From contig CAJOJQ010000020.1 of the NCBI GenBank assembly GCA_905234985.1, forward strand, positions 1 through 64,000: a stretch of DNA of 64,000 bases, in the 5' to 3' direction. This DNA comes from an uncultured Christensenellaceae bacterium (GTDB lineage: Bacteria; Bacillota; Clostridia; Christensenellales; Aristaeellaceae). The notes under the pieces were generated by a model. That model did no database searches. It saw only the letters and a list, made by a program, of their open reading frames with translations, and was not told the DNA's origin. Positions 1 through 64,000 of the stretch are shown here, piece by piece; within the stretch, counting starts at the first letter, position 1; each line of letters begins with the position of its first letter. The translations under genes were made by a program, and so were the position numbers.

Positions 1-2
1 CC

Positions 3-515
3 GACCCGGCGGGCAATGAAGAAGAGCCTACGCCCACCCCCGAACCCAACCCCACTCCCGAACCCACGCCGGAGCCAGATTCTCCGCCCCCCAGCGGCAA
101 AAACGACCCGCCGCCTTTCCCCTGGTGGCTTTTGCTGGCGCTCCTACTGATCCTGCTGCTGGTGTGGCGCTATCTTGCCACTGAACCGCTGCGGCGGGCC
201 AAACGGCATCCCGATCAGGCGGCGGCGGTGCTGTTCAGCGCCGTATGCGCCCTGCTTTCCCGCCGCAAGCTCACCCGGCGCAAGGAAGAAACCCTGCGGG
301 AATTCGCCGCCCGTGTGGAAAGACCCCTGCGGAATGAGCAGCTGCCCTCCATCACCCCCCTGGCCGAAGCCTACGGCGCGCAGCTCTACGGCGGCCACCC
401 CGCCCCGGCAGAACCCTTCCGGGAAGCCTACCTGCGCATGCGCGCCGCCGCGTCCCCCGGAGCAAGGTTCGTGCTGGCGGTGAAACGGATGCTGCCGGGA
501 CGCAAAGGCGCGTGA
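3..515 (+). CDS. C-terminal part of a transglutaminase-type membrane protein (DUF4129-like tail), 5' end outside window
   Basis: The frame is open from the window edge, so the start is missing. What remains is a Pro/Glu/Thr-rich linker (about 40 residues of PTPEPNPTPEP-type repeats), one membrane segment (WWLLLALLLILLLVWRYL) and a basic cytoplasmic domain of about 110 residues. The string EETLREFAARVE resembles the ETPxEYA signature of DUF4129, the usual C-terminal tail of TgpA-like transglutaminase proteins. Family assignment is an inference from this tail only; the catalytic domain would lie upstream. The stop at 513-515 is followed directly by palindromic element A. Confidence 0.6.
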   Translation, partial: DPAGNEEEPTPTPEPNPTPEPTPEPDSPPPSGKNDPPPFPWWLLLALLLILLLVWRYLATEPLRRAKRHPDQAAAVLFSAVCALLSRRKLTRRKEETLREFAARVERPLRNEQLPSITPLAEAYGAQLYGGHPAPAEPFREAYLRMRAAASPGARFVLAVKRMLPGRKGA

Positions 516-516
516 T

Positions 517-643
517 GGACACTTTACGTTAGGTAGGAGGTAGGAGGTAGGAGGTTTTATCGTGCCGCGCTTTCTGTGCGCATGTCTCTTATCGTTCATT
601 GTTCAGCTATATAACCTCCTACTTCCTACCTCCTACCTCAATG
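517..643. repeat. Palindromic heptamer-arm element, copy A
   Basis: The left arm (531-556) is iterated GGTAGGA and the right arm (611-640) is its reverse complement, separated by about 55 bases. The outer left edge reads GGACACTTTACGTTA, close to the CACTTTAAGTCA edge of copies B and C. The inner edge of the right arm reads TATATAGC on the minus strand, like TATAGTC in the other copies. As RNA it would form a stem of about 28 bp. No coding capacity is credible. Confidence 0.75.
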
Positions 644-681
644 ATTTGGAAAAAGCCAGTAATATACGTGCCGCGCCCCCC

Positions 682-710
682 TTGAAGGATACGGAAATAT
701 CTATTATAAT
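682..710 (+). promoter_or_regulatory. Sigma-A type promoter for gpmI
   Basis: TTGAAG (682-687), a 17-base spacer and a consensus TATAAT (705-710) lie about 55 bases before the gpmI start. Prediction from sequence only. Confidence 0.6.
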
Positions 711-766
711 AGAAACGGCGTTCAAAGAGGGCGCGGACAGGATCAAGCGCAAAGGAGACGAAGAAA

Positions 767-2308
767 ATGAGCAAACAGATGACGGCTTTGATCATCATGG
801 ACGGTTTCGGCATCAATCCCAATCATGAAGGCAACGCGATTTACATGGCGGGCACCCCGCATTTGGACGAGCTGGCGGCGAAATTTCCCCACACGCAGCT
901 GGGGGCCAGCGGCATGGACGTGGGCCTGCCGGACGGCCAGATGGGCAACAGCGAAGTGGGCCATCTGAACATGGGCGCGGGGCGCATCGTGTATCAGGAG
1001 CTGACCCGCATCACCAAGGACATTCAGGACGGCGTATTTTTTGAGAAGGAACCGCTGGTGTGGGCCATGGACAGCGTGAAGGAAAACGGCGGCACCCTGC
1101 ACATGATGGGCCTGCTTTCCGACGGCGGCGTACACAGCCACAATACCCATTTGTACGCCCTGCTGGAAATGGCGAAGAAGCGGGGCCTGAAGAAGGTATT
1201 CGTGCATTGCTATTTGGACGGCCGCGACGTGCCCCCCACCTCCGCCATTGACTATATGCGCCAGCTGGTCGCCAAGATGAAGGAAATCGGCGTGGGCCAG
1301 GTGGCCTCCATCCAGGGCCGCTTCTGGGGCATGGACCGCGACAACATCTGGGAACGGGTGGAAAAGGGCTATGACGCCATCGTGTTAGGCGAGGGCGTCC
1401 GGGAAACCGATCCCGTGGACGCTGTGCAGCACAGCTATGACAACGGCAAGACCGACGAATTCATGATCCCCACCGTGATCGAAAAGGACGGAAAGCCCCT
1501 GACCACCGTGGAACCGGGCGACAGCATGATCTACTTCAACTTCCGCCCCGACCGCGCGCGGCAGATGACCCGCGCCTTCATCATGCCCGACTTCAAGGGC
1601 TTCGAGCGCAAGAAGGGCTTCATCCCCGTGCAGTTCGTGTCCATGACCCAGTACGACGCCACCTTCACCGGCCTCAAGGTGGTCAATCCCCCCGAAAGCC
1701 TGGATAACACCTTGGGCGAATACTTAGCCAAGTTAGGCCTGACCCAGGCCCATATCGCCGAGACCCAGAAGTACGCCCACGTCACCTTCTTCTTCAACGG
1801 CGGCGTGGAAGCCCCCAACAAAGGCGAAGAACGCTTCCTGATCGACTCCCCCAAGGTAGCCACCTTCGATATGAAGCCCGAAATGAGCGCCCCCGAAGTG
1901 ACGCAAAAGGCCCTGGAGCTGATCGACAGCGGCAAGTACGACGTGATGATCCTGAACTACGCCAACTGCGACATGGTGGGCCACACCGGCATCATCCCCG
2001 CCGCCATCGAGGCCGTGAAGGAAGTGGACAAGGACGTGTACGCCCTGGTCAGCGAAATTCTCAAGTTAGGCGGTCGGGCCTTTATCACCGCCGACCACGG
2101 CAACGCCGACCAGATGATCGACCCCATCACCAAAGAACCCTTCACCGCCCACTCCACCAATCCCGTGCCCTTCATCGCCTGCGATGAAAAGCTCATCGGC
2201 AAAAAGCTGCGGGAAGGCGGCCGTCTGGCGGACATCGCCCCCACCATGCTCACCTGCATGGGCGTTGAAGTACCCAAGGAAATGACCGGAAAGAGCCTGA
2301 TTGAATGA
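767..2308 (+). CDS. gpmI: 2,3-bisphosphoglycerate-independent phosphoglycerate mutase
   Basis: Interconverts 3- and 2-phosphoglycerate in glycolysis and gluconeogenesis, in the cytoplasm. The 513-aa length is normal for the cofactor-independent, metal-dependent family. The metal-binding start MDGFG is at residues 11-15, the phosphoserine nucleophile is S62 in MGNSEVGH, and the C-terminal metal site ADHGNAD is near residue 447. The ATG at 767 has a good ribosome binding site (AAAGGAGA). The stop overlaps the start of the next gene (ATGA), so the two are translationally coupled. Confidence 0.97.
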   Translation: MSKQMTALIIMDGFGINPNHEGNAIYMAGTPHLDELAAKFPHTQLGASGMDVGLPDGQMGNSEVGHLNMGAGRIVYQELTRITKDIQDGVFFEKEPLVWAMDSVKENGGTLHMMGLLSDGGVHSHNTHLYALLEMAKKRGLKKVFVHCYLDGRDVPPTSAIDYMRQLVAKMKEIGVGQVASIQGRFWGMDRDNIWERVEKGYDAIVLGEGVRETDPVDAVQHSYDNGKTDEFMIPTVIEKDGKPLTTVEPGDSMIYFNFRPDRARQMTRAFIMPDFKGFERKKGFIPVQFVSMTQYDATFTGLKVVNPPESLDNTLGEYLAKLGLTQAHIAETQKYAHVTFFFNGGVEAPNKGEERFLIDSPKVATFDMKPEMSAPEVTQKALELIDSGKYDVMILNYANCDMVGHTGIIPAAIEAVKEVDKDVYALVSEILKLGGRAFITADHGNADQMIDPITKEPFTAHSTNPVPFIACDEKLIGKKLREGGRLADIAPTMLTCMGVEVPKEMTGKSLIE

Positions 2309-2961
2309 TCTATTCCTACTGTAAGCGCTGCCGCATGGAAAGCCCGGGCGACGTATGCGCCGGATGCGGCAAGCGCGCCACGGCGGCCCTCCAGCGGGAC
2401 AAGTGGAGCATTATGACCCTCCCGCTGGCGGACAGCCGCGCCTGGCGCACCTCCGCCCTGGCGCTTTTCGGGGCGGCGGCCCTGGTGCTTGGGGCGGTGT
2501 TTGGGCTGGAAGCCGCGTTCGCAGGCCCGGCCAGGGTGGCGCTTCTGTGGCAAAGCGCCGTGATTCGGGTCACGCTGGCTGTGGCGGCGCTGGGGTTGGT
2601 GATCGTGTTCCTGTTCCTGATGCTGCAGGGCAGGGAAACCAACGTGTTCACCCTGGATTCCCAGGGCGCGCACCAGCACACCTGGCACGGCCCCGAAAAG
2701 TGGAAAAGCTGGGCGAGGCTTCAAAGCGCCGATCCCGCCAAGGATATCCCCCAGCAGGACGGCTCCGTGATGCACCTGAGCCAGGAGCGCCATATGCTGT
2801 GGCAGGACGTGATTTCCGTGCAGCTCCGTCCCAGCACCTCCGCCATTCTGCTGTATCATACGCCCCACTGCGCCCCCATGGCGCTGCGTCTCCCCGCCGG
2901 AGAATTCGAGCTGGCGGCGGATTACGTGAACAAGTACTGCAAAGGAAAAGTGCAAAAGTAA
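2305..2961 (+). CDS. Zinc-ribbon membrane protein of unknown function
   Basis: 218 aa. The N-terminus carries a CxxC...CxxC zinc ribbon (CKRC and CAGC within the first 25 residues), followed by two membrane segments (around residues 48-70 and 85-110) and a cytoplasmic-type domain of about 100 residues. It is probably a small inner-membrane protein with a metal-binding head. I recognise no enzyme family. It is coupled to gpmI by an ATGA overlap and is followed 8 bases later by deoC, so the three are probably cotranscribed. Confidence 0.7.
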   Translation: MIYSYCKRCRMESPGDVCAGCGKRATAALQRDKWSIMTLPLADSRAWRTSALALFGAAALVLGAVFGLEAAFAGPARVALLWQSAVIRVTLAVAALGLVIVFLFLMLQGRETNVFTLDSQGAHQHTWHGPEKWKSWARLQSADPAKDIPQQDGSVMHLSQERHMLWQDVISVQLRPSTSAILLYHTPHCAPMALRLPAGEFELAADYVNKYCKGKVQK

Positions 2962-2969
2962 GGAGAGGA

Positions 2970-3713
2970 ATGAAAATGGCAATTACCCTGCGCGACATCG
3001 CAAAAACCCTGGATCATTCCACCCTGCAGCCCTTCCTGACGGAAGAGGATATCCGCAAGGGCTGCGATATCGCCCTGCAATACGATACCGCCACCGTGTG
3101 CGCCCGGCCCGGGGATATGCCCATGGTTGTGAAGCTGCTGGCGGGCAGCGACGTGAAGCCCTGCACCGTGATCGGCTTCCCCCACGGCGCGCATCATACC
3201 GCCGTCAAGGTGTTCGAGGCGGAACGCGCCCTGGACGACGGCTGCCAGGAATTGGATATGGTGCTGAACATCGGCCGGATGCTCCACGGCGAGGAAGCCT
3301 ACGTGCAGGATGAAATCGCCGCTTTGGCCCAGGCCGCCCACGCCCGGAACGCCTTGCTCAAAGTCATTTTGGAAACCTGCTATCTGAACGACGAACAAAA
3401 GAAGATCGCCTGCCGCCTGTCCGAAGCGGCGGGGGCCGATTTCGTGAAAACCTCCACCGGCTACGGTTCTTCCGGGGCCACGGTGGCGGACGTAAAGCTC
3501 ATGCGGGCCGCCGTGTCGGAAAAGGTCAGCGTGAAAGCCTCCGGCGGCATCCGCACTCTGGATATGGTGCTGGCCTGCCGCCTCGCCGGGGCCTCCCGCT
3601 GCGGCGTGAGCGCTACGGTGAAGATCATGGAGGAAGCCAAGGCGCGCCTGACAAACGGCACGCTTTCCGATCAGCCCCTGAATCCCGTGGAAAAGGCTGA
3701 CGGCGCTTACTGA
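2970..3713 (+). CDS. deoC: Deoxyribose-phosphate aldolase
   Basis: Cleaves 2-deoxyribose-5-phosphate to glyceraldehyde-3-phosphate and acetaldehyde in deoxynucleoside catabolism. The class I aldolase signature is complete: the Schiff-base lysine K160 in ADFVKTSTGY, the proton-relay lysine K189 in SVKASGGIRT, and the acidic residue D96 in ELDMVLNIG. Length is 247 aa from the ATG at 2970, or 245 aa from the ATG at 2976; the AGGAGAGG upstream (2961-2968) could serve either. The frame is open upstream to 2355, but that part is a shadow of the preceding gene. Confidence 0.95.
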   Translation: MKMAITLRDIAKTLDHSTLQPFLTEEDIRKGCDIALQYDTATVCARPGDMPMVVKLLAGSDVKPCTVIGFPHGAHHTAVKVFEAERALDDGCQELDMVLNIGRMLHGEEAYVQDEIAALAQAAHARNALLKVILETCYLNDEQKKIACRLSEAAGADFVKTSTGYGSSGATVADVKLMRAAVSEKVSVKASGGIRTLDMVLACRLAGASRCGVSATVKIMEEAKARLTNGTLSDQPLNPVEKADGAY

Positions 3714-3723
3714 GGAGACGCGA

Positions 3724-4626
3724 ATGAAAAAACTGCTGCTGTTGCTGCTCTGCCTGTGCCTGACCGCCCCCGCCCTGGCCGAGGAAAAAAAGTACGAACT
3801 GCCCATTGATTTTTCCGGCGGCTACAAGCCCCTGGAAAGCAATTTTACCGATACCGCCTATGAGGACGAAAGCCTTTCCGTCCGCATGGAAAAGCGTGAT
3901 ATCGACGGCGTTCGCTACGACATCGCCTGGATCAAGGTCGCCAGCCCCACGCAGCTTCGCACCGCCGTGGCCGGGGAACCCAACGAAACGAAAACCGATC
4001 TGGCCAGCAGGATGAGCCGCGCCAAGAACGCGGTGGTAGCCATCAACGGCGAGTTTTATACCCAGCGCACGAACGGGGGATTGGTCATCCGCCAGACCAT
4101 CCCCTTCCGCTATGCGCTCGACCCCAGGAAGGACGTGCTGGTGATTGACGAGGCGGGCGACCTGCATGTGTTTCTGGGCGGCGACAACCAGGCCCAGGAG
4201 ATTTTGGCGTTCACCAATTCAGGGCATAAAATCATCAACGCCTTTACCTTCGGCCCGGCCATCGTGCTGGACGGGCAGGCCGTGCCCCTGTCCGAACGCT
4301 ACAGAGTGCGGGATGACGGGCGCGTCAACGGGCTGTTCGACAGCGCCATCCGCGCCCCCCGCATGGCCATCGCCCAGGCAGGACCGCTGGAATATGTGTT
4401 CGTGGAGGCGGAGGGACGAAACGCCGTTTCCAAGGGCGTGACCACGGACCAGCTGGGAGAATTCGTGGCGAGCTTAGGGGTTCAGACCGCCTACTGCTTA
4501 GACGGCGGGAATACCTGCGTGATGATGTTCCACAGGAAATACTATGATTCCAACCTCCGGGATTCGGAACGGGAATTGAGCGACATCGTTTACGTCTGCA
4601 CCGCCGTACCCGACGGCGAAACGTGA
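3724..4626 (+). CDS. Exported phosphodiester glycosidase family protein (NAGPA-like)
   Basis: 300 aa with a clear signal peptide (MKKLLLLLLCLCLTAPALA, cleavage near residue 19). The mature part fits the phosphodiester glycosidase / NAGPA-type fold: AVVAINGEFY near residue 105 and CLDGGNTCVMM near residue 260 match the conserved INGxFf and LDGGGSs blocks. Members are exported and act on cell-surface or exopolysaccharide phosphodiesters, but the substrate here is unknown. It starts 10 bases after deoC with GAGGAGA as ribosome binding site. Palindromic element B follows its stop. Confidence 0.85.
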   Translation: MKKLLLLLLCLCLTAPALAEEKKYELPIDFSGGYKPLESNFTDTAYEDESLSVRMEKRDIDGVRYDIAWIKVASPTQLRTAVAGEPNETKTDLASRMSRAKNAVVAINGEFYTQRTNGGLVIRQTIPFRYALDPRKDVLVIDEAGDLHVFLGGDNQAQEILAFTNSGHKIINAFTFGPAIVLDGQAVPLSERYRVRDDGRVNGLFDSAIRAPRMAIAQAGPLEYVFVEAEGRNAVSKGVTTDQLGEFVASLGVQTAYCLDGGNTCVMMFHRKYYDSNLRDSERELSDIVYVCTAVPDGET

Positions 4627-4650
4627 CGGGATGTCCAGGCGTCCGCAGAA

Positions 4651-4807
4651 AGAACACTTTCAGTCAGGTAGGAGGTAGGAAGTAGGAGGTAGGAGGTTTA
4701 TTTTGCGTATACTCAAAAGGCCAAGCATGGCGCCGGGTTCCTTTGGTAGACTATACAAAACTTCCTACCTCCCACCTCCTACTTCCCACCTCCACTTAAA
4801 GTGTTCT
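4651..4807. repeat. Palindromic heptamer-arm element, copy B
   Basis: A perfect 10-bp terminal inverted repeat (AGAACACTTT at 4651-4660, AAAGTGTTCT at 4798-4807) bounds two arms of purine-rich heptamers (GGTAGGA with GGTAGGA, GGTGGGA and AGTAGGA variants). The arms are about 38 bases each around a loop of about 65 bases. The inner edge of the right arm reads TATAGTC on the minus strand. It lies wholly between genes. Confidence 0.8.
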
Positions 4808-4840
4808 TTGCATGTGAGCGTATTCAAAGGAGGTTTTTTC

Positions 4841-5944
4841 TTGCGCAAATTCGCGGCGGCTTTCCTGGCCGTGCTTTTGCTGGCGGCGCTCGCGGCCATG
4901 CCTTTTTTGTGCGCCCACTGCTCCCTTACGCCGGAGCGGACGACCTATTATTATATGCAAAAGGCCCGGAAAGACGCTCAGGCCGACGACAGCCCGGAAG
5001 CCCAATTGATGCGCATGCTGCTGGGCGGCGCGGCGGAAGAAACAAGCGAGTCAGAACCCTCCGTCCCCGCTTTTTCAAAATACGGGCTGTACATCGCCAT
5101 CGCCGCCGCCGTGGCCGTTGGCGGCGTGTTCCTGGTCAAACTGCAAAAAAAAGAAGAAAAGAAAGATTGGTTTACCCTGTTTGCGGCGGCGGCGCTGGCC
5201 GTGCCCCTGGGTCTTTTTGGGGCGCGGTTCGTTTACTGCGCCGCCAACTTCAAGTTTTATCTGCTGGATGTGCAGGCCCCCGAAGCCCTGCCGCGGGTAT
5301 GGGAAGGGGGGCTGTCCCTGTCCGGGGCGCTGGCCTTTGCCGCCTTAGGCGGCGTGATCGCCGCGAAATGCCGCAAAGTCAGCGTCAGGCAGACCCTGAA
5401 CGGCCTGACCCCCGGCCTGCTGGTCTTTGCCGGGCTGGCCCGAAGCTGCGAAAGAGTCATCGGGGCCGGATATGGGCCGGAGGCGGACGCACTGACGGTG
5501 GTGATCGGCGATTCCTGGCGGCTGGATACCGCCTTGCTCATGGTCTTCGCCCTATTCATCCTGCTGATCCTGCGGAAGGATTTCGTACGCTCCGCTTTCC
5601 TGTACGGCAGCGTGATGATCCTGCTGGAAAGCCTGCGGCGGGACGGCCATATGATGTGGGGCTTCGTTCACGCCGAGCAGGTGTTCGCCCTGTGCATCGC
5701 CCTGCCTGCCCTGCTGTATTGCGCGGTGAAAGTCCGGCGGTTCTGGCTGGCCCTGGGCGCGACGGCGCTCATGACCGGAGCGGTGATCGGCCTGGAATTT
5801 GCCCTGGACCGTTCCCCCCTTTCGGACGCCCTGCTGTATGGCGCGTTCGCCCTGGTCATGGCGGCCTATATCGCCCTGGGGATGGTTTGGGCAAAAAAAG
5901 GCGGAAAAATCGGGGCTTTACAAAACCGCTTGATTCCGTTATAA
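4841..5944 (+). CDS. Lgt-like polytopic membrane protein with a degenerate signature
   Basis: 367 aa from the TTG at 4841, chosen because AAAGGAGG (4827-4834) sits 6 bases before it; a longer open frame from 4703 runs through element B and is not credible. It has an N-terminal membrane anchor, a polar loop, then about seven membrane segments. The stretch from GARFVYC through VWEGGLSLSGALAF to LARSCERVIGAGYG follows the order of blocks in prolipoprotein diacylglyceryl transferase (GxRxxY, WxGGxSxxG, GRxxNFxxxExxG), but the last block has lost the Asn and Glu. It is probably a divergent, perhaps inactive, Lgt relative; the true lgt may be elsewhere. Confidence 0.55.
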   Translation: MRKFAAAFLAVLLLAALAAMPFLCAHCSLTPERTTYYYMQKARKDAQADDSPEAQLMRMLLGGAAEETSESEPSVPAFSKYGLYIAIAAAVAVGGVFLVKLQKKEEKKDWFTLFAAAALAVPLGLFGARFVYCAANFKFYLLDVQAPEALPRVWEGGLSLSGALAFAALGGVIAAKCRKVSVRQTLNGLTPGLLVFAGLARSCERVIGAGYGPEADALTVVIGDSWRLDTALLMVFALFILLILRKDFVRSAFLYGSVMILLESLRRDGHMMWGFVHAEQVFALCIALPALLYCAVKVRRFWLALGATALMTGAVIGLEFALDRSPLSDALLYGAFALVMAAYIALGMVWAKKGGKIGALQNRLIPL

Positions 5945-5945
5945 T
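5917..5945 (+). promoter_or_regulatory. Sigma-A type promoter of the ileS leader
   Basis: TTTACA (5917-5922), a 17-base spacer and TATAAT (5940-5945) overlap the end of the Lgt-like gene and would start the T-box leader near 5952. Confidence 0.65.
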
Positions 5946-5951
5946 ACATCC

Positions 5952-6182
5952 ATTCGGGCAATGAACAGGACGGGCCGCGAATTCCTCTTGCAGAGAGCCG
6001 ACGTTTGGTGCAAGTCGGTAAGGGGGGCCGCACGCCGGATCACCTGGGAGCCTCCGGTCGAAGGGCCGGCGTTTCGTCCCCGATACAGGACGCGAAAGCT
6101 GGACGGGTAACCGTCAACTTGGGTGGTACCGCGGATATGATGAAATCAGTCCGTCCCAATGGAAACGTTGGGACGGATTTTT
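5952..6182 (+). promoter_or_regulatory. T-box riboswitch (tRNA-Ile sensing) upstream of ileS
   Basis: The canonical T-box GGGTGGTACCGCGG is at 6121-6134, followed by an intrinsic terminator (CCGTCCCAA 6151-6159 pairing with TTGGGACGG 6168-6176, then a T-run). Uncharged tRNA would pair with the T-box and stabilise the antiterminator, giving read-through into ileS. Stem I lies around 5985-6110. An ATC at 6039-6041 (GGATCACC) is a candidate isoleucine specifier, but I have not folded the leader and the exact specifier is uncertain. Confidence 0.93.
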
Positions 6183-6203
6183 CTATGATTGGAGGGAAAG
6201 AAA

Positions 6204-9200
6204 TTGTACAAAAAAGTAACCGCCGACATGAATTTCGCCGCACGGGAACTGGAAACCATCCGTTTCTGGAAGGAAAACGAGATCGTGAAAAAGTCCTTCC
6301 ACGCCCGGGATAACGCGAAGGATACCTTCACCTTCTTCGACGGCCCGCCCACGGCCAACGGTAAGCCCCACATCGGTCACGTGGAGACCCGCGCCATCAA
6401 GGACCTGATCCCCCGGTATTACACCATGAAGGGGAAGAACGTGCTGCGCAAAGCGGGCTGGGACACTCACGGCCTGCCGGTGGAGCTGGAAGTGGAAAAA
6501 AAATTGGGCTTGGACGGCAAGCCCCAGATCGAGCAGTACGGCATCGAACCCTTCATCCAGCAGTGCAAGGAAAGCGTGTGGAAGTACCTGCACGAATGGG
6601 AAGAAATGAGCGACCGGGTGGGTTACTGGGTGGATATGGAACACCCCTATGTGACCTACCACGACGATTATATCGAATCCGAATGGTGGAGCCTCAAAAC
6701 CATCGCGGAAAAGGGCCTGATCTACAAGGGCCATAAGATCGTGCCCTACTGCCCCCGCTGCGGCACCGCCCTGTCCAGCCACGAGGTGGCCCAGGGCTAC
6801 AAGAACGTAAAGGAAAAGTCCGCGTTCGTGCGCTTCCAGGTGGTGGGCGAGGAAAATGTGTACCTTCTGGCCTGGACCACAACGCCCTGGACATTACCCA
6901 GCAACCTGGCCCTGTGCGTCAACGCCCATGAAACCTACTGCCGGGTGAAGTCCAACGAAGGCGTCACCTACATCATGGCCAAGGCCCTGGTAGAAAAGGT
7001 GCTGGAAGGTAAAGAACCCGAGATCGTGGCCGAAATGCCCGGCGCCGATCTGGTAGGCACCGAATACGTACCGCTCTACCGCTTTGTGGAGCCGGATAAG
7101 AAAGCCTGGTTCGTGGTCAGCGACGACTATGTGACCATGGAGGACGGCACCGGCATCGTACACATCGCCCCCGCTTACGGCGAAGACGACAACCGGGTGT
7201 GCCGGGAAAAGGGCCTGCCCTTCGTGAATCTGGTGGACACCCAGGGCAAGTTCATCGCCGAAACCGCCTGGGCGGGCACCTTCATCAAGGACGCCGACCC
7301 CATGATCCTGAAAGATTTGAAGGAACGGGGCCTGCTGTTCGCCGCCGTGCCCTTCGCCCATGACTATCCCTTCTGCTGGCGCTGCGACACCCCGCTGATG
7401 TACTACGCCCGCCCCACCTGGTTCATCAAAATGACCGCCGTCCGGGACGAGCTGGTTGCCAACAACCGCAGCGTGAACTGGTACCCGGACAACATCAAGG
7501 AAGGCCGCATGGGCAACTTCCTGGAGAACGTGGTGGACTGGGGCCTTTCCCGCGAGCGCTACTGGGGCACGCCGCTTCCCATCTGGCTGTGCGAAGAGGG
7601 CCATATGCACGTCATCGGCAGCAAGCAGGAATTGCTGGATATGGCGATCGGCGAAGTGAACCTGCCCGAGCTGCACCGGCCCTACATCGACGAAGTCAAA
7701 ATCAAGTGCCCCTGCTGCGGCAAGCCCATGACCCGCACCAAGGAAGTCATCGACTGCTGGTACGATTCCGGCTCCATGCCCTTCGCCCAGTGGCACTATC
7801 CCTTCGAGAACAAGGATATCTTTGAAAAGCGCTTCCCGGCCAACTTCATTTCCGAGGCCATCGACCAGACCCGCGGCTGGTTCTATACCCTGATCGCCAT
7901 CTCCACCCTGATCTTTGGCCGCGCGCCCTTTGAAAACTGCGTGGTGCTGGGCCACGTGCAGGACAAGGACGGCCGCAAGATGAGCAAGCACCTGGGCAAC
8001 GTGGTGGACCCCAAGGTAGTTCTGGCAAAACAGGGCGCCGACGCCATCCGCTGGTTCTTCTACTCCGCCTCCGCCCCCTGGCTGCCCTGCCGCTTCCATG
8101 AGGACGCGCTGAACGAAGGCCCCCGCCGGTTCATGAGTACCCTGTGGAACACCTATTCCTTCTACATCCTGTACGCCGATATCGACCGGTTTGACCCCAC
8201 CAAGCACGATTTGGAAAAATGCGCCCTGACCCTCATGGACAAGTGGGTGCTGAGCCGCCTGAACACGGTGATCAAGGGCGTGGACGAGGATCTTTCCGCC
8301 TACCGCATCACCGAATCCACCCGCAAGATCAGCGATTTCGTGGACGAGCTGTCCAACTGGTACGTGCGCTTAGGCCGCGAACGGTTCTGGGGCAAGGGCA
8401 TGGCGGGCGACAAGGAAGCCGCGTTCATGACCCTGTACACCGTGCTGGAGAAGCTCACCCGCCTGATCGCGCCCTACATGCCCTTCATGGCGGAGGAAAT
8501 CTACCAGAACATGGTGCGCACCGTGAACCCCGACGCCCCCGAATCCGTGCATCTGTGCGATTTCCCGGTGTGCGAGGAAAAGTGGATCGACGCGGAAGCG
8601 GAGCGCCAGATGGCCGCCGTAGAAACGGTGGTGCAGCTGGGCCGTTCCTGCCGCCAGCTTTCCAACATGAAGGTGCGCCAGCCCCTGAATATGCTCTACG
8701 TGTCCGGCGCGGACTTCGGGGCCGCCTATCAGGGCCTGGTGGAGAATGAATTGAACGTAAAGAACGTGAAGTTCATCGACGACGCGGGCGAATTTGTCAA
8801 TTACGATTTGAAACCCAATTTCATGACCCTGAAAAAGAACTACGGCAGGTTCCTGGGCCGTATGCGCGGCGAGCTGCAAAAGCTGGGCGGCAGCGAAGTG
8901 GTGGCCGCCTTTGACCGGGGCGAAACCGTGACTCTGCGCATGGACGACACCGACATCATCCTGACCAAGGAAGATATCTTGGTGGAAGCCATCAAGAAGG
9001 AGGGCTTCACCTCTCAGGTGGACGGCAAGCTGACCGTGGTGCTGGATACCACTCTCACCCCCGCCCTCATTCAGGAGGGCTACGCCCGCGAAGTGGTAAG
9101 CAAGCTGCAGAACATGCGCAAGGACGCGGGCTTCGACGTGACCGACCGCATCGCCGTCACCGCCCAGGGCGACGAGGAAGTGCTTTCCGCCATGCGCGCC

Positions 9201-9332
9201 TTCCAGGATATGATCGAAAAGGGCGTGCTGGCTGTGAGCGTTTCCTACGAACCCGCGCCCGAAGGCGCTTTCGCCCAGGACTGCGACATCAACGGCAAGC
9301 AGGCGGCCCTGAGCGTGAAAAAGGCGCAGTAA
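6204..9332 (+). CDS. ileS: Isoleucyl-tRNA synthetase, eukaryal-like (type 2) form
   Basis: Class I aminoacyl-tRNA synthetase charging tRNA-Ile, with a CP1 editing domain. HIGH is at residues 56-59 (ANGKPHIGH) and KMSKH at 592-596. Length is 1042 aa. The ANGKPHIGH context and the length fit the type 2, eukaryal-like clade rather than the usual bacterial ANGxIHxGH type. The TTG at 6204 is preferred over an in-frame TTG at 6189 because GGAGGGA (6191-6197) is correctly spaced only for 6204. Expression is set by the T-box leader, and an intrinsic terminator follows. Confidence 0.97.
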   Translation: MYKKVTADMNFAARELETIRFWKENEIVKKSFHARDNAKDTFTFFDGPPTANGKPHIGHVETRAIKDLIPRYYTMKGKNVLRKAGWDTHGLPVELEVEKKLGLDGKPQIEQYGIEPFIQQCKESVWKYLHEWEEMSDRVGYWVDMEHPYVTYHDDYIESEWWSLKTIAEKGLIYKGHKIVPYCPRCGTALSSHEVAQGYKNVKEKSAFVRFQVVGEENVYLLAWTTTPWTLPSNLALCVNAHETYCRVKSNEGVTYIMAKALVEKVLEGKEPEIVAEMPGADLVGTEYVPLYRFVEPDKKAWFVVSDDYVTMEDGTGIVHIAPAYGEDDNRVCREKGLPFVNLVDTQGKFIAETAWAGTFIKDADPMILKDLKERGLLFAAVPFAHDYPFCWRCDTPLMYYARPTWFIKMTAVRDELVANNRSVNWYPDNIKEGRMGNFLENVVDWGLSRERYWGTPLPIWLCEEGHMHVIGSKQELLDMAIGEVNLPELHRPYIDEVKIKCPCCGKPMTRTKEVIDCWYDSGSMPFAQWHYPFENKDIFEKRFPANFISEAIDQTRGWFYTLIAISTLIFGRAPFENCVVLGHVQDKDGRKMSKHLGNVVDPKVVLAKQGADAIRWFFYSASAPWLPCRFHEDALNEGPRRFMSTLWNTYSFYILYADIDRFDPTKHDLEKCALTLMDKWVLSRLNTVIKGVDEDLSAYRITESTRKISDFVDELSNWYVRLGRERFWGKGMAGDKEAAFMTLYTVLEKLTRLIAPYMPFMAEEIYQNMVRTVNPDAPESVHLCDFPVCEEKWIDAEAERQMAAVETVVQLGRSCRQLSNMKVRQPLNMLYVSGADFGAAYQGLVENELNVKNVKFIDDAGEFVNYDLKPNFMTLKKNYGRFLGRMRGELQKLGGSEVVAAFDRGETVTLRMDDTDIILTKEDILVEAIKKEGFTSQVDGKLTVVLDTTLTPALIQEGYAREVVSKLQNMRKDAGFDVTDRIAVTAQGDEEVLSAMRAFQDMIEKGVLAVSVSYEPAPEGAFAQDCDINGKQAALSVKKAQ

Positions 9333-9353
9333 AGGCCTGAATACTCTAAAGCA

Positions 9354-9407
9354 TGCGGGGGAAACCGCTCTTTGATTGTCAAAGAATGGTTTCCCCCGCA
9401 TTTCTTT
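9354..9407 (+). terminator. Intrinsic terminator of ileS, member of a hairpin family (copy F1)
   Basis: TGCGGGGGAAACC (9354-9366) pairs with GGTTTCCCCCGCA (9388-9400), with an inner CTTTGA/TCAAAG stem and T-rich sequence after it. The design and much of the sequence match the hairpin at 10035-10079. Both are flanked by TTTCTCGGAA in opposite orientations. Confidence 0.75.
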
Positions 9408-9456
9408 CCGAGAAAGCAATAAACGAATCGCTTTACCGCAAAATTGAAAAATTATT

Positions 9457-9885
9457 TCAGCTTCCGGAAGTCTGACAGCCCGGTTCTTCCCCGTCCCCAT
9501 AGACGTTCACGATTTTGGGCTGCCACACGTCCTTTTTTTTCATGCGCTTTTCGATCAGGCGAAGAATCAGCCAGGCAAGGCCCATGCACAAAATGCCGGT
9601 GACAGCCCACAGGGCTTCCTGGGAAAACAGCAGACTGCCCAGAGCCAGGCCGCCCAGCAGCATGACCAGGGGCAATACATAAGCCAGCACGGAGGCTTTC
9701 AGCACCTGGCCCTCCGGCATATCCACGTCGATCCAGCGGCCCACCGGCACGTCGCCGGGCAGCTTCACCAGCGTTTTTTCCCTCTGCCCGCCGCATTGCC
9801 CGCAATGGGCGCAGGCCTCGGGCCGTTCAAAGCAAACTTCTACTTCGCCGCCGCTGGCGGCCACCACTTTTCCGGTGCGCAGCAT
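9457..9885 (-). CDS. RseC/MucC-like SoxR-reducing system protein
   Basis: 142 aa from the ATG at 9885, which follows GAGGAGG; the frame extends 25 codons further upstream without a ribosome binding site. The N-terminal cytoplasmic part has the clustered cysteines of the RseC family (CAHCGQC, residues 25-31), then two membrane segments (around residues 65-110) and a basic C-terminus. Relatives accompany Rnf-type electron transport or sigma-E regulation. No rnf genes lie in the window, so its role here is open. The gene is bracketed by inverted copies of one hairpin family. Confidence 0.75.
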   Translation of the reverse strand: MLRTGKVVAASGGEVEVCFERPEACAHCGQCGGQREKTLVKLPGDVPVGRWIDVDMPEGQVLKASVLAYVLPLVMLLGGLALGSLLFSQEALWAVTGILCMGLAWLILRLIEKRMKKKDVWQPKIVNVYGDGEEPGCQTSGS

Positions 9886-10015
9886 GGTTTCGTCCTCCTC
9901 GCGCAGAAAATCAAGAACAGTATACCATATCGTTTCGGGAATGAATAGGGTATAAGTCAAAAGTTTGGACTTATCTTCCCCAACAATAGAAAAAAGCAGG
10001 CTCCGAAACCTTTAT

Positions 10016-10079
10016 AGCTTTCTCGGAAGGGGGTGTGGGGGAGACCGCTCTTTGGCTTCCAAAGAGCGGTCTCCCCCAC
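10016..10079. repeat. Perfect 21-bp hairpin with GCTTTCTCGGAAG flank (copy F2)
   Basis: A perfect 21-bp stem (10035-10055 with 10059-10079) around a 3-base loop, preceded by AGCTTTCTCGGAAGGGGG. The same arrangement is inverted at 9354-9420 after ileS, and the TTTCTCGGAAGGGG flank recurs near 31717. Lying just after spoIIIAH on the minus strand, it could end that operon, though no strong T-run follows on either strand. Confidence 0.7.
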
Positions 10080-10090
10080 AAGTTTCCCAA

Positions 10091-10585
10091 CTAATAGCCC
10101 GTCAGACGGATATTTTCTATCGAAAGGCCGGAGGCTTCCCGAACAATATCCAGCAGCAGCGCCGCGTCCCCGGCGCTGATTTCTTTATCTAAAAACACCG
10201 TGATTGCCCCCTGCCGGGCGGCGCACAGGCTGTCCGCATATCCTCGGGCTATGAGCGCGGCCTCGGCGGCCAGCTCGATTTCGTCATTTTTCGCCGTTTC
10301 CAGCAGTTGGTTTTCGGCTAAAGCGCGGGTTTCCGGGCTGACGCTTTCGCTTTGCACCAACGCAAGCAAAGCGTCCCGGTCCCGCTGCCGGGTCTGGGTA
10401 CGTTCCCGGCGGTACGTCTCCGCCGGGGTGGGGGCAGCGGTAGGAATCGACGTGGGCAGGCTGGCGACGGCCAGGGGCAGGGCCGGGTTTTCCTGCTCCG
10501 GCGCGCCCTTGGTCAAAGTGAAGATCAGGGCGGCGGCTACGGTGAACAGCATCAGGCCGTTCCAGAGATGCTCTTTGATTTTCAC
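10091..10585 (-). CDS. spoIIIAH: Stage III sporulation protein AH
   Basis: Mother-cell component of the SpoIIIA-SpoIIQ feeding channel; it spans the outer forespore membrane and binds SpoIIQ. 164 aa with one N-terminal membrane segment (residues 10-28), a Pro/Thr linker, and the conserved C-terminal ring-building domain (ENQLLETAKNDEIELAAE through ENIRLTGY). The GTG at 10585 overlaps the spoIIIAG stop (GTGA). It is the last gene of the operon. The longer open frame upstream is the spoIIIAG gene read in another frame. Confidence 0.9.
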   Translation of the reverse strand: MKIKEHLWNGLMLFTVAAALIFTLTKGAPEQENPALPLAVASLPTSIPTAAPTPAETYRRERTQTRQRDRDALLALVQSESVSPETRALAENQLLETAKNDEIELAAEAALIARGYADSLCAARQGAITVFLDKEISAGDAALLLDIVREASGLSIENIRLTGY

Positions 10586-10962
10586 GGGGACGCCTCCATG
10601 GCAAATACCTCCACTTCCTGGGCGGTCAGGCCCAGCAGCGCTTCCGCCGCCCGCAGCAGCTCCAGCCGCACCGCTACGCTGCCCGCTCCCTGGGCCACGA
10701 TCACCGCTCCCGTGGGCTGACGGCTGGCGGAACCAAAGGAAGAAGCGGTCTGGGCATAAGCGATGGAAATGCGCACCTCTCCCGCCCCCGCGATGCGGGA
10801 CAGGGTGGCGCTGTAACGCTGTTCCTCCTCCGTCATGCCCGTTTTGCTCTGGGAGGAACCGGGCAGCAGCAGCGCCAACCCACAGACCGCAATCAGCAGC
10901 AGCCACACCCCGCCCTTCATGCCCTTGACCGCTTCCAGCCACTTCTTCATTTTCTCACTCAT
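10582..10962 (-). CDS. spoIIIAG: Stage III sporulation protein AG, short form
   Basis: 126 aa with one membrane segment (residues 18-36) and an extracellular ring-building domain ending GLTAQEVEVFAMEASP. It is shorter than the roughly 230-aa Bacillus protein, mainly in the linker. The start is the ATG at 10962 (a GTG lies at 10965). I see no ribosome binding site, so translation would normally be coupled to an upstream gene. Here palindromic element C (10985-11129) sits between spoIIIAF and this gene. Confidence 0.85.
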   Translation of the reverse strand: MSEKMKKWLEAVKGMKGGVWLLLIAVCGLALLLPGSSQSKTGMTEEEQRYSATLSRIAGAGEVRISIAYAQTASSFGSASRQPTGAVIVAQGAGSVAVRLELLRAAEALLGLTAQEVEVFAMEASP

Positions 10963-10984
10963 CACAGTTGTTTCGATTCATAAA

Positions 10985-11129
10985 GGACACTTTAAGTCAG
11001 AGTTGAGAGTTGAGAGTTGGGAGTTGAGATGATATAGTGTTTATCACAAGAGAATCCTGCTTTGATTGACTATATTAATCTCAACTCTCAACTCTCCGCT
11101 CTCAACTCTTTTGCTGACTTAAAGTGGCC
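10985..11129. repeat. Palindromic heptamer-arm element, copy C, inside the spoIIIA operon
   Basis: A perfect 12-bp terminal inverted repeat (CACTTTAAGTCA at 10988-10999, TGACTTAAAGTG at 11115-11126; 14 of 15 bases if GGnCAC edges are included). The arms are GAGAGTT heptamers, four on the left and four on the right with one GAGAGCG variant. The inner edges read GATATAGTG and, on the minus strand, AATATAGTC. The right edge abuts the spoIIIAF stop (11131-11133), and the left edge is 22 bases from the spoIIIAG start. Confidence 0.85.
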
Positions 11130-11130
11130 G

Positions 11131-11295
11131 TTAGAATAGCTCTGCCAACTCTCGAAACCCATCAAGGATGCACAGCATCACGGCCAATTCCATGCCCAGC
11201 TCCGCCCAGGCGGCGCACTCGCCCTCTGGCAGGGCCATATCCAGCAGCATGCGGATCAGGCACAGGCCAGCGATCCTTCGCAGAAACACGTTCAT
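11131..11295 (-). CDS. spoIIIAF: Truncated stage III sporulation protein AF (membrane part only)
   Basis: 54 aa. It lies in the correct operon position and overlaps the spoIIIAE stop (ATGA). The sequence has the two-helix N-terminal membrane region of SpoIIIAF, including the conserved LPEG turn (DMALPEGECAAWAELGMELA), and then stops at TAA. The soluble C-terminal domain, usually well over 100 residues, is missing. The stop is directly followed by the outer edge of element C. It is either a natural minimal form or a truncation linked to the element; the rest of the gene is not on the far side. Confidence 0.75.
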   Translation of the reverse strand: MNVFLRRIAGLCLIRMLLDMALPEGECAAWAELGMELAVMLCILDGFRELAELF

Positions 11296-12431
11296 CGCAG
11301 CATCACCGTCAGATTGCCCACCACCAGCATTTGGGCCACCAGCAGCAGGAACATGGCCCCCACGGATAACTGAATCACGAACAGCAGCATCAGGATATCG
11401 GAAAAATCCTGGATGCAGCCGCTGGCCCGGTCATCGGACAGGGGTTCCAGCAGGGCGGCGCAGGCCCGGTAAGCCATAGTCGCCGCTAAGGTCTGAATCA
11501 TGGGCACGGCCCCGGCGGACAGCAGCATCAAAAGGCCGGTCAGGCCCAGGGCGTTTTTGATCAGCAGCGAAGCGCCTACCAGGGTATCCATGGTATCGGC
11601 GAACATGCCGCCCACCACCGGCACGAAATGATCCACCGCGTACTTGGCCGCCCGGATGGACACGCCGTCCGCCGCCGCGGCCCCCAAGGATTGCAGGGCG
11701 GTAACGGAAATGAACACCGTGAAGCCTACCCCTAAGGTCCAGGACGCGGCGGTTTTCAGCAGGGTACACAGGCGGCTGATGCGCATCCGGGGCGATAGGC
11801 GGCTTAAGATCGTTGCCGTGCCCGCCGCCAAAGCCAGGGGCAGGGACACAGAGCGCACCAGCTCGGTCATGGTGCCGCTGGCCGCCACCACGGCGGGCTG
11901 GAAAAACGCCGCTCCTGCCGTGCCGCCCACCGCCGCCAGCAGCGTGAGCAGCACCGGGAACAGGGATTGCATGAGATCCGCCATGCCCGTGACCGCGTCC
12001 TGGGAAAGCCGCATGTGCGTGCCTAAATCCTGGGCCATGCAGCCCGCCAGCAGCAGGAAGCAGGCCCCGTCCAGCGCTTCCCCTAAAGCGGGCCGGACAA
12101 AGGTCAGCCGAAGTCGCCGCAGCACTCCGCAGAAAACGGCGGGGGTCACCAGCCGCGCCAGCCGCCACAGGCTTTCCGTCAGCGCCCCCATCCACCGGAC
12201 GGCCAGGGAACGCAGCAGTTCTTCCGGATTCAGCACCCGTTCGCCCCTGGCTAATTTCAAGATCAGGCTGCGAAAATCCTCGCCCTGGGGGAAGGCCCGG
12301 TCATAAGCGTCCTGCCAGTCCTGCAGGGAAAGCCCGTCCCACACCGTATCCAACGCCCCTTCCAGCCCCTCGGCCCGGGCGGCGGGGCACAGCAGGAACA
12401 GCAGCAAAAGACACAGCGCAAGCCTTTTCAT
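11292..12431 (-). CDS. spoIIIAE: Stage III sporulation protein AE
   Basis: 379 aa with a signal peptide (ending near residue 20, PAARA), an extracytoplasmic N-terminal part and about eight membrane segments, as expected for the large membrane component of the SpoIIIA channel. The ATG at 12431 overlaps the spoIIIAD stop (ATGA); the longer frame upstream is a shadow of spoIIIAD. Length is close to the family norm of about 390-400 aa. Confidence 0.93.
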   Translation of the reverse strand: MKRLALCLLLLFLLCPAARAEGLEGALDTVWDGLSLQDWQDAYDRAFPQGEDFRSLILKLARGERVLNPEELLRSLAVRWMGALTESLWRLARLVTPAVFCGVLRRLRLTFVRPALGEALDGACFLLLAGCMAQDLGTHMRLSQDAVTGMADLMQSLFPVLLTLLAAVGGTAGAAFFQPAVVAASGTMTELVRSVSLPLALAAGTATILSRLSPRMRISRLCTLLKTAASWTLGVGFTVFISVTALQSLGAAAADGVSIRAAKYAVDHFVPVVGGMFADTMDTLVGASLLIKNALGLTGLLMLLSAGAVPMIQTLAATMAYRACAALLEPLSDDRASGCIQDFSDILMLLFVIQLSVGAMFLLLVAQMLVVGNLTVMLR

Positions 12432-12817
12432 GGCGCTAAAGCCAGCGTCATTTCCCCGATTTCCAGGATCAGGGGCAGGGTTTGGGCCATGAGCAGCATT
12501 TTGCCGCACAGCGCCGCCTTCACGGCCAATCCCTCCTCTCCCGCGTCCCGGCACAGCTGGGCGGACAATTCGGTGACGTACGCCATGGCCGTCAGCTTCA
12601 AAAGCAGGGTCAAGGTGCTGTCGGAAACGCCCGTCCTCTCGCCCAGTGTTTTGAGGGCGTCCACCGCCAGAGAAAGCCGGGAAATGGCCGCGAAAAACAG
12701 CATCAATCCTCCGGCGATGGCCGCCGCCGCGCCCGCCTGCCGATGGGCAGCCCGCAGGGCAAAGCACAGCATGGCCGCCGTGACCGCGAAGCCAGCGGCC
12801 CGCAGCGCTTCCGTCAT
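12428..12817 (-). CDS. spoIIIAD: Stage III sporulation protein AD
   Basis: 129 aa, three to four hydrophobic segments, normal length for this small membrane component of the SpoIIIA complex. The start overlaps the spoIIIAC stop and the stop overlaps the spoIIIAE start, both as ATGA. Identity rests on size, hydrophobic pattern and conserved operon order. Confidence 0.9.
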   Translation of the reverse strand: MTEALRAAGFAVTAAMLCFALRAAHRQAGAAAAIAGGLMLFFAAISRLSLAVDALKTLGERTGVSDSTLTLLLKLTAMAYVTELSAQLCRDAGEEGLAVKAALCGKMLLMAQTLPLILEIGEMTLALAP

Positions 12818-13011
12818 GACAGATGAAACACCGCCTGCACCTGGGCGATCAGCTCACCCGCCAAATTCACCACGATGAACAGCACCAGCAAAATGCCCGC
12901 CACCGTGGCGAGGGTGGCGATTTCCTCCCGTCCCGCCCGGGTGAGTACCTGGCAGATGGCGGTCACCAGCAGCCCCACCCCGGCGATGCGAAGCAAAACT
13001 TCGACTTGCAC
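12814..13011 (-). CDS. spoIIIAC: Stage III sporulation protein AC
   Basis: 65 aa with two membrane helices; the start MQVEVLLRIAGVGLLV matches the family N-terminus. The GTG at 13011 is preferred because GGAGGGTG lies just before it with normal spacing. An in-frame ATG at 13026 would put that ribosome binding site inside the gene. Confidence 0.88.
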   Translation of the reverse strand: MQVEVLLRIAGVGLLVTAICQVLTRAGREEIATLATVAGILLVLFIVVNLAGELIAQVQAVFHLS

Positions 13012-13027
13012 AGCAACACCCTCCATT

Positions 13028-13519
13028 TCAGCACAGCAGAATGAACGCCGCCGCGCCGCCCAGCCAGCCAAGGCTGACGTACAGTTTGCCGTCCTGCTCC
13101 CTTTTTTCCCGGCAGCGGCGCAGGTATACGGCCCACTGATCCCGGGCGGCGGCCAGGGCTTGGGCCTGCTGGGTGAGGGTGGGGCTGAACAGGCCCCGCA
13201 GGCAGGCGGAAAGTGTTTCCCGTTCGTCGGAGGAAAGCAGTTCGTCCCAGGGCAGGCCGTCCGTCAGCGCTTCCGGGGACGCGGCGGGGGACGCTTCCAT
13301 CCTGCGAATCAATTCCGTCAGAACGGCGTTTCCTTCTCCCGCTCCCTGTTTCAGCACGGCTGTCAGCCCCGCGCCGCTGTGGGTGACGGCGCCCTCCATG
13401 CGCAGAAGCGCCCCGTCCCAGGCGGTCAGCAGGGTACACCGTCTTGCCAGCCGCCGGGACGCGCTCATGCCCAAGGCGGCGCACCCGCCCGCCGCCGCCA
13501 GTGCCAGCAGCCCGTTCAT
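13028..13519 (-). CDS. spoIIIAB: Stage III sporulation protein AB
   Basis: 163 aa with a membrane segment at each end (residues 3-18 and about 148-162) around a helical domain, the layout of SpoIIIAB, which resembles type II secretion F proteins. The ATG at 13519 overlaps the spoIIIAA stop (ATGA) and has GGGGAGG upstream. The longer reading upstream is a shadow of spoIIIAA. Confidence 0.9.
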   Translation of the reverse strand: MNGLLALAAAGGCAALGMSASRRLARRCTLLTAWDGALLRMEGAVTHSGAGLTAVLKQGAGEGNAVLTELIRRMEASPAASPEALTDGLPWDELLSSDERETLSACLRGLFSPTLTQQAQALAAARDQWAVYLRRCREKREQDGKLYVSLGWLGGAAAFILLC

Positions 13520-14352
13520 CCCTTGATTTCCTCCCCGTTCCAGCACAGTACCTTGGGTTTTTCGCCGGGGGACGCAAGGCATACGGCGCGCTCAAAGGCC
13601 CCCGACGCTAACAGCTTTTCCATGCCCCGGCGCTGCCAGATATCCGAAAGGCTTCGGCCATGGATAGTCGCCAGCACCGTGATCCCGCATCGCAGGGCCT
13701 CCCCCAAGGCTGCGGCGTCCACTTCCCCGCCGATTTCGTCCACCGCCGCGACCCTTGGGGCCATGGCCCGCACCAGCAGGCGCAGGGCGTTTTCTTTGTC
13801 CAAGCCCGTCACCACGTCGGTCATAGGCCCCACGTCCAGCTGGGGCGCGCCGTCCCGGCAGGCGGCGATTTCGCCCCGCTCGTCCGCCACGCCCACGGGC
13901 GTTCCTTCCATACTGTACAGCCGCACAATGTCCCGCAGCATCGTGGTTTTCCCTGCTCCCGGCGGGCCTACAATCAGGGTGGAAAAGCCCCGGATCAGGG
14001 AAAAAATGCTCTCCCCCGCCCCCTTGACCTCATGGGCCAGGCGCACGCACAGGCTGATGATTTCCCGCATGCCCTTAGGGCCTATGACTCCGCACACGCC
14101 CAGCCGATGCCCGCCGGGCAGGGGCAGAAAGCCTTCGGTCAGCTCCCGCTGCCGGGCCGCTATTTCATGGCCGCACAGGGCTTGGGCCGCCTGGGTCACT
14201 TCCGAGGGGGTGAGAATATGGCTACCCCGCCACACAACCTCCGGCTTCACCGCCAGCACAGGCTGCCCCGGCCGCAGGCGCACTTCCCAGGCTCCCTCCA
14301 CCCCCGAGTCCGCCCAGCCCGTTTCCCCGGGCACGATCAAATGCCAGTCCAT
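13516..14352 (-). CDS. spoIIIAA: Stage III sporulation protein AA (ATPase)
   Basis: Secretion-type ATPase that powers the SpoIIIA channel from the mother-cell side. 278 aa from the ATG at 14352; the Walker A motif GPPGAGKTT is at residues 129-137 and a Walker B-like acidic stretch (VAAVDEIGGE) about 80 residues later. The N-terminal EVRLRPGQP block near residue 23 is typical. A GTG at 14409 would add 19 residues, but they overlap the ABC ATPase remnant on the other strand, so the shorter form is preferred. No strong ribosome binding site was seen. Confidence 0.92.
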   Translation of the reverse strand: MDWHLIVPGETGWADSGVEGAWEVRLRPGQPVLAVKPEVVWRGSHILTPSEVTQAAQALCGHEIAARQRELTEGFLPLPGGHRLGVCGVIGPKGMREIISLCVRLAHEVKGAGESIFSLIRGFSTLIVGPPGAGKTTMLRDIVRLYSMEGTPVGVADERGEIAACRDGAPQLDVGPMTDVVTGLDKENALRLLVRAMAPRVAAVDEIGGEVDAAALGEALRCGITVLATIHGRSLSDIWQRRGMEKLLASGAFERAVCLASPGEKPKVLCWNGEEIKG

Positions 14353-14394
14353 GGGCAATATGTATGCCGCCGGGAGCCGGAATAGAACAGGACC

Positions 14395-14654
<260 letters not shown>

Positions 14655-14665
<11 letters not shown>

Positions 14666-14804
14666 ATATCCCACCGAACTGACCGCTGAACTGCTGAACA
14701 CCCTGATCGAAAAAAACCTGATCCATGAGCCGGTGAAAAGCTCACCGGGCTTCAAAGATCAGGAAATCGAGATTTTTTACCGCTTTGTCGGTAAGTTGGA
14801 CTAA
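14655..14804 (+). pseudogene. C-terminal tail of a serine recombinase (DUF4368-like) remnant
   Basis: 49 aa from the ATG at 14655. The string YPTELTAELLNTLIEK and the ending DQEIEIFYRFVGKLD resemble the C-terminal DUF4368 tail of large serine recombinases of Clostridia mobile elements. No catalytic domain is present. It overlaps the end of the ABC ATPase fragment, as if a deletion had joined the two. No ribosome binding site was seen, so it is probably not a gene. Confidence 0.6.
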
Positions 14805-14861
14805 GATTACATTTTTATCGCTAAGTAAGGGGTACCGGGGCTGAAGAAGCCCCAAGGTTTC

Positions 14862-15893
14862 CTATTTTTCCAGCAACCGTTCCGCCTGTTCCTTGGCCGC
14901 TCGCATGGCGGTGGGCAGGGGCAGGGCGCGCATTTCCAAAAGAGTGACGAAGCGGCCTTCCCGGCAGGCAGGGATTTCGGCAAGATAGTGGTATAAAGTC
15001 ATGTTCCACACCCGATGGGTGAAGACGTGGCGGGCAGTGCCCAAAGTGTCCTGGAAAGCGGCGCGGATGCCTGCGCTTTTCAGGGCTTTTTCTATGTCGG
15101 CGTTTTTTTCGGCGGTTTCCGTAAGCAGGTACACCCACAGGTTTTTCAGCAGCGCTTCCTTGCGCTGGATCATCCACACTTTGTCCCCGCAGGTAACGAG
15201 GGCCACGGCCATGGAAAGCTCCAGAGGCGGCTTGGCGGCGGCTTTTATGGGCAGAGCGTCCGCGTCGCCCGCCTGGTAAGCGTCGCAGAGAGGGCGCAGG
15301 GGACAGTCGGCGCAGTCCGGGGTACCGGGGGTGCAGACGGTAGCCCCCAAATCCATGAGCGCCTGATTGAAGTCCCCGCAGCGGGTTTGCGGCATGTCCG
15401 CCTGGGCCAGTTCCAGCAAACGGCGCTTCACGGAGGGCATTCCCACGTCCTCCCGCACCCCATGAAAGCGGGACAGCACCCGGGTCAGGTTGCCGTCCAT
15501 GGCGGGGGCGGGCAGGTCAAAGGCGATGGAGGCCACCGCCGCCGCCGTGTAATCTCCCACCCCGGGCAGGGCGCGGAGGGCGTCCAAATCAGCGGGAAAA
15601 CTGCCATTGTATTGCCCTGCTACCTGCTTCGCGGCCCGGTGCAGGTTCCGGGCGCGGGAATAGTAGCCCATCCCCTCCCAGCATTTCAGCACGTCCTGCT
15701 CCGGAGCGGCGGCCAGGGAAAACACATCGGGAAACCGCTCTAAAAAGCGTACATAATAAGCCCCCACCGTTTCGGTGCGGGTCTGCTGGAGCATGATTTC
15801 ACTGAGCCAGATGCGGTAAGGGTCTTTTGTGCCACGGAAGGGCAAGACGCGGCCGTGAATATCGTACCAGGCCAACAATAAAGTGGATAACAA
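14862..15893 (-). CDS. mutY: A/G-specific adenine DNA glycosylase
   Basis: Removes adenine mispaired with 8-oxoguanine in base-excision repair. 343 aa. It has catalytic Glu E32 (SEIMLQQT), the helix-hairpin-helix LPGVGDYTAAAV (109-120), catalytic Asp D133 (AMDGNLTRVLSR) and the [4Fe-4S] cysteines C187, C194, C197 and C203 with C-x6-C-x2-C-x5-C spacing. The C-terminal NUDIX-like domain is present. The start appears to be the TTG at 15893 with a weak AAGGCGG upstream; palindromic element D lies immediately before it. Confidence 0.95.
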   Translation of the reverse strand: MLSTLLLAWYDIHGRVLPFRGTKDPYRIWLSEIMLQQTRTETVGAYYVRFLERFPDVFSLAAAPEQDVLKCWEGMGYYSRARNLHRAAKQVAGQYNGSFPADLDALRALPGVGDYTAAAVASIAFDLPAPAMDGNLTRVLSRFHGVREDVGMPSVKRRLLELAQADMPQTRCGDFNQALMDLGATVCTPGTPDCADCPLRPLCDAYQAGDADALPIKAAAKPPLELSMAVALVTCGDKVWMIQRKEALLKNLWVYLLTETAEKNADIEKALKSAGIRAAFQDTLGTARHVFTHRVWNMTLYHYLAEIPACREGRFVTLLEMRALPLPTAMRAAKEQAERLLEK

Positions 15894-15909
15894 AGAGAAA
15901 CACCGCCTT

Positions 15910-16070
15910 TTCAGAGTGGAGAGTCGGGCGCTGAGAGTGGAGAGTTGAGAGCGGAGAGTTGAGATTTATATCGTGCATCAAATGGGGTTGAGTTGATAAT
16001 GCAGAGTACGCCCATAGGAGAGAACGAATTGGCAGACTATACAATCTCAACTCTCCGCTCTCAACTCCGT
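15910..16070. repeat. Palindromic heptamer-arm element, copy D
   Basis: The left arm (about 15914-15967) holds GAGAGTG, GAGAGTT and GAGAGCG heptamers. The right arm (16044-16068) is the reverse complement of its inner part, including the same order GAGAGCG-GAGAGTT-GAGA. The inner edges read GATTTATATCGTGC and, on the minus strand, GATTGTATAGTCTGCC. The left arm is longer than the right, so the copy is asymmetric. The CACTTTAAGTCA outer edge is not recognisable here. Confidence 0.75.
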
Positions 16071-16224
16071 TACCATCTTACCATAGATCAAAGAATCTTT
16101 GAACAGGAAAATCAAAAATCAAAGAAAACAGAAGAAATTTTAAGAAAACATGGAATAAAATAGTTTAAATCAAAAATATTTCCCGCTTTCCGCATGATTT
16201 TCCGAAATTTGGGCAAAATAGCAT

Positions 16225-16253
16225 TTGCGTCCGGGGCACGAATGAAGTATAGT
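16225..16253 (+). promoter_or_regulatory. Sigma-A type promoter of groES-groEL
   Basis: TTGCGT (16225-16230), a 17-base spacer and TATAGT (16248-16253), directly upstream of the CIRCE operator. Confidence 0.65.
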
Positions 16254-16266
16254 ATGCAAGGATGAT

Positions 16267-16293
16267 TTAGCACTCGTTACTTATGAGTGCTAA
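16267..16293. promoter_or_regulatory. CIRCE operator (HrcA binding site)
   Basis: A perfect CIRCE: TTAGCACTC (16267-16275), 9 bases, GAGTGCTAA (16285-16293). It overlaps the expected transcription start of groES-groEL, so HrcA would repress the operon until heat or misfolding stress. No hrcA gene is in the window. Confidence 0.97.
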
Positions 16294-16331
16294 CAGCCCC
16301 CAAAATCGCAATCCATAAGAGGAGGAGCCTT

Positions 16332-16616
16332 ATGAACATCAAGCCTTTGTTTGACCGCGTGGTCATCAAGAACGTGGAAGCCGAAGAAACCACCAAGAGC
16401 GGCATTATCCTCACCAGCAGCGCCAAGGAAAAGCCCCAGATGGCCGAAGTGCTGGCCGTGGGCCCCGGCGGCAAGGTAGACGGCAAGGACGTTACCATGC
16501 AGGTGGAAGTGGGCCAGAAGGTGATCTATTCCAAGTACGCCGGCACCGAAGTGAAGCTGGACGGCCAGGAAGTCATCATCGTGCGGCAGAGCGACATTCT
16601 CGCTGTGGTCGAATAA
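16332..16616 (+). CDS. groES: Co-chaperonin GroES
   Basis: 94 aa, normal length, starting MNIKPLFDRVVIK at the ATG at 16332 after GGAGGAG. It forms the heptameric lid of the GroEL folding chamber. The mobile loop (TTKSGIILTSSAKEKPQ) and the C-terminal VRQSDILAVVE are typical. First gene of a two-gene heat-shock operon; groEL follows after 34 bases. Confidence 0.98.
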   Translation: MNIKPLFDRVVIKNVEAEETTKSGIILTSSAKEKPQMAEVLAVGPGGKVDGKDVTMQVEVGQKVIYSKYAGTEVKLDGQEVIIVRQSDILAVVE

Positions 16617-16626
16617 AATAAATTGA

Positions 16627-18279
<1,653 letters not shown>

Positions 18280-18298
18280 TCGGATAAAGGCTAACATG

Positions 18299-18334
18299 AA
18301 CCCCCGGCTTCCGAAAAGAGGCCGGGGGGTTTTT
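18299..18334 (+). terminator. Intrinsic terminator of groES-groEL
   Basis: CCCCCGGC pairs with GCCGGGGG across a loop of about 12 bases and is followed by TTTTT. Confidence 0.85.
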
Positions 18335-18425
18335 GTACACAGCCAAAACAGCGGGGCGGTTGTGTTCCGTCCCCTTTTCTGCTACAATGGGCGGCGAAAA
18401 CAGAAGAAAGCACAAGGAGGCCCCT

Positions 18426-18899
18426 ATGGCGATTGATCTTGTAAAAGCGTTTTTCCGGCAGTACGGCATGGAGGACCGGATTCGGGAATTTACCGTTTCC
18501 AGCGCCACGGTGGAACTGGCGGCGGAGGCTTTAGGCTGCGCGGGCTGCCGCATCGCCAAAAGCCTGTCCTTCTCGGTGAACGGCGAACCCATTTTGGTGG
18601 TCGCCGCCGGAGACGCCAAGGTGGACAACGCCAAATTCAAGGCGCAATTTGCCGTGAAGGCCAAAATGCTGTCTCCGGAGGACACCCTTGCACGCATCGG
18701 TCACGCGGTGGGCGGCGTGTGCCCCTTCGCGGCGAAGGAGGGCGTGAAGGTCTATTTGGACGCCTCCCTCAAACGCTTTGAAACCGTGTTTCCCGCCTGC
18801 GGCAGCAGCAACAGCGCCATCGAGCTGACCATCCCCGAATTGGAAAAGTATTCCGCCTGCGCGGGCTGGGTGGACGTGTGCAAGGGCTGGGACGCCTGA
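18426..18899 (+). CDS. YbaK/EbsC-type aminoacyl-tRNA deacylase family protein
   Basis: 157 aa from the ATG at 18426 (CAAGGAGG upstream). Matches the YbaK/ProX family that hydrolyses mischarged aminoacyl-tRNA (for example Cys- or Ala-tRNA-Pro): the conserved lysine in CRIAKSLSF near residue 43, VVAAGDAKVD near 60, and GGVCPFA near 98, typical of the GGxxPxG block. Exact substrate unknown. Monocistronic, between two terminators. Confidence 0.88.
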   Translation: MAIDLVKAFFRQYGMEDRIREFTVSSATVELAAEALGCAGCRIAKSLSFSVNGEPILVVAAGDAKVDNAKFKAQFAVKAKMLSPEDTLARIGHAVGGVCPFAAKEGVKVYLDASLKRFETVFPACGSSNSAIELTIPELEKYSACAGWVDVCKGWDA

Positions 18900-19011
18900 A
18901 CGCATATCATCATCCCCCGGGTTTCCCCATCTCCTTTTACGATAAAATTGTATCATACAATCGTTCAGCGGCGTCAGCCAGAGAATGAAATATCCCATTT
19001 CTGAATCCCAT

Positions 19012-19045
19012 AGAGCGAAGCCGTTTCCGGATTCGCTCTGTTTTT
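19012..19045 (+). terminator. Intrinsic terminator after the YbaK-like gene
   Basis: AGAGCGAA (19012-19019) pairs with TTCGCTCT (19032-19039) and is followed by GTTTTT. It sits about 115 bases after the stop; the rest of 18900-19306 holds no credible gene, only the decamer repeat array. Confidence 0.7.
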
Positions 19046-19137
19046 ATGGCTGATCATCCATGACAGACGCGTTTTTTGCAGCACAGGATCAGAACTTGGG
19101 GCGCTGCCGAAGGACGAGGATTCCTCAGCGCTTCTGA

Positions 19138-19220
19138 CCGGGAAAACTACCGGGAAAAACCGGGAAAAACCGGGAAAAACCGGGAAAAACCGGGAAAAAC
19201 CGGGAAAAACCGGGAAAAAC
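19138..19220. repeat. Tandem 10-bp repeat (CGGGAAAAAC) x7 with helically phased A-tracts
   Basis: Seven exact copies of CGGGAAAAAC (19151-19220), preceded by one diverged unit (19138-19150). Each unit has an A5 tract, spaced 10 bp centre to centre, close to one helical turn, which is the arrangement known to bend DNA. The array ends about 85 bases before the start of the diguanylate cyclase gene. An open frame through the array has no ribosome binding site and only reflects the repeat. Confidence 0.9.
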
Positions 19221-19306
19221 TCGGCGCTTTTTTGTTTTATGGTCTGGCAATTTGCCCCCGCATGTGATATGATTATTCTGTAAATGACCTACATGGAGAT
19301 GTGAAT

Positions 19307-20815
19307 ATGAGAATCGCCTTTTTTTGCATTCTGATATCCTTAATCGCCGCATTGGGTGTTTTCGCGGGAGCAGCTTTTCGCTCGTCGAAAAAGATAGGCA
19401 GAGCTGTTGCATATATGTTATGCGCGCTTATTCCGCCTATGATCGGAAATGCCATCATTATTATTTCTTCCAGCCAATTTCTTTCCACGATTGGCTACTA
19501 CTTCTATTTCCTGGGCATGAATGTGGTCATGGCGGCCCTCATCCATTTTACAGGCCAATACTGCGGGATCGAAAGGGATAAGCGGTTTTATAGAATTCCC
19601 GGAATTATCCTGCTGGCGGCCGATACGATTCAGCTTCTTTGCAATATCATGTGGGGGCACGCTTTTTCAACAGTGGCGCTGGAAGCTGGCGGATATACCT
19701 ATTTTGGCCTCGTTCCCCTTGCCGGGCAGTCGTTTCATCGAATCGTTGACTATGGACTCCTTACCGTGTCGATCATCATTTTCTTCCTGAAGGCCTTCAA
19801 TTCTCCGAAGATAAACGCGGAAAGGTACTATGTTATTCTTTTCACCATGCTTGTGATCACGGCGTGGGAATCCTTCTACATTTTTTCCCGGACCCCCATT
19901 GACCGTTCCATGATTGGCTTTGGCGTTTTTGGGCTGCTGGTGTACTTCTTCTCCCTGAAATACCGCCCGCTGCGCCTGCTGGACAGCATGCTGTCAAACA
20001 TTGCTTCGGGACTGCCGGAGGCGCTCTATTTCTACGACGCGTTCGATCAATGCATATGGGCGAACCAATCGGGCATCAACCTGGTCAAGATAGAGAATGA
20101 AGATTACGAAGTCGCCACGACCCGGCTGCGGAAGATGTTTGGAGAATTCAGATCCGGAGAATCAAAACAGCATGAGATACAGATTGACGGGGAAATAAAG
20201 ACCTTTGTGGTTGAAAAGCATAACGTCGTTGACGAAAAAGGGCGCATTACAGGCTCCTTCTTAAGCGTCCGGGACAACACGTCCGAGCAGATGACGCTTC
20301 GGGAGGAAGTGTACAAAGCGACGCACGATCCCCTGACAGGGGCGTATAACCGGGCAGGCTATAACATCCTTATGGAAAAAGCGGAGCTTTGGAAGACCAT
20401 CATGCTGCTGATCGACGGGGACTGCTTCAAATCAGTCAATGATACCTACGGGCACGAAGTGGGCGATAAGGTGCTTCAAAGAATCGCAAACACGATCAAG
20501 CAGAGCTTTCGGGCAGAAGACCATGTCTGCCGGTACGGCGGGGATGAGTTTGTGGTGATGATGACCCATTCGGATTCAGATCAAAAAAACCTGATCATTG
20601 ACAGAATAAAGAAGATCAACACGATCCTCAGCACGCCGGAGGAAGGCGTTCCGCCCGTAACGATCAGCGCCGGCATTGCCCACGGACGAAACGCGAGATA
20701 CGCGGAAGAACTGTTTGAGCACGCCGATCAAGCGCTGTATGAAACCAAGAACAATGGGAAAAACGGATTCACATTCTATGAGGATTTAGTTGAAGAGAAG
20801 AAAGCTGAATCGTAA
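19307..20815 (+). CDS. Membrane diguanylate cyclase (7TM sensor-PAS-GGDEF)
   Basis: 502 aa from the ATG at 19307 (GGAG 8 bases upstream; a GTG at 19301 is too close). Seven hydrophobic segments fill residues 1-215, as in the histidine-kinase 7TM N-terminal region, followed by a PAS-like segment (around 230-330) and a GGDEF domain (around 345-500). The active-site string YGGDEF is intact at about 409-414, with DPLTGAYNR at the domain start, so c-di-GMP synthesis is expected. First gene of a c-di-GMP cluster on the plus strand. Confidence 0.93.
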   Translation: MRIAFFCILISLIAALGVFAGAAFRSSKKIGRAVAYMLCALIPPMIGNAIIIISSSQFLSTIGYYFYFLGMNVVMAALIHFTGQYCGIERDKRFYRIPGIILLAADTIQLLCNIMWGHAFSTVALEAGGYTYFGLVPLAGQSFHRIVDYGLLTVSIIIFFLKAFNSPKINAERYYVILFTMLVITAWESFYIFSRTPIDRSMIGFGVFGLLVYFFSLKYRPLRLLDSMLSNIASGLPEALYFYDAFDQCIWANQSGINLVKIENEDYEVATTRLRKMFGEFRSGESKQHEIQIDGEIKTFVVEKHNVVDEKGRITGSFLSVRDNTSEQMTLREEVYKATHDPLTGAYNRAGYNILMEKAELWKTIMLLIDGDCFKSVNDTYGHEVGDKVLQRIANTIKQSFRAEDHVCRYGGDEFVVMMTHSDSDQKNLIIDRIKKINTILSTPEEGVPPVTISAGIAHGRNARYAEELFEHADQALYETKNNGKNGFTFYEDLVEEKKAES

Positions 20816-21524
20816 CGCGCTGAACGAACAATACGGTTTCGACTTTGGAGATAAGGTTTTGAACGCGCTCGGGAAAGCGCTCAAGTGCGATTTTGGCAAA
20901 ACCAGCGCCATCGGACGCTATGCTGGGCATCGGTTCGCGGTCCTGGCCCAGGTCAAAAACAAAGAAGAAGCGCATGCCCTGCGGGCGAAAATCAAGGCCA
21001 CCGCGAAATCTATCCGGCAAATCGGCGGCGTGCCCGTCACCTTGTATCTATCCGTCGGCTACGTTCTCTTTTCCGAAACGCTTGACCTGGAAGAGCAGGC
21101 TAAGCTGAGCGAAGTGAGGCTCCTTGCCGACCACGATAAAAACATCTCCGCCGAGAGCCGCCTTTCCCATTCTTCTGAAATTTTCCATTTATTCGATGAT
21201 CTTCCGCTTTCGTACAGCGTGTATCACGTCACGTATGCCGAGCACAGCGGACTGTATGACGCGGTCATTTTCTACGTCAATCATCAATTCGAGAAGTTTG
21301 GAGGCCGCCCGGCAAAGGAGATCCTTGGGCACAGCGTCAGGGAGCTTTATCCTTTCATTGAGGAAGCATGGTTTCAAAACGTCAAACGCGCGGCGCTGGA
21401 CGGCGAACCCGTGGAAGGAGAGTTTACCGACGCGCTGAGAGGAAAACGATTCCATTTCACGGCCCGCCAGATCATCTACCCCGGATATTGCGCGATCACA
21501 TATGCGGAAGCTCCGCAGGGATAG
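20790..21524 (+). pseudogene. 5'-truncated degenerate GGDEF plus PAS fragment
   Basis: The frame starts inside a GGDEF domain (NEQYGFDFGDKVLNALG corresponds to the block before the active site), whose motif is degraded to AGHRF, and continues into a PAS domain (around residues 135-240). The first GGDEF half is missing and the fragment begins within the last codons of the upstream cyclase gene, as if a deletion had joined them. A TTG at 20790 could start translation, but a functional protein is doubtful. PAS-GGDEF-EAL relatives would continue downstream; here the frame stops. Confidence 0.6.
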
Positions 21525-21607
21525 ACCGGCCTGGCGATCCTGTGAAAAAGATTACGAACCGAATTGATTTTGAGGGTTCAGATATACAAAACGAGAGGGG
21601 CATAAAC

Positions 21608-24346
21608 ATGAAACCGCGTTATTCTGGAATCATTCAAAGCAAAAAACGGCTGGGGGCTTTCCTGCTGTGCTTTGTCATGGCGGCAGCCTTCGCTTTGCCC
21701 TGTGCCGCCCAGGCGGAGGAATCCGGGAAGGTCGTGCGCGTGGGCTGGTATGAATCGGCGTTCCATCATACCGACGAGTTCGGAAGGAAATCGGGATACG
21801 GATACGAGTACCAGCGGCGTCTTTCGATCTACACAGGATGGACGTATGAATATGTGGAAGGCAGCTGGTCGCAGCTGCTGGAAAAGCTGATCGCCGGGGA
21901 GCTTGATCTGCTCAGCGACGTTTCGTATACAGCCGAACGGGCGGAGAAAATTCTCTATTCCGCCGAGGCCATGGGCTCGGAAGGCTATCACGTCTTTATC
22001 GCGCCCGAAAACAAGGCGATCAGGGCGGACGACTTTTCAACCCTGAACGGGAAAAAGGTGGGCGTCAACAAGAACAGCATTCAGGAAAAGCTGTTTGTGG
22101 CCTGGGCGGAAAGCCATAATGTGACGACGGAAATCGTGGAATCCACCGAAAAGACACCCGTTTTGCTGGAAATGCTCGCCAATGGGGACTTTGACGCCCT
22201 GGTCACCCTGGATACCTACGGCAATTCCGCCGATGTGATTCCCGTCTGGAAGGTCGGGTTCGCGGAATCCTTCTTTGGCATCAACAAAAACCGTCCCGAT
22301 TTGAAGCAGGAATTGGACGCGGCCATGAACCGCCTGTTTGAGGACAACCGGGATTACAACCAGCAGCTGACGGAGCGGTTCAACAAAGCGAGCACCGTGA
22401 ACAGCTTCCTCTCGTCCGAAGAAAACGAATGGCTTGACCAACGGAAAGTGATCCGCGTGGGATACCGGGACAACTTCCTTCCCTTCTGCGATTTGGATGA
22501 TGAATCGGGCCGGTTCACCGGCGCGCTTTCGGACTTTCTGAGCTTTGCGGAGGACAGCCAGAGAAACGCCACCCTGCGTTTCGAGACGCGGGCGTTTCCC
22601 ACCATGGAAGCCGCTTTGCAGGCGCTGGCGAACCATGAAATCGATTGTGTCTTCCCCCTGAGCATCAGCACCTACGACGGCGAACAGCGGGGGGTCATCA
22701 GCACCGACCCGATCATCTCCTCGGAGATGTACGCGGTGGTGCGAACCGCGGATCATCAGGGAATCGAGCGTGACCGGGAGATGACTGTGGCGCTCCCCAG
22801 CGGACACCCGAGCTACGAAACCTTTGTCAAAGATTTTTTTCCCAATTGGAAAATCGTCTATTATGATGACAATGAATTGGCTTTGCGGGACATCGCCTCC
22901 GGGAAGACGGACTGTATGCTGGTCAGCAACTACCGCCTCAGCCGCGTCAATGAACAGCTCACGAAATACAAGCTCTCCGCCCTGGCAACAGACGAGGATA
23001 TGTACATATCGTTTGGCATGAACTGGGAGGACGACGCCCTTTACTCGATCCTCAATAAAGTCACCCGGCTGTCGTCGGATACCATGATAAATTCTGCCCT
23101 GACAAAATACGGCTTCCTGGATGAAAAGGCCACGCTGGGGGACTTCATTCGGGCCACCTGGGTGTATTTTGTGGCGGCCGCCGCCGTCATTGCCGTGATC
23201 ATCCTGCTGCTGGTGCTGAAAAACGTAAAGACCACGGCAAAGGCCGAAGAAGGGCGGCAGATCATTTCCGAGGCGGAGCGCGACCCCCTCACCAATCTGT
23301 ATAACTGGAACTTTTTCCTGGTATATGCCAACCGGCTTCGCCGCGAGGCGCCGGAGAGGCACATGGACGCGGTGGTCATAAACATCGACCGGTTCCATTC
23401 CATCAACGCCCTTCACGGGCGCGAGTGCGGCGACCAGATTCTGAAGGAGCTGGGCAAAGCGATCCGGGAATTCACCGATGAAACCGGCGGGATCGCGGGC
23501 CGTTCCCACGCCGACCGCTTTCATATCTACTGCCGCGAGGGCGAGGACTGGCAGGCGGTGCTGGACCGCTTGCAGGCTCATATGGACAGCCGCTTTGATA
23601 AAGTCAGCATCCATCTTCGCATGGGCGTGAAGCCCTGGAGCGAGGGGATGGAACCGGAGCTGCAGTTTGACAAGGCCCGGACAGCCAGCCATAAACTGCG
23701 GGGCAGCTTCCAGTCCCAGGCCATGATCTATGATACCGCTATGGAACAGCAGGAAGAGAGGGATCAGCGGCTGCTGAACGACCTGGATCACGCGCTTGAA
23801 CGGCATGAGCTGGAGGTGTATTACCAGCCCAAGTATGATATTCAATCCACACCGCCCAGGCTTTCCAGCGCGGAGGCGCTGGTCCGGTGGAAGCACCCGG
23901 AGCTTGGCATGATCTCCCCGGAGGACTTCATCAAGCTGTTTGAACAAAGCGGCCAGATCAGCATCCTGGATAATTACGTTTGGGAAGAAGCCGCAAAGCA
24001 GATCGCCGCGTGGCGGGATCAGTACCATTTCACCCTGCCTGTGTCGGTCAATCTTTCCAGGGTGGATGTGTTCGATCCCGGCTTGATCGCCACACTGGAC
24101 GGCATCATCCAGCGGTACGGGCTGAAAAGCGGCGATTTGAAGCTGGAAGTCACGGAATCCGCCTATACGGAAAACGCCGATCAGCTGAACCGCGTGATCG
24201 GCGAATTGCGGGGCAAAGGATACGAAATCGAAATGGATGATTTCGGCTCCGGCTATTCATCGCTGAACATGCTTTCCTCCCTGCCCCTGGACGTGCTGAA
24301 AATGGACATTGACTTTATCCGGAACATCGAACGCAATGAGAGCTGA
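21608..24346 (+). CDS. Twin solute-binding-domain GGDEF-EAL phosphodiesterase, 3' end frameshifted
   Basis: 912 aa from the ATG at 21608 to a premature stop. Signal peptide (about residues 1-35), two tandem SBP_bac_3-type periplasmic binding domains (roughly 40-260 and 275-500), a membrane segment at 517-539, a degenerate GGDEF domain (SHADRF near 632 in place of the active site) and an EAL domain with AEALVRW near 754, VNLSRVD and DDFGSGYSS. An extracellular small molecule probably controls c-di-GMP hydrolysis. The EAL domain is cut after NIERNES; its last roughly 58 residues continue in another frame at 24343-24519. Confidence 0.85.
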
Positions 24347-24519
24347 TTATCGACATCGCGCGTTATCTCCGGGTGCCGGTAGTTGCCGAGGGTGTGGAAA
24401 CGGAAAACCAGCTGAAGCTGCTCAAGGACGCGGGATGCGACATCGTACAGGGCTATTATTTCTCCCGTCCGCTGCCCGCTGAAGAATTTTCGAGAAAGAT
24501 TCTCAAGAATATCCGGTAA
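24343..24519 (+). pseudogene. Detached C-terminal end of the EAL domain
   Basis: Reads [20 protein letters not shown] and then [14 protein letters not shown], the final strands of an EAL phosphodiesterase, in a different frame from the gene just before it. Compared with intact EAL domains, about six residues at the junction are also missing, so the break looks like a small deletion of about 20 bases rather than a one-base slip. Without this part the enzyme should be impaired. Confidence 0.85.
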
Positions 24520-24549
24520 GGAACATCATTTCCCTTGGAGGTCAAGAAA

Positions 24550-25938
24550 TTGCAAACCCAAAACGTGACGAAAGAAAAGGGCTTATCGCTGAAAACCACG
24601 TCCATGATCATGATGACCGTATCGCTAGTCATTACCGCAGTACTGCTGTTTATGGCTTTCCGCACGTTCCGGAGCTTCAGGAACATGGAAGACTCAACGG
24701 ATGATTTCATTCAAATGGAAGAAGCGGCGGAGGAGCTGATGCAGGCTTCGGACTATCTTACCGAAGAAGCGCGGTGCTATACGGTATTGGGCGACCGGAC
24801 GCACATGGAGAACTATTTTGCGGAAGCGGACGCTGCGCGCCGCCGTGAACACGCGATCTCCGTCATGGAGGAAGCGATGCCGGATTCGCCCGCGTTGGCA
24901 AAGCTGAAAGAAGGCATGGCGGAATCCCTGTCGCTCATGGATCGTGAGTACTACGCCATGCGGCTGATGATGGACGCCCAGAATGATACCGATATGCCGC
25001 AGGCGCTAAAGGATGTGTCGCTGACGGAAGCGGACGGCGCGCTGGCACCGGCAGAAAAGATCCTCCTTGCGCAGCGTATGGTTCATGATAAAGCGTATTC
25101 CGAACAAAAAACCCGGATACGATACAACATGGCGGAATGTATTCAGACGCTGAAATCCGGCACGCACGGCGCTCAGCAGGAGACCCAGAACCAAGCAAAT
25201 CGTGATCTGATATGGATGGCGGCGCTCATCTTTATCCAGTCCGCGGCCATGATCGCCATGATGTGGGTGACCACGCATCTTGGCGTCAATCCGGTGCTGA
25301 GCGCGGTGGACCACATCAAGAAGGACCAGAAAATACCGATCATGGGAGCCTCTGAATTCCGCTATCTTGCCGGAACCTATAACGTGATGTACAACGCCTA
25401 CAAAAAGAGCATCGCAAACCTCAGCTTCAAGGCTTCCCATGATGAACTGACCGGGGTATATAACCGGGCCGGTTTCGATCTGATCAAGACCAGCCTGGAT
25501 ATGAGCACCACGGCCATGCTGCTCTTCGACGCGGATCAGTTTAAGCGGATCAATGATCAGTACGGCCACGAGACGGGAGATCAGGTGCTGAAAAAGATTG
25601 CCGCTGTGCTGAAGAAGAATTTCCGTTCCGATGACTATGCGTGCAGGATCGGCGGAGACGAGTTTGTCGTTTTCATGGTGCATACGACCGGCAATCCAAA
25701 GGATTTGATCACGCGCAAGATGGCCAAGATCAATGAGGATTTGCAGCGTGAAGAAGACGGCCTTCCGTCGATCACGCTCAGCGCGGGCGTGGCGTATTGC
25801 CCGGATGGAGAAGACCCGGCGGAGATGTTCCGCCAGGCGGATACCGCCCTGTATTACGTCAAGGATCATGGGCGGGACGGCTGCTGTTTCTATTCTGATA
25901 AACTGAAGGATAAACAACCGCCCCAAAGAGCGCGGTGA
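24550..25938 (+). CDS. Membrane diguanylate cyclase with extracytoplasmic helical sensor
   Basis: 462 aa from the TTG at 24550, favoured by GGAGG at 24537-24541. Two membrane segments (around residues 17-37 and 220-240) flank a helical extracytoplasmic domain of about 180 residues of the four-helix-bundle type. A cytoplasmic GGDEF domain follows (295-455) with SHDELTGVYNRAGF at its start and an intact IGGDEF near 366-371, so it should make c-di-GMP. It starts 31 bases after the EAL remnant and is closed by an intrinsic terminator. Confidence 0.92.
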   Translation: MQTQNVTKEKGLSLKTTSMIMMTVSLVITAVLLFMAFRTFRSFRNMEDSTDDFIQMEEAAEELMQASDYLTEEARCYTVLGDRTHMENYFAEADAARRREHAISVMEEAMPDSPALAKLKEGMAESLSLMDREYYAMRLMMDAQNDTDMPQALKDVSLTEADGALAPAEKILLAQRMVHDKAYSEQKTRIRYNMAECIQTLKSGTHGAQQETQNQANRDLIWMAALIFIQSAAMIAMMWVTTHLGVNPVLSAVDHIKKDQKIPIMGASEFRYLAGTYNVMYNAYKKSIANLSFKASHDELTGVYNRAGFDLIKTSLDMSTTAMLLFDADQFKRINDQYGHETGDQVLKKIAAVLKKNFRSDDYACRIGGDEFVVFMVHTTGNPKDLITRKMAKINEDLQREEDGLPSITLSAGVAYCPDGEDPAEMFRQADTALYYVKDHGRDGCCFYSDKLKDKQPPQRAR

Positions 25939-25963
25939 TATGGAAGGGAAAACGATACATTAG

Positions 25964-26002
25964 CCGGCTGGAAGAAATTCTTCTCCAGCCGGACATTTTT
26001 TT
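25964..26002 (+). terminator. Intrinsic terminator after the second diguanylate cyclase
   Basis: CCGGCTGGA (25964-25972) pairs with TCCAGCCGG (25984-25992), followed by a seven-T run. Confidence 0.9.
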
Positions 26003-26044
26003 CATTGCGGATGAAACGAAAGCCGTTTTTCTCCGTCTTATTGA

Positions 26045-26389
26045 TGTGAGAATATTCTGCACATTGTTTTTGAAGGGAGTTACTATCACACCCTGCCCAA
26101 GGAAGGCAAGATCAGCCGGGAGGAAGCCATGGCAATCGCCCTTGAAGCCATTCATGAAGCGGGCGACGAACAAATGGGCGCGGCCTGGATCGACGGCCTG
26201 AAATGCAACGCCGTGCTGGACGTGAACGCCTGGGGGGACGCCGCCTATCAATCCGAAGAAACGCTGTGGGTGGTCACGTTCCTTACCTGGGACGCGCAAT
26301 ACCAATATTGGACCCAGCGGGCCTACGCTTATCTGACCGAGGACGGCGAAGTGATCTTGGCTGATCTGGACCTGTACAGCAACGGTTGA
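26045..26389 (+). pseudogene. Remnant of the C-terminal domain of an unrecognised protein
   Basis: The frame is open from about 26045 to the stop at 26389, without a start at its upstream end. An internal ATG at 26129 has GGGAGG 6 bases before it and could give an 86-aa protein. The region contains GKISREEAMAIALEAI, like the helix that opens PepSY-type domains, then a mixed beta segment ending AYLTEDGEVILADLDLYSNG. It is probably the tail of a truncated exoprotein. Confidence 0.45.
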
Positions 26390-26400
26390 TCGAAAAAAAG

Positions 26401-26437
26401 GGGGGGCGTTCTGACTTTGCTTTCAGGACGCCCCGCT
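26401..26437. terminator. Bidirectional terminator between convergent genes
   Basis: GGGGCGTTCTGA pairs with TCAGGACGCCCC (one bulge). An A-run precedes it and T-rich sequence follows on the plus strand. Confidence 0.75.
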
Positions 26438-26453
26438 TGCCGTTTTCGCGTAC

Positions 26454-28391
26454 TTATGCTCCTTTATGCCTGTTTTGTTCCTCGATAAAGCGGATAAACT
26501 GATCCGCGGGCAAAGGTTTGGAGAAATAGAACCCCTGAATATAATCGCAGTTCATGTTTTTCAGCAGTGCCACCGCGTCGCCGGTTTCCGCGCCCTCGGC
26601 TACCAGCCGCTTGCCGATGCTCTGCATCATCCGCACCGTGTAAGCAAGGATTTTTCGACCGTTTTCGGAATGAACCTCGTCCAGCATGCTCTTGTCGATC
26701 TTGATGAGCTTCAGCGGGATCCGGTTGATCCGCTGGATGCTGGAATAGCCGATGCCGTAATCGTCCAAAGCGAAGCTGTAGCCCATCCGGATCAGCTCGC
26801 TGATGTTCTCCAGCATGATTTCGCTGATGTTCTCGAAGGTGGTTTCCGTGATCTCTAAGTTGATCCTGCCCGGATCGACGCCGTATTTTTGCTGCAGCGC
26901 CCGGAATTTTTCCGGCAGATTGCTTTCCATGCACTGGGCGACGGAAAGATTGACCTCAATGTGCGTAAGCCCCAGGGCGTCTAAATCATGCTCCGCAACG
27001 AAGCGGAACACCTGATCCAGCACCCTGTCCCCCACCGGAATCATGAAGCCTTCCGCTTCCGCCGCCGGGATAAAGATAGCCGGTGAAATGACGCCGTATT
27101 CGGGATCGATGATGCGGGCCAGGGCCTCCGCCGAATGGAAGCCGCCGGAACGGATATCATAGATGGGCTGGTAATACATTTCGATCCGGTTTTCGCGGAG
27201 CGCCCGGTCCAGGATTTCCGTGATGCGCGCCTCAAGCGCGAAGGTTTGGGAATGAACGATCTCACTGGCGCGGAGCGTGGTTCGCTTGCTGCCGTCGATT
27301 TTGTGGAATTTGTGCCCCAAGCTGACGATATCCTCCGCGCTGCGCAAATCGTCCGGGCAGCGGATCAGGCAGATCCGCGGCTCGAAGCGCACGCCCATTT
27401 CCGCGTAGCGTTTGATCTGGTCTCCGGCTTCGGACAGCAGGCGCTGGCCGACGTTTTCCGTGTCCGCTTCGTCCGCGTCCATAATCAGATAGACGGCGCC
27501 GGGACGCTCAAAGTATAATTCGATATTGTTCCGGTGCGCCGCGCGTATTCCGTTGGCAATTTCCGTCAGATACCGGTTGTATTTGTAATCGCCCAAATAA
27601 TTCCGAATCTCCCGGCAGTTTAGCATCCGAATCACGATGATCTGCACACGCTCCCCCGCGCGAAGGATATTCTTTAGATCCGTCTGATAGGAAGCCCAGC
27701 TCAGCATGCCCACCGAGCTGTCCATGCGTTCCTCCGGGCGCATGAGGGAGAGCATAATCAGCATTTCTCCTAAGGCGGTGCAGAACATCTCCACCAGCAG
27801 CTCCGGACGGAAAAACTGGATCACCACCGCAAGATGAACCAGCAGATAAACGATCATCAGCGCGGTCCATTTATTTTTCGGAAGATAGCGGCGGCAGTAA
27901 ATGCAGTAGGCAAAGCCGAAAAGGCCGTAAAGCAGGGCGATCCCATAAAACGCCAGCATCAGCGGCCCCCGGGTGTAGCCGACCTCCGATGTGACGGTGA
28001 AAGCGCTGTGGGTAAACGGATTCTGCGCCAGCATTGCTACAATCGCCGCGTAAGGCAGGCAGAACGCGATCTTTGCCCACCTTTTCCGAATCAGGAACGC
28101 CGTGCGCGTGAGCGACAGCAGGAACAGAAGGAGGACGGCATTGTTGCTGTTGCGCAGAAACAAATAAGCATAGGTGGACACGCTGCAAAGGATGCGGCCC
28201 CCCTCGGACAGCGGCGCCAGGTTATCGGGAATCTCCATCCCCAAATCCGCCATGGCGCTGAACAGCGACAAAAACACCAATCCAATAAATAACCGGTTCG
28301 CGTTTCCCTTGGTCATTTTGCGGGAAAAGCAGATGGCAAGAATCATCAAAAACAGGGGGATGGCGCATATATCGAAATAAATGATCCTCAT
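26454..28391 (-). CDS. Membrane c-di-GMP phosphodiesterase (7-8 TM sensor, degenerate GGDEF-like, EAL)
   Basis: 645 aa. Residues 1-215 hold seven to eight hydrophobic segments, 230-385 a GGDEF-like domain without the active motif, and 395-640 an EAL domain with SAEALARI near 418, EVNLSVAQ, LEITETTF, DDYGIGYSS and VAEGAETGD. Metal and substrate residues appear intact, so this should degrade c-di-GMP. The start has GGAGA upstream. It lies 59 bases after the alpha-galactosidase gene on the same strand and may be cotranscribed with it. Confidence 0.9.
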   Translation of the reverse strand: MRIIYFDICAIPLFLMILAICFSRKMTKGNANRLFIGLVFLSLFSAMADLGMEIPDNLAPLSEGGRILCSVSTYAYLFLRNSNNAVLLLFLLSLTRTAFLIRKRWAKIAFCLPYAAIVAMLAQNPFTHSAFTVTSEVGYTRGPLMLAFYGIALLYGLFGFAYCIYCRRYLPKNKWTALMIVYLLVHLAVVIQFFRPELLVEMFCTALGEMLIMLSLMRPEERMDSSVGMLSWASYQTDLKNILRAGERVQIIVIRMLNCREIRNYLGDYKYNRYLTEIANGIRAAHRNNIELYFERPGAVYLIMDADEADTENVGQRLLSEAGDQIKRYAEMGVRFEPRICLIRCPDDLRSAEDIVSLGHKFHKIDGSKRTTLRASEIVHSQTFALEARITEILDRALRENRIEMYYQPIYDIRSGGFHSAEALARIIDPEYGVISPAIFIPAAEAEGFMIPVGDRVLDQVFRFVAEHDLDALGLTHIEVNLSVAQCMESNLPEKFRALQQKYGVDPGRINLEITETTFENISEIMLENISELIRMGYSFALDDYGIGYSSIQRINRIPLKLIKIDKSMLDEVHSENGRKILAYTVRMMQSIGKRLVAEGAETGDAVALLKNMNCDYIQGFYFSKPLPADQFIRFIEEQNRHKGA

Positions 28392-28450
28392 GGTTCGGTC
28401 TCCGTTTCAACCAGTGTATGATTGATCTTTCCTTATCCTTCGGCGGTTAT

Positions 28451-30613
28451 TTACGTCTGTTTCTCGAATACCATCACGCAGGAAGCGAAATCCCCGTGGG
28501 GGAAGGAAAGGGCCACCCCGGCGCGCATGAGGTCGTTGGCGGAGAGGTCGCCGCCCTCCGGTGCGGTATACACGCCCTCCGGCACGTTCTTCAGGCGAAT
28601 GAAAGCAGGCCCGGCGTTGGGGTGGTTCAGCACCCGGTACGCGCACAGGATCACCCGCTGTTCATCGGCGAACTGCCAGGCGGCGACGTTGCTTTCAAAG
28701 GGGCTTTGCAGGCGGGTGAACGTTCCCTGCTGGGTGGTGCGGCGCAGGGCTTTCACCTGCTTCACCTGGCGGCAAATTTCTTCCATATCCTCCGGCGTTT
28801 GGGCGGACAGGTCCAGTTCGTACCCGAAATTGCCGCTCAAGGCCACGTCCCCCCGCATGCGCATGCTGGTCACGCGGCCCGCCTGGTGATTGGGCACGGC
28901 GGACACGTGGGCGCCCATGGCGCTGGTGGGGTAGCACAGGCTGGTGCCGTACTGGATGCACAGGCGCTCCACGGCGTCTGTATCGTCGCTGGTCCAGGTC
29001 TGGGGCATGTAATACAGCATGCCCGCGTCGAAGCGCCCGCCGCCCCCGGAGCAGCTTTCAAACAGCACCTGGGGGAAGGCGGCGGTGATTTCCTCCAGCA
29101 CCCGGTACAGGCCCAGCATGTACCGGTGGGCGATTTCGCCTTGCCGCCCGCCTAAGAGCAGGGCGGAGCCCGCTTCCTTGAAGTTGCGGTTCATATCCCA
29201 CTTCACATAGGCAATGGGCGCGCTTTTCAGCACGCCGGACACTGCTTCGATCACGTAATCCTGCACGTCCTTGCGGGACATATCCAGAATGAGCTGGTTT
29301 CGGGCGGTGGTGCGCCGCCTGCCCTCGGCATGGAGGCACCAGTCGGGATGGGCGCGGTATAAATCGCTGTCCGGGCTGACCATTTCCGGCTCGAACCACA
29401 GGCCAAATTTCAGGCCCAATTCATTGATGTCCTTCGCCAAGGCGGAAAGGCCGCCGGGCAGCTTCTCCCGGTTCACCACCCAATCGCCCAAGGAGCAGTT
29501 GTCGGTGTTCCGCTTGCCGAACCAGCCGTCGTCCAGCACGAACAGCTCGATGCCCGCTGCCGCGGCGCTCCGGGCGATTTGCAGGATTTTTTCGTGGTTG
29601 AAATCGAAATAGGTGGCTTCCCAGTTGTTAATCAGGATAGGCCGCTCCCGATCCCGCCAATATCCCCGGCAAACGTGCTTGCGGATCAGGCTATGGAAGG
29701 CCTGGCTCATTTGGTTCAGCCCCGCATCGGAATACGCGATCAGGGCCTCCGGGCTTTGGAAGCTGTCGCCGGGGTTCAATCGCCAGGACAAGGTGCGGGG
29801 ATTCAGGCCCAGGGTCAGGCGGGTGGATCCGTAGGCGTTTTCATCGGCGCTGATTTGGAAATCGCCGCTGTACACCAGGGCCGCGCCCACGCATTCCCCG
29901 GAAAATTCATTGGTATCAGGAGAAGCCAGCACGGCGAAGGGGTTATGCTCGTGGCCGGACGCGCCCCGGCTGGAGGAAACGCATCGGGTCAGGGCGGCGG
30001 GGGAGAGCCGCTCGACGCTCCGTTCCTTGGCCCAGGCTCCGTGGAGGTGCAGCATATCGTACCGCCCCGGCAGGGTGACGCAGGCGCTGCCCGCGTGGGT
30101 CAGGGTCAGCGCTTCGCTTCCCCCGTTTTCATACAAAATGCTGGCGGCGATCACGGGCAGATCGGCGAACAGGGTATAGCGCAGGCGGGCGGTGAGGCCG
30201 GTCAGCCCGTCCCGCAGGGTGATTTCCAGGGTTTCCGCTTCCGACGTTTTTTCCACATAGGAGGCGGGCAGGCCGTTCAAAGAAGGTTTTCCCTTTTCGA
30301 CGCGGTGGCCTTCATAAAACAGTTCGGTGCATCTTTGCCCCTGCCGATCGACGGCGCACACCAGGGCGGGCCGGTAATCCCCCCGCCCCTCCGTGGGGCA
30401 GGCGTAAGGCAGGGCCTGGCGCACGGAATCAAAGGACGCGCCCTCCTGCTGATTGATCAGGTGCAGGCAGGCGGCGGGGTCATGCAGCGGCGCGCCCAAA
30501 TAGACCATCAGCAATTCCTGGGTTCCTTCCTCGTCAGGCCTGAGATACAGCACCAGGGAAACGCTTTCATTGCGCAGGTGAAACAGCTTTCGTTCAGCGT
30601 CAAAGGAAATCAC
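28451..30613 (-). CDS. Alpha-galactosidase, GH36 family
   Basis: 720 aa, full length for bacterial GH36. Hydrolyses alpha-1,6-linked galactose from raffinose-family oligosaccharides or galactomannan. The nucleophile is D473 in YVKWDMNR and the acid/base is D543 in WTSDDTDAVER; the SCSGGGGRFD block is also present. The 70-residue spacing of the two aspartates matches characterised GH36 enzymes. There is no signal peptide, so it acts on imported oligosaccharides. It has its own promoter in the divergent region upstream. Confidence 0.95.
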   Translation of the reverse strand: MISFDAERKLFHLRNESVSLVLYLRPDEEGTQELLMVYLGAPLHDPAACLHLINQQEGASFDSVRQALPYACPTEGRGDYRPALVCAVDRQGQRCTELFYEGHRVEKGKPSLNGLPASYVEKTSEAETLEITLRDGLTGLTARLRYTLFADLPVIAASILYENGGSEALTLTHAGSACVTLPGRYDMLHLHGAWAKERSVERLSPAALTRCVSSSRGASGHEHNPFAVLASPDTNEFSGECVGAALVYSGDFQISADENAYGSTRLTLGLNPRTLSWRLNPGDSFQSPEALIAYSDAGLNQMSQAFHSLIRKHVCRGYWRDRERPILINNWEATYFDFNHEKILQIARSAAAAGIELFVLDDGWFGKRNTDNCSLGDWVVNREKLPGGLSALAKDINELGLKFGLWFEPEMVSPDSDLYRAHPDWCLHAEGRRRTTARNQLILDMSRKDVQDYVIEAVSGVLKSAPIAYVKWDMNRNFKEAGSALLLGGRQGEIAHRYMLGLYRVLEEITAAFPQVLFESCSGGGGRFDAGMLYYMPQTWTSDDTDAVERLCIQYGTSLCYPTSAMGAHVSAVPNHQAGRVTSMRMRGDVALSGNFGYELDLSAQTPEDMEEICRQVKQVKALRRTTQQGTFTRLQSPFESNVAAWQFADEQRVILCAYRVLNHPNAGPAFIRLKNVPEGVYTAPEGGDLSANDLMRAGVALSFPHGDFASCVMVFEKQT

Positions 30614-30653
30614 GGCAATCCTCTCCCTTCATTCGTTCCGGGAATATACCTTC

Positions 30654-30682
30654 ATTATATCCGCTTCCGCTGTTTTTTTCAA
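30654..30682 (-). promoter_or_regulatory. Sigma-A type promoter of the alpha-galactosidase gene
   Basis: Read on the minus strand: TTGAAA (30682-30677), a 17-base spacer and TATAAT (30659-30654), 40 bases before the start codon. Confidence 0.65.
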
Positions 30683-30728
30683 CCGCCGGAAATGCATGCG
30701 GTTTTCTTCTGAAAAAGCGGATTTCTCC

Positions 30729-30757
30729 TTGTTGAACCAAAGAAAATGCGATATAAT
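30729..30757 (+). promoter_or_regulatory. Sigma-A type promoter of the sugar isomerase/epimerase-like gene
   Basis: TTGTTG (30729-30734), a 17-base spacer and TATAAT (30752-30757), 37 bases before the start. It diverges from the alpha-galactosidase promoter. Confidence 0.6.
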
Positions 30758-30793
30758 ACACGAAGAATGATCCCCATACAGGAGGTTTTCATC

Positions 30794-31642
30794 ATGAGCA
30801 GATTTTCCATCGGTATTATTTTGGATTCCTTTCGCAAGCCCTTCCCGGAGGCCCTGAAGCTGACCCGTCAGTTAGGGGCGCAGGGCATTCAGGTATACGC
30901 CACCCAGGGCGAAATGTCCCCCGAAAACCTGGTGGGCCAAAAGCGCCGGGATTTCCTGAACACGGTCAAGGACAACGGCCTGGTGATTTCCGCCCTGTGC
31001 GGCGACCTGGGCCGGGGCTTTGCCAACGCCGAGCTGAATCCCGAGCTGATCCGCCGTTCCAAAATGATCGTGGACTTAGCCAAGGAGCTGGAGACCAGCA
31101 TCGTCACCACCCACATCGGCGTGGTGCCCAGGGATCCCAAGAATCCCCATTACGCCATCATTCAGGACGCCTGCGGCGAGCTTGCCGCCTACGCGGACAA
31201 GATGGAAGCCCGCTTCGCCGTGGAAACCGGCCCCGAGCTTTCCTCCACCCTGCGCGCCTTCCTGGACGGGCTGCATTCCAAGGGCGTATCCGTCAACCTG
31301 GACCCCGCCAATCTGGTCATGGTGGCGGGCGACGATCCCGTGCAGGCCGTTCATAACTTAGGGCCGTATATCGTCCACACCCACGCCAAGGACGGCGTCA
31401 TGTGCCGCAAGACCGACCCGGAAGCCATCTATGCCGAAACCATGCACGGCAATAACAAAACCGAGGACGGCCCCGCCTATCTGGAGCTGCCCCTGGGCCA
31501 GGGCGGCGTGCCCTGGGATAAGTACCTGGGCGCCCTGGAGGAAGAAGGCTTCCACGGCTTCCTGACCATCGAGCGCGAGGTGGGCGACGACCCCACGGCG
31601 GATATCGCTCTGGCGGTGGATTTCCTGAAACAAAGGATTTGA
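30794..31642 (+). CDS. Sugar phosphate isomerase/epimerase family protein (AP-endonuclease-2-like TIM barrel)
   Basis: 282 aa from the ATG at 30794 with GGAGG upstream. The sequence follows the xylose-isomerase-like TIM barrel: TTHIGVVPRD near residue 106, FAVETGPE near 145 and NLDPANLVMV near 168 supply metal-binding acidic and histidine residues, and YIVHTHAKDG near 190 the next. The closest functional group is ketose 3-epimerases and inosose-type isomerases. The substrate is unknown; divergence from an alpha-galactosidase suggests sugar catabolism. Confidence 0.85.
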   Translation: MSRFSIGIILDSFRKPFPEALKLTRQLGAQGIQVYATQGEMSPENLVGQKRRDFLNTVKDNGLVISALCGDLGRGFANAELNPELIRRSKMIVDLAKELETSIVTTHIGVVPRDPKNPHYAIIQDACGELAAYADKMEARFAVETGPELSSTLRAFLDGLHSKGVSVNLDPANLVMVAGDDPVQAVHNLGPYIVHTHAKDGVMCRKTDPEAIYAETMHGNNKTEDGPAYLELPLGQGGVPWDKYLGALEEEGFHGFLTIEREVGDDPTADIALAVDFLKQRI

Positions 31643-31651
31643 CCGTATAAA

Positions 31652-31855
31652 AACAAGCGGGTTGACGCGAAAAAATCTCGTGTCAGCCCGTTTCTCATTG
31701 CAATACCATTTGCGGATTTCTCGGAAGGGGACGAACCGCCGATGACCGCCTGTGGCGGGAATTTCATCGGCGGTGAGATCAGCCGAAAGGGAGCAATCTC
31801 CCCATGAAGGGGAGTTGCGCCGATTGAGGGGCCGCAGAGGCCCCTGGGTTTAATG
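31652..31855. repeat. Structured intergenic region: terminator plus tandem GC-rich hairpins
   Basis: After the epimerase-like gene comes a terminator-like stem (CGGGTTGAC with GTCAGCCCG, then TTTCT). It is followed by the TTTCTCGGAAGGGG flank seen in the F hairpins, a stem ACCGCCGATGA/TCATCGGCGGT (about 31737-31772), a second stem GCAATCTCCCC/GGGGAGTTGC, and a third AGGGGCC/GGCCCCT. The gene on the other strand, miaA, ends right after it. It resembles the GC-rich multi-hairpin repeats common between genes in gut Clostridia. Confidence 0.5.
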
Positions 31856-31856
31856 A

Positions 31857-32744
31857 TTACCCCGCCAGAAACGCGTCGATCAGTTCTGCCGCCTGCGTCA
31901 CGGGATCGCTTGCCATATCCAGCCAATGGAGGTTTTCTTCCCTGCGGAACCAGGTCATTTGGCGCTTGGCGAATTTTTTGATAGCGTTGCCCAATTCCAG
32001 CACCATTTGGTCGTAGGTGATTTCGCCCAGAAGATAGCGGGTGAGATAGCGGTATTCCAGGCCTAACTTCATTAAAAACTCTGTGCTGACGCCCGCATCC
32101 AGCAGCCTGCGCACTTCGTCCACCATGCCCTGGTTCAGCCGCCGTTCCAAGCGCTCGTCGATGCGGGCTTTCAGGGTTTCCCGGGGCCAGGTGACGCCCA
32201 ATTTCAGGGCTTCATAGCGGGGATTGTGTTTGCCGGGGTGGTAATCGTCCGCGGCTAAGCGTTCCAGGGCGCGCATGACGCGGTTGCGGTTCTTGGGGTC
32301 GATGTCCGTGTCCGGCAGCTTTTCCTTCAGCATTTCATATAACGCCGGGGTCTCGAAGGTTTCCAGATGGGCGCGGAGGGCGAGGTCCGGTTCAATGGAA
32401 GATAACTCATAGCCGTCGATCACGGAATCCACATACAGGCCGGTGCCGCCCACCAGGAAGGGGAGCTTGCCGCGGGCTAAAATGCCGTCGGTGGCTTCAT
32501 AAGCCAGGCGCTGAAAATCCGCCATGGAGAAAAAATCCCCCGGCTGGCATACGTCGATCAGGTGATGGGGCACGCCTTTGGTTTCATCCGGGGTGATTTT
32601 GCCGCTGCCCAGGTCCAGGCCCCGGAACACCTGCCGGGAATCGGCGGAAACCACCTCTCCCCCATATTTCAGCGCCAGCTCCACCCCTAAGCCGCTTTTG
32701 CCCGAGGCATTGGTGCCCATGATCACGATCAGCTTGCCCGCCAT
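31857..32744 (-). CDS. miaA: tRNA dimethylallyltransferase
   Basis: Transfers dimethylallyl to A37 of tRNAs that read UNN codons. 295 aa; the P-loop GTNASGKS is at residues 10-17, followed by SADSRQVFRGLDLGSGK near 38-54 and HHLIDVCQPGDFFS near 65. The C-terminal KRQMTWFRR block is typical. Length is normal. No hfq or mutL neighbour is present, unlike in some genomes. Confidence 0.95.
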   Translation of the reverse strand: MAGKLIVIMGTNASGKSGLGVELALKYGGEVVSADSRQVFRGLDLGSGKITPDETKGVPHHLIDVCQPGDFFSMADFQRLAYEATDGILARGKLPFLVGGTGLYVDSVIDGYELSSIEPDLALRAHLETFETPALYEMLKEKLPDTDIDPKNRNRVMRALERLAADDYHPGKHNPRYEALKLGVTWPRETLKARIDERLERRLNQGMVDEVRRLLDAGVSTEFLMKLGLEYRYLTRYLLGEITYDQMVLELGNAIKKFAKRQMTWFRREENLHWLDMASDPVTQAAELIDAFLAG

Positions 32745-32931
32745 CGGCTCACCCCCTTTTGGATGCGCCTATTGTATCATAGCTTTCCCGTTCATGTAAA
32801 GTATGTCCATTTGCGCGCCGTATGCTTCATCTTATTCCGTATATATGCATCGCATTCTGTATTTCATGAATAAATATCGACGAATAATCCGATTTTTACA
32901 AAATTATTTGAATAAAAATTCAATTTTCCTC

Positions 32932-32960
32932 TTGACAGGCGTTTTTGCGTGTGGTATACT
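32932..32960 (+). promoter_or_regulatory. Strong sigma-A promoter of the amino-acid ABC operon
   Basis: Consensus TTGACA (32932-32937), a 17-base spacer and TATACT (32955-32960) in an AT-rich region (about 32850-32930), 63 bases before the start codon. Confidence 0.85.
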
Positions 32961-33022
32961 GCACCCGTTCCCCGAAAGGAACGCGAAGAAAACGAACACA
33001 ATTTGTCAGGAGGAAAAGACTT

Positions 33023-33769
33023 ATGAAGAAGATTCTCGCTATGGTATTGGTACTTTGCATGATGGTTCCCGCCCTGTCCGCTTTCGCGGATGAGAAGCCC
33101 GCCCTGATCATGGCCACCAACGCCGCTTTCCCGCCCTATGAATATTATGAGAATGGCGTGGTCGTGGGCATTGATGCCGAAATCGCTGCCGCTATTGCCG
33201 AAAAGCTGGGCATGGAACTGGAGATTCAGGATATGGATTTTAAGTCCATCATCAATGCCGTGAGTACTGGCAAAGTGTCCATGGGCATGGCTGGCATGAC
33301 CGTGACCGAAGAACGCCTGCAGAGCGTGAATTTCTCCACCTCCTACGCCACCGGCATCCAGGCCATCATCGTGAAGGAAGGCTCTCCCATCGCTTCCGTT
33401 GACGATCTGTACGCGGAAGGCGCTTCCTACAAGATCGGCGTGCAGGAATCCACTACCGGCGACATTTACTGCACCGACGATTTCGGCGATGAGAATGTGT
33501 TCAAGTACAATGTTGGCGCGGATGCCGTGCAGGCTTTGCTGACCGGCAAGGTGGACTGCGTGATCATCGATAACAACCCCGCCAAGGCTTTCGTGGAAGC
33601 CAACACTGGCCTGGTGCTGCTGGATACCCAGTACGCCGTGGAAGACTACGCCATCGCCATCGCCCTGGAAAACACCGAGCTGCTGGAAAAGATCAACGCC
33701 GCCCTGGAAGAACTGATTGCGGACGGCACTGTGGCCGCCATCGTGGCGAAGTACATTCCCGCCGAATAA
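33023..33769 (+). CDS. Polar amino-acid ABC transporter, substrate-binding protein
   Basis: 248 aa with a signal peptide (about residues 1-22). SBP_bac_3 family: LIMATNAAFPPYEYYENG near residue 28 and IGVQESTTGD near residue 135 are the ligand-contact blocks of amino-acid binding proteins. There is no lipobox cysteine, so membrane attachment is not explained. The start has AGGAGG upstream. It is followed by a hairpin and then the permease and ATPase genes. The specific amino acid cannot be told from sequence alone. Confidence 0.93.
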   Translation: MKKILAMVLVLCMMVPALSAFADEKPALIMATNAAFPPYEYYENGVVVGIDAEIAAAIAEKLGMELEIQDMDFKSIINAVSTGKVSMGMAGMTVTEERLQSVNFSTSYATGIQAIIVKEGSPIASVDDLYAEGASYKIGVQESTTGDIYCTDDFGDENVFKYNVGADAVQALLTGKVDCVIIDNNPAKAFVEANTGLVLLDTQYAVEDYAIAIALENTELLEKINAALEELIADGTVAAIVAKYIPAE

Positions 33770-33789
33770 TCAGGCTTTCTGTTTCACCC

Positions 33790-33826
33790 AATAGGGAGCG
33801 AGCGATCGCCCCCTATTGCTTTATTT
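33790..33826 (+). terminator. Hairpin between binding-protein and permease genes (probable attenuator)
   Basis: AATAGGG (33790-33796) pairs with CCCTATT (33811-33817), followed by GCTTTATTT. It is only moderately T-rich, so partial read-through into the permease gene is plausible. Confidence 0.6.
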
Positions 33827-33843
33827 AATAAGGATGAAGAAAC

Positions 33844-35121
33844 ATGAAGAAAAAACAGCCCCTTTGGATCAAAATCTGCGCGGTGCTGGCCGTGATCGCC
33901 GTGGCGGCGGTGGCGGGCTACTTTGCCGTGTTCTATCAGGCGGACGTGCTGAAAATCGAAAACGGCAAAGTGTCCGGCGCGAAATCCACCTGGCTGATCG
34001 CCCAGGAGGACAGTTCCACTTATGTGAAGCTGGCGGACGTGAACCTGCCGAAAAATTATGCCGCCGTGAAAAACGCCCCGGATACGGACGATGATCCCAT
34101 CACCACCTTTTTTATGTACCAGGGCAAGGACGCGGAAAAGCAGCCGGGCACCCTGCTGGTTTTCGGCCAGGCCGTGAGCAAAATCACCGACCTGAATCAA
34201 GGCAAGGAAACGGAAATCGGCGGGCAGGCGGGCGTTCTGCTTTTCCGGGAGGTCGAGGGAAACCGCACGGCGCTGTTTTACATGGCATCGCCCTATGACG
34301 AGCTGCGTATCGTGGTGCAGGCCACGCTGCCCGCGGACGCGACCGACGAAGAATTGACCGCGTTGGTGGCGGTCATGGCGGAAAAGGTGACGCCGGGCAA
34401 GCAGCTTTCGGCCATCGCGGCGGATTTCAAGCTGAATTTCTTAGACGACGACCGCTGGCAGTACCTGTGGAACGGTCTGGGCGTCACCCTGACCATTACC
34501 TTGGGCGCCGTGGCCCTGGGCATCGTGATCGGCGTGCTAGTGGCCATGGTGCGCTCCACCTGGGATCAGACCAACGAAACCATGCGCAAGGGGCTGGGAC
34601 GGACAGTGCTGCGGCTGCTGAACAGCATCTGCAATGTGTACCTGACCGTCATTCGCGGCACCCCCGTGGTGATCCAGCTGATGATCGCTTACTACATCAT
34701 TTTGGCTTCCAGCCGCGACGGGGCCATGGTGGCCACCCTGTCCTTCGGCATCAATTCCGGCGCTTACGTGGCCGAAATCATCCGGGGCGGCATCATGAGC
34801 ATCGACAAGGGCCAGATGGAGGCCGGACGCTCCTTAGGCTTTGACTACATCAAAACCATGTGGTACGTCATCATTCCCCAAACCATGAAAAACGTGCTGC
34901 CCGCCCTGGCGAACGAGTTCATCGTGCTGCTCAAGGAAACCTCCGTGGCCGGTTACGTGGCGGTGAAGGACCTGACCAAGGGCGGCGACATCATCCGCGG
35001 CGTCACCTATTCCGCCTTTATGCCGCTGCTTGCCGTGGCCGCCATTTATTTGGTGATGGTCATGTTCTTCACCTGGCTGGTGGGCAAGCTGGAAAGGAGG
35101 CTGCGCAGCAGTGACCACTGA
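33844..35121 (+). CDS. Amino-acid ABC transporter permease with an N-terminal extracytoplasmic domain
   Basis: 425 aa, about twice the usual size. Residues 10-30 form a membrane segment, about 31-200 a soluble extracytoplasmic domain, and about 205-420 the normal HisM/GlnP-type permease with [12 protein letters not shown] and the coupling EAA loop [21 protein letters not shown] (20 residues shown from the second). The extra domain is not a recognisable binding protein. The gene overlaps the start of the ATPase gene. Confidence 0.9.
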
Positions 35122-35854
35122 TATCATCATTTCCGTGAAGGATCTGCAAAAGCATTTCAAGGGCGGCGAGCTGAAAGCCCTGCGGGGCGTCAGCGCCGAC
35201 ATTCACAAGGGCGAGGTGGTGGTGGTCATCGGCCCCAGCGGCAGCGGCAAATCCACCTTCCTGCGATGCCTGAACCTGCTGGAAATGCCCACCTCCGGCA
35301 CCATCTCCTTTGAGGGCGTGGACATTACCGACCCCAAGGTGAACATCAACGTACACCGGCAGAAAATGGGCATGGTGTTCCAGCATTTTAACCTGTTCCC
35401 CCACATGACCGTGCTGCGGAACATGACCCTTGCCCCCATGAAGCTGCTGAAAAAAAGCAAAAAGGACGCGGAGGACAAGGCCATGGGCCTGCTCAAGCGC
35501 GTCAACCTGGCCGACCGGGCCGACGCTTACCCCAGCCAGCTTTCCGGCGGCCAGAAGCAGCGCATCGCCATCGTGCGCGCCCTGTGCATGGAGCCGGAGG
35601 TCATGCTCTTTGACGAGCCTACCTCCGCCCTGGACCCCGAAATGGTGGGCGAGGTGCTGGACGTGATGAAGCGCCTGGCCCAGGAGGGCATGACCATGGT
35701 GGTGGTCACCCACGAAATGGGCTTCGCCCGGGAGGTAGCCGACCGGGTGCTGTTCATGGACGAGGGCCAGATCGTGGAAGAAGGCACCCCCGACGCAATC
35801 TTCTCCCATCCCACCCAGCAGAGGACCAAAGATTTCCTGAACAAAGTTTTATAA
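35111..35854 (+). CDS. Amino-acid ABC transporter ATP-binding protein
   Basis: 247 aa, GlnQ/HisP type. Walker A GPSGSGKS at residues 41-48, Q-loop near 85, ABC signature LSGGQ near 140, Walker [15 protein letters not shown] near 160, H-loop THEMGF near 200. The start is the GTG at 35111, overlapping the permease by 11 bases. It completes the SBP-permease-ATPase operon. Confidence 0.96.
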
Positions 35855-35873
35855 CAGAAAATTTTATCTCAAG

Positions 35874-35917
35874 ATCGTGCGAAATTGTTTTGAAATTTCG
35901 CACGATTTTGGTATAAT
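35874..35917 (+). promoter_or_regulatory. Promoter with overlapping palindrome upstream of the Phd-like antitoxin gene
   Basis: A 13-bp inverted repeat (ATCGTGCGAAATT 35874-35886, AATTTCGCACGAT 35894-35906) overlaps the -35 (TTGAAA 35890-35895) and the spacer of a promoter whose -10 is TATAAT (35912-35917). This is the expected place for an autoregulatory antitoxin operator. The same hairpin, followed by TTTTGG, could also terminate the ABC operon. Confidence 0.7.
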
Positions 35918-35953
35918 AGTATTGAAAAAGCCGGAAGGAGGCGCTGAAAAAGT

Positions 35954-36169
35954 ATGTCTATTACCGCTACCGAATTAAAGGAAAACTTGGGAAAGTATCT
36001 GCTGCTTTCCGCCACCGAGGATATTTACATTACCAAGAACGGAAAAATCGTCAGCAAGCTTTCCAACCCGTTCCAGGATCGCGTCGCCATCGCCAAATCC
36101 CTTTTTGGCAGCGTTCCGGCTGAAATGACGCTGGAGGAAGCGAGAGAGGAACGGTTAAGCAAAATATGA
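35954..36169 (+). CDS. Phd/YefM-type antitoxin
   Basis: 71 aa. The N-terminal SITATELKENLGKYLLLSA and DIYITKNGKIVSKL fit the Phd fold that dimerises and binds DNA; the C-terminal tail (EMTLEEAREERLSKI) would neutralise the toxin. Its stop overlaps the toxin start (ATGA). Probably represses its own promoter through the palindrome just upstream. Confidence 0.88.
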   Translation: MSITATELKENLGKYLLLSATEDIYITKNGKIVSKLSNPFQDRVAIAKSLFGSVPAEMTLEEAREERLSKI

Positions 36170-36591
36170 AAGCTTTGCTGGATACCTGCGTCATCATGGA
36201 CGCGGTTCAGAACAGGGAACCCTTTGCCCGGGACGCGCAGGCGATTTTTCTTGCGGCGGCAAATGAAACGTTCATGGGCTGCGTGACCGCGAAAGCCATG
36301 ACGGATATTTACTATCTCACCCATCGCTGTACCCATGACAGCGGCACGGCCAAGACTATCACCGGGCGCATCGGCCTGCTGTTTGCGATTCTCGATACTA
36401 CGGAAAGCGACGTCCGGCGCGCGCTGGCGTCCAATCTGCCGGATTTTGAGGATGCGGTCATGATTGAAACAGCCCTGCGGGAAAACATGGACTGCATCGT
36501 GACCCGGAATCTGTCTGATTATCAGACCGCCCCTTTGCCCGTATACGCGCCGGAGGAATTTTTGAACAGGTTCCGGGAGGACGCGCTTTGA
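36166..36591 (+). CDS. PIN-domain toxin (VapC-like RNase)
   Basis: 141 aa. PIN-domain acidic residues are in place: D6 (ALLDTCVIMD), D47 region, D96 (LPDFEDAVM) and the N115/D118 end (VTRNLSDY). VapC toxins cleave tRNA or rRNA. Coupled to the Phd-type antitoxin by an ATGA overlap; the pair forms a type II toxin-antitoxin module. Confidence 0.88.
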   Translation: MKALLDTCVIMDAVQNREPFARDAQAIFLAAANETFMGCVTAKAMTDIYYLTHRCTHDSGTAKTITGRIGLLFAILDTTESDVRRALASNLPDFEDAVMIETALRENMDCIVTRNLSDYQTAPLPVYAPEEFLNRFREDAL

Positions 36592-36595
36592 AGCC

Positions 36596-36624
36596 TTGAC
36601 TTTTTCATGGGCCGAGACTATCAT
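36596..36624 (+). promoter_or_regulatory. Sigma-A type promoter of the hydrolase operon
   Basis: TTGACT (36596-36601), a 17-base spacer and TATCAT (36619-36624), 29 bases before the next start codon. Confidence 0.6.
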
Positions 36625-36653
36625 GGGAGCCGGAATCAAAGGAGGTATTTGCC

Positions 36654-37349
36654 ATGGTTTTGATCGGCGTGACCCCTTCTCTGACGGAGAAAGGGAATAT
36701 AACCCAGAATCAGGATTATTTTAACGCGGTGTTCCGGGCGGGGGCGCTGCCCGTGCTGCTGCCCCTGACGGAGGATAAAGCCGTTATGGAGGAAATGCTG
36801 AATCGGGTGGACGGCCTGCTGATCACCGGCGGGGCCGACGTGGGGCCGGACATGTACGGCGAAGAAAAGCTGCCCTGCTGCGGGGAACTGGAACCCGCCC
36901 GGGACCGGTTCGAGTTTCCGCTTTGCCGCATGGCGCTGGAAAAGGATATGCCCATTTTCGCCATTTGCCGGGGGCATCAGGTGCTGTCCTGCGTCTTAGG
37001 CGGCAACATGTACCAGGATATTGCCGAGCAATTTGGCCCCGAACTCAAGCATCCCCAGTACAGCACGCCCCGGGACAAGGTACACGATATGACCGTGGAG
37101 GAAGGTTCCCTGCTGCACAGGATCACGGGCTTGACCCGCTTTCAGGTGAACAGCCGTCATCACCAGGCCATCAAAACGCCTGGGGCGGGCTTACGGGTCA
37201 TCGCCCACGCGCCCGACGGCCTGATCGAAGCCGTGGAGCTGCCGGGCAAGCGTTTCGTGCTGGGCGTTCAGTGGCATCCCGAATCCCTGAGCGACCGGTA
37301 CGCAGAAGCCCAGGCCCTGTTCAACGCCTTCGTGGGAGCCTGCGCATGA
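36654..37349 (+). CDS. Class I glutamine amidotransferase-like hydrolase (peptidase C26, PuuD-like)
   Basis: 231 aa. The catalytic triad is visible: C105 in FAICRGHQ, H208 and E210 in VQWHPES. LLITGGADVGPDMYG near residue 55 matches the gamma-glutamyl-GABA hydrolase family. It would cleave a gamma-glutamyl amide; the substrate is unproven. First of four overlapping genes; its stop overlaps the next start (ATGA). Confidence 0.92.
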   Translation: MVLIGVTPSLTEKGNITQNQDYFNAVFRAGALPVLLPLTEDKAVMEEMLNRVDGLLITGGADVGPDMYGEEKLPCCGELEPARDRFEFPLCRMALEKDMPIFAICRGHQVLSCVLGGNMYQDIAEQFGPELKHPQYSTPRDKVHDMTVEEGSLLHRITGLTRFQVNSRHHQAIKTPGAGLRVIAHAPDGLIEAVELPGKRFVLGVQWHPESLSDRYAEAQALFNAFVGACA

Positions 37350-38074
37350 TGACGGAAATCGCCCTGGTGGCCGACCTGCACGGCAATTGGCCCGCCACGG
37401 AGGCCGTGGACCGGGACATCCGCGCCCGGGGCATCCGCCGCGTCTGGTGCTTAGGGGACGTGGTGGGCAAAGGCCCCTCCAGCGACCGCACCTTCGACTG
37501 GGCGGCGGAAAAATGCGAATTCATCCTGCAAGGCAATTGGGATGAGGGCGTCGGCAAAAAACAGTTCCCCAACGATCAGTTTTATTACGACCAATTGGGT
37601 GAAAAACGCATGGAGGCTTTGACGCAATGGCCCATGGAATACGAATGCTTTGTTTCGGGCCGTAAAATGCGCCTGTTTCACGGGCGCTCCACCATGCCCG
37701 CGCCCTACGGCGTTCACGAAAACGCGGAGCTGCTTTCGCCCTATTTCCTGCCGGATTACGACGTGGTGGGCTACGGCGACTGCCACCGCCAGGGCGTGCG
37801 GCTGCTGAACACCTCGGGTATTCTGTTCAATACCGGCAGCGTGGGCAACGGCTTAGGCGTGCCCATGGCCCAGTATGTCATCCTGCGCTGCGAGCCGGAC
37901 AGCCGAACGCTTGCGCCCCTGGATATTGTCACCGTCACCGTGCCCTACGACCGGGAGCAGGCCGTCCGCGACACCCGGGAAGCCGGGCGGCGGGGCATGC
38001 CCAACGCCGATTTGTTTGAACGGGAAATCCTCACCGGCGTGTACGCCCGGGCCAACGGGAGGGAAAAACCATGA
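37346..38074 (+). CDS. Metallophosphoesterase of the YfcE/MJ0936-like phosphatase type
   Basis: 242 aa. Calcineurin-like motifs in order: LVADLHGNW (residues 7-15), CLGDVVGKGP near 35, GNWDEG near 64, and YGDCHRQ with NTGSVGN near 140-160 where GHTH and NPGSvG usually stand; the first His of GHTH is replaced (GDCH). It is probably an active metal-dependent phosphatase or phosphodiesterase. The start overlaps the previous stop and its stop overlaps the next start. Confidence 0.85.
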   Translation: MMTEIALVADLHGNWPATEAVDRDIRARGIRRVWCLGDVVGKGPSSDRTFDWAAEKCEFILQGNWDEGVGKKQFPNDQFYYDQLGEKRMEALTQWPMEYECFVSGRKMRLFHGRSTMPAPYGVHENAELLSPYFLPDYDVVGYGDCHRQGVRLLNTSGILFNTGSVGNGLGVPMAQYVILRCEPDSRTLAPLDIVTVTVPYDREQAVRDTREAGRRGMPNADLFEREILTGVYARANGREKP

Positions 38075-38988
38075 TTCGTTTCGGTCCGGCGGGCAATTCC
38101 GAATCCTTTTACGCCCAGGGCTACAAGGCCAGCTGGCAGGCGCCGGGCTGGCTTCGGGCCATGGGCCTTTCCGCCTATGAGTATTCCTTTGGGCGCGGCG
38201 TGGGATTATCGGAGGAAATGGCGGAAAAAATCGCCGGTTACGCCCGGGAAAACGATATCGCCGTCAGCGCTCACGCGCCTTATTTCATCAATTTAGCCAA
38301 CCCCGACCCGGAAAAGCAGGAAGCCTCCTTCCGCTACATCACCGACAGCGCCCGGCTGGTAAACCTTTTGGACGGCGACCGGGTGGTGGTACACGTGGGC
38401 GCGGTGATGAAGCTGGATCGGGCGGAAGCTATCGACAATTGCCGCCGGGGCATCAAGGAAGCCTATGCGCGGCTGGACGATTTGGGCCTGTCCCATATTC
38501 ACCTGTGCCCGGAAACCATGGGCCGCGCCAGCCAAATCGGCAATTTACAGGAAACCCTTGCCTTTTGCCTGCTGGACGAGCGGCTGATTCCCTGCATTGA
38601 TTTTGCCCACCTGCACGCCCTGGGCCAGGGGGCGCTGAAGGGGCCGGAGGATTTCGCCGCCGTGCTGGACGCAATCGAAAAAGCCCTGGGCCTTACCCGC
38701 GCCAGGGAAATGCACGTTCATTTTTCCACCATCGAATATACCGCCGCCGGGGAAAAGCGCCACCGCACCTTCGCTGACGATGCCTACGGCCCCCGCTTTG
38801 AGCATTTGGCCCCGCTTTTGAAGGAAAGAGGCTACGCGCCCCGGATCATCTGCGAATGCAAAGGCACCATGGCCGAGGACGCCAAGGCCATGATGGAGAT
38901 ATATAACAGGAGGGAAACGCCATGGCCTATTTCCGCATCGAATACTTTTCCAACGCCCTGCACCGCTCCACCAGCTTTGAAATGCTGA
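38071..38988 (+). CDS. Endonuclease IV-like AP endonuclease / TIM-barrel protein
   Basis: 305 aa. Zn-site blocks of the AP endonuclease 2 family are present: SAHAPYFINLANPD near residue 70, HLCPETMGRASQIGNLQE near 150, CIDFAHLHA near 185, and MHVHFSTIEY near 220. Some relatives are true endonuclease IV, others act on sugars. The reading frame continues 67 bases into the next gene, an unusually long overlap; the last roughly 20 residues look non-conserved. Confidence 0.85.
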   Translation: MIRFGPAGNSESFYAQGYKASWQAPGWLRAMGLSAYEYSFGRGVGLSEEMAEKIAGYARENDIAVSAHAPYFINLANPDPEKQEASFRYITDSARLVNLLDGDRVVVHVGAVMKLDRAEAIDNCRRGIKEAYARLDDLGLSHIHLCPETMGRASQIGNLQETLAFCLLDERLIPCIDFAHLHALGQGALKGPEDFAAVLDAIEKALGLTRAREMHVHFSTIEYTAAGEKRHRTFADDAYGPRFEHLAPLLKERGYAPRIICECKGTMAEDAKAMMEIYNRRETPWPISASNTFPTPCTAPPALKC

Positions 38989-39695
38989 TCCCCAACGATT
39001 ACCGCACGGACATTCCTGTGGAAATTCCGAACACGCCCATGGGCACTCTGTTCCTGCTCCACGGTTACACCGGCAAGGCGGGCAACTGGGTGCCGGAGGA
39101 ACTGGCGGCCAAATACAATTTCGCCATCGTCATGCCCACGGCGGAAAATTCCTTCTACCTGAACGGCCTGTCCACGGGCCACGCTTTCCAGACCTTGGTG
39201 GGGGAGGAAATGGTGGACTATGTGCGCCGCACCTTCGGGCTGGCGAAGAACCGGGAAAATACCTGCATCGCGGGCATGAGCATGGGCGGCTTCGGCGCGC
39301 TGCACACCGCCCTGGCCTACCCGGGCACCTTCGGCAAGCTGGCGGGCCTGTCCTCCGCCCTGATCGTACACGGCATCGCCCATATGAAGCCAGGCGAGGA
39401 CAACGGCCTGGGCAATTACGAATACTATCGGGAGTGCTTCGGCGATTTAGAAACCGTAGAGCAGCGGGACGTGAACCCCGAGGTGCTGGCATTAAAACGG
39501 AAAGCGGAAGGGAAGCTGCCCGAAATCTTCTTAGCCTGCGGCACAGAGGATTTCCTGCTGGAAAACAACCGGCAGATGCATGCGTTCCTTACCGATGAAC
39601 AAATCCCCCACCAGTATTACGAAAGCAAGGGCGGCCACGATATGGTATTCTGGAACGAATATATCATCAAGGCCGTAAAGTGGATGTTCGGCTGA
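38922..39695 (+). CDS. Alpha/beta-hydrolase esterase (esterase D-like)
   Basis: 257 aa. Nucleophile S120 in GMSMGGFGA, oxyanion block LLHGYTGKAGNW near residue 46, and catalytic His in KGGHDMVFW near 240. It resembles the esterase D / S-formylglutathione hydrolase and acetyl-xylan-type esterase group. There is no signal peptide. It is the last gene of the four-gene operon; its 3' end overlaps the convergent YcxB-like gene by 29 bases. Confidence 0.9.
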   Translation: MAYFRIEYFSNALHRSTSFEMLIPNDYRTDIPVEIPNTPMGTLFLLHGYTGKAGNWVPEELAAKYNFAIVMPTAENSFYLNGLSTGHAFQTLVGEEMVDYVRRTFGLAKNRENTCIAGMSMGGFGALHTALAYPGTFGKLAGLSSALIVHGIAHMKPGEDNGLGNYEYYRECFGDLETVEQRDVNPEVLALKRKAEGKLPEIFLACGTEDFLLENNRQMHAFLTDEQIPHQYYESKGGHDMVFWNEYIIKAVKWMFG

Positions 39696-40215
39696 CGCAC
39701 TTCTCCGCGCCCATGTGTGCCGTCAAATACTCCCACACCTGGGCGTCGCTTGCGTCCGCCTGTCCGTCGGGCAGCAAAAACGCCTTGACGGGACTCACAT
39801 ACAGATAGATACAGCCCTTCGCCCGGAAAGCCCGCTGCGTTTCCTGCCAGGAAAGCCGCAGGGGGGCTTCTTTTTTCTGTTTGTTTTCCACTTCCAGGCC
39901 CGCTTCGGTCAGGCGCACCAGGTACACGGAGCGGGGCGGGTCCAGCCGCTGCCGCAGGGCCTGCACGTTCACCTGCGAAAGAAAGCTGCCGAAATACACC
40001 AGGGGCAGGCCAAGCCCCACCGTCAGCAGCACCGCCGCGATCAGGCCGGACTGCTCCTTCCGCGCAAGCAGCGCCACGACGGCGAAGGCTGTCAGCAGCA
40101 AAGTAAAAATCAGGGGCCTCACCCAGTGCTTCCGCAGAATGAACATATCGAAGCGGGCAAAGCGCTTGAAGGTTTTTTCGTCCAATTTCACGGGGATCAC
40201 GATTTCCTGGGGCAT
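39667..40215 (-). CDS. YcxB-like membrane protein
   Basis: 182 aa from the ATG at 40215 (AAAGGAAG upstream). Two membrane segments (about residues 33-50 and 58-80) and a C-terminal domain with LRLSWQETQRAFRAKGCIYL and AFLLPDG, characteristic of YcxB-like proteins of unknown function. The upstream extension of the frame to 40317 lacks a ribosome binding site. Confidence 0.75.
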   Translation of the reverse strand: MPQEIVIPVKLDEKTFKRFARFDMFILRKHWVRPLIFTLLLTAFAVVALLARKEQSGLIAAVLLTVGLGLPLVYFGSFLSQVNVQALRQRLDPPRSVYLVRLTEAGLEVENKQKKEAPLRLSWQETQRAFRAKGCIYLYVSPVKAFLLPDGQADASDAQVWEYLTAHMGAEKCVSRTSTLRP

Positions 40216-40311
40216 GGGGGCACGCTTCCTTTCGGTATGGGTTATGCTCACTATACCAGATTTCAAGCTTTCGCGCAACAAGCGGTCTGACAAGTTTCGA
40301 GTACAAATTCG

Positions 40312-40340
40312 TTGCAATTTTTCATTTTTTATGCTATACT
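40312..40340 (+). promoter_or_regulatory. Sigma-A type promoter of the TRAP operon
   Basis: TTGCAA (40312-40317), a 17-base spacer and TATACT (40335-40340), 57 bases before the dctP-like start. Confidence 0.75.
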
Positions 40341-40396
40341 TTTTCCATCAAAGCGGCTTCCCAAGAGAAGCCAATATAAAAGGGAGGATTTTTCTG

Positions 40397-41380
40397 ATGA
40401 AGAAACTGTTTGCCCTGATGCTGGCGCTGATGCTGGCGCTGACCTGCGCTTCCGCCATGGCGGAAATCACCCTGACCTACGCCGAAGTGAACCCCGTGGA
40501 AGGCACCATCGTTGGCGACATGGCCCTGGCTTTCAAAGAGAAAGTGGAAGAATTGTCGGGTGGCGAAATCAAGATCGACATTCAGGCCAGCGGCGTGCTG
40601 GGCAATGAGGAACAGATCATCACCGGTATTCTTTCCGGCGACAACACCGTGGATGTGGCCCGCATTTCCACCTTCGCGCTGAACCAGTACGGCTGCGCCA
40701 GGAGCGTGTTCCTGTCCCTGCCTTTCGTGTTCGAGAGCGAGGAGCATTACTGGAAATTCGTTGAAAGCGATTTGGCCAAGGAATTCCTGGCTGAACCCCA
40801 GCAGATCGGCCTGCCCCTGCGCGGCCTGTGCTTTGCCGAGGAAGGCTTCCGTCATTTCTTCTTCAAGACCGAAGTGAAGACCATTGAAGAAATGAAGGGC
40901 ATGAAGATCCGCGTTTCCCAGGATACCATTATGCCCAAGCTGGTGGAAAGCTTAGGCGCTTACGCCACCTCCGTTTCCTTCGGCGAACTCTACACCGCCC
41001 TGCAGAGCGGCGTGGTGGACGCGGCTGAACAGCCCCTCGTCAACTACCTGAAGAACTCCTTCCAGGAACCCTGCCCCTATCTGCTCAAGGACGGCCATAC
41101 TTTGGGCGCTATCGAAATCATCGTGGCTGATTCCGGCTGGAACAAGCTGACCGCGGAACAGCAGGGCTGGCTGCAGGAAGCCGCCGATTATGCTTCCAAG
41201 GTTGTGAAGGACGACGTGGTCGTGCGTGAAGCCGAAGCCACCGCCACCCTGCTGGAAAAGGGCTGCACCATCATCGAAGTGGAAGACAAGACCCCCTATG
41301 TGGAAGCCACCCAGAAGATGGTTCAGGACGCCATCAAGGGTCAGGAAGCCGTTTATGAAGCCATTCAGGCGCTGAAATAA
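40397..41380 (+). CDS. TRAP transporter solute-binding protein (DctP family)
   Basis: 327 aa with a signal peptide (about residues 1-22, ending SAMA). The conserved TRAP-SBP blocks are present: GLCFAEEGFRHFFF near 150, EMKGMKIRVSQDTIM near 170 with the substrate-binding arginine in MKIRV, and ALQSGVVDAAEQPLVNY near 205. The neighbouring uxaC suggests a hexuronate ligand. A hairpin separates it from the membrane subunits. Confidence 0.95.
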   Translation: MKKLFALMLALMLALTCASAMAEITLTYAEVNPVEGTIVGDMALAFKEKVEELSGGEIKIDIQASGVLGNEEQIITGILSGDNTVDVARISTFALNQYGCARSVFLSLPFVFESEEHYWKFVESDLAKEFLAEPQQIGLPLRGLCFAEEGFRHFFFKTEVKTIEEMKGMKIRVSQDTIMPKLVESLGAYATSVSFGELYTALQSGVVDAAEQPLVNYLKNSFQEPCPYLLKDGHTLGAIEIIVADSGWNKLTAEQQGWLQEAADYASKVVKDDVVVREAEATATLLEKGCTIIEVEDKTPYVEATQKMVQDAIKGQEAVYEAIQALK

Positions 41381-41403
41381 TCCCGACCAACAAAGCTGCT
41401 TTA

Positions 41404-41440
41404 ACCGGAGCGCGGGGAATCATCCTCGCGCCCCGGTTTT
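41404..41440 (+). terminator. Hairpin between dctP- and dctQ-like genes (probable attenuator)
   Basis: ACCGGAGCGCGGGGA pairs with TCCTCGCGCCCCGGT with small bulges and is followed by TTTTC. It has the same position and design as the hairpin in the ABC operon. Confidence 0.6.
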
Positions 41441-41458
41441 CTGAAAGGAAGGATATTC

Positions 41459-41998
41459 ATGCCTGCTTTTTTCCGCACCCTGGAAAAAATAAAGCCTGTG
41501 TATGACTGGACGTACAAGGTGATCATGTTCATATGCAAGCTGCTCCTGATTGCCGATATCATCATCACCGCCTGGTCGGTGGCCGGACGCTATATCCACT
41601 TTATCGTCGATCCCAAATGGAGCGAAGAAGTCATCCTGACCCTGATGGTATACATGGCGGTGCTGTCCGCCACGCTGGCCATCCGCAAACGCGCGCACAT
41701 CCGCATGACCGCTTTTGACAAGTACCTGCCCAAAAAGGTGCTGCTCTGCCTGGACCTGCTGGCCGATATCGCGGTGATGGCGCTCGCCGTCGTCATGGTG
41801 ACGGTGGGCATGCAGGTGTGCAACGGCCCCCTGGCGTCCTTCGGAAAGTATTCCTCGATCCCCACGCTCAGCAAATTCTGGCAGTATTTCCCCATTCCCA
41901 TCGCCGGCGCGGGAATGATCATCTTTGAATTGGAACAGGTTTTCCAGCACATTGAGGAATTCTTTGTGAAGGAAGATGGAAAGGAGGGCAAAGCCTGA
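41459..41998 (+). CDS. TRAP transporter small membrane subunit (DctQ family)
   Basis: 179 aa, four membrane segments, with the conserved WSEEVILTLMVYMAVLSATLAIRKRAHIRM region (about residues 54-82). Small permease subunit of a tripartite ATP-independent transporter. Its stop overlaps the dctM-like start (TGATG). Confidence 0.93.
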   Translation: MPAFFRTLEKIKPVYDWTYKVIMFICKLLLIADIIITAWSVAGRYIHFIVDPKWSEEVILTLMVYMAVLSATLAIRKRAHIRMTAFDKYLPKKVLLCLDLLADIAVMALAVVMVTVGMQVCNGPLASFGKYSSIPTLSKFWQYFPIPIAGAGMIIFELEQVFQHIEEFFVKEDGKEGKA

Positions 41999-43296
41999 TG
42001 GACGCTGAAACCCTATCCACAATCATTCTGCTGGGCAGCTTTCTGATCATGGTGCTGCTGCGCTTCCCCATTGCCTACGCCGTAGGCATTTCCACGGTGC
42101 TGTGCCTTATCTCCACCGGCAACGCGCTCACCGCCCTCCCCCTCCAGATGGTAAAGGGCATTTGGTCCTTCTCGCTGATGGCGGTTCCCTTCTTCATTAC
42201 CATGGGCGTACTCATGGGGTCAGGCGGCATATCCGATAAGCTGATTGCTCTTGCCAACTCCCTGGTGGGCTGGATGCGCGGCGGACTGGCGATGGTGAAC
42301 ATCGTGGCCTCCTATTTCTTCGGGGGCATTTCCGGCTCCGCTTCCGCCGATACCGCCTCCTTAGGTTCCATCCTGATTCCCATGATGGTGGACGAAGGCT
42401 ATGACGCGGACTTTTCCACCGCCGTCACCATCACTTCTTCCTGCGAAGGCCTGCTGGTGCCCCCCAGCCATAACATGGTCATTTATGCCACCACGGCGGG
42501 CGGCATTTCGGTGGGCGCGCTGTTCATGGCGGGCTATCTGCCCGGCGCGCTGCTTGCCATCGCGCTGATGGTGGGTTCCTATATCATTTCTGTGAAGCGC
42601 AACTACCCCAAGGGCAAAGCTTTCAATTTGAAGGATTTCGGCAAGCAGATCCTCACGTCTATCTGGGCGCTGCTGGCCGTGCTGGTCGTGGTGGTCGGCG
42701 TGGTGGGCGGCATCTTCACCGCCACGGAATCCGCCGCTATCGCCGTCATTTATTCCCTGTTCGTTTCCGTGTTCGTCTACAAGGGCCTCAACTGGAAGGG
42801 CGTTTGGAAAGCGCTGGACAACTGCGTGGAAACCCTGGCCATCGTGCTGATTTTGATCGCCACGTCCGCCGCCTTTGGCTATTGCCTCACCCTGCTGCAC
42901 GTGCCCGCCAAGGCGGCTCAGCTGATCACCAGCATTTCGTCCAGCCCCATCGTGGTGATCCTGCTGCTGAACCTGATCCTGCTGATCCTCGGCATGATCA
43001 TGGACATGGCCCCCATCATCCTCATCGCCACGCCCATCCTGCTGCCCGTGGCCCAGAGCGTGGGCCTGCACCCCATCCAGTTCGGCATCATGATGGTCCT
43101 GAACTGCGGCATCGGCCTGCTCACGCCCCCCGTCGGCGCGGTGCTGTTCATCGGCTCCGCCGTGGCCAAACGGCCCATGGAAAAGGTCGTCCGCGCCACC
43201 CTGCCCTTCTACCTGTGCATGATCATCGCCCTGCTGCTCATTTCCTTTGTGCCCGCCATCAGCCTGTGGCTGCCCCAGCTTACCGGGGCGCTTTAA
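41998..43296 (+). CDS. TRAP transporter large membrane subunit (DctM family)
   Basis: 432 aa, 12 or more membrane segments; GGISGSASADTASLG near residue 110, VPPSHNMVIYATT near 155 and GLLTPPVGAVLFI near 380 are family hallmarks. It drives solute uptake with the sodium or proton gradient. Element E follows, then uxaC. Confidence 0.96.
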   Translation: MDAETLSTIILLGSFLIMVLLRFPIAYAVGISTVLCLISTGNALTALPLQMVKGIWSFSLMAVPFFITMGVLMGSGGISDKLIALANSLVGWMRGGLAMVNIVASYFFGGISGSASADTASLGSILIPMMVDEGYDADFSTAVTITSSCEGLLVPPSHNMVIYATTAGGISVGALFMAGYLPGALLAIALMVGSYIISVKRNYPKGKAFNLKDFGKQILTSIWALLAVLVVVVGVVGGIFTATESAAIAVIYSLFVSVFVYKGLNWKGVWKALDNCVETLAIVLILIATSAAFGYCLTLLHVPAKAAQLITSISSSPIVVILLLNLILLILGMIMDMAPIILIATPILLPVAQSVGLHPIQFGIMMVLNCGIGLLTPPVGAVLFIGSAVAKRPMEKVVRATLPFYLCMIIALLLISFVPAISLWLPQLTGAL

Positions 43297-43329
43297 TCGA
43301 TGCAACATATTACTGACCGTTTTGAGTAA

Positions 43330-43447
43330 GAGAGAACAGAGTGCAGAGTGCAGAGTACAGATAATATAGTCAGATCATTTCGGCTTCTTAATAAAATGGA
43401 CTAACTAAATCTGAACTCTGTACTCTGAACTCTGTACTCTCCTCTCC
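43330..43447. repeat. Palindromic heptamer-arm element, copy E
   Basis: The left arm (43330-43361) holds CAGAGTG and CAGAGTA heptamers; the right arm (about 43409-43447) is the reverse complement, with CAGAGTT and CAGAGTA units. The inner edges read GATAATATAGTC and, on the minus strand, GATTTAGTTAGTCC. The loop of about 45 bases is AT-rich. It separates the TRAP operon from uxaC. Confidence 0.75.
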
Positions 43448-43479
43448 GCGCCTATCCAAAAACAAAAGGAGGATAATGA

Positions 43480-44895
43480 ATGAAGGCATTCTTGGATCAG
43501 GATTTTCTGCTGAATACGGAAACCGCCCGCGTGCTGTACCACGAGGCGGCGGAAAAGTGCCCCATCATGGACTACCATTGCCATCTGAGCCCCAAGGAAA
43601 TCTACGAGGATATCCGGTATGAAAACATCACCCAGGTATGGCTGGGCGGCGACCACTACAAGTGGCGGCTCATGCGCAGCGCGGGCGTACCGGAAAAGTA
43701 CGTGACCGGCGACGCCTCCGATTACGAAAAATTCCTGAAATACGCCGAGGTGCTGGGCAAGGCCATCGGCAACCCCCTGCACCACTGGAGCCACCTGGAG
43801 CTGCGCCGCTTCTTCGGCTACGACGGCATCCTGAACAAGGACACGGCTCCCGAGGTGTGGAAGATCGCCAACGAAAAGCTGCACCAGAAGGGCTATTCCA
43901 GCCGGGGTCTCATTATGATGAGCAATGTGGACACCATCTGCACCACGGACGACCCCATCGACAGTCTGGAATGGCACGAAAAGCTGGCGGCGGACAAGAG
44001 CTTCCCCGTCACCGTGCTGCCCGCCTGGCGGCCCGATAAGGCCATGAACCTGGAAAAGGACACCTACCTGGACTATCTGGGCAAGTTAGAAGCCGCCGCC
44101 GGGATGGAAATCAAAACCTTTGCGGCCCTCAAAAAGGCCCTCGCAAAGCGGCTGGATTACTTCGCCGCCCACGGCTGTTCCTTAAGCGACCACGGCCTGA
44201 ACTACGTGATGTACGCCCCAGCCAGCGCGGAGGAAGTGGAACGCATCTTCGCCGCCCGTTTGCAGGGAACGATGCCCACGGCCAAGGAAGAAGCGATCTT
44301 CAAGTTCGCGTGCATGGCCTTTCTGGCGGGCGAATACCACGACCGGGGCTGGGTGATGCAGCTGCACTATGGCTGCCGCCGGGACAACAATCCGACCATG
44401 TTCCGCAAATTAGGCCCCGATACGGGCTTCGACTGCGTGGACAACACCGCCCCCTCCACTGAAACCGCCGCATTCTTAGGCTATATGGAGGACGCGGGCA
44501 AGCTGCCCAAGACCATCCTGTATTCCCTGAACAACAACGACAACGCCGCCATCGACACCATCTTAGGCTGCTTCCAGAACGATGAGGCCGTTGGCAAAAT
44601 TCAGCATGGCTCCGCCTGGTGGTTCAACGATCATTTCGACGGTATGACCGACCAGCTCAAGTCCCTGGCGAGCCTCGGCTACCTGGCGGGCTTTGTGGGC
44701 ATGCTCACCGACAGCCGTTCGTTCCTCAGCTATCCCCGCCACGAGTACTTCCGCCGCATCCTGTGCCGCGTGTTCGGCGAATGGGTGGAGGGCGGCTTCT
44801 ATCCAGAGGATATGGAGCCCCTCAAGGAAATCGTTCGGGACATCAGCTTTGGCAACGCCGACCGGTATTTCGCGTTCCCGAAAAAGAGAATCTGA
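43480..44895 (+). CDS. uxaC: Glucuronate isomerase (uronate isomerase)
   Basis: Converts D-glucuronate to D-fructuronate and D-galacturonate to D-tagaturonate, the first step of hexuronate catabolism. 471 aa, normal length. MDYHCHLSPKEI near residue 30 is the metal-binding HxH block, MSNVDTICTTDDP near 148 and LHYGCRRDNNPTM near 290 are conserved. The rest of the pathway (uxuA, uxuB, kdgK) is not in the window. Confidence 0.97.
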   Translation: MKAFLDQDFLLNTETARVLYHEAAEKCPIMDYHCHLSPKEIYEDIRYENITQVWLGGDHYKWRLMRSAGVPEKYVTGDASDYEKFLKYAEVLGKAIGNPLHHWSHLELRRFFGYDGILNKDTAPEVWKIANEKLHQKGYSSRGLIMMSNVDTICTTDDPIDSLEWHEKLAADKSFPVTVLPAWRPDKAMNLEKDTYLDYLGKLEAAAGMEIKTFAALKKALAKRLDYFAAHGCSLSDHGLNYVMYAPASAEEVERIFAARLQGTMPTAKEEAIFKFACMAFLAGEYHDRGWVMQLHYGCRRDNNPTMFRKLGPDTGFDCVDNTAPSTETAAFLGYMEDAGKLPKTILYSLNNNDNAAIDTILGCFQNDEAVGKIQHGSAWWFNDHFDGMTDQLKSLASLGYLAGFVGMLTDSRSFLSYPRHEYFRRILCRVFGEWVEGGFYPEDMEPLKEIVRDISFGNADRYFAFPKKRI

Positions 44896-44925
44896 CCTGA
44901 ATTGAGATTTCGACAATTTGAAGCG

Positions 44926-44946
44926 CCCCCTCCAAATCGGAGGGGG
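44926..44946 (+). terminator. Short hairpin after uxaC
   Basis: CCCCCTCC (44926-44933) pairs with GGAGGGGG (44939-44946) around a 5-base loop. No T-run follows, so termination would be weak. Confidence 0.45.
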
Positions 44947-45004
44947 TAAATCATTGAGGAAGATCGGGGTTCATAGAGGCGTGGGAAGAGAGAGGAAAAG
45001 AAAG

Positions 45005-45907
45005 ATGACCAAACGGTTTTTCCTGCGGCTTGCGGCGTTTGTCCTTGTGCTTGCGATATGCTTGCCGGGACAGGCGGAGCAAACGCCCAAGAGCGTGAAT
45101 ATCCGATCCATGCTGCCGGTATTCAGCGATGAATTGCAGGTGGTTCGGTACGCGGTACATGCGGAGGACGGCTTTCCCTCCGTCCGTATCGCCCAGGTAA
45201 GCGATCTTCATTCCTGCGCGTACGGGGAGGATCAACGCGAACTGCTGGAAGCCATCGACAGGGAAGAACCCGATCTTGTGGTGCTGACCGGCGACATCTT
45301 CGACGGCAGCCTGCCCATGGAACCCACAGTCGCTTTCCTTCGCGGCATCCAGGGGAAATATCCCTGCTATTTCGTGACCGGGAACAACGAGTATGAAAAA
45401 GGCGGGGACGCCTTTGCGGAAAGAATGGCAGTTTTGAAGAAATATGGAATCACCCGGCTCAGCGGCGAGACGAAGGTGATCCGGATCAAGGGCACAAACA
45501 TCAATATCTGCGGCGTGGACGACCCTAACGCCTGGGCGGATAGCGACGATCCCCTGGAAAACCGGGAAACCCGGTATAAGGAACAGTTGGCACAGACGGC
45601 GGAGCTGGCCCAGAATGGGAATTATACCGTCCTGCTGGCCCATCGGCCGGAATACTTCGATGATTACTGCCAATTCGGCTTTGATCTGGTGCTTTCCGGC
45701 CACGTTCACGGCGGACAATGGCGTATTCCCGGCTTGCTCAACGGTTTGTACGCGCCGGGGCAGGGCTTTTTTCCAGCATACACGGGCGGGAAATACGAAA
45801 AAAACGGCGCCGTGATGATCGTCAGCCGGGGCCTGGCCCGGGAAACCACCAACGTTCCCCGCATCAATAATAGGCCGGAACTGGTGATCGTTGATCTGGG
45901 GGAATAG
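45005..45907 (+). CDS. Exported metallophosphoesterase (YkuE/YaeI-like)
   Basis: 300 aa from the ATG at 45005, with a signal sequence or N-terminal anchor (residues 4-20). Complete calcineurin-like set: SDLHS near residue 64, GDIFDG near 98, GNNEYE near 127, LAHRPEY near 217 and SGHVHGGQ near 235. Such proteins act at the outer membrane face on phosphate esters of lipids or nucleotides. The substrate is unknown. Confidence 0.9.
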   Translation: MTKRFFLRLAAFVLVLAICLPGQAEQTPKSVNIRSMLPVFSDELQVVRYAVHAEDGFPSVRIAQVSDLHSCAYGEDQRELLEAIDREEPDLVVLTGDIFDGSLPMEPTVAFLRGIQGKYPCYFVTGNNEYEKGGDAFAERMAVLKKYGITRLSGETKVIRIKGTNINICGVDDPNAWADSDDPLENRETRYKEQLAQTAELAQNGNYTVLLAHRPEYFDDYCQFGFDLVLSGHVHGGQWRIPGLLNGLYAPGQGFFPAYTGGKYEKNGAVMIVSRGLARETTNVPRINNRPELVIVDLGE

Positions 45908-45945
45908 GATAAACCAGCTCCCTTTTTTCAGTGGTTTTCGTTCCC

Positions 45946-45974
45946 TTGCTTTTCCGTCCGAAATACCGTATAAT
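45946..45974 (+). promoter_or_regulatory. Sigma-A type promoter of the ParE-like toxin pair
   Basis: TTGCTT (45946-45951), a 17-base spacer and TATAAT (45969-45974), 22 bases before the start codon at 45997. Confidence 0.65.
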
Positions 45975-45996
45975 GAGCGTGAATGGAGGCGATCCC

Positions 45997-46269
45997 ATGT
46001 CCACGTATGAATCTGTTGTCAAGAAGCTATCCCGGCTCGCGCCTGCTGATTTGCAGGTGATTGATTTGCTTGCGGATCGGTTATTGCAGCATTCCGCTTC
46101 CGATGGAGAGAATCAGGCCATGCGCCGCGCTGCCGCCCATTACGCGCCTTTGACGGAAGAACAATGGATTGCGAAGCTGGACACGGCGCGCCGTCATATT
46201 GAGGAAGGAAAAGGCGTGGATGGGGACGCGGTTTTTGAAAGGCTGAGCAGAAAGTATAATATATCCTGA
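45997..46269 (+). CDS. Probable antitoxin partner of the ParE-like toxin
   Basis: 90 aa from the ATG at 45997 (GGAGGCG upstream). Helical, with an N-terminal segment (MSTYESVVKKLSRLAP) followed by a charged C-terminus (EEGKGVDGDAVFERLSRKY), a usual antitoxin layout. It does not match Phd, RelB or HigA clearly. The role is inferred from the toxin 52 bases downstream. Confidence 0.6.
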   Translation: MSTYESVVKKLSRLAPADLQVIDLLADRLLQHSASDGENQAMRRAAAHYAPLTEEQWIAKLDTARRHIEEGKGVDGDAVFERLSRKYNIS

Positions 46270-46321
46270 CGTTTTTCATGGCGCTGAACATGAAAGCAGT
46301 TATAATATACGAGGATGCCGC

Positions 46322-46630
46322 ATGAAAATTTATCGCATTGCCTTCGCACCGGACGCGGAAGATGATTTTGACCAGTATTTGGCATGGCTGGACGATGATG
46401 ACGCCGTTGCTTCCGCGCTGCGTGATTTCAACGAAACGCGCATGCGTCTGGGAAAAATTGCCGGGAGCCTGACAATGGTTTATGGCAGCGAAAAACTGCG
46501 GCAGCGCGGATACCATCGCCTGAATTTCAGGAGACATCCGCTTTATATGCTGTACCGGGTCGAAGGGGAAGAAGTATTTGTTGACGCGATTGGTCATGAA
46601 AGGCAGGATATGGATCGGTTGATGAAATGA
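46322..46630 (+). CDS. RelE/ParE-family toxin
   Basis: 102 aa. YRIAFAPDAEDDFDQYLAWL at the N-terminus, LRQRGYHRLNFRRHPLYMLYRVEGEEVFVDAIGH region (about residues 62-92) and the final helix fit the RelE/ParE fold. Such toxins cut ribosome-bound mRNA or inhibit gyrase. A separate -10-like TATAAT (46301-46306) lies just upstream, so it may be transcribed apart from its antitoxin, which is unusual. Confidence 0.8.
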   Translation: MKIYRIAFAPDAEDDFDQYLAWLDDDDAVASALRDFNETRMRLGKIAGSLTMVYGSEKLRQRGYHRLNFRRHPLYMLYRVEGEEVFVDAIGHERQDMDRLMK

Positions 46631-46649
46631 GTCATGAGGAAAACAAAAG

Positions 46650-46703
46650 AGCCGGTTTTCTGTGCTGGTTGAGCTTACCGCGCACAGAAAACCGGCTTTC
46701 TTT
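46650..46703. terminator. Bidirectional terminator between convergent toxin and antiporter genes
   Basis: A 16-bp stem (AGCCGGTTTTCTGTGC 46650-46665, GCACAGAAAACCGGCT 46682-46697) with T-rich sequence on one side and A-rich on the other. Confidence 0.9.
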
Positions 46704-46719
46704 ATGCAGTCCTTGAAAA

Positions 46720-48342
46720 TCAGGCGGTTTTCTTGGTGGCCGCGTTGATGATGACCAGGGTGAGTGCCATCAGGGCCAGGGCGATGGGCAGGGCGATCCA
46801 GGCGTTGGGAATGAACCCGGCCACGATGTAGGCCACAAAGGACACGCCCGCGCAGGTGACCGCGTAGGGAAGCTGGGTGTTCACGTGGTTCACGTGGTCG
46901 CACTGTGCCCCGGCGGAGGACATGATGGTCGTATCGGAAATGGGCGAGCAGTGGTCGCCGCACACAGCGCCCGCCATGCAGGCGGAGATGCACACAATCG
47001 CCAGGGGGTTGTCCATGGGGAACACGCTCTGCACGATGGGGATCAGCATGCCGAAGGTGCCCCAGCTGGTGCCGGTGGCGAAACTGAGCAGGCAGGCGAT
47101 GGCGAAGATGATGGCGGGCAGGAACTTCTGGAAGGAACCGGCGCTGCCCAGCACGATGTCGTGGACGTAGGTCTTGGCGCCAAGCTCGATGGTGATGTCT
47201 TTCAGGGTCCAGGCGAAGATCAGGATCAGGATGGCGGGCACCATGGCCTTGAAGCCGTTGGGCAGGCATTCCATGATGTCGTTCCACTTCATGGCCCCGG
47301 CGAACAGGTAATACAGGGCGGTGAACACGATGGCGAAGAAGGAGCCAAGCATCAGGCCGATGGACGCGTCGGAATTGGAGAAGGCGGTGATGAAGTTCTC
47401 GCCGCTGAAGAAGCCGCCGGTATAGAGCATGCCTAAGGTGCAGCACACGATCAGCACGATCACGGGCAGGATCAGATACAGCAGAGAGCCTTTCCCGTCG
47501 TCCTTTTCCTCCGCCTCGGCGGTGGCGTAGGGATTCTTGCCGGAGAACAGGTCGCCCTTGGAAGCGTTCACCTCAAAGCGCTTCATGGGGCCGTATTCCT
47601 TCTTCAAAAGCACCATGCCCACCATCATTACGATGGTCAAAAGCGCGTAGAAGTTGAAGGGGATGGCGCTGATGAACAGCTTCAGGCCCACGCCGTCGTC
47701 CGCGAAGGCGGCCACCGCCGCCGCCCAGGAGCTGATGGGCGCAATGATGCACACTGGGGCTGCCGTGGCGTCGATCAGATAGGCCAGCTTGGCGCGGGAA
47801 ATCTTGTGCTTGTCCGTCACGGGGCGCATGACGCTGCCCACGGTGAGGCAGTTGAAATAGTCGTCAATGAAGATCAGCACGCCCAGCAGAATGGTGGCCA
47901 GCTGCGCGCCCACGCGGGTTTTGATGTGGGTCTGTGCCCAGCGGCCAAAGGCGGCGCTGCCGCCCGCCTTGTTCATCAGGGATACCATCATGCCCAGCAG
48001 CACCAGGAAAACCAGGATGCCTTCGTTGTAGGCGTCGGTGACGGAGGCGATGAAGCCGCCGGTGAACAGCCGGTTCATGGTGTTTTCCAGATGGAAGTTA
48101 TTCAGCAGCAGCGCCCCGGCGGCGATGCCCACGAACAGGGAGGAATATACCTCCTTGGTGATCAGGGCCAGCACGATGGCGATGATAGGCGGAATCAGCG
48201 CCCAAAAGCTGTTCAGGAACGGGCTGACCGCTTCCGCCGCTTCGGCGATTTCCTCAGCGCCTTCCGCGAAGCAGGGGACGCAAATCAGCGCCGCCACGGT
48301 GAGCAGGCAGCCAAAAATCAATAATTTTACGTTTTTGTGCAT
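46720..48342 (-). CDS. Na+/H+ antiporter NhaC family protein
   Basis: 540 aa with a possible signal-anchor start (MHKNVKLLIFGCLLTVAALI) and about 12 further membrane segments. The strings LLGVLIFIDDYFNCLTVGSVM near residue 150 (20 shown from the second) and CGDHCSPISDTTIMSSAG near 445 are hallmarks of NhaC-type antiporters, some of which carry amino acids or organic acids instead. The transported ion is not proven. Confidence 0.92.
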   Translation of the reverse strand: MHKNVKLLIFGCLLTVAALICVPCFAEGAEEIAEAAEAVSPFLNSFWALIPPIIAIVLALITKEVYSSLFVGIAAGALLLNNFHLENTMNRLFTGGFIASVTDAYNEGILVFLVLLGMMVSLMNKAGGSAAFGRWAQTHIKTRVGAQLATILLGVLIFIDDYFNCLTVGSVMRPVTDKHKISRAKLAYLIDATAAPVCIIAPISSWAAAVAAFADDGVGLKLFISAIPFNFYALLTIVMMVGMVLLKKEYGPMKRFEVNASKGDLFSGKNPYATAEAEEKDDGKGSLLYLILPVIVLIVCCTLGMLYTGGFFSGENFITAFSNSDASIGLMLGSFFAIVFTALYYLFAGAMKWNDIMECLPNGFKAMVPAILILIFAWTLKDITIELGAKTYVHDIVLGSAGSFQKFLPAIIFAIACLLSFATGTSWGTFGMLIPIVQSVFPMDNPLAIVCISACMAGAVCGDHCSPISDTTIMSSAGAQCDHVNHVNTQLPYAVTCAGVSFVAYIVAGFIPNAWIALPIALALMALTLVIINAATKKTA

Positions 48343-48484
48343 GTTTTTCCCTCCGAATCGTGCAAAGATGATGTAAAAACCTTCGTCATTTTACACCAGA
48401 ACAGGAAGGGAATCAAGCGGGAAAAGGGAAAAGACAGGGAAAGAACAAAGGAAAAAGAACCGTTTGTAAAAAACGCGCGCTCGA

Positions 48485-48514
48485 TTGACAGGGACGGAAC
48501 CGGGATGATACAAT
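48485..48514 (+). promoter_or_regulatory. Sigma-A type promoter of the thioredoxin/ferredoxin operon
   Basis: TTGACA (48485-48490), an 18-base spacer and TACAAT (48509-48514), 80 bases before the start codon. Confidence 0.6.
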
Positions 48515-48593
48515 AAACATGGCGAGGGGCTGATTCCCCGAAGCGGAAAAGCAAAAGCCGTTTGACGAAAACGGCAATAAAACGGAGGCTTAT

Positions 48594-49844
48594 ATGAAAA
48601 AAATCCTGATCGCGCTGATTCTGCTGGTGCTGTGTCTCGGTCACGCTTCGGCGGAAAACTCCGGGTTACTGGGGAAGCCTTTTCCCGATTTTCAGGCGAC
48701 GGACACACAGGGAAACGCCTTTTCCCTGTCCGAAGCGCTGAAGGATCACGAAGCGGCGCTCATCAACATCTGGGCCACCTGGTGCCCGCCCTGTGAAAAG
48801 GAATTTCCGTTCCTGAACGAAGCCTATGAAAAATACGGCGACAAAGTGGCTTTCATCGCCCTGTCCTGCGAAAAATCGGACACACTGGAAGTGATTGAGG
48901 CGTTCCGTCAGGCCCACGGCCTCACCCTGCCCATGGGCCAGGATAAGGCCGGGCTGTACCAGTATATCCGGCCCAGCGGCATCCCCGTCACGCTGATCGT
49001 GGACCGCTTCGGAAACGTGGGTTTCCTGCATATCGGCAGCTTTATGAGCGCCGGGGAAGTGTCCCGCGTCATCGAACCCTTCCTGGGGGACGGCTATACG
49101 GAAACTGCCGTGCTGACCCAAATCCCCAAGGAAACCGCCACCGCCGCCTTCCCCGTGTCCGCCGCCCGGGCGATCCACGTGGAGAACGAGAACGTCCGGG
49201 GCGTCCTGTTCCGGGCGGAGGGCGTGCCCAATCCCATCCAGGCCTATGTGATCGAAGGGGACGTGGCGCATCTGCGCTTTGAAATCGCCGCCTCCGACAG
49301 CCCCGCGGATATGTACTACTATAATCTGGATCAGGTTCTCCAGCTGCACACCCTGCTGGACGCGCGGCGGAACGCTTATGTATTCGATCAGCCCCTGCCC
49401 CAAGCGGAGGCGGAAGTACACGTGGTATACGCCTGCCTGGTGGACCCGGAAAGGGACACATCGGACGATATGGCGGAGGTCTATCTGATTCCCGGCGAAC
49501 AGTACATCGAGGAAGTGGCCGAGGCCATGCGCTCCTGGGGCTATGAGCTTACCTGGGAATTCGGGGACGCTCCGCGCGTCCAAACCGCGCCGAAGGCTTA
49601 TGTCCTGCACGTGATGGATCAGAACGGCGACCCCGTTGCGGAGGCGGCGGTCAATTTCTGCAACGATACGGCCTGCGTCCTCCTGGAATCCGACGAAAAC
49701 GGCGACGTGACCTTCACCGACGTGCCGGACGTGTATCACGTCCAATTGGTAGAGGTGCCGGAGGGCTACAGCTTTGACGAGGATTTTGAACTGTATACCA
49801 GCGAGACCTACGGCGAATGGATCCTGCGGGTCAAAAAAGACTGA
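48594..49844 (+). CDS. Exported TlpA-like thioredoxin with a C-terminal Cna-B-like domain
   Basis: 416 aa with a signal peptide (about residues 1-20, ending HASA). Residues 25-165 form a TlpA/ResA-type thioredoxin with active site WCPPC (C64, C67) and cis-proline block GIPVTLIVD near 125. Residues 170-330 are unassigned; 335-416 look like a Cna-B-type carboxypeptidase-regulatory domain (YVLHVMDQNGDPVAEAAVNF). It probably handles disulfides outside the membrane and is first in an operon with a CXXC membrane protein and a ferredoxin-thioredoxin fusion. Confidence 0.88.
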   Translation: MKKILIALILLVLCLGHASAENSGLLGKPFPDFQATDTQGNAFSLSEALKDHEAALINIWATWCPPCEKEFPFLNEAYEKYGDKVAFIALSCEKSDTLEVIEAFRQAHGLTLPMGQDKAGLYQYIRPSGIPVTLIVDRFGNVGFLHIGSFMSAGEVSRVIEPFLGDGYTETAVLTQIPKETATAAFPVSAARAIHVENENVRGVLFRAEGVPNPIQAYVIEGDVAHLRFEIAASDSPADMYYYNLDQVLQLHTLLDARRNAYVFDQPLPQAEAEVHVVYACLVDPERDTSDDMAEVYLIPGEQYIEEVAEAMRSWGYELTWEFGDAPRVQTAPKAYVLHVMDQNGDPVAEAAVNFCNDTACVLLESDENGDVTFTDVPDVYHVQLVEVPEGYSFDEDFELYTSETYGEWILRVKKD

Positions 49845-49863
49845 TTGCTGAAAGGGAAAGACT

Positions 49864-50328
49864 GTGACACGGAGAAAAGCGTTTCTGATCGTTCAGTCCC
49901 TGTTCTGCGCGCTGGTGGCCGGACTTCTGGCCGCCGGAGCGCTTTCTCTGTATTTTGACGGGGCGGCAAAGCAGGCGGCGGGCGATTTATTTTATGCGAT
50001 GTTTACCCGGGAACGCGCCGCCGCCTGGCTGCTGCCCATCCTGCCGCTGTTCCTCTGCTCCCTGGGCCTGACCGCCGCCGGGCTGATCTTAGGCATTCGG
50101 GACGAAAACGCGGACAAGCCCGTGCGGGATGAATCTCTGCCGCGGGCGATGAGCCGCGTTCGGGAAAAAGCGGCGTCCCGGCAGGCCGACCGGAAAACCC
50201 TGATCCTGCGAACGGCGGCGCTGCTGATCGCGCTGATCCTGATTGCCGCGGGCGTGCTGAACGGGGGCCTGGAGGACGTACTCGCCAAGGGCATTGCCAT
50301 CTGTACGGAGTGTGTCGGCCTTGGATAA
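49864..50328 (+). CDS. CD1871A-type CXXC motif membrane protein
   Basis: 154 aa from the GTG at 49864. Three membrane segments (about residues 8-28, 55-77, 112-130) and the C-terminal signature ICTECVGLG, with C147 and C150, preceded by NGGLEDVLAKG. This matches the CD1871A-family C-terminus; most such proteins are shorter, so the N-terminal part is extra. The role is unknown, but the constant presence next to a NapH-like ferredoxin suggests electron transfer. Confidence 0.75.
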   Translation: MTRRKAFLIVQSLFCALVAGLLAAGALSLYFDGAAKQAAGDLFYAMFTRERAAAWLLPILPLFLCSLGLTAAGLILGIRDENADKPVRDESLPRAMSRVREKAASRQADRKTLILRTAALLIALILIAAGVLNGGLEDVLAKGIAICTECVGLG

Positions 50329-51778
50329 AACGGTGAAGAAAGAAAAAAACAGAAAACCGGCGGCCCGCAAGCTGGTGCAGCTTTATGCCGCACTGCTGTA
50401 CAACGCCCATTTGAAGGGCTTTATTGACGGCCATATCTATTCGGGCAACCTGAAAGCGCTCTGCGTGCCCGGCTTCAACTGCTATTCCTGCCCCGCCGCT
50501 GTGGGAAGCTGCCCTTTGGGCGCTTTGCAGAACGCCCTGAACGCCGCCGGGCACACCGCCCCCTGGTATGTGCTGGGCATGCTGACCCTGTTCGGCGTGA
50601 TCTTAGGCCGCACCGTCTGCGGCTGGCTCTGTCCCCTGGGCCTGATCCAGGAGCTGCTGCACAAAATCCCCACCCCCAAAATCCGCAAAAGCCGCCTGAC
50701 CCGGATGCTGTCTTACCTGAAATACGGCGTGCTGGCGGTGTTCGTCATCATCCTTCCGGTGTGGTACGGGGTGGAAAAGGGCCTCATTTTGCCCGCCTTC
50801 TGCAAATATATCTGCCCGGCGGGCACCCTGGAGGGCGCGGTGGGGCTGCTGCAAAATCCCGCCAACAGCACCTCCTTCTACCAGTTAGGCGCGCTTTTCA
50901 CCCAGAAATGGATCATCATGGTGGCTGTCGGCCTCCTTTGCGTCTTCTGTTACCGCTCCTTCTGCCGCTTTCTCTGCCCTTTGGGGGCGATTTACGGCTT
51001 CTTTAACCGCTTCGCTTTAACGGGCGTGAAGGTGGACCCCGCCCGCTGCAACAGCTGCGGCCAATGCGTGATGAAGTGCCCCATGGACGTGAAGCACGTG
51101 GGCAGGGCTGAATGCATTTCCTGCGGCCAGTGCGTGGACGCCTGCGCCCAAGGCGCGATTTCCTTCCAGTGCGGAAAAATCACCCTGAAAGGGCCGGAAA
51201 CCGGCAGGCGCGCCGATCCGGAGCCTGTGATCCGGAAGCGGCGGAAGCTGGGGCGCATTGCCTGGGCCGCCGCCCTGGCGGTGCTGGCCTTTGCCTTGGT
51301 CTGCTTCAACCTTCCGGAACCGGCGGCCGATCAGCAAAACGCCGTTTCGGCTGTTGGCACGGAAGAGGGCTGCCTGATGCCGGATTTCTCCACTGAATTG
51401 CTCAGCGGAGAAGCCTTCCGCCTGTCCGATCACCGGGGACAGGTGGTCATCGTAAATTTCTGGGGCACCACCTGCGCCCCCTGCATTGAAGAGCTGCCCT
51501 ATTATGAACAATTGAAGCAGGCCCATCCCGACGTGGAAATTCTGGCGATTCACCATCGGGCCGGAGCCAAGAAAGCCAAGGATTTCCTGGCGGACAAAGG
51601 CTGGGATCACATTGATTTTGCCCTGGACAGCAAGGAAAAGGGCCTGTTCACCCTGCTGAACGCGGCGGACGCCATGCCCCAGACCATCGTGGTGAATCCC
51701 CGGGGCGTCGTGACCTATAACGCCCAAACGCCCCTGACCTATGAAAAACTGGAAACGCTGTACAGGGAAGCGCGGTAA
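50321..51778 (+). CDS. Fusion of NapH-like membrane ferredoxin and TlpA-type thioredoxin
   Basis: 485 aa from the TTG at 50321 (GGAG 10 bases upstream), overlapping the previous gene by 8 bases. Membrane segments fill residues 75-230 with CGWLCPLG and CRFLCPLG cysteine motifs, followed by two [4Fe-4S] ferredoxin motifs (CNSCGQCVMKCP and CISCGQCVDAC, about 240-285), another membrane segment (about 312-330), and an extracytoplasmic TlpA domain with WGTTCAPC (C385, C388). Electrons could pass from the cytoplasm through the clusters to the outer thioredoxin. Confidence 0.9.
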   Translation: MDKTVKKEKNRKPAARKLVQLYAALLYNAHLKGFIDGHIYSGNLKALCVPGFNCYSCPAAVGSCPLGALQNALNAAGHTAPWYVLGMLTLFGVILGRTVCGWLCPLGLIQELLHKIPTPKIRKSRLTRMLSYLKYGVLAVFVIILPVWYGVEKGLILPAFCKYICPAGTLEGAVGLLQNPANSTSFYQLGALFTQKWIIMVAVGLLCVFCYRSFCRFLCPLGAIYGFFNRFALTGVKVDPARCNSCGQCVMKCPMDVKHVGRAECISCGQCVDACAQGAISFQCGKITLKGPETGRRADPEPVIRKRRKLGRIAWAAALAVLAFALVCFNLPEPAADQQNAVSAVGTEEGCLMPDFSTELLSGEAFRLSDHRGQVVIVNFWGTTCAPCIEELPYYEQLKQAHPDVEILAIHHRAGAKKAKDFLADKGWDHIDFALDSKEKGLFTLLNAADAMPQTIVVNPRGVVTYNAQTPLTYEKLETLYREAR

Positions 51779-51837
51779 AGCGGCGGGGTCACTCGCAGTT
51801 ATGCTGCTGGCCTCGTTTTTTGTTTGGGAATTTATGG

Positions 51838-51866
51838 TTGAAAAAGCCTTGCTTTCATGTTATAAT
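51838..51866 (+). promoter_or_regulatory. Sigma-A type promoter of the peptide/kinase locus
   Basis: TTGAAA (51838-51843), a 17-base spacer and TATAAT (51861-51866), leaving a leader of about 155 bases before the gene at 52029. The leader holds a possible hairpin (TGCGGCT with AGCCGCA) but no gene. Confidence 0.75.
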
Positions 51867-52028
51867 CCAACAGACGGTTAAAGTTTTCAGCTTGAAAGCA
51901 TGTATCTCAGCACACACAGGATATTCAGACAGGAATGTACCCACACGGTATTTCACACGAAGATAAAAAACTGCGGCTTGGGTTTTCACGCCAGTTGAAC
52001 CGCAGCCGCATGGTGCGAGGATGAAATC

Positions 52029-53243
52029 ATGGACAAAAATACTATGAACGGTATGACGCAACTCATGGTTGACTACGCAAAAGCCGGACATCTGACGCTG
52101 AAAGAAGCAAAAGAAAAGCTGCACGATGATGCTTATTTGCGGACGGCGGCTGAAACGCTGGCCCGGTATTGCGGCGTCAGCATCGGCAATCCGGATGCGC
52201 TTAGAAAAAAAGTGACCGGCCTTTTGTGCGAAAGCGATCCTTCCGCAAAAAAGGATTCCGTTGACCGCAAGGTGCGAAACTGGATAAACGACGGCATTCA
52301 GTATATCAGCAAGGACAGTGCGCTGCAGGTGGCGTTTGCCTTGCGGCTGTCGATCAAGGACGCGGACGAAATGCTGCAGCGCCTGTGCGGGGAACGGTTT
52401 CATTGGCGCGATCCCGAGGATATCATTTGGCTGTTCGCCCTGGATCACGGAATGAGCTACAGCGACGCCAGGGCCTTATCCGACCGCATGCTCCCTGTGT
52501 ATGCGCAGCGTGCGGCGGAGGCGGCCCCTCCGTCTAAAGAGGATGCGAACGATCCGGAAAAGATGACCAGCAATATTATGCCGCTCGCCATGCAGATTCA
52601 GGAAGAAAAGGAATTGGAAGATTTTTTGAAGGAAAACGCTCCGAATCTTGGGAAGTTCCACAACACTGCTTTCGGTTTGTTTCAGGATTATATGAATCTT
52701 CTGAAATCCTCGCATATGGAGGATATGCTGCCGGATGAGCGAAAAATGCCCGCAAGCGAAATCGCGGTCACCTATTTGTTCAACAACCTCATCCCGCGGG
52801 CCAAAAAATCAAAAAAAGGGCAATCCATGTGCCAGCTCGCGAAAGACGTGATCCAAAAAGATATCCAGCAGAATTGGCCCGATGAGTTTGCCCTTTCGCG
52901 GATGGAGAACCGGGAAATCGACGTGAGCCGAAAAGCGCTGATCCTTTTGTTCCTTGCGACCGACGGCGGAGATTCGGCATATGGGAACGACGGCGGAGAC
53001 TTCCAAGACGAGGATGAATCGGACGCGTATCCTTCCACGCCGGAAGCCGTGTTCGCGGACGTCAACCGCCGATTGAACGACATGCTGATCGGCTGCGGGT
53101 TTCCTCCGCTTGATTCCCGCGTCCCGTTTGACTGGATGATGCTTTACTGCATGGTCGCGGACGATTCCATTTTCATTGATGAAAACATTTCCCAATTCCT
53201 TTCCAGCGTTTTCAGCGCTCCCCCCGTGACGAAAGACGAGTGA
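52029..53243 (+). CDS. 404-aa protein of unknown function, first gene of the peptide/kinase locus
   Basis: No signal peptide and no membrane segment. The N-terminal 170 residues are helical and repeat-like (DRKVRNWINDGIQYISKDSA). A middle section has LKENAPNLGKFHNTAFGLF, and an acidic low-complexity stretch (GGDFQDEDESDAYPST) lies near residue 325. I recognise no family. Its position 118 bases before the kinase-NTPase gene, on the same strand and after the only clear promoter, suggests a cytoplasmic partner of the kinase. Confidence 0.75.
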   Translation: MDKNTMNGMTQLMVDYAKAGHLTLKEAKEKLHDDAYLRTAAETLARYCGVSIGNPDALRKKVTGLLCESDPSAKKDSVDRKVRNWINDGIQYISKDSALQVAFALRLSIKDADEMLQRLCGERFHWRDPEDIIWLFALDHGMSYSDARALSDRMLPVYAQRAAEAAPPSKEDANDPEKMTSNIMPLAMQIQEEKELEDFLKENAPNLGKFHNTAFGLFQDYMNLLKSSHMEDMLPDERKMPASEIAVTYLFNNLIPRAKKSKKGQSMCQLAKDVIQKDIQQNWPDEFALSRMENREIDVSRKALILLFLATDGGDSAYGNDGGDFQDEDESDAYPSTPEAVFADVNRRLNDMLIGCGFPPLDSRVPFDWMMLYCMVADDSIFIDENISQFLSSVFSAPPVTKDE

Positions 53244-53361
53244 GCGGACCATTCACGATGAAAGGAACGCATCTGCAAGACCGGGACTGCGGTCATGCTA
53301 TACTTGCGTCGGAACAAATGGGAAGCGAGGTGAAAATCTGTCGCAAGAGACAGAGGCGGTG

Positions 53362-56250
53362 ATGATTGATAACAGGAAAGCGCTGCAAAAAGGTACGATT
53401 TTGAATTTTCCGGGCGTCTCCTGCGAAGTTGGAGAAGAAATCGGACGCGGCTCCAATTCGCTGGTGTATCAGGGAAGCTATCGGGACGCCCACGATCAGG
53501 AGCAGGTTCATCACGTTCTGATAAAAGAATTGTTTCCGCTGCACATGCAGGGAAAAATTTTCCGGCTGGAAGACAATTCGATTTGTGTTGAACCGGAGGG
53601 ACAGGACACATTTGAAATGCACCGGGAAAGCTTTGAAACCGGCAACAAAGTTCACTTAAAGCTGCTGGAAGCATGTCCCGATCAAATTGGCGCGAATCTG
53701 AATACCTTTTCTTTGAATGGAACGCTGTATTCCGTGCTTGGGGTGAGCGGCGGGCAAAGTTTAGCCCAAATGCAAACCACGCCGGTTCGTTCGCTTCGTT
53801 CCATCGCCAAAAGAGCGCTGAGCATTCTGGAGGCTCTGGAAACTTTTCACGCGAACGGCCTGGCCCATTTGGATATCGCCCCGGATAATATTCTGCTGCT
53901 CGGAAGCGGCGAGCGGGAAAGAGCGCTGCTCATTGATTATAACAGCACCATGACGATCAGCGCCGCACGGCGGAAGGACGCCGTCATTTTCAGTATCAAG
54001 CAGGGTTACACGGCCCCGGAAATCCGCGCCGGACAGGCGGACGAGATCAGCTTTGCGTCGGATATGTATTCCGTTACCGCAGTGCTTTACTGGATGATCA
54101 CGGGAAGCGCCTTATCCCTGTTTCAGATGGTTCGGCCCGCGCCTCCGGACGTTTCCGGCGCCCCCTGCATGCGGGATGAGCCCGAAACGGTAAAAGTATG
54201 GGTTCAGGAAATCCTGCGGCGGGGCCTGCAAAGCCTGCCCTCCCGCAGATATCAGACCACGTTTGACATGCGCCGCGATTTAGAGGAGCTGATCGACCGT
54301 ATCGACGGCGTCGGGATCACCCATTGGGCGCTTTGGGAGGCCGGACGGAAGCGGGTGGCAAGGATGGTGCGGGACAATCCCTCCCTGTCCTTTATCCGCG
54401 ATTCGGCCAATCTGTATCCTTCCATGATATCGGACGGAACGGAGCTGCTTCCGGCGGAAGACTGCATCCGAAAGTTGCCGGGGAGCTGCATGCTGGTCGC
54501 CGGAGGCGGCATGGGAAAAACCACGTCCCTGCTGCGCCTCGTTTTTTCCGGCAATAAAACCTACCGGCCCAAAAGCCCCGCCGTGATGTATTTATCTTTG
54601 TACGGATGGCAGCCGGGGGACGGATCGTTCATTATCAACAGCATTCTGGATGAACTGCACTATCACGCGGAAACGCACACGTATGACGACGCGCGCAAAG
54701 TTTTATATGAATTGCTTGATAAGCCGATGATCCTGCGGGACGGCGAAGCGCCCGTGCTGCTGCTGCTGCTGGACGGACTGAACGAGATCACAGGCGATCC
54801 CAAACCGCTTCTTGACGAAATCCGGCGGCTGTCCGCCATGCGGGGCGTCCGGCTGGCGGTAGCGAGCCGCGTGGGGGAAGAATCGCTCCCCTTTCCGCAG
54901 CTTCATCTGGCGGAGCTGTCCGACGGCATCGTGCAGGACGTCCTTTCCAAGGAAGGCCTGCTGCTGCCGGAAGCCGACGGCATGAAAGCGCTGCTCCGCA
55001 CACCCTTGATGCTGTCCATGTATGTAAAAGCCGGACAATTGGGCGGAAAGCAGGTCCGGGTCAATACGGCGGATGAGCTACTGAAAACCTATCTGCTGGC
55101 GTTGAAAGAAAAAGCCGTGCAGGATTTATCCGAGCAGACGAACAGGCGGTGGCAGGTGGAGGCCGCGCTGGAATTCGCGCTTCCGGCAATCGCCGCGGAA
55201 ATACACAGGGAACGGCGCGGCTTGAAAGACGCGGAGCTGCTGCCCGTCATTGCAAAATGCTTTCGGATCCTGAGCGGCCCCCTGTCCAGACGCTTTTTCC
55301 CGCAGTGGATCGGGCGCACCGCGGCGATTCGCGGCGGCGCCAGAAACGCCGAGGAATGGTACGGGCAGATCGTCCATGATATTTTATGGAAGCAGCTGGG
55401 CCTTGTCTCGCGGGATGAACAGGGAAAATATGTGGTGTTCCACCAGGTCGTCGAAGAATACCTGCTCACCCTGTCCAAAGCGAATGACCGGAGGATTCAA
55501 CGATACCATTGGCTCCGCGGCACGATCGCCGCGATCTGCAGCTGTATTACGGTCGGCCTTTTGATTTATTTCATCGTGCCTTCACCACTTCCGCCCTATG
55601 ATGAAACATACGCTGATAATATTATGGAGCGGATATTGAAAGCTTACGTCGTTGCCGGATATCAATACGAAAGCCTTTCCAGTTTGGCAGATGCCGCCAT
55701 CGAATCACCCGAGGCTTTTGAAACGCAATATTTCTATTATCAGGGTGATGTGAAGAAAAAATACGTGGATCCGGAAAACGCTTTAGTAGATTTGTCTGAT
55801 ATGCTTTCATCAGGAGAAGCCATGCCGTGGTCAAATCTGCCGATGGATGAGGAGGCATGCATAAAGCTTTTGACGCTTTCGTATGACAGGTGGGAAGAAG
55901 ATTATCAGAAGTATGTTTCTGTTTTAGAGTATGTCATGACGGATGATCTTGCGTATCGGTATTATGGGAAGATCTATCCTGACCTTTTTTCCCAGCTACT
56001 GGAAATCGATGCGGATATCGCCGCCGAATTGTATCAGATCGTCTGCGAACCCCATCTGAAAGGAAAATACGCGGATCACTCGGTTACAGCCGAATCCTTC
56101 CGCAGCCTGTATGCAAGCGTATCGAAACAGAATGGACACATGGATCAGCAAAAAGGCGATCTGTCGAGATTGGAGTCATTGGAAAAGGATAGGATCGATC
56201 TGATTACGAAGATCAATACATCCGGCGCTTTATATGGTTACGGAACATGA
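53362..56250 (+). CDS. Membrane Ser/Thr protein kinase fused to a STAND/NACHT-like NTPase
   Basis: 962 aa. Residues 20-310 are a Hanks-type kinase: glycine loop IGRGSNSLVY (27-36), ATP lysine K55, catalytic HLDIAPDN (H169, D171, N176), Mg-binding D192 in LIDYN where DFG is usual, and TAPE (217-220). Residues 370-710 are a P-loop NTPase with Walker A GGGMGKTT (381-388) and Walker B LLLLLDGLNE (466-475), as in NACHT/STAND ATPases. A membrane helix (about 719-740) precedes a C-terminal domain of about 220 residues outside. The start is the ATG at 53362 (a GTG lies at 53359); ribosome binding site weak. The stop is just before the next gene. Confidence 0.85.
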   Translation: MIDNRKALQKGTILNFPGVSCEVGEEIGRGSNSLVYQGSYRDAHDQEQVHHVLIKELFPLHMQGKIFRLEDNSICVEPEGQDTFEMHRESFETGNKVHLKLLEACPDQIGANLNTFSLNGTLYSVLGVSGGQSLAQMQTTPVRSLRSIAKRALSILEALETFHANGLAHLDIAPDNILLLGSGERERALLIDYNSTMTISAARRKDAVIFSIKQGYTAPEIRAGQADEISFASDMYSVTAVLYWMITGSALSLFQMVRPAPPDVSGAPCMRDEPETVKVWVQEILRRGLQSLPSRRYQTTFDMRRDLEELIDRIDGVGITHWALWEAGRKRVARMVRDNPSLSFIRDSANLYPSMISDGTELLPAEDCIRKLPGSCMLVAGGGMGKTTSLLRLVFSGNKTYRPKSPAVMYLSLYGWQPGDGSFIINSILDELHYHAETHTYDDARKVLYELLDKPMILRDGEAPVLLLLLDGLNEITGDPKPLLDEIRRLSAMRGVRLAVASRVGEESLPFPQLHLAELSDGIVQDVLSKEGLLLPEADGMKALLRTPLMLSMYVKAGQLGGKQVRVNTADELLKTYLLALKEKAVQDLSEQTNRRWQVEAALEFALPAIAAEIHRERRGLKDAELLPVIAKCFRILSGPLSRRFFPQWIGRTAAIRGGARNAEEWYGQIVHDILWKQLGLVSRDEQGKYVVFHQVVEEYLLTLSKANDRRIQRYHWLRGTIAAICSCITVGLLIYFIVPSPLPPYDETYADNIMERILKAYVVAGYQYESLSSLADAAIESPEAFETQYFYYQGDVKKKYVDPENALVDLSDMLSSGEAMPWSNLPMDEEACIKLLTLSYDRWEEDYQKYVSVLEYVMTDDLAYRYYGKIYPDLFSQLLEIDADIAAELYQIVCEPHLKGKYADHSVTAESFRSLYASVSKQNGHMDQQKGDLSRLESLEKDRIDLITKINTSGALYGYGT

Positions 56251-56303
56251 GAAAGCATAATGAATGCATTCATTTTGAAATAAAAAGAAAGAAGGAAAAA
56301 AAC

Positions 56304-57494
56304 ATGAAAAAAAGGCTCGTCGCGGCTGTCCTCCTGATCACGCTGATCCTAACCAGTCTTCCCGTCAGCGCCATCATGGCTGAATCCGCTTCCGAAGAGG
56401 AGAATCCGGCTGTCATACGGATGCTGAATGATCTGATCGGCTATATCTATCAGTGCGAATGCATATACGAAGACCTTGAATGGACGTTGGATTCCTTTTC
56501 CCGTTATGACGGCGAAAGGACGTGGGAAAATCTGCAGTTCGCCCGTGCGAGCTTTGCCATTGCCCGTCTGGATATCTCAAAGCGAGCCCTCCCTGAATTG
56601 GAAATGCAGCGGGAAGACCAAAAGGAATTGATGCGGCAGGGCATCGACATAAGCTTTATGGAAGACATAGAAGAAGATTTTGAAGCGGAAAAAACGGCCG
56701 CCCTGAATACCTGCGCCAATCTGTGCGTCGGGATCATGGAAGACGTGTTCGTCGCGTCCGACTGGGAAATCAGCATGGAACATGTGGGCAATATTCACGA
56801 AACGGCAATCTGCTACGAGCAGTATCTCGCCAATACGGCGGATTGGGTGCTTGCCAGCATCAACGATGCCGCCGTGACCGAAAGGTTCAACAGCGTGATG
56901 GCGAATTACTGCCCGGCGGTTCACGCGCTCCAGTCCAAAACGCCCAAAACCAAGGACGAGATCGAAAAAGAGACCGACGAGCTGCTTGACAAGCTTAAAG
57001 GCCTGATTGTTGAAGGATCGAATGTCGTCGGCGCCCGTCAGCACCGCCTGAACGTTCTTACCGATCTTTATGAGAACAAACAGTTTGACAAAATTACCGA
57101 AGAGATCGTTCAGATTTCAAACCTGCCCCCGATCCTCTTCTGCCCCGATTGGTTCGATGAGGGAGAATCCTACTTTTACTACTGGAGAGAAAACGGCGAA
57201 GTGGCGAAAACACCGGTTCCCGGCACGGTATTGGACAGGATACCGGACGGCTGCAAGATCACGACCGCCGGCGTAACGAAAGACGAAGTAAAGCAGTACC
57301 AGGCGGAGCTGGAAGCCGCCGGTCTTCCGTGCTTGGATTGCACGGAAACAGAAGAAGAGCTGACCCTCCTGTATGAATATGAAGGCAGCGCTTTCGCCAT
57401 ATTCTGGAAAGAAGGAGAGGCGACGATCCTGATGACGGAAAACCCGGTATGCCTGCTGCCGAGATGGTTTTATTCCATCCTGCTATCGTTATGA
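56304..57494 (+). CDS. Exported protein of unknown function in the peptide/kinase locus
   Basis: 396 aa from the ATG at 56304 (GAAGGA upstream) with a signal peptide (about residues 1-26, ending SAIMA). The mature part is mostly helical to about residue 285 (KTKDEIEKETDELLDKLKG), with a C-terminal mixed alpha/beta domain of about 110 residues (TAGVTKDEVKQYQAELEAAG) typical of small secreted sensor or inhibitor folds. The frame also allows an ATG at 56247 that overlaps the kinase stop. It may meet the outer domain of the kinase. Not recognised. Confidence 0.8.
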   Translation: MKKRLVAAVLLITLILTSLPVSAIMAESASEEENPAVIRMLNDLIGYIYQCECIYEDLEWTLDSFSRYDGERTWENLQFARASFAIARLDISKRALPELEMQREDQKELMRQGIDISFMEDIEEDFEAEKTAALNTCANLCVGIMEDVFVASDWEISMEHVGNIHETAICYEQYLANTADWVLASINDAAVTERFNSVMANYCPAVHALQSKTPKTKDEIEKETDELLDKLKGLIVEGSNVVGARQHRLNVLTDLYENKQFDKITEEIVQISNLPPILFCPDWFDEGESYFYYWRENGEVAKTPVPGTVLDRIPDGCKITTAGVTKDEVKQYQAELEAAGLPCLDCTETEEELTLLYEYEGSAFAIFWKEGEATILMTENPVCLLPRWFYSILLSL

Positions 57495-57537
57495 CCGCTC
57501 AACTGACGAACAAAAAACGAAGGGTGGACAGGGATTG

Positions 57538-58884
57538 ATGTTTCAGGATCATGTGTTCTACCGTTCCTACATGGGCGCGGCATATATTCTGAATCAGAAT
57601 ACAGGACGCTCCTACTATTACGAGGATACAGCGGCGCTGATCCTGGAGCTGCTCGCCGGCGGAGAAACGGATGAACAGCGCATCGCGGAGCGCGTGGCGC
57701 GGGAATACGACGTTCCTTCCCTGGAGGAAGTGCGGAAGGATACGGCTGACTTCATCCGCCAGCTTCGGGAGGAGGGCGTTTTGCCTCCGCTTCAGGACGC
57801 GGCTCCCGCGAAATTGCCGGAGGACTATCTGACGGATTATTGCTGGGCACACAACAAGCTGGAGGCGGTTTCGCTGGAGCTGACGTATCGCTGCAACGAG
57901 CGCTGCGTGCATTGCTATACCTGCGACGCGCAAAAGGAAGCGGGCCGTGAATTGACCGCCGCGGAATACTTCCGGATCATGGACGAGCTGCGGGATTTCC
58001 AGGTGAACGAGTTGATCCTCAGCGGCGGAGAAATCGGGGTTCGCAAGGACCTGTCCGAAATCTATCAATACGCCATTCAGAAAGGCTTCCTCGTCACGCT
58101 GATGACCAATGGCACCCTGTTTACGCCGGAACAGATGGAGATGTTTTATCGGAACCCGCCCAAATTGGTCTACGTCAGCTTTTACGGAGGCTCCCCGCAA
58201 ACCCATGACCGGGTGACGGGCGTGCCGGGTTCCTTCGCCAAATCGCTGGATACCGTCATGCGGCTCAAATGCGCGGGCGTCGCCGTGGGCCTGAAAACCG
58301 TGGCGATGACCCCCACCATAGAGGATTACCCGAATATCGTAAGGCTGGCGAAAAGGTTAGGCGTGGGGCTGGGCACAGGCATGTACCTCACCTGCGGCAA
58401 CAACGGAAGCACCGAGCCTGCCCAATACAGGCTGACAGAACTCCGGGATTACGAGAAAGTGGTGGAGGCAAAGCAGCAATACCCGAAAGCCTGCACGCCC
58501 TATCGCGTTCGCAATGTGAACGGCCCGATTTGCGAGGCGGGCGCGATGGTCTGCACCATCAATCCATACGGCGATTACTATGTGTGTACTTCTCTCCCCG
58601 TGCCTTGCGGAAACGTGCGGGAAACGTCCGTTTCGGAATTCTGGAACGGCAACGCTTTCCTGAAAAAAATCCGCGCCCTGCGCTTTACCGATACCGGCTG
58701 CGCGGACTGCGCGTATAAAAACGAATGCGTATATTGCGTCGGCGCGAATTATGTGGAAACGGGAAGCCTGTTCGCGGTGCAGGAAGGCCACTGCCTGGCT
58801 GCTAAGGCATATCATCAATATTTCCAGCGGACGGAAAACGAACGCATTCCCGGTCAGCTTCAGCAGGGCTTGGATCATTGCTGA
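57538..58884 (+). CDS. Radical SAM-SPASM peptide maturase with PqqD-like N-terminus (enzyme 1)
   Basis: 448 aa. Residues 1-85 look like a PqqD-type peptide-recognition domain (YILNQNTGRSYYYEDTAALI). The radical SAM [4Fe-4S] motif is C119-x3-C123-x2-C126 (CNERCVHC), followed by ILSGGEIGVR near 160. The SPASM/twitch region runs from GPICEAGAMVCTINPYGDYY (about residue 330) through CADCAYKNECVYC to the C-terminus, giving auxiliary clusters. Such enzymes install thioether or C-C crosslinks in RiPP precursors. The two small peptides encoded right after it are the obvious substrates. Confidence 0.93.
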   Translation: MFQDHVFYRSYMGAAYILNQNTGRSYYYEDTAALILELLAGGETDEQRIAERVAREYDVPSLEEVRKDTADFIRQLREEGVLPPLQDAAPAKLPEDYLTDYCWAHNKLEAVSLELTYRCNERCVHCYTCDAQKEAGRELTAAEYFRIMDELRDFQVNELILSGGEIGVRKDLSEIYQYAIQKGFLVTLMTNGTLFTPEQMEMFYRNPPKLVYVSFYGGSPQTHDRVTGVPGSFAKSLDTVMRLKCAGVAVGLKTVAMTPTIEDYPNIVRLAKRLGVGLGTGMYLTCGNNGSTEPAQYRLTELRDYEKVVEAKQQYPKACTPYRVRNVNGPICEAGAMVCTINPYGDYYVCTSLPVPCGNVRETSVSEFWNGNAFLKKIRALRFTDTGCADCAYKNECVYCVGANYVETGSLFAVQEGHCLAAKAYHQYFQRTENERIPGQLQQGLDHC

Positions 58885-58953
58885 AACCATTTGCAATGAT
58901 CGCCCCCACGGTATGATAGAATTGCATCGGCAGAGAGAAAGGAGGTGTGACGG

Positions 58954-59064
58954 ATGAAGAAAACGTATAAAAAGCCCGCCGTCATCGCAGCGGGCAAGTA
59001 CTCGGCCAACATGAGTACCTGCGGCAAGCAAGTGAACAATGTGAACTCCGTCTGCGGTCATTGA
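58954..59064 (+). CDS. Small two-cysteine RiPP precursor peptide 1
   Basis: 36 aa with a strong ribosome binding site (AAAGGAGGTG) and ATG at 58954. The leader half reads KKTYKKPAVIAAG, with the Y-x2-P-x5-G pattern used by peptide-recognition domains of maturases. The core is MSTCGKQVNNVNSVCGH, with C23 and C34 ten residues apart and a -CGH end. It is 70 bases after maturase 1 and followed by a terminator-like hairpin. Small genes like this are easily missed; the near copy at 59291 strongly supports it. Confidence 0.9.
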   Translation: MKKTYKKPAVIAAGKYSANMSTCGKQVNNVNSVCGH

Positions 59065-59072
59065 CAGACCGT

Positions 59073-59115
59073 TCGGAGGGGACGAAGAGGGCGCGTTCCA
59101 TTTTGTCCCCTCCGA
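59073..59115 (+). terminator. Hairpin after precursor peptide 1 (terminator or attenuator)
   Basis: TCGGAGGGGAC (59073-59083) pairs perfectly with GTCCCCTCCGA (59105-59115) across a 21-base loop. It starts 9 bases after the peptide stop, which would raise peptide mRNA over downstream genes. The rest of the gap to 59290 holds no credible gene, but its last 12 bases (AGAGAAAGGAGG) repeat the sequence before peptide 1. Confidence 0.65.
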
Positions 59116-59290
59116 TGGAGAATAGCGGCATACGGTTTTTCTCCCAGACAGGATCTCTGCCCGAAAACAGCGTCGCCGTTCTGTACGGCGTTTCCCCTCT
59201 CTTCAGAATCTGCCGCACTGCCAAAATCGCGAACAATTGCCGCGGGCGGCGGCAGACCGTTTTTAGCCCAGAGAAAGGAGGAGAAATATA

Positions 59291-59404
59291 ATGGAAAAGA
59301 AGGCTTACAAGAAACCCGCCGTGATCGCGAAGGGCAACTATTCCGCCGTCATGAGTACTTGCGGCAGCCAGGTGAGCCATGTGAACTCCAATTGTGGACA
59401 CTGA
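59291..59404 (+). CDS. Small two-cysteine RiPP precursor peptide 2
   Basis: 37 aa, ATG at 59291 after AAAGGAGGAG. Same plan as peptide 1: leader KKAYKKPAVIAKG and core MSTCGSQVSHVNSNCGH with C24 and C35. Identities cover the recognition-type leader, STCGxQVxxVNSxCGH and the C-terminal Gly-His; differences fall at the x positions. It is a duplicate of the neighbouring peptide and a second substrate for the flanking maturases. Confidence 0.9.
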   Translation: MEKKAYKKPAVIAKGNYSAVMSTCGSQVSHVNSNCGH

Positions 59405-59406
59405 TC

Positions 59407-59531
59407 GGCCGCCGCCGGGGGAGCGAAGAGGAAACGCGTCCTCTTCGCTCCGGCGGGGAAAAGCGGCGATCCCTTGCTTCCGCCGATAAAACCGGCGGCG
59501 AGGGAAAAACATCCGCTGATCGCCGCTTTTC
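59407..59531 (+). terminator. Two nested strong hairpins after precursor peptide 2
   Basis: First stem: CCGCCGG...GAGCGAAGAGGA (about 59409-59431) with TCCTCTTCGCTCCGGCGG. Second: AGCGGCGATC (about 59461-59471) with GATCGCCGCT (about 59518-59529), followed by TTTT, containing an inner CCGCCG/CGGCGG stem. Together they should stop most transcription after the peptide gene and leave low read-through into maturase 2. Confidence 0.7.
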
Positions 59532-59575
59532 ATTTCCGCGCTCATTCTCCGTATCGACAGAAAGAGGGTTCTCTC

Positions 59576-60910
59576 ATGCGTTTAATGCCAGGCACTTATG
59601 TCAACCTTTACGGCGATCAGGCTTATGTGATGCAGCTCCGCACCGGATACTCTTATCTGTTCAATGAAACAGTATTTGATCTGCTGACAATCGTAAAAGA
59701 CAGGCCGGGAATCACGCTGGACGCGCTGTGTGGCCAGCTGCTGAAGACCTACGATGTGGAGGATAAGGACAGCTTTTACGCCGATATCGCGGATTGCGTT
59801 CGCGATTTAGCGGCCAAAAATATCATTGACGACAAGCTTCCCCGCCCCGCGGCGTCTTCGCTGACGCCGGAAGATTATATAAACAGGCTCTGCATAGAAA
59901 ACCATATCCTGCAAAGCGTCACCATCGAACTGACCTATCGGTGCAACGAGCGCTGCGCCCATTGCTATGTGGCGGACAGTGAAAAATACGCGGCCGGAGA
60001 ACTGACCACGCGGGAAGTGTTCGACCTGCTGGATCAGCTTCGCGAAATGAACGTACTCAATCTCACGTTCACCGGCGGTGAGGTGGCTTTGCGCCCGGAT
60101 TTTCTGGATATCCTTCGCTACGCGGACAAGTCTGGCTTTGTGATCAGCATTTTCACAAACGGCATTGGCTTTACCGACGATATGCTGGATGAAATCGCGG
60201 CGCTGCGTCCCCGTTCCGTTTCGTTCAGCCTCTATTCGGGGCTGGCGGAGGAACACGAAGCCATTACGCGGGTGCCGGGTTCCTTTAACCGAACGCTGTA
60301 CGCCATGATGCGGCTCAAGTGTGCGGGCGTCATGGTGAATGTGAAAACCCCGGTCATGAAAACCGCCCTGGGCGGCTTTGAAAAACTGCATACGCTGTGT
60401 AAGCAGCTGGGCTTTTCCCATCAGGTCTCCTTCCTGATCTGCTCCACGAACAAGGGATGCACCTCCCCCACCCTGCTTCGGATCGGAGACAGGGAAACGT
60501 ATAAGCGCCTGATGCGCATTTGCGCGGACGATGAGAACGTCTCGGAGCCGAACCCCAGAAACGTGGATGAACCCATCTGCGGCGCAGGCGGATGCTGCCT
60601 GAGCGTGAATCCTTACGGCGATGTGTTCCCCTGCAACGGTTATTATGTGAAGCTGGGCAGCGTGAGGGAAACCAGCGTTCAGGCGATCTGGGAGGGGGAC
60701 AAGGTAAAAGAGCTGTCCCAGATCAAGTTTTCCAGCCTGAGCGGGAAATGCACAGCGTGCCAATATAAGGACGACTGCCTGTATTGCCCCGGCGCGATGC
60801 TGGCCGAAACAGGGGACATCCGAACGCCGATCAATGAAACCTGCCTGATCGCCCAGGCCGCCTATGAATCACGCACAGAAGGGAGAAACGTGGCCGCTCA
60901 TGAACAATAA
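59576..60910 (+). CDS. Radical SAM-SPASM peptide maturase with PqqD-like N-terminus (enzyme 2)
   Basis: 444 aa from the ATG at 59576 (AGAGGG upstream). PqqD-like residues 1-90 (VNLYGDQAYVMQLRTGYSYL), radical SAM motif C123-x3-C127-x2-C130 (CNERCAHC), LTFTGGEVALRPDF near 163, and SPASM cysteines from EPICGAGGCCLSVNPYGDVF through CTACQYKDDCLYCPGAM. It is a diverged paralogue of enzyme 1 and either modifies the second peptide or adds a second modification. Its stop overlaps the start of the first M48-like gene. Confidence 0.93.
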   Translation: MRLMPGTYVNLYGDQAYVMQLRTGYSYLFNETVFDLLTIVKDRPGITLDALCGQLLKTYDVEDKDSFYADIADCVRDLAAKNIIDDKLPRPAASSLTPEDYINRLCIENHILQSVTIELTYRCNERCAHCYVADSEKYAAGELTTREVFDLLDQLREMNVLNLTFTGGEVALRPDFLDILRYADKSGFVISIFTNGIGFTDDMLDEIAALRPRSVSFSLYSGLAEEHEAITRVPGSFNRTLYAMMRLKCAGVMVNVKTPVMKTALGGFEKLHTLCKQLGFSHQVSFLICSTNKGCTSPTLLRIGDRETYKRLMRICADDENVSEPNPRNVDEPICGAGGCCLSVNPYGDVFPCNGYYVKLGSVRETSVQAIWEGDKVKELSQIKFSSLSGKCTACQYKDDCLYCPGAMLAETGDIRTPINETCLIAQAAYESRTEGRNVAAHEQ

Positions 60911-61724
60911 AATCATATTATCGGGCCTGAAAGCGGAAGATTATCTTCATCCAAAGGATTACGCGTTCGTCCATGGCGACGCGGAAGACAGTTCTCTGGT
61001 TTCCAAGGGATTATCCCTGCTTTCCAACGCGAGCATTGTGTTTCTTCGGCGGATCACAGAAGGCCGGTATGTGGAAATCACGGAAAAAGCGAATCCTTAT
61101 CTGATCGGTGTGCTGAAAAACACCTGCGCGATCCTGGACGTGCCCTATATGCCTCGCCTGTTCGTCCGCCATGAACGCTGCACAAGCACCACGGTGGGGG
61201 GCGAAGGCGCGAACGCGGCGCAGATCCTGATGCCGGATTATATTCTCCAGGAATACGATGAGGATATGCTGTATTATGTGCTGGGAAATGCCGTGGCCAT
61301 GCTGAAGGCCGGGCATGTAAAGCTGTCCACCGTGTGTTCTGTTATGGTGGACACACCCGTCACGAAGCCTTTTCAGCTCGCGCTGGAAGCCTGCATGCGG
61401 GCTGCCGACCTGTCCTCTGACCGCGGCGGACTGCTTGCCTGCCAATCCTATTCCGCCGCGGCAAGGTGTGTGATGTCGGAAGCCGGAATGCCGCCGCGGG
61501 AAATGAGGGGCATGAACGACGAGGAGATCGAAGCCGCCGCCGAAGCGTTCATGATCGGGGCGGATGACGTTTGCCCCAACTGGATGACCACCCTGGCGGG
61601 CATGTGGAAGAAGCTGAACTGGTCCACGACGCCGCCCGTGGAGCGGCTGCGGGAATTAAAGGCATGGTACGACAATGGGTATGACGCCCTCATGCGCAGA
61701 TGGGAAAGGGGGACAAGCCTGTGA
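60900..61724 (+). CDS. M48-like pseudo-peptidase 1 (zinc site lost)
   Basis: 274 aa from the ATG at 60900, overlapping maturase 2 by 11 bases. The stretch ILMPDYILQEYDEDMLYYVL then GNAVAMLKAGH (129-139) lines up with the M48 core (strand, then GHELGHIxxGH), but the zinc histidines and glutamate are N130, A131 and M134. The later E-x-x-AD block is LSSDRGGLLA. There is no membrane segment, so this is a soluble, probably catalytically dead M48 relative. It is followed by two more. Confidence 0.75.
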   Translation: MNNKIILSGLKAEDYLHPKDYAFVHGDAEDSSLVSKGLSLLSNASIVFLRRITEGRYVEITEKANPYLIGVLKNTCAILDVPYMPRLFVRHERCTSTTVGGEGANAAQILMPDYILQEYDEDMLYYVLGNAVAMLKAGHVKLSTVCSVMVDTPVTKPFQLALEACMRAADLSSDRGGLLACQSYSAAARCVMSEAGMPPREMRGMNDEEIEAAAEAFMIGADDVCPNWMTTLAGMWKKLNWSTTPPVERLRELKAWYDNGYDALMRRWERGTSL

Positions 61725-62494
61725 ACCGGCCCGTCATTGAAGTAGACGATTATATGCATCCTGAGGAACGCGCCGTCACAAACAGGATCGTGGCGCTGAC
61801 GCAGATGGACAGCTGGGCGGAAAGCGGCATGGGCGAAGGCCTGGACGATACCAACCAGTACATCTGCTCCGCTTCATATTATGCTGTTCCTTCGCGCCAT
61901 ATGATCGCCCGGGAGGCGGAAGCCGCGGCGGAGCTGTTCGGGCTGGGCCAGCTGCCCAAGCTGTATATCGCGCGGAAATTTTCATATGATCTCCAGCTCA
62001 GCGGCTATCATGAGCCAACGGTGATCGTTCCTTCGGCGCTGGTGGACGAGCATGATGAAGGCATGATCCGCTGCCGGATCTGCGGCGCCCTGGCAGGGGT
62101 CAAGGCGGGCCATCACCAATTGGAGTATCTGCTCTGGATCATTGAAAACATGTCCGGAAGCATCCCCATTCCCTTTGCGAGCCAGGCGGCGTGTACGCTG
62201 CTGTATGAATGGAAGCGCGCCATACGGTATTCCCAGGATCGGGCGGTTTACCTGGCGACAGGAAATTTGGAGGAAGCGCTGCGCAATATTCTGTACGGCA
62301 CGGTCCCGCAGGAAACGCTCAAGCGCTTCACCTTTGGCTCAAACGGCACTTTCGATCCCCAGGTTCGGCGCTACAGCAAAGGACTCGTTGAAAAAACAGT
62401 GGGCGCGTTTGCCAGCCTGATGCAGGATTATGCTTATTTGCCAGAACGCTACAGCCGATTGATCCAGTTTGCGGAAGGGAGGAGCGGGCAATGA
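61721..62494 (+). CDS. M48-like pseudo-peptidase 2 (zinc site lost)
   Basis: 257 aa from the GTG at 61721, chosen because GGAAAGGGGG precedes it and GTGA overlaps the previous stop. VIVPSALVDEHDEGMIRCRI then CGALAGVKAGH (121-131) is the M48 core with HExxH replaced by G122, A123 and G126; only the final GH survives. The Asp-Arg block is YSQDRAVYLA. Both termini overlap neighbouring genes, so the three M48-like proteins are coupled. Confidence 0.75.
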   Translation: MNRPVIEVDDYMHPEERAVTNRIVALTQMDSWAESGMGEGLDDTNQYICSASYYAVPSRHMIAREAEAAAELFGLGQLPKLYIARKFSYDLQLSGYHEPTVIVPSALVDEHDEGMIRCRICGALAGVKAGHHQLEYLLWIIENMSGSIPIPFASQAACTLLYEWKRAIRYSQDRAVYLATGNLEEALRNILYGTVPQETLKRFTFGSNGTFDPQVRRYSKGLVEKTVGAFASLMQDYAYLPERYSRLIQFAEGRSGQ

Positions 62495-64000
62495 AAATTG
62501 ATTTCGGCAAGCTGTTTGACGCGGAAATGGTTCACCCGCTGGAGTATGAATCCGCCAAAGCCTGTCAATCCGTTGCTGTTTACGACTGGCTTGCAAAGCA
62601 GGCTGCCCAGATCAAGAAGAATCTGACGGATCTGCCGGAAGCGGCGGCGCGCTGGTTCCCTGTGAATCAATTCACCTCTCCTCGCCTGCACGGACTGTAT
62701 ATGCTGGCGCTGAAACGGCTGAACTGTGCGGAGGAATATCCGCTTTTCCTGAAAAATGGTTATGATTTGACCGCCAAAGCGCTGGGTTCCCGCAGCGAAG
62801 GGCATATGATCGTAATGAACGACGCTTGCGCGGAGGAACTGAACGACGGAGAGCTGCTGGCGCTCCTGGGGCAGCAGATAGGGCATATTCGGGGGGATCA
62901 CATTCAGCAGCTGGAGCTTCTGGACCTTTTGGAAAGCTCCGCCCAATCCATTCCCATGATGGGCACCATTATAGGAAAGAAATTATGGTCCTATTTCGCG
63001 GATTGGCTCGTCGCCTCCCAATATACGGCGGACCGCGCCGCCGTGTTTGCCGCCCAAAGCGTGTACGCGGTGGAAAGCCTGCTGCTTCGGCAGATCGGTC
63101 TTGATCCCGCTTCTCCGGAGGCCAAGGCGCTGGAGCAGCAGCCCGTGAAGCAGGCGAAGGGCAAATCAGGCGTGTTCTTTATCAAAAGCTGGCATGAAAT
63201 GCCCGCCTTCGGCAATGTAGAGCGCATCCAGGAGGTGCGGGCGTGGGTGCGTTCCGGCGAAATGAAAAAGGATCATCCGCAGGTGTATTACCAGTGCCGG
63301 GTGGAGGAAAACGATCCGGCCTTCAGCCCGGAGGACGAAAGCGTCCTGCGGCTCCACGCTTCGGCAATGGAAGGCGACGCAAAGGCGGCGGTGAAGCTGG
63401 CGGAGCTGTATGTCCAGGGAAAAGAAGCGCTTCCCGTCTGCACCGCGGCGGCGGCCTGCCTGTTTCAGTATGCCGCGTGCCAGGGCGATCCGCTGGCGAT
63501 GCGTTACCTGATCGGCTTCATGCAGCATGGGATCGAAAACATGGAAAACGACGAAAGACGCATCGAGCAGCTTTTCAGAGCCGCTTATTCCCGCAAGCTG
63601 GCGACGTCGCGTCCCAATCCTTACGGTCCGCTGCCGGTAAATGAAAGCCTGCGGGCGCTCGTGGGGAATTTGGAGCAAAAATACGGCGTTTCTTCCCCTG
63701 ACGTCGAGGATCTGCAGCGGGCAAAGGACGCATTCTGGATCCCCCAGGATGACGACGTTTATTCCTGCTCCGTCTGCACGAACAGCGACGGCTGGCTGTT
63801 CGGCCTCGCCGCCTCCTCCACGGGTCTGTACGGACGGACGGATGAAAAATCTCTGCCGTTTATGATAAAATGGGAAGAATTTGAGGCCCGCGACCTGTAC
63901 AGCCGGGAAACCGACGATGGCTGGTGGATCTTTTCCGGGCCGGCGCGGCTCATCCAAAAACCAAAGGATATGCATGGAACGATGGCCGAGCTGCTGATCC
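62491..64000 (+). CDS. M48-like pseudo-peptidase 3 with Sel1-like repeats, 3' end outside window
   Basis: At least 503 aa from the ATG at 62491 (GGGAGGAG upstream, ATGA overlap). ELLALLGQQIGHIRGDH (121-137) is the M48 active-site helix with HExxH changed to QQIGH, so one histidine (H132) remains; the third ligand is lost (QYTADRAA). After about residue 285 come Sel1/TPR-like helices (AKAAVKLAELYVQGKEAL), then near 430-503 a beta-rich segment (GWLFGLAASSTGLYGRTD) of unknown class. The stop is not in the window. Confidence 0.75.
   Translation, partial: MKIDFGKLFDAEMVHPLEYESAKACQSVAVYDWLAKQAAQIKKNLTDLPEAAARWFPVNQFTSPRLHGLYMLALKRLNCAEEYPLFLKNGYDLTAKALGSRSEGHMIVMNDACAEELNDGELLALLGQQIGHIRGDHIQQLELLDLLESSAQSIPMMGTIIGKKLWSYFADWLVASQYTADRAAVFAAQSVYAVESLLLRQIGLDPASPEAKALEQQPVKQAKGKSGVFFIKSWHEMPAFGNVERIQEVRAWVRSGEMKKDHPQVYYQCRVEENDPAFSPEDESVLRLHASAMEGDAKAAVKLAELYVQGKEALPVCTAAAACLFQYAACQGDPLAMRYLIGFMQHGIENMENDERRIEQLFRAAYSRKLATSRPNPYGPLPVNESLRALVGNLEQKYGVSSPDVEDLQRAKDAFWIPQDDDVYSCSVCTNSDGWLFGLAASSTGLYGRTDEKSLPFMIKWEEFEARDLYSRETDDGWWIFSGPARLIQKPKDMHGTMAELLI

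Follow-up and report, generated by a model that had tools for sequence, protein, structure and literature searches.

The window, that is, the whole 64,000-nucleotide stretch of DNA analysed here, carries a radical SAM RiPP cassette in which two paralogous radical SAM-SPASM enzymes, rSAM1 and rSAM2, flank the genes of two tiny peptides (Table 1). We propose, with a probability of about 50%, that both maturases form cysteine thioethers on each peptide, one of the predicted rings joining Cys34 to Asn31.

Table 1. Features of the cassette and its surroundings (positions in the window)
Feature	Position	Strand	Details
Protein kinase with weak NACHT match, upstream	53359..56250	+	Pkinase 3.2e-14; NACHT 0.011, under cut-off
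rSAM1, putative maturase: PqqD-like leader-binding, radical SAM and SPASM domains	57538 (ATG; TTG 57535)..58884	+	Pfam; 74% identical in both relatives
Peptide 1, putative precursor	58954..59064	+	36 aa, MKKTYKKPAVIAAGKYSANMSTCGKQVNNVNSVCGH; ribosome site aaaggagg 5'; counterpart in L037 and L038
Strong RNA hairpin 3' of peptide 1	59069..59118	+	-33.4 kcal/mol, z -5.35; no T run after
Peptide 2, putative precursor	59291..59404	+	37 aa, MEKKAYKKPAVIAKGNYSAVMSTCGSQVSHVNSNCGH; ribosome site aaaggaggag 5'; missing from L037 and L038
Strong RNA hairpin 3' of peptide 2	59408..59467	+	-41.7 kcal/mol, z -4.06
rSAM2, putative second maturase, paralogue of rSAM1	59576 (ATG; relatives share this start)..60910	+	Pfam, model; 72% in relatives
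M48-like protein a	60900..61724	+	HExxH not seen on reading; first 11 nt lie within the rSAM2 end; HtpX model 0.001, far under cut-off; 74-76% in relatives
M48-like protein b	61700..62494	+	HExxH missing; first 25 nt lie within a; 64% in relatives; M48-like only via weak likeness to a and c
M48-like protein c, Sel1 repeats, 512 aa	62491..64000, on to contig position 64029	+	PF01435 0.0015, under cut-off; Sel1 matches; 63% in relatives

An earlier note on this DNA had described two genes for C-x10-CGH peptides between paralogous enzymes that each start with a PqqD-like domain, and this description holds. Both peptide translations contain C-x10-C-G-H exactly, and a search of the bacterium's own genome with rSAM2 returns rSAM1 as the second match (36% identity, 2.6e-86). 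Pfam detects PqqD (3.6e-13), Radical_SAM (8.9e-21) and SPASM (1.3e-8) in rSAM1, and Radical_SAM (2.5e-20) and SPASM (1.6e-9) in rSAM2. The leader-binding RRE/PqqD domain typical of RiPP enzymes scores below the cut-off in rSAM2 (3.2e-4; 21.4 bits against 23.4), and residues 7-80 of its predicted structure (pLDDT 82) form three strands and three helices, a fold that fits PqqD. The CxxxCxxC motif and the seven SPASM cysteines are invariant in all nine aligned enzymes. In a Foldseek search with the rSAM2 model the nearest structures were SuiB, a Lys-Trp crosslinking enzyme and the best match, 5wgg, which we take to be CteB, SkfB, TigE and PqqE; with TM scores of 0.49-0.58 on the query and rmsd of 6-16 Å the likeness is at the domain level, and since SuiB, 5wgg and SkfB have similar scores, the chemistry cannot be read from the fold.

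The peptide reading frames are real genes under purifying selection, since synonymous change greatly exceeds amino-acid change and the cassette also occurs in two other Clostridia assemblies (L037 and L038). Between the twin window peptides pS is 0.68 and pN 0.14; all six pairwise comparisons among four peptide genes give ranges of 0.27-0.68 for pS and 0.01-0.16 for pN, with peptide 2 brought into register by dropping one codon. Together with the domains, the invariant cysteines and the conservation of peptide and enzymes, this bears out the assignment to radical SAM RiPPs. The hairpins that follow the peptide genes of L037 and L038 are not clearly above shuffled sequences (z -1.29 and -0.29) and have, by eye, a T run behind them.

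Both relatives keep the two enzymes with a single peptide between them: what is conserved is the pair of maturases, not the pair of peptides. If the paired design seen in the earlier note is taken to mean one maturase for each peptide, it is therefore unsupported. The shared core STCGxQVxxVNSxCGH likewise applies to the window peptides, and in the relatives Leu replaces its Gln and a third cysteine is added; the window peptides have two cysteines each and the other four of six aligned rows have three. L037 also encodes a GTPase-like protein for which the window offered no counterpart (best E 0.071). Near relatives of the source bacterium include one from sheep stomach.

The cassette occurs sporadically, with a strong match in 3 of 200 genomes of the family, its own included (by length and peptide, the contigs matched in G104 and G082 are L037 and L038, which were counted once), and with two of six genomes positive in genus g10. 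Among genome contigs, 3 of 32 stretches with the pattern encoded a relative; the third, L039, holds a distant maturase relative (23% identity), and a motif scan of its short ORFs brought up no such peptide. The rSAM1 alignment found the own genome alone among 391 genomes of the class, where the 1e-60 threshold may have been too stringent to reach solo relatives, and so did the rSAM2 alignment among 398 genomes of the phylum; the families of G418, G486 and G393 (141, 43 and 40 genomes) and 180 genomes of the class gave no additional match. The genome sets of these searches overlap. Peptide matches at E<=1 were present in 31 of 200 family genomes. The weak ones (0.018 to 1, at 31 places without the own genome, G104 and G082) were not counted; of the 22 inspected, 10 were one recurring EQYxxPTxxASG frame, and at none of the 22 did a long ORF pass a crude radical SAM motif test. 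A viral origin was rejected: two alignments of the maturases, one of the peptides and the AAA protein all brought up no relative in viral contigs, and the tblastn matches of rSAM2 were only 24-31% identical in plasmids (10 records) and 24-26% in phages (5 records). As none of the eight inner branches of the tree reached the strict support mark, no dating can be drawn from it. We recognised no paper on this cassette among titles and abstract openings, a coverage in which subscription journals are mostly not included.

The rSAM2 alignment at 1e-60 matched 4 of 396 genomes across the order, the own genome included. The other three belong to other families, and each has a small HTH_3 regulator, one maturase and, directly downstream of the latter, a 36-40 aa C...CG peptide. 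A peptide ORF beside a homologous maturase, conserved with it, as expected of a RiPP precursor, was thus found in the window, in L037 and L038 and in all three order-wide relatives, and none was seen at L039. Cys-Gly is common to all three remote peptides and is present in 6 of 6 aligned rows; the terminal His is absent from the remote three, so that the -CGH end, previously suggested to be new, is specific to the branch of the window, while its CG part is not. The chemistry of the remote peptides may differ, as their core is C-x7-C with one more cysteine. The residue three positions before the last cysteine (-3) is Asn in the window-type peptides and Gln, Glu and Asp in the remote ones, which places N, D, E or Q there in all six rows from four lineages. 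This pattern was spotted post hoc, and shuffling of the core residues reproduces it in 0.23% of cases at that offset and in 1.6% at any of seven offsets.

From the genes, domains, cluster cysteines, conservation and gene order we infer a leader role, a crosslink type and site, and a shared use of the enzymes. The K-K-x-Y-K-K-P-A-V-I-A-x-G part of each peptide would be the leader held by the N-terminal PqqD-like domains, after which the radical SAM and SPASM iron-sulphur clusters would join core cysteines to other residues via thioethers, every peptide being most likely served by both maturases, jointly or in turn. The last cysteine would most likely be linked to the beta-carbon of the Asn at -3 (Cys34-Asn31 in peptide 1) as an NxxC-type ranthionine; Cys23, the first, would receive a second link, and one of the two enzymes may carry out another modification. 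The monoisotopic masses calculated for the peptides with Met are 3826.91 Da (peptide 1) and 3923.89 Da (peptide 2), which one link would lower by 2.016 Da and two by 4.031 Da. Such links have precedents: the accessible text of PMC8326336 has Cys23 of NxxcA joined to Asn20, and that of PMC9413430 has PapB joining Cys to the beta-carbon of Asp or the gamma-carbon of Glu. The Asn-x-x-Cys spacing shared with NxxcA (PMC8326336, in part) qualifies the earlier impression of a core unlike known classes. Neither peptide matched a Pfam or NCBIfam model.

In its weakest step, our reading is that the product may be used with the AAA+ and M48-like proteins of its operon and not via a dedicated exporter. 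rSAM2 is followed by three M48-like genes, four genes for small proteins that by eye seem membrane-bound, one for a 114-aa protein and one for an AAA+ ATPase. The 12-gene unit keeps its order in this assembly and in L037 and L038. M48-like protein b has no family match of its own; protein c has QQIGH at the HExxH place, and its model (pLDDT 40) was not used. The upstream kinase is unmatched in both relative contigs and lies outside the conserved unit. In a check for a defence system, which was set aside, the PADLOC models hit were those for kinases (PD-T4-6, MkoA, mad6), viperin, IetA/TRIP13 AAA and mad8. The peptide cassette shares its conserved gene unit with a machine, still unexplained and putatively driven by the AAA+ ATPase, and not with any obvious exporter. 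The product may be exported as a bacteriocin or signal, with the genes for exporter, protease and immunity at other places in the genome, a reading of its use that is compatible with any chemistry and that we hold to be a real possibility at somewhat less than even odds: the sporadic occurrence, the basic peptides (pI 9.8 and 9.5) and the regulator-maturase-peptide make-up of the remote cassettes speak for it. Against it, Pfam identifies none of the 16 genes between 52029 and contig position 67554 as a transporter (several are without any family match), rSAM2 overlaps the next gene, and both relatives keep the gene order of the unit. It is doubtful that the crosslinked peptide would go as far as to serve inside the AAA+/pseudo-M48 machine of its operon, perhaps membrane-bound, as one of its parts, as a signal or as a cofactor, and not be a secreted natural product; the RiPP would then be integrated into a complex of the cell.

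As to the chemistry, the peptides could be sactipeptides, with two sactisynthases, perhaps in a complex like TrnC/TrnD of thuricin CD, joining the cysteines to alpha-carbons. In favour of this, twin maturases with twin peptides are also the layout of thuricin CD (PMC12093266, in part). SkfB is the top PDB sequence match of both enzymes, and NCBIfam scores StsB (116 bits, cut-off 625) and AlbA (76, cut-off 850) above PapB (53, cut-off 340) on rSAM2, and StsB (92) and AlbA (70) on rSAM1, where PapB is outside the best 25 matches. Among the matches listed no model reached its cut-off on either enzyme, the top one overall, at 131 and 143 bits, being heme b synthase with its cut-off of 500; the scores of the thioether models thus lean to sactipeptide maturases. 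The last cysteine, however, is near the C-terminus with just Gly-His behind it, and known sactipeptides, with the exception of ruminococcin C and streptosactin, place their donors in the N-terminal portion and their acceptors in the C-terminal one (PMC8326336, in part); the residues conserved at -3 also point to a beta or gamma link, and we consider the sactipeptide reading unlikely. Epimerisation or crosslinks of a non-thioether type (carbon-carbon, ether or another), which would leave the cysteines available for a disulfide or for metal that the Cys and His of the CGH end could bind, are quite improbable, the SuiB-like fold and the score of the Lys-Trp type maturase WgkB on rSAM2 (95 bits, above PapB) being outweighed by window peptides without Trp and by the Cys-Gly of every peptide row.

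Should the proposed thioether formation by both maturases prove true, the cassette would represent a RiPP family in which one peptide is served by two maturases, the rule of N, D, Q or E three before the last cysteine would offer a testable way to look for NxxC-type thioethers beyond streptococci, and the case would point to radical SAM peptides being used inside an AAA+ system and not as secreted antibiotics.

Among known systems, StsB of streptosactin is the top thioether-peptide maturase among the NCBIfam matches listed, but its match is confined to the radical SAM and SPASM part. Freyrasin (PapA/PapB) and the SCIFF ranthipeptides share the radical SAM and SPASM layout, with 5wgg, presumably CteB, near in fold, whereas the window has neither the repeated CX3D motifs nor the six cysteines in about forty-five residues of SCIFF peptides, its peptides and those of the relatives having two or three. 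Thuricin CD (TrnA/TrnB with TrnC/TrnD) likewise combines two small peptides and two paralogous radical SAM enzymes in one cluster (PMC12093266, in part), so the twin layout is not new; each thuricin peptide, however, carries three thioethers, as described in the same source, against two cysteines in each window peptide, and the relatives of the window retain two enzymes for one peptide. NxxcA/NxxcB, a streptococcal RaS-RiPP of the ranthipeptide kind compared here by description, likewise has a core Asn three residues before a Cys, and a radical SAM enzyme links the two at that point (PMC8326336; PMC13361665, both in part). The present cassette differs in having two maturases and, by the Pfam matches to the same 16 genes, no regulator.

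The layout proposed in the earlier note, two small peptide genes between the paralogous radical SAM maturases rSAM1 and rSAM2, was borne out on reading the window (table below), and a purine-rich ribosome site can be read ahead of each peptide. Four peptide versions were compared: the window pair and single copies from the close-relative contigs L037 (by title a sheep omasum assembly) and L038 (titled RUG13460). All four agree at 25 of peptide 1's 36 positions, and over the six pairs synonymous differences (pS 0.27-0.68) exceed amino-acid-changing ones (pN 0.01-0.16). The window peptides are real genes. Strong hairpins lie 3' of peptide 1 (z -5.35) and peptide 2 (z -4.06) and could either shield the message or restrict it; hairpins after the L037 and L038 peptides are not clearly better than shuffles. 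The gene order in both of these contigs is rSAM1, one peptide, rSAM2, and so of the paired design suggested previously the enzyme pair is constant and the peptide pair is not.

When the order was searched with the rSAM2 alignment, 4 of 396 genomes matched: the window's own and three remote relatives, each from another family. In all three a peptide of 38, 40 or 36 aa (MSFVKPEMLFEDIYSQSMANCCTKMSQAFCGITYRTNS, MKKFEKPEMLFTDGYIYSMGSCGCTRSTEAFCGITHRMGN and MFVPKLLAESEYVHSLACNCSKRTDYQCGVMYRQGN) lies directly 3' of the maturase, a small HTH_3 protein adjoins the maturase in two and is nearby in the third, and a neighbouring second maturase was called at none of the three loci. The remote and window peptides share K-P (P-K in the third), Tyr, Met or Leu, and C-G; the remote ones have a C-x7-C-G core followed by seven residues, whereas a single His ends the window peptides. 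Peptide ORFs, which the earlier note expected at homologous loci, are present in L037, L038 and all three remote relatives, and a motif scan of short ORFs found no such peptide at L039, a distant locus whose maturase is 23% identical. The RiPP family is real and has no match in the libraries searched.

Features of the locus and its relatives (L047 is a locus with M48-like and AAA+ genes of the unit, L049 one in the G104 contig)
Feature	Location	Strand	Remarks
Two AhpC-TSA/redoxin proteins	window 48594-51778		upstream of unit; one also with 4Fe-4S domains
Protein with kinase domain and weak NACHT match	window 53359-56250		overlaps 415-aa protein by 4 nt
rSAM1, peptide 1, peptide 2, rSAM2	window 57538-60910	all +	translated reading of window
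Three M48-like proteins, TM108, TM151a, TM151b, 114-aa protein, TM128, AAA+ ATPase			3' of rSAM2, in this order
M48-like a, b, c	window 60900-64000 and L047 6492-8030		c with Sel1 repeats; trio kept in two other assemblies
AAA+ ATPase	L047 10218-11555		unit's end; nearest PADLOC model IetA, 2.1e-25
PRK/uridine-kinase-like P-loop protein	L049 (G104 contig) 11861-12604		after AAA gene; similar ORF in G082 contig
HTH_3 protein, PqqD-rSAM-SPASM maturase, 36-40 aa peptide	L057, L058, L059		minimal cassettes in three other families

What is strangest about the system is its operon setting. The gene for M48-like protein a overlaps rSAM2 by 11 nt (start by reading), and the genes of the unit 3' of rSAM2 have counterparts, in the same order and with 45-82% identity, in both close-relative contigs; "TM" in the names marks hydrophobic N-termini seen by eye, i.e., putative membrane segments. 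The M48 likeness is weak for protein c (PF01435 at 0.0015, below cut-off) and for protein a (HtpX model at 0.001), while protein b is M48-like solely through its likeness to a and c. HExxH is absent from all three window proteins (a by reading), QQIGH taking its place in c. High-scoring protein c was found in 3 of 200 genomes, exactly those with the peptide, and two weaker matches, seen as ORF lists, occur in G150 and G169. The AAA domain of the ATPase is clear (PF00004, 9.1e-26). Upstream, the 404-aa protein, the kinase and the 415-aa protein, the last probably secreted, are unmatched in the relative contigs at 1e-3; on this side the conserved unit ends, and the relatives have at that place a GTPase-like protein with weak Pfam matches below cut-off. 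Still further upstream are a TRAP transporter set and a Na+/H+ antiporter, neither of which seems connected with the unit.

The product could have an internal role alongside the M48-like and AAA+ proteins, given how tightly their genes are coupled to the cassette. It is at least as likely that the product is exported and that its export genes are distant. Pfam detected no transporter between 52029 and 67554 on a contig ending at 69232; this stretch holds 16 genes, several of which have no family match.

In Pfam searches, rSAM1 contains PqqD, Radical_SAM and SPASM domains; in rSAM2 the latter two are above cut-off and PqqD is slightly below. The rSAM2 model (pLDDT 82, 9 sequences) places three strands and three helices in residues 1-80, a predicted fold matching that expected of a PqqD-like leader-binding domain. 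The solved structures closest to the model are SuiB, 5wgg (CteB), SkfB, TigE and PqqE (TM 0.49-0.58, with large rmsd). All 9 aligned enzymes keep the three radical SAM cysteines and the seven of SPASM unchanged.

The crosslink chemistry is a prediction. Counted back from the last Cys, position -3 holds Asn in window-type peptides and Gln, Glu or Asp in the remote ones, a pattern spotted post hoc in four lineages that arises in 0.23% of core shuffles at that offset and in 1.6% across any of seven offsets. NxxcA carries a Cys23-to-Asn20 beta-thioether, the same spacing as in the window peptides (PMC8326336), and PapB joins Cys to the beta-carbon of Asp or, analogously, the gamma-carbon of Glu (PMC9413430). 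Taken together, the pattern, the spacing and the PapB linkage lead us to predict an NxxC-type ring closed between Cys34 and Asn31. However, the NCBIfam thioether-peptide models nearest to rSAM2 are those of sactipeptides (StsB, 116 bits; AlbA, 76), PapB scoring 53; heme b synthase outscores every other model, and none of the matches listed reaches its cut-off. The two enzymes could act on one peptide as a complex, in the way that TrnC and TrnD act on both thuricin CD peptides (PMC12093266), or with one enzyme per Cys. The family partly resembles two known systems, NxxC and thuricin CD.
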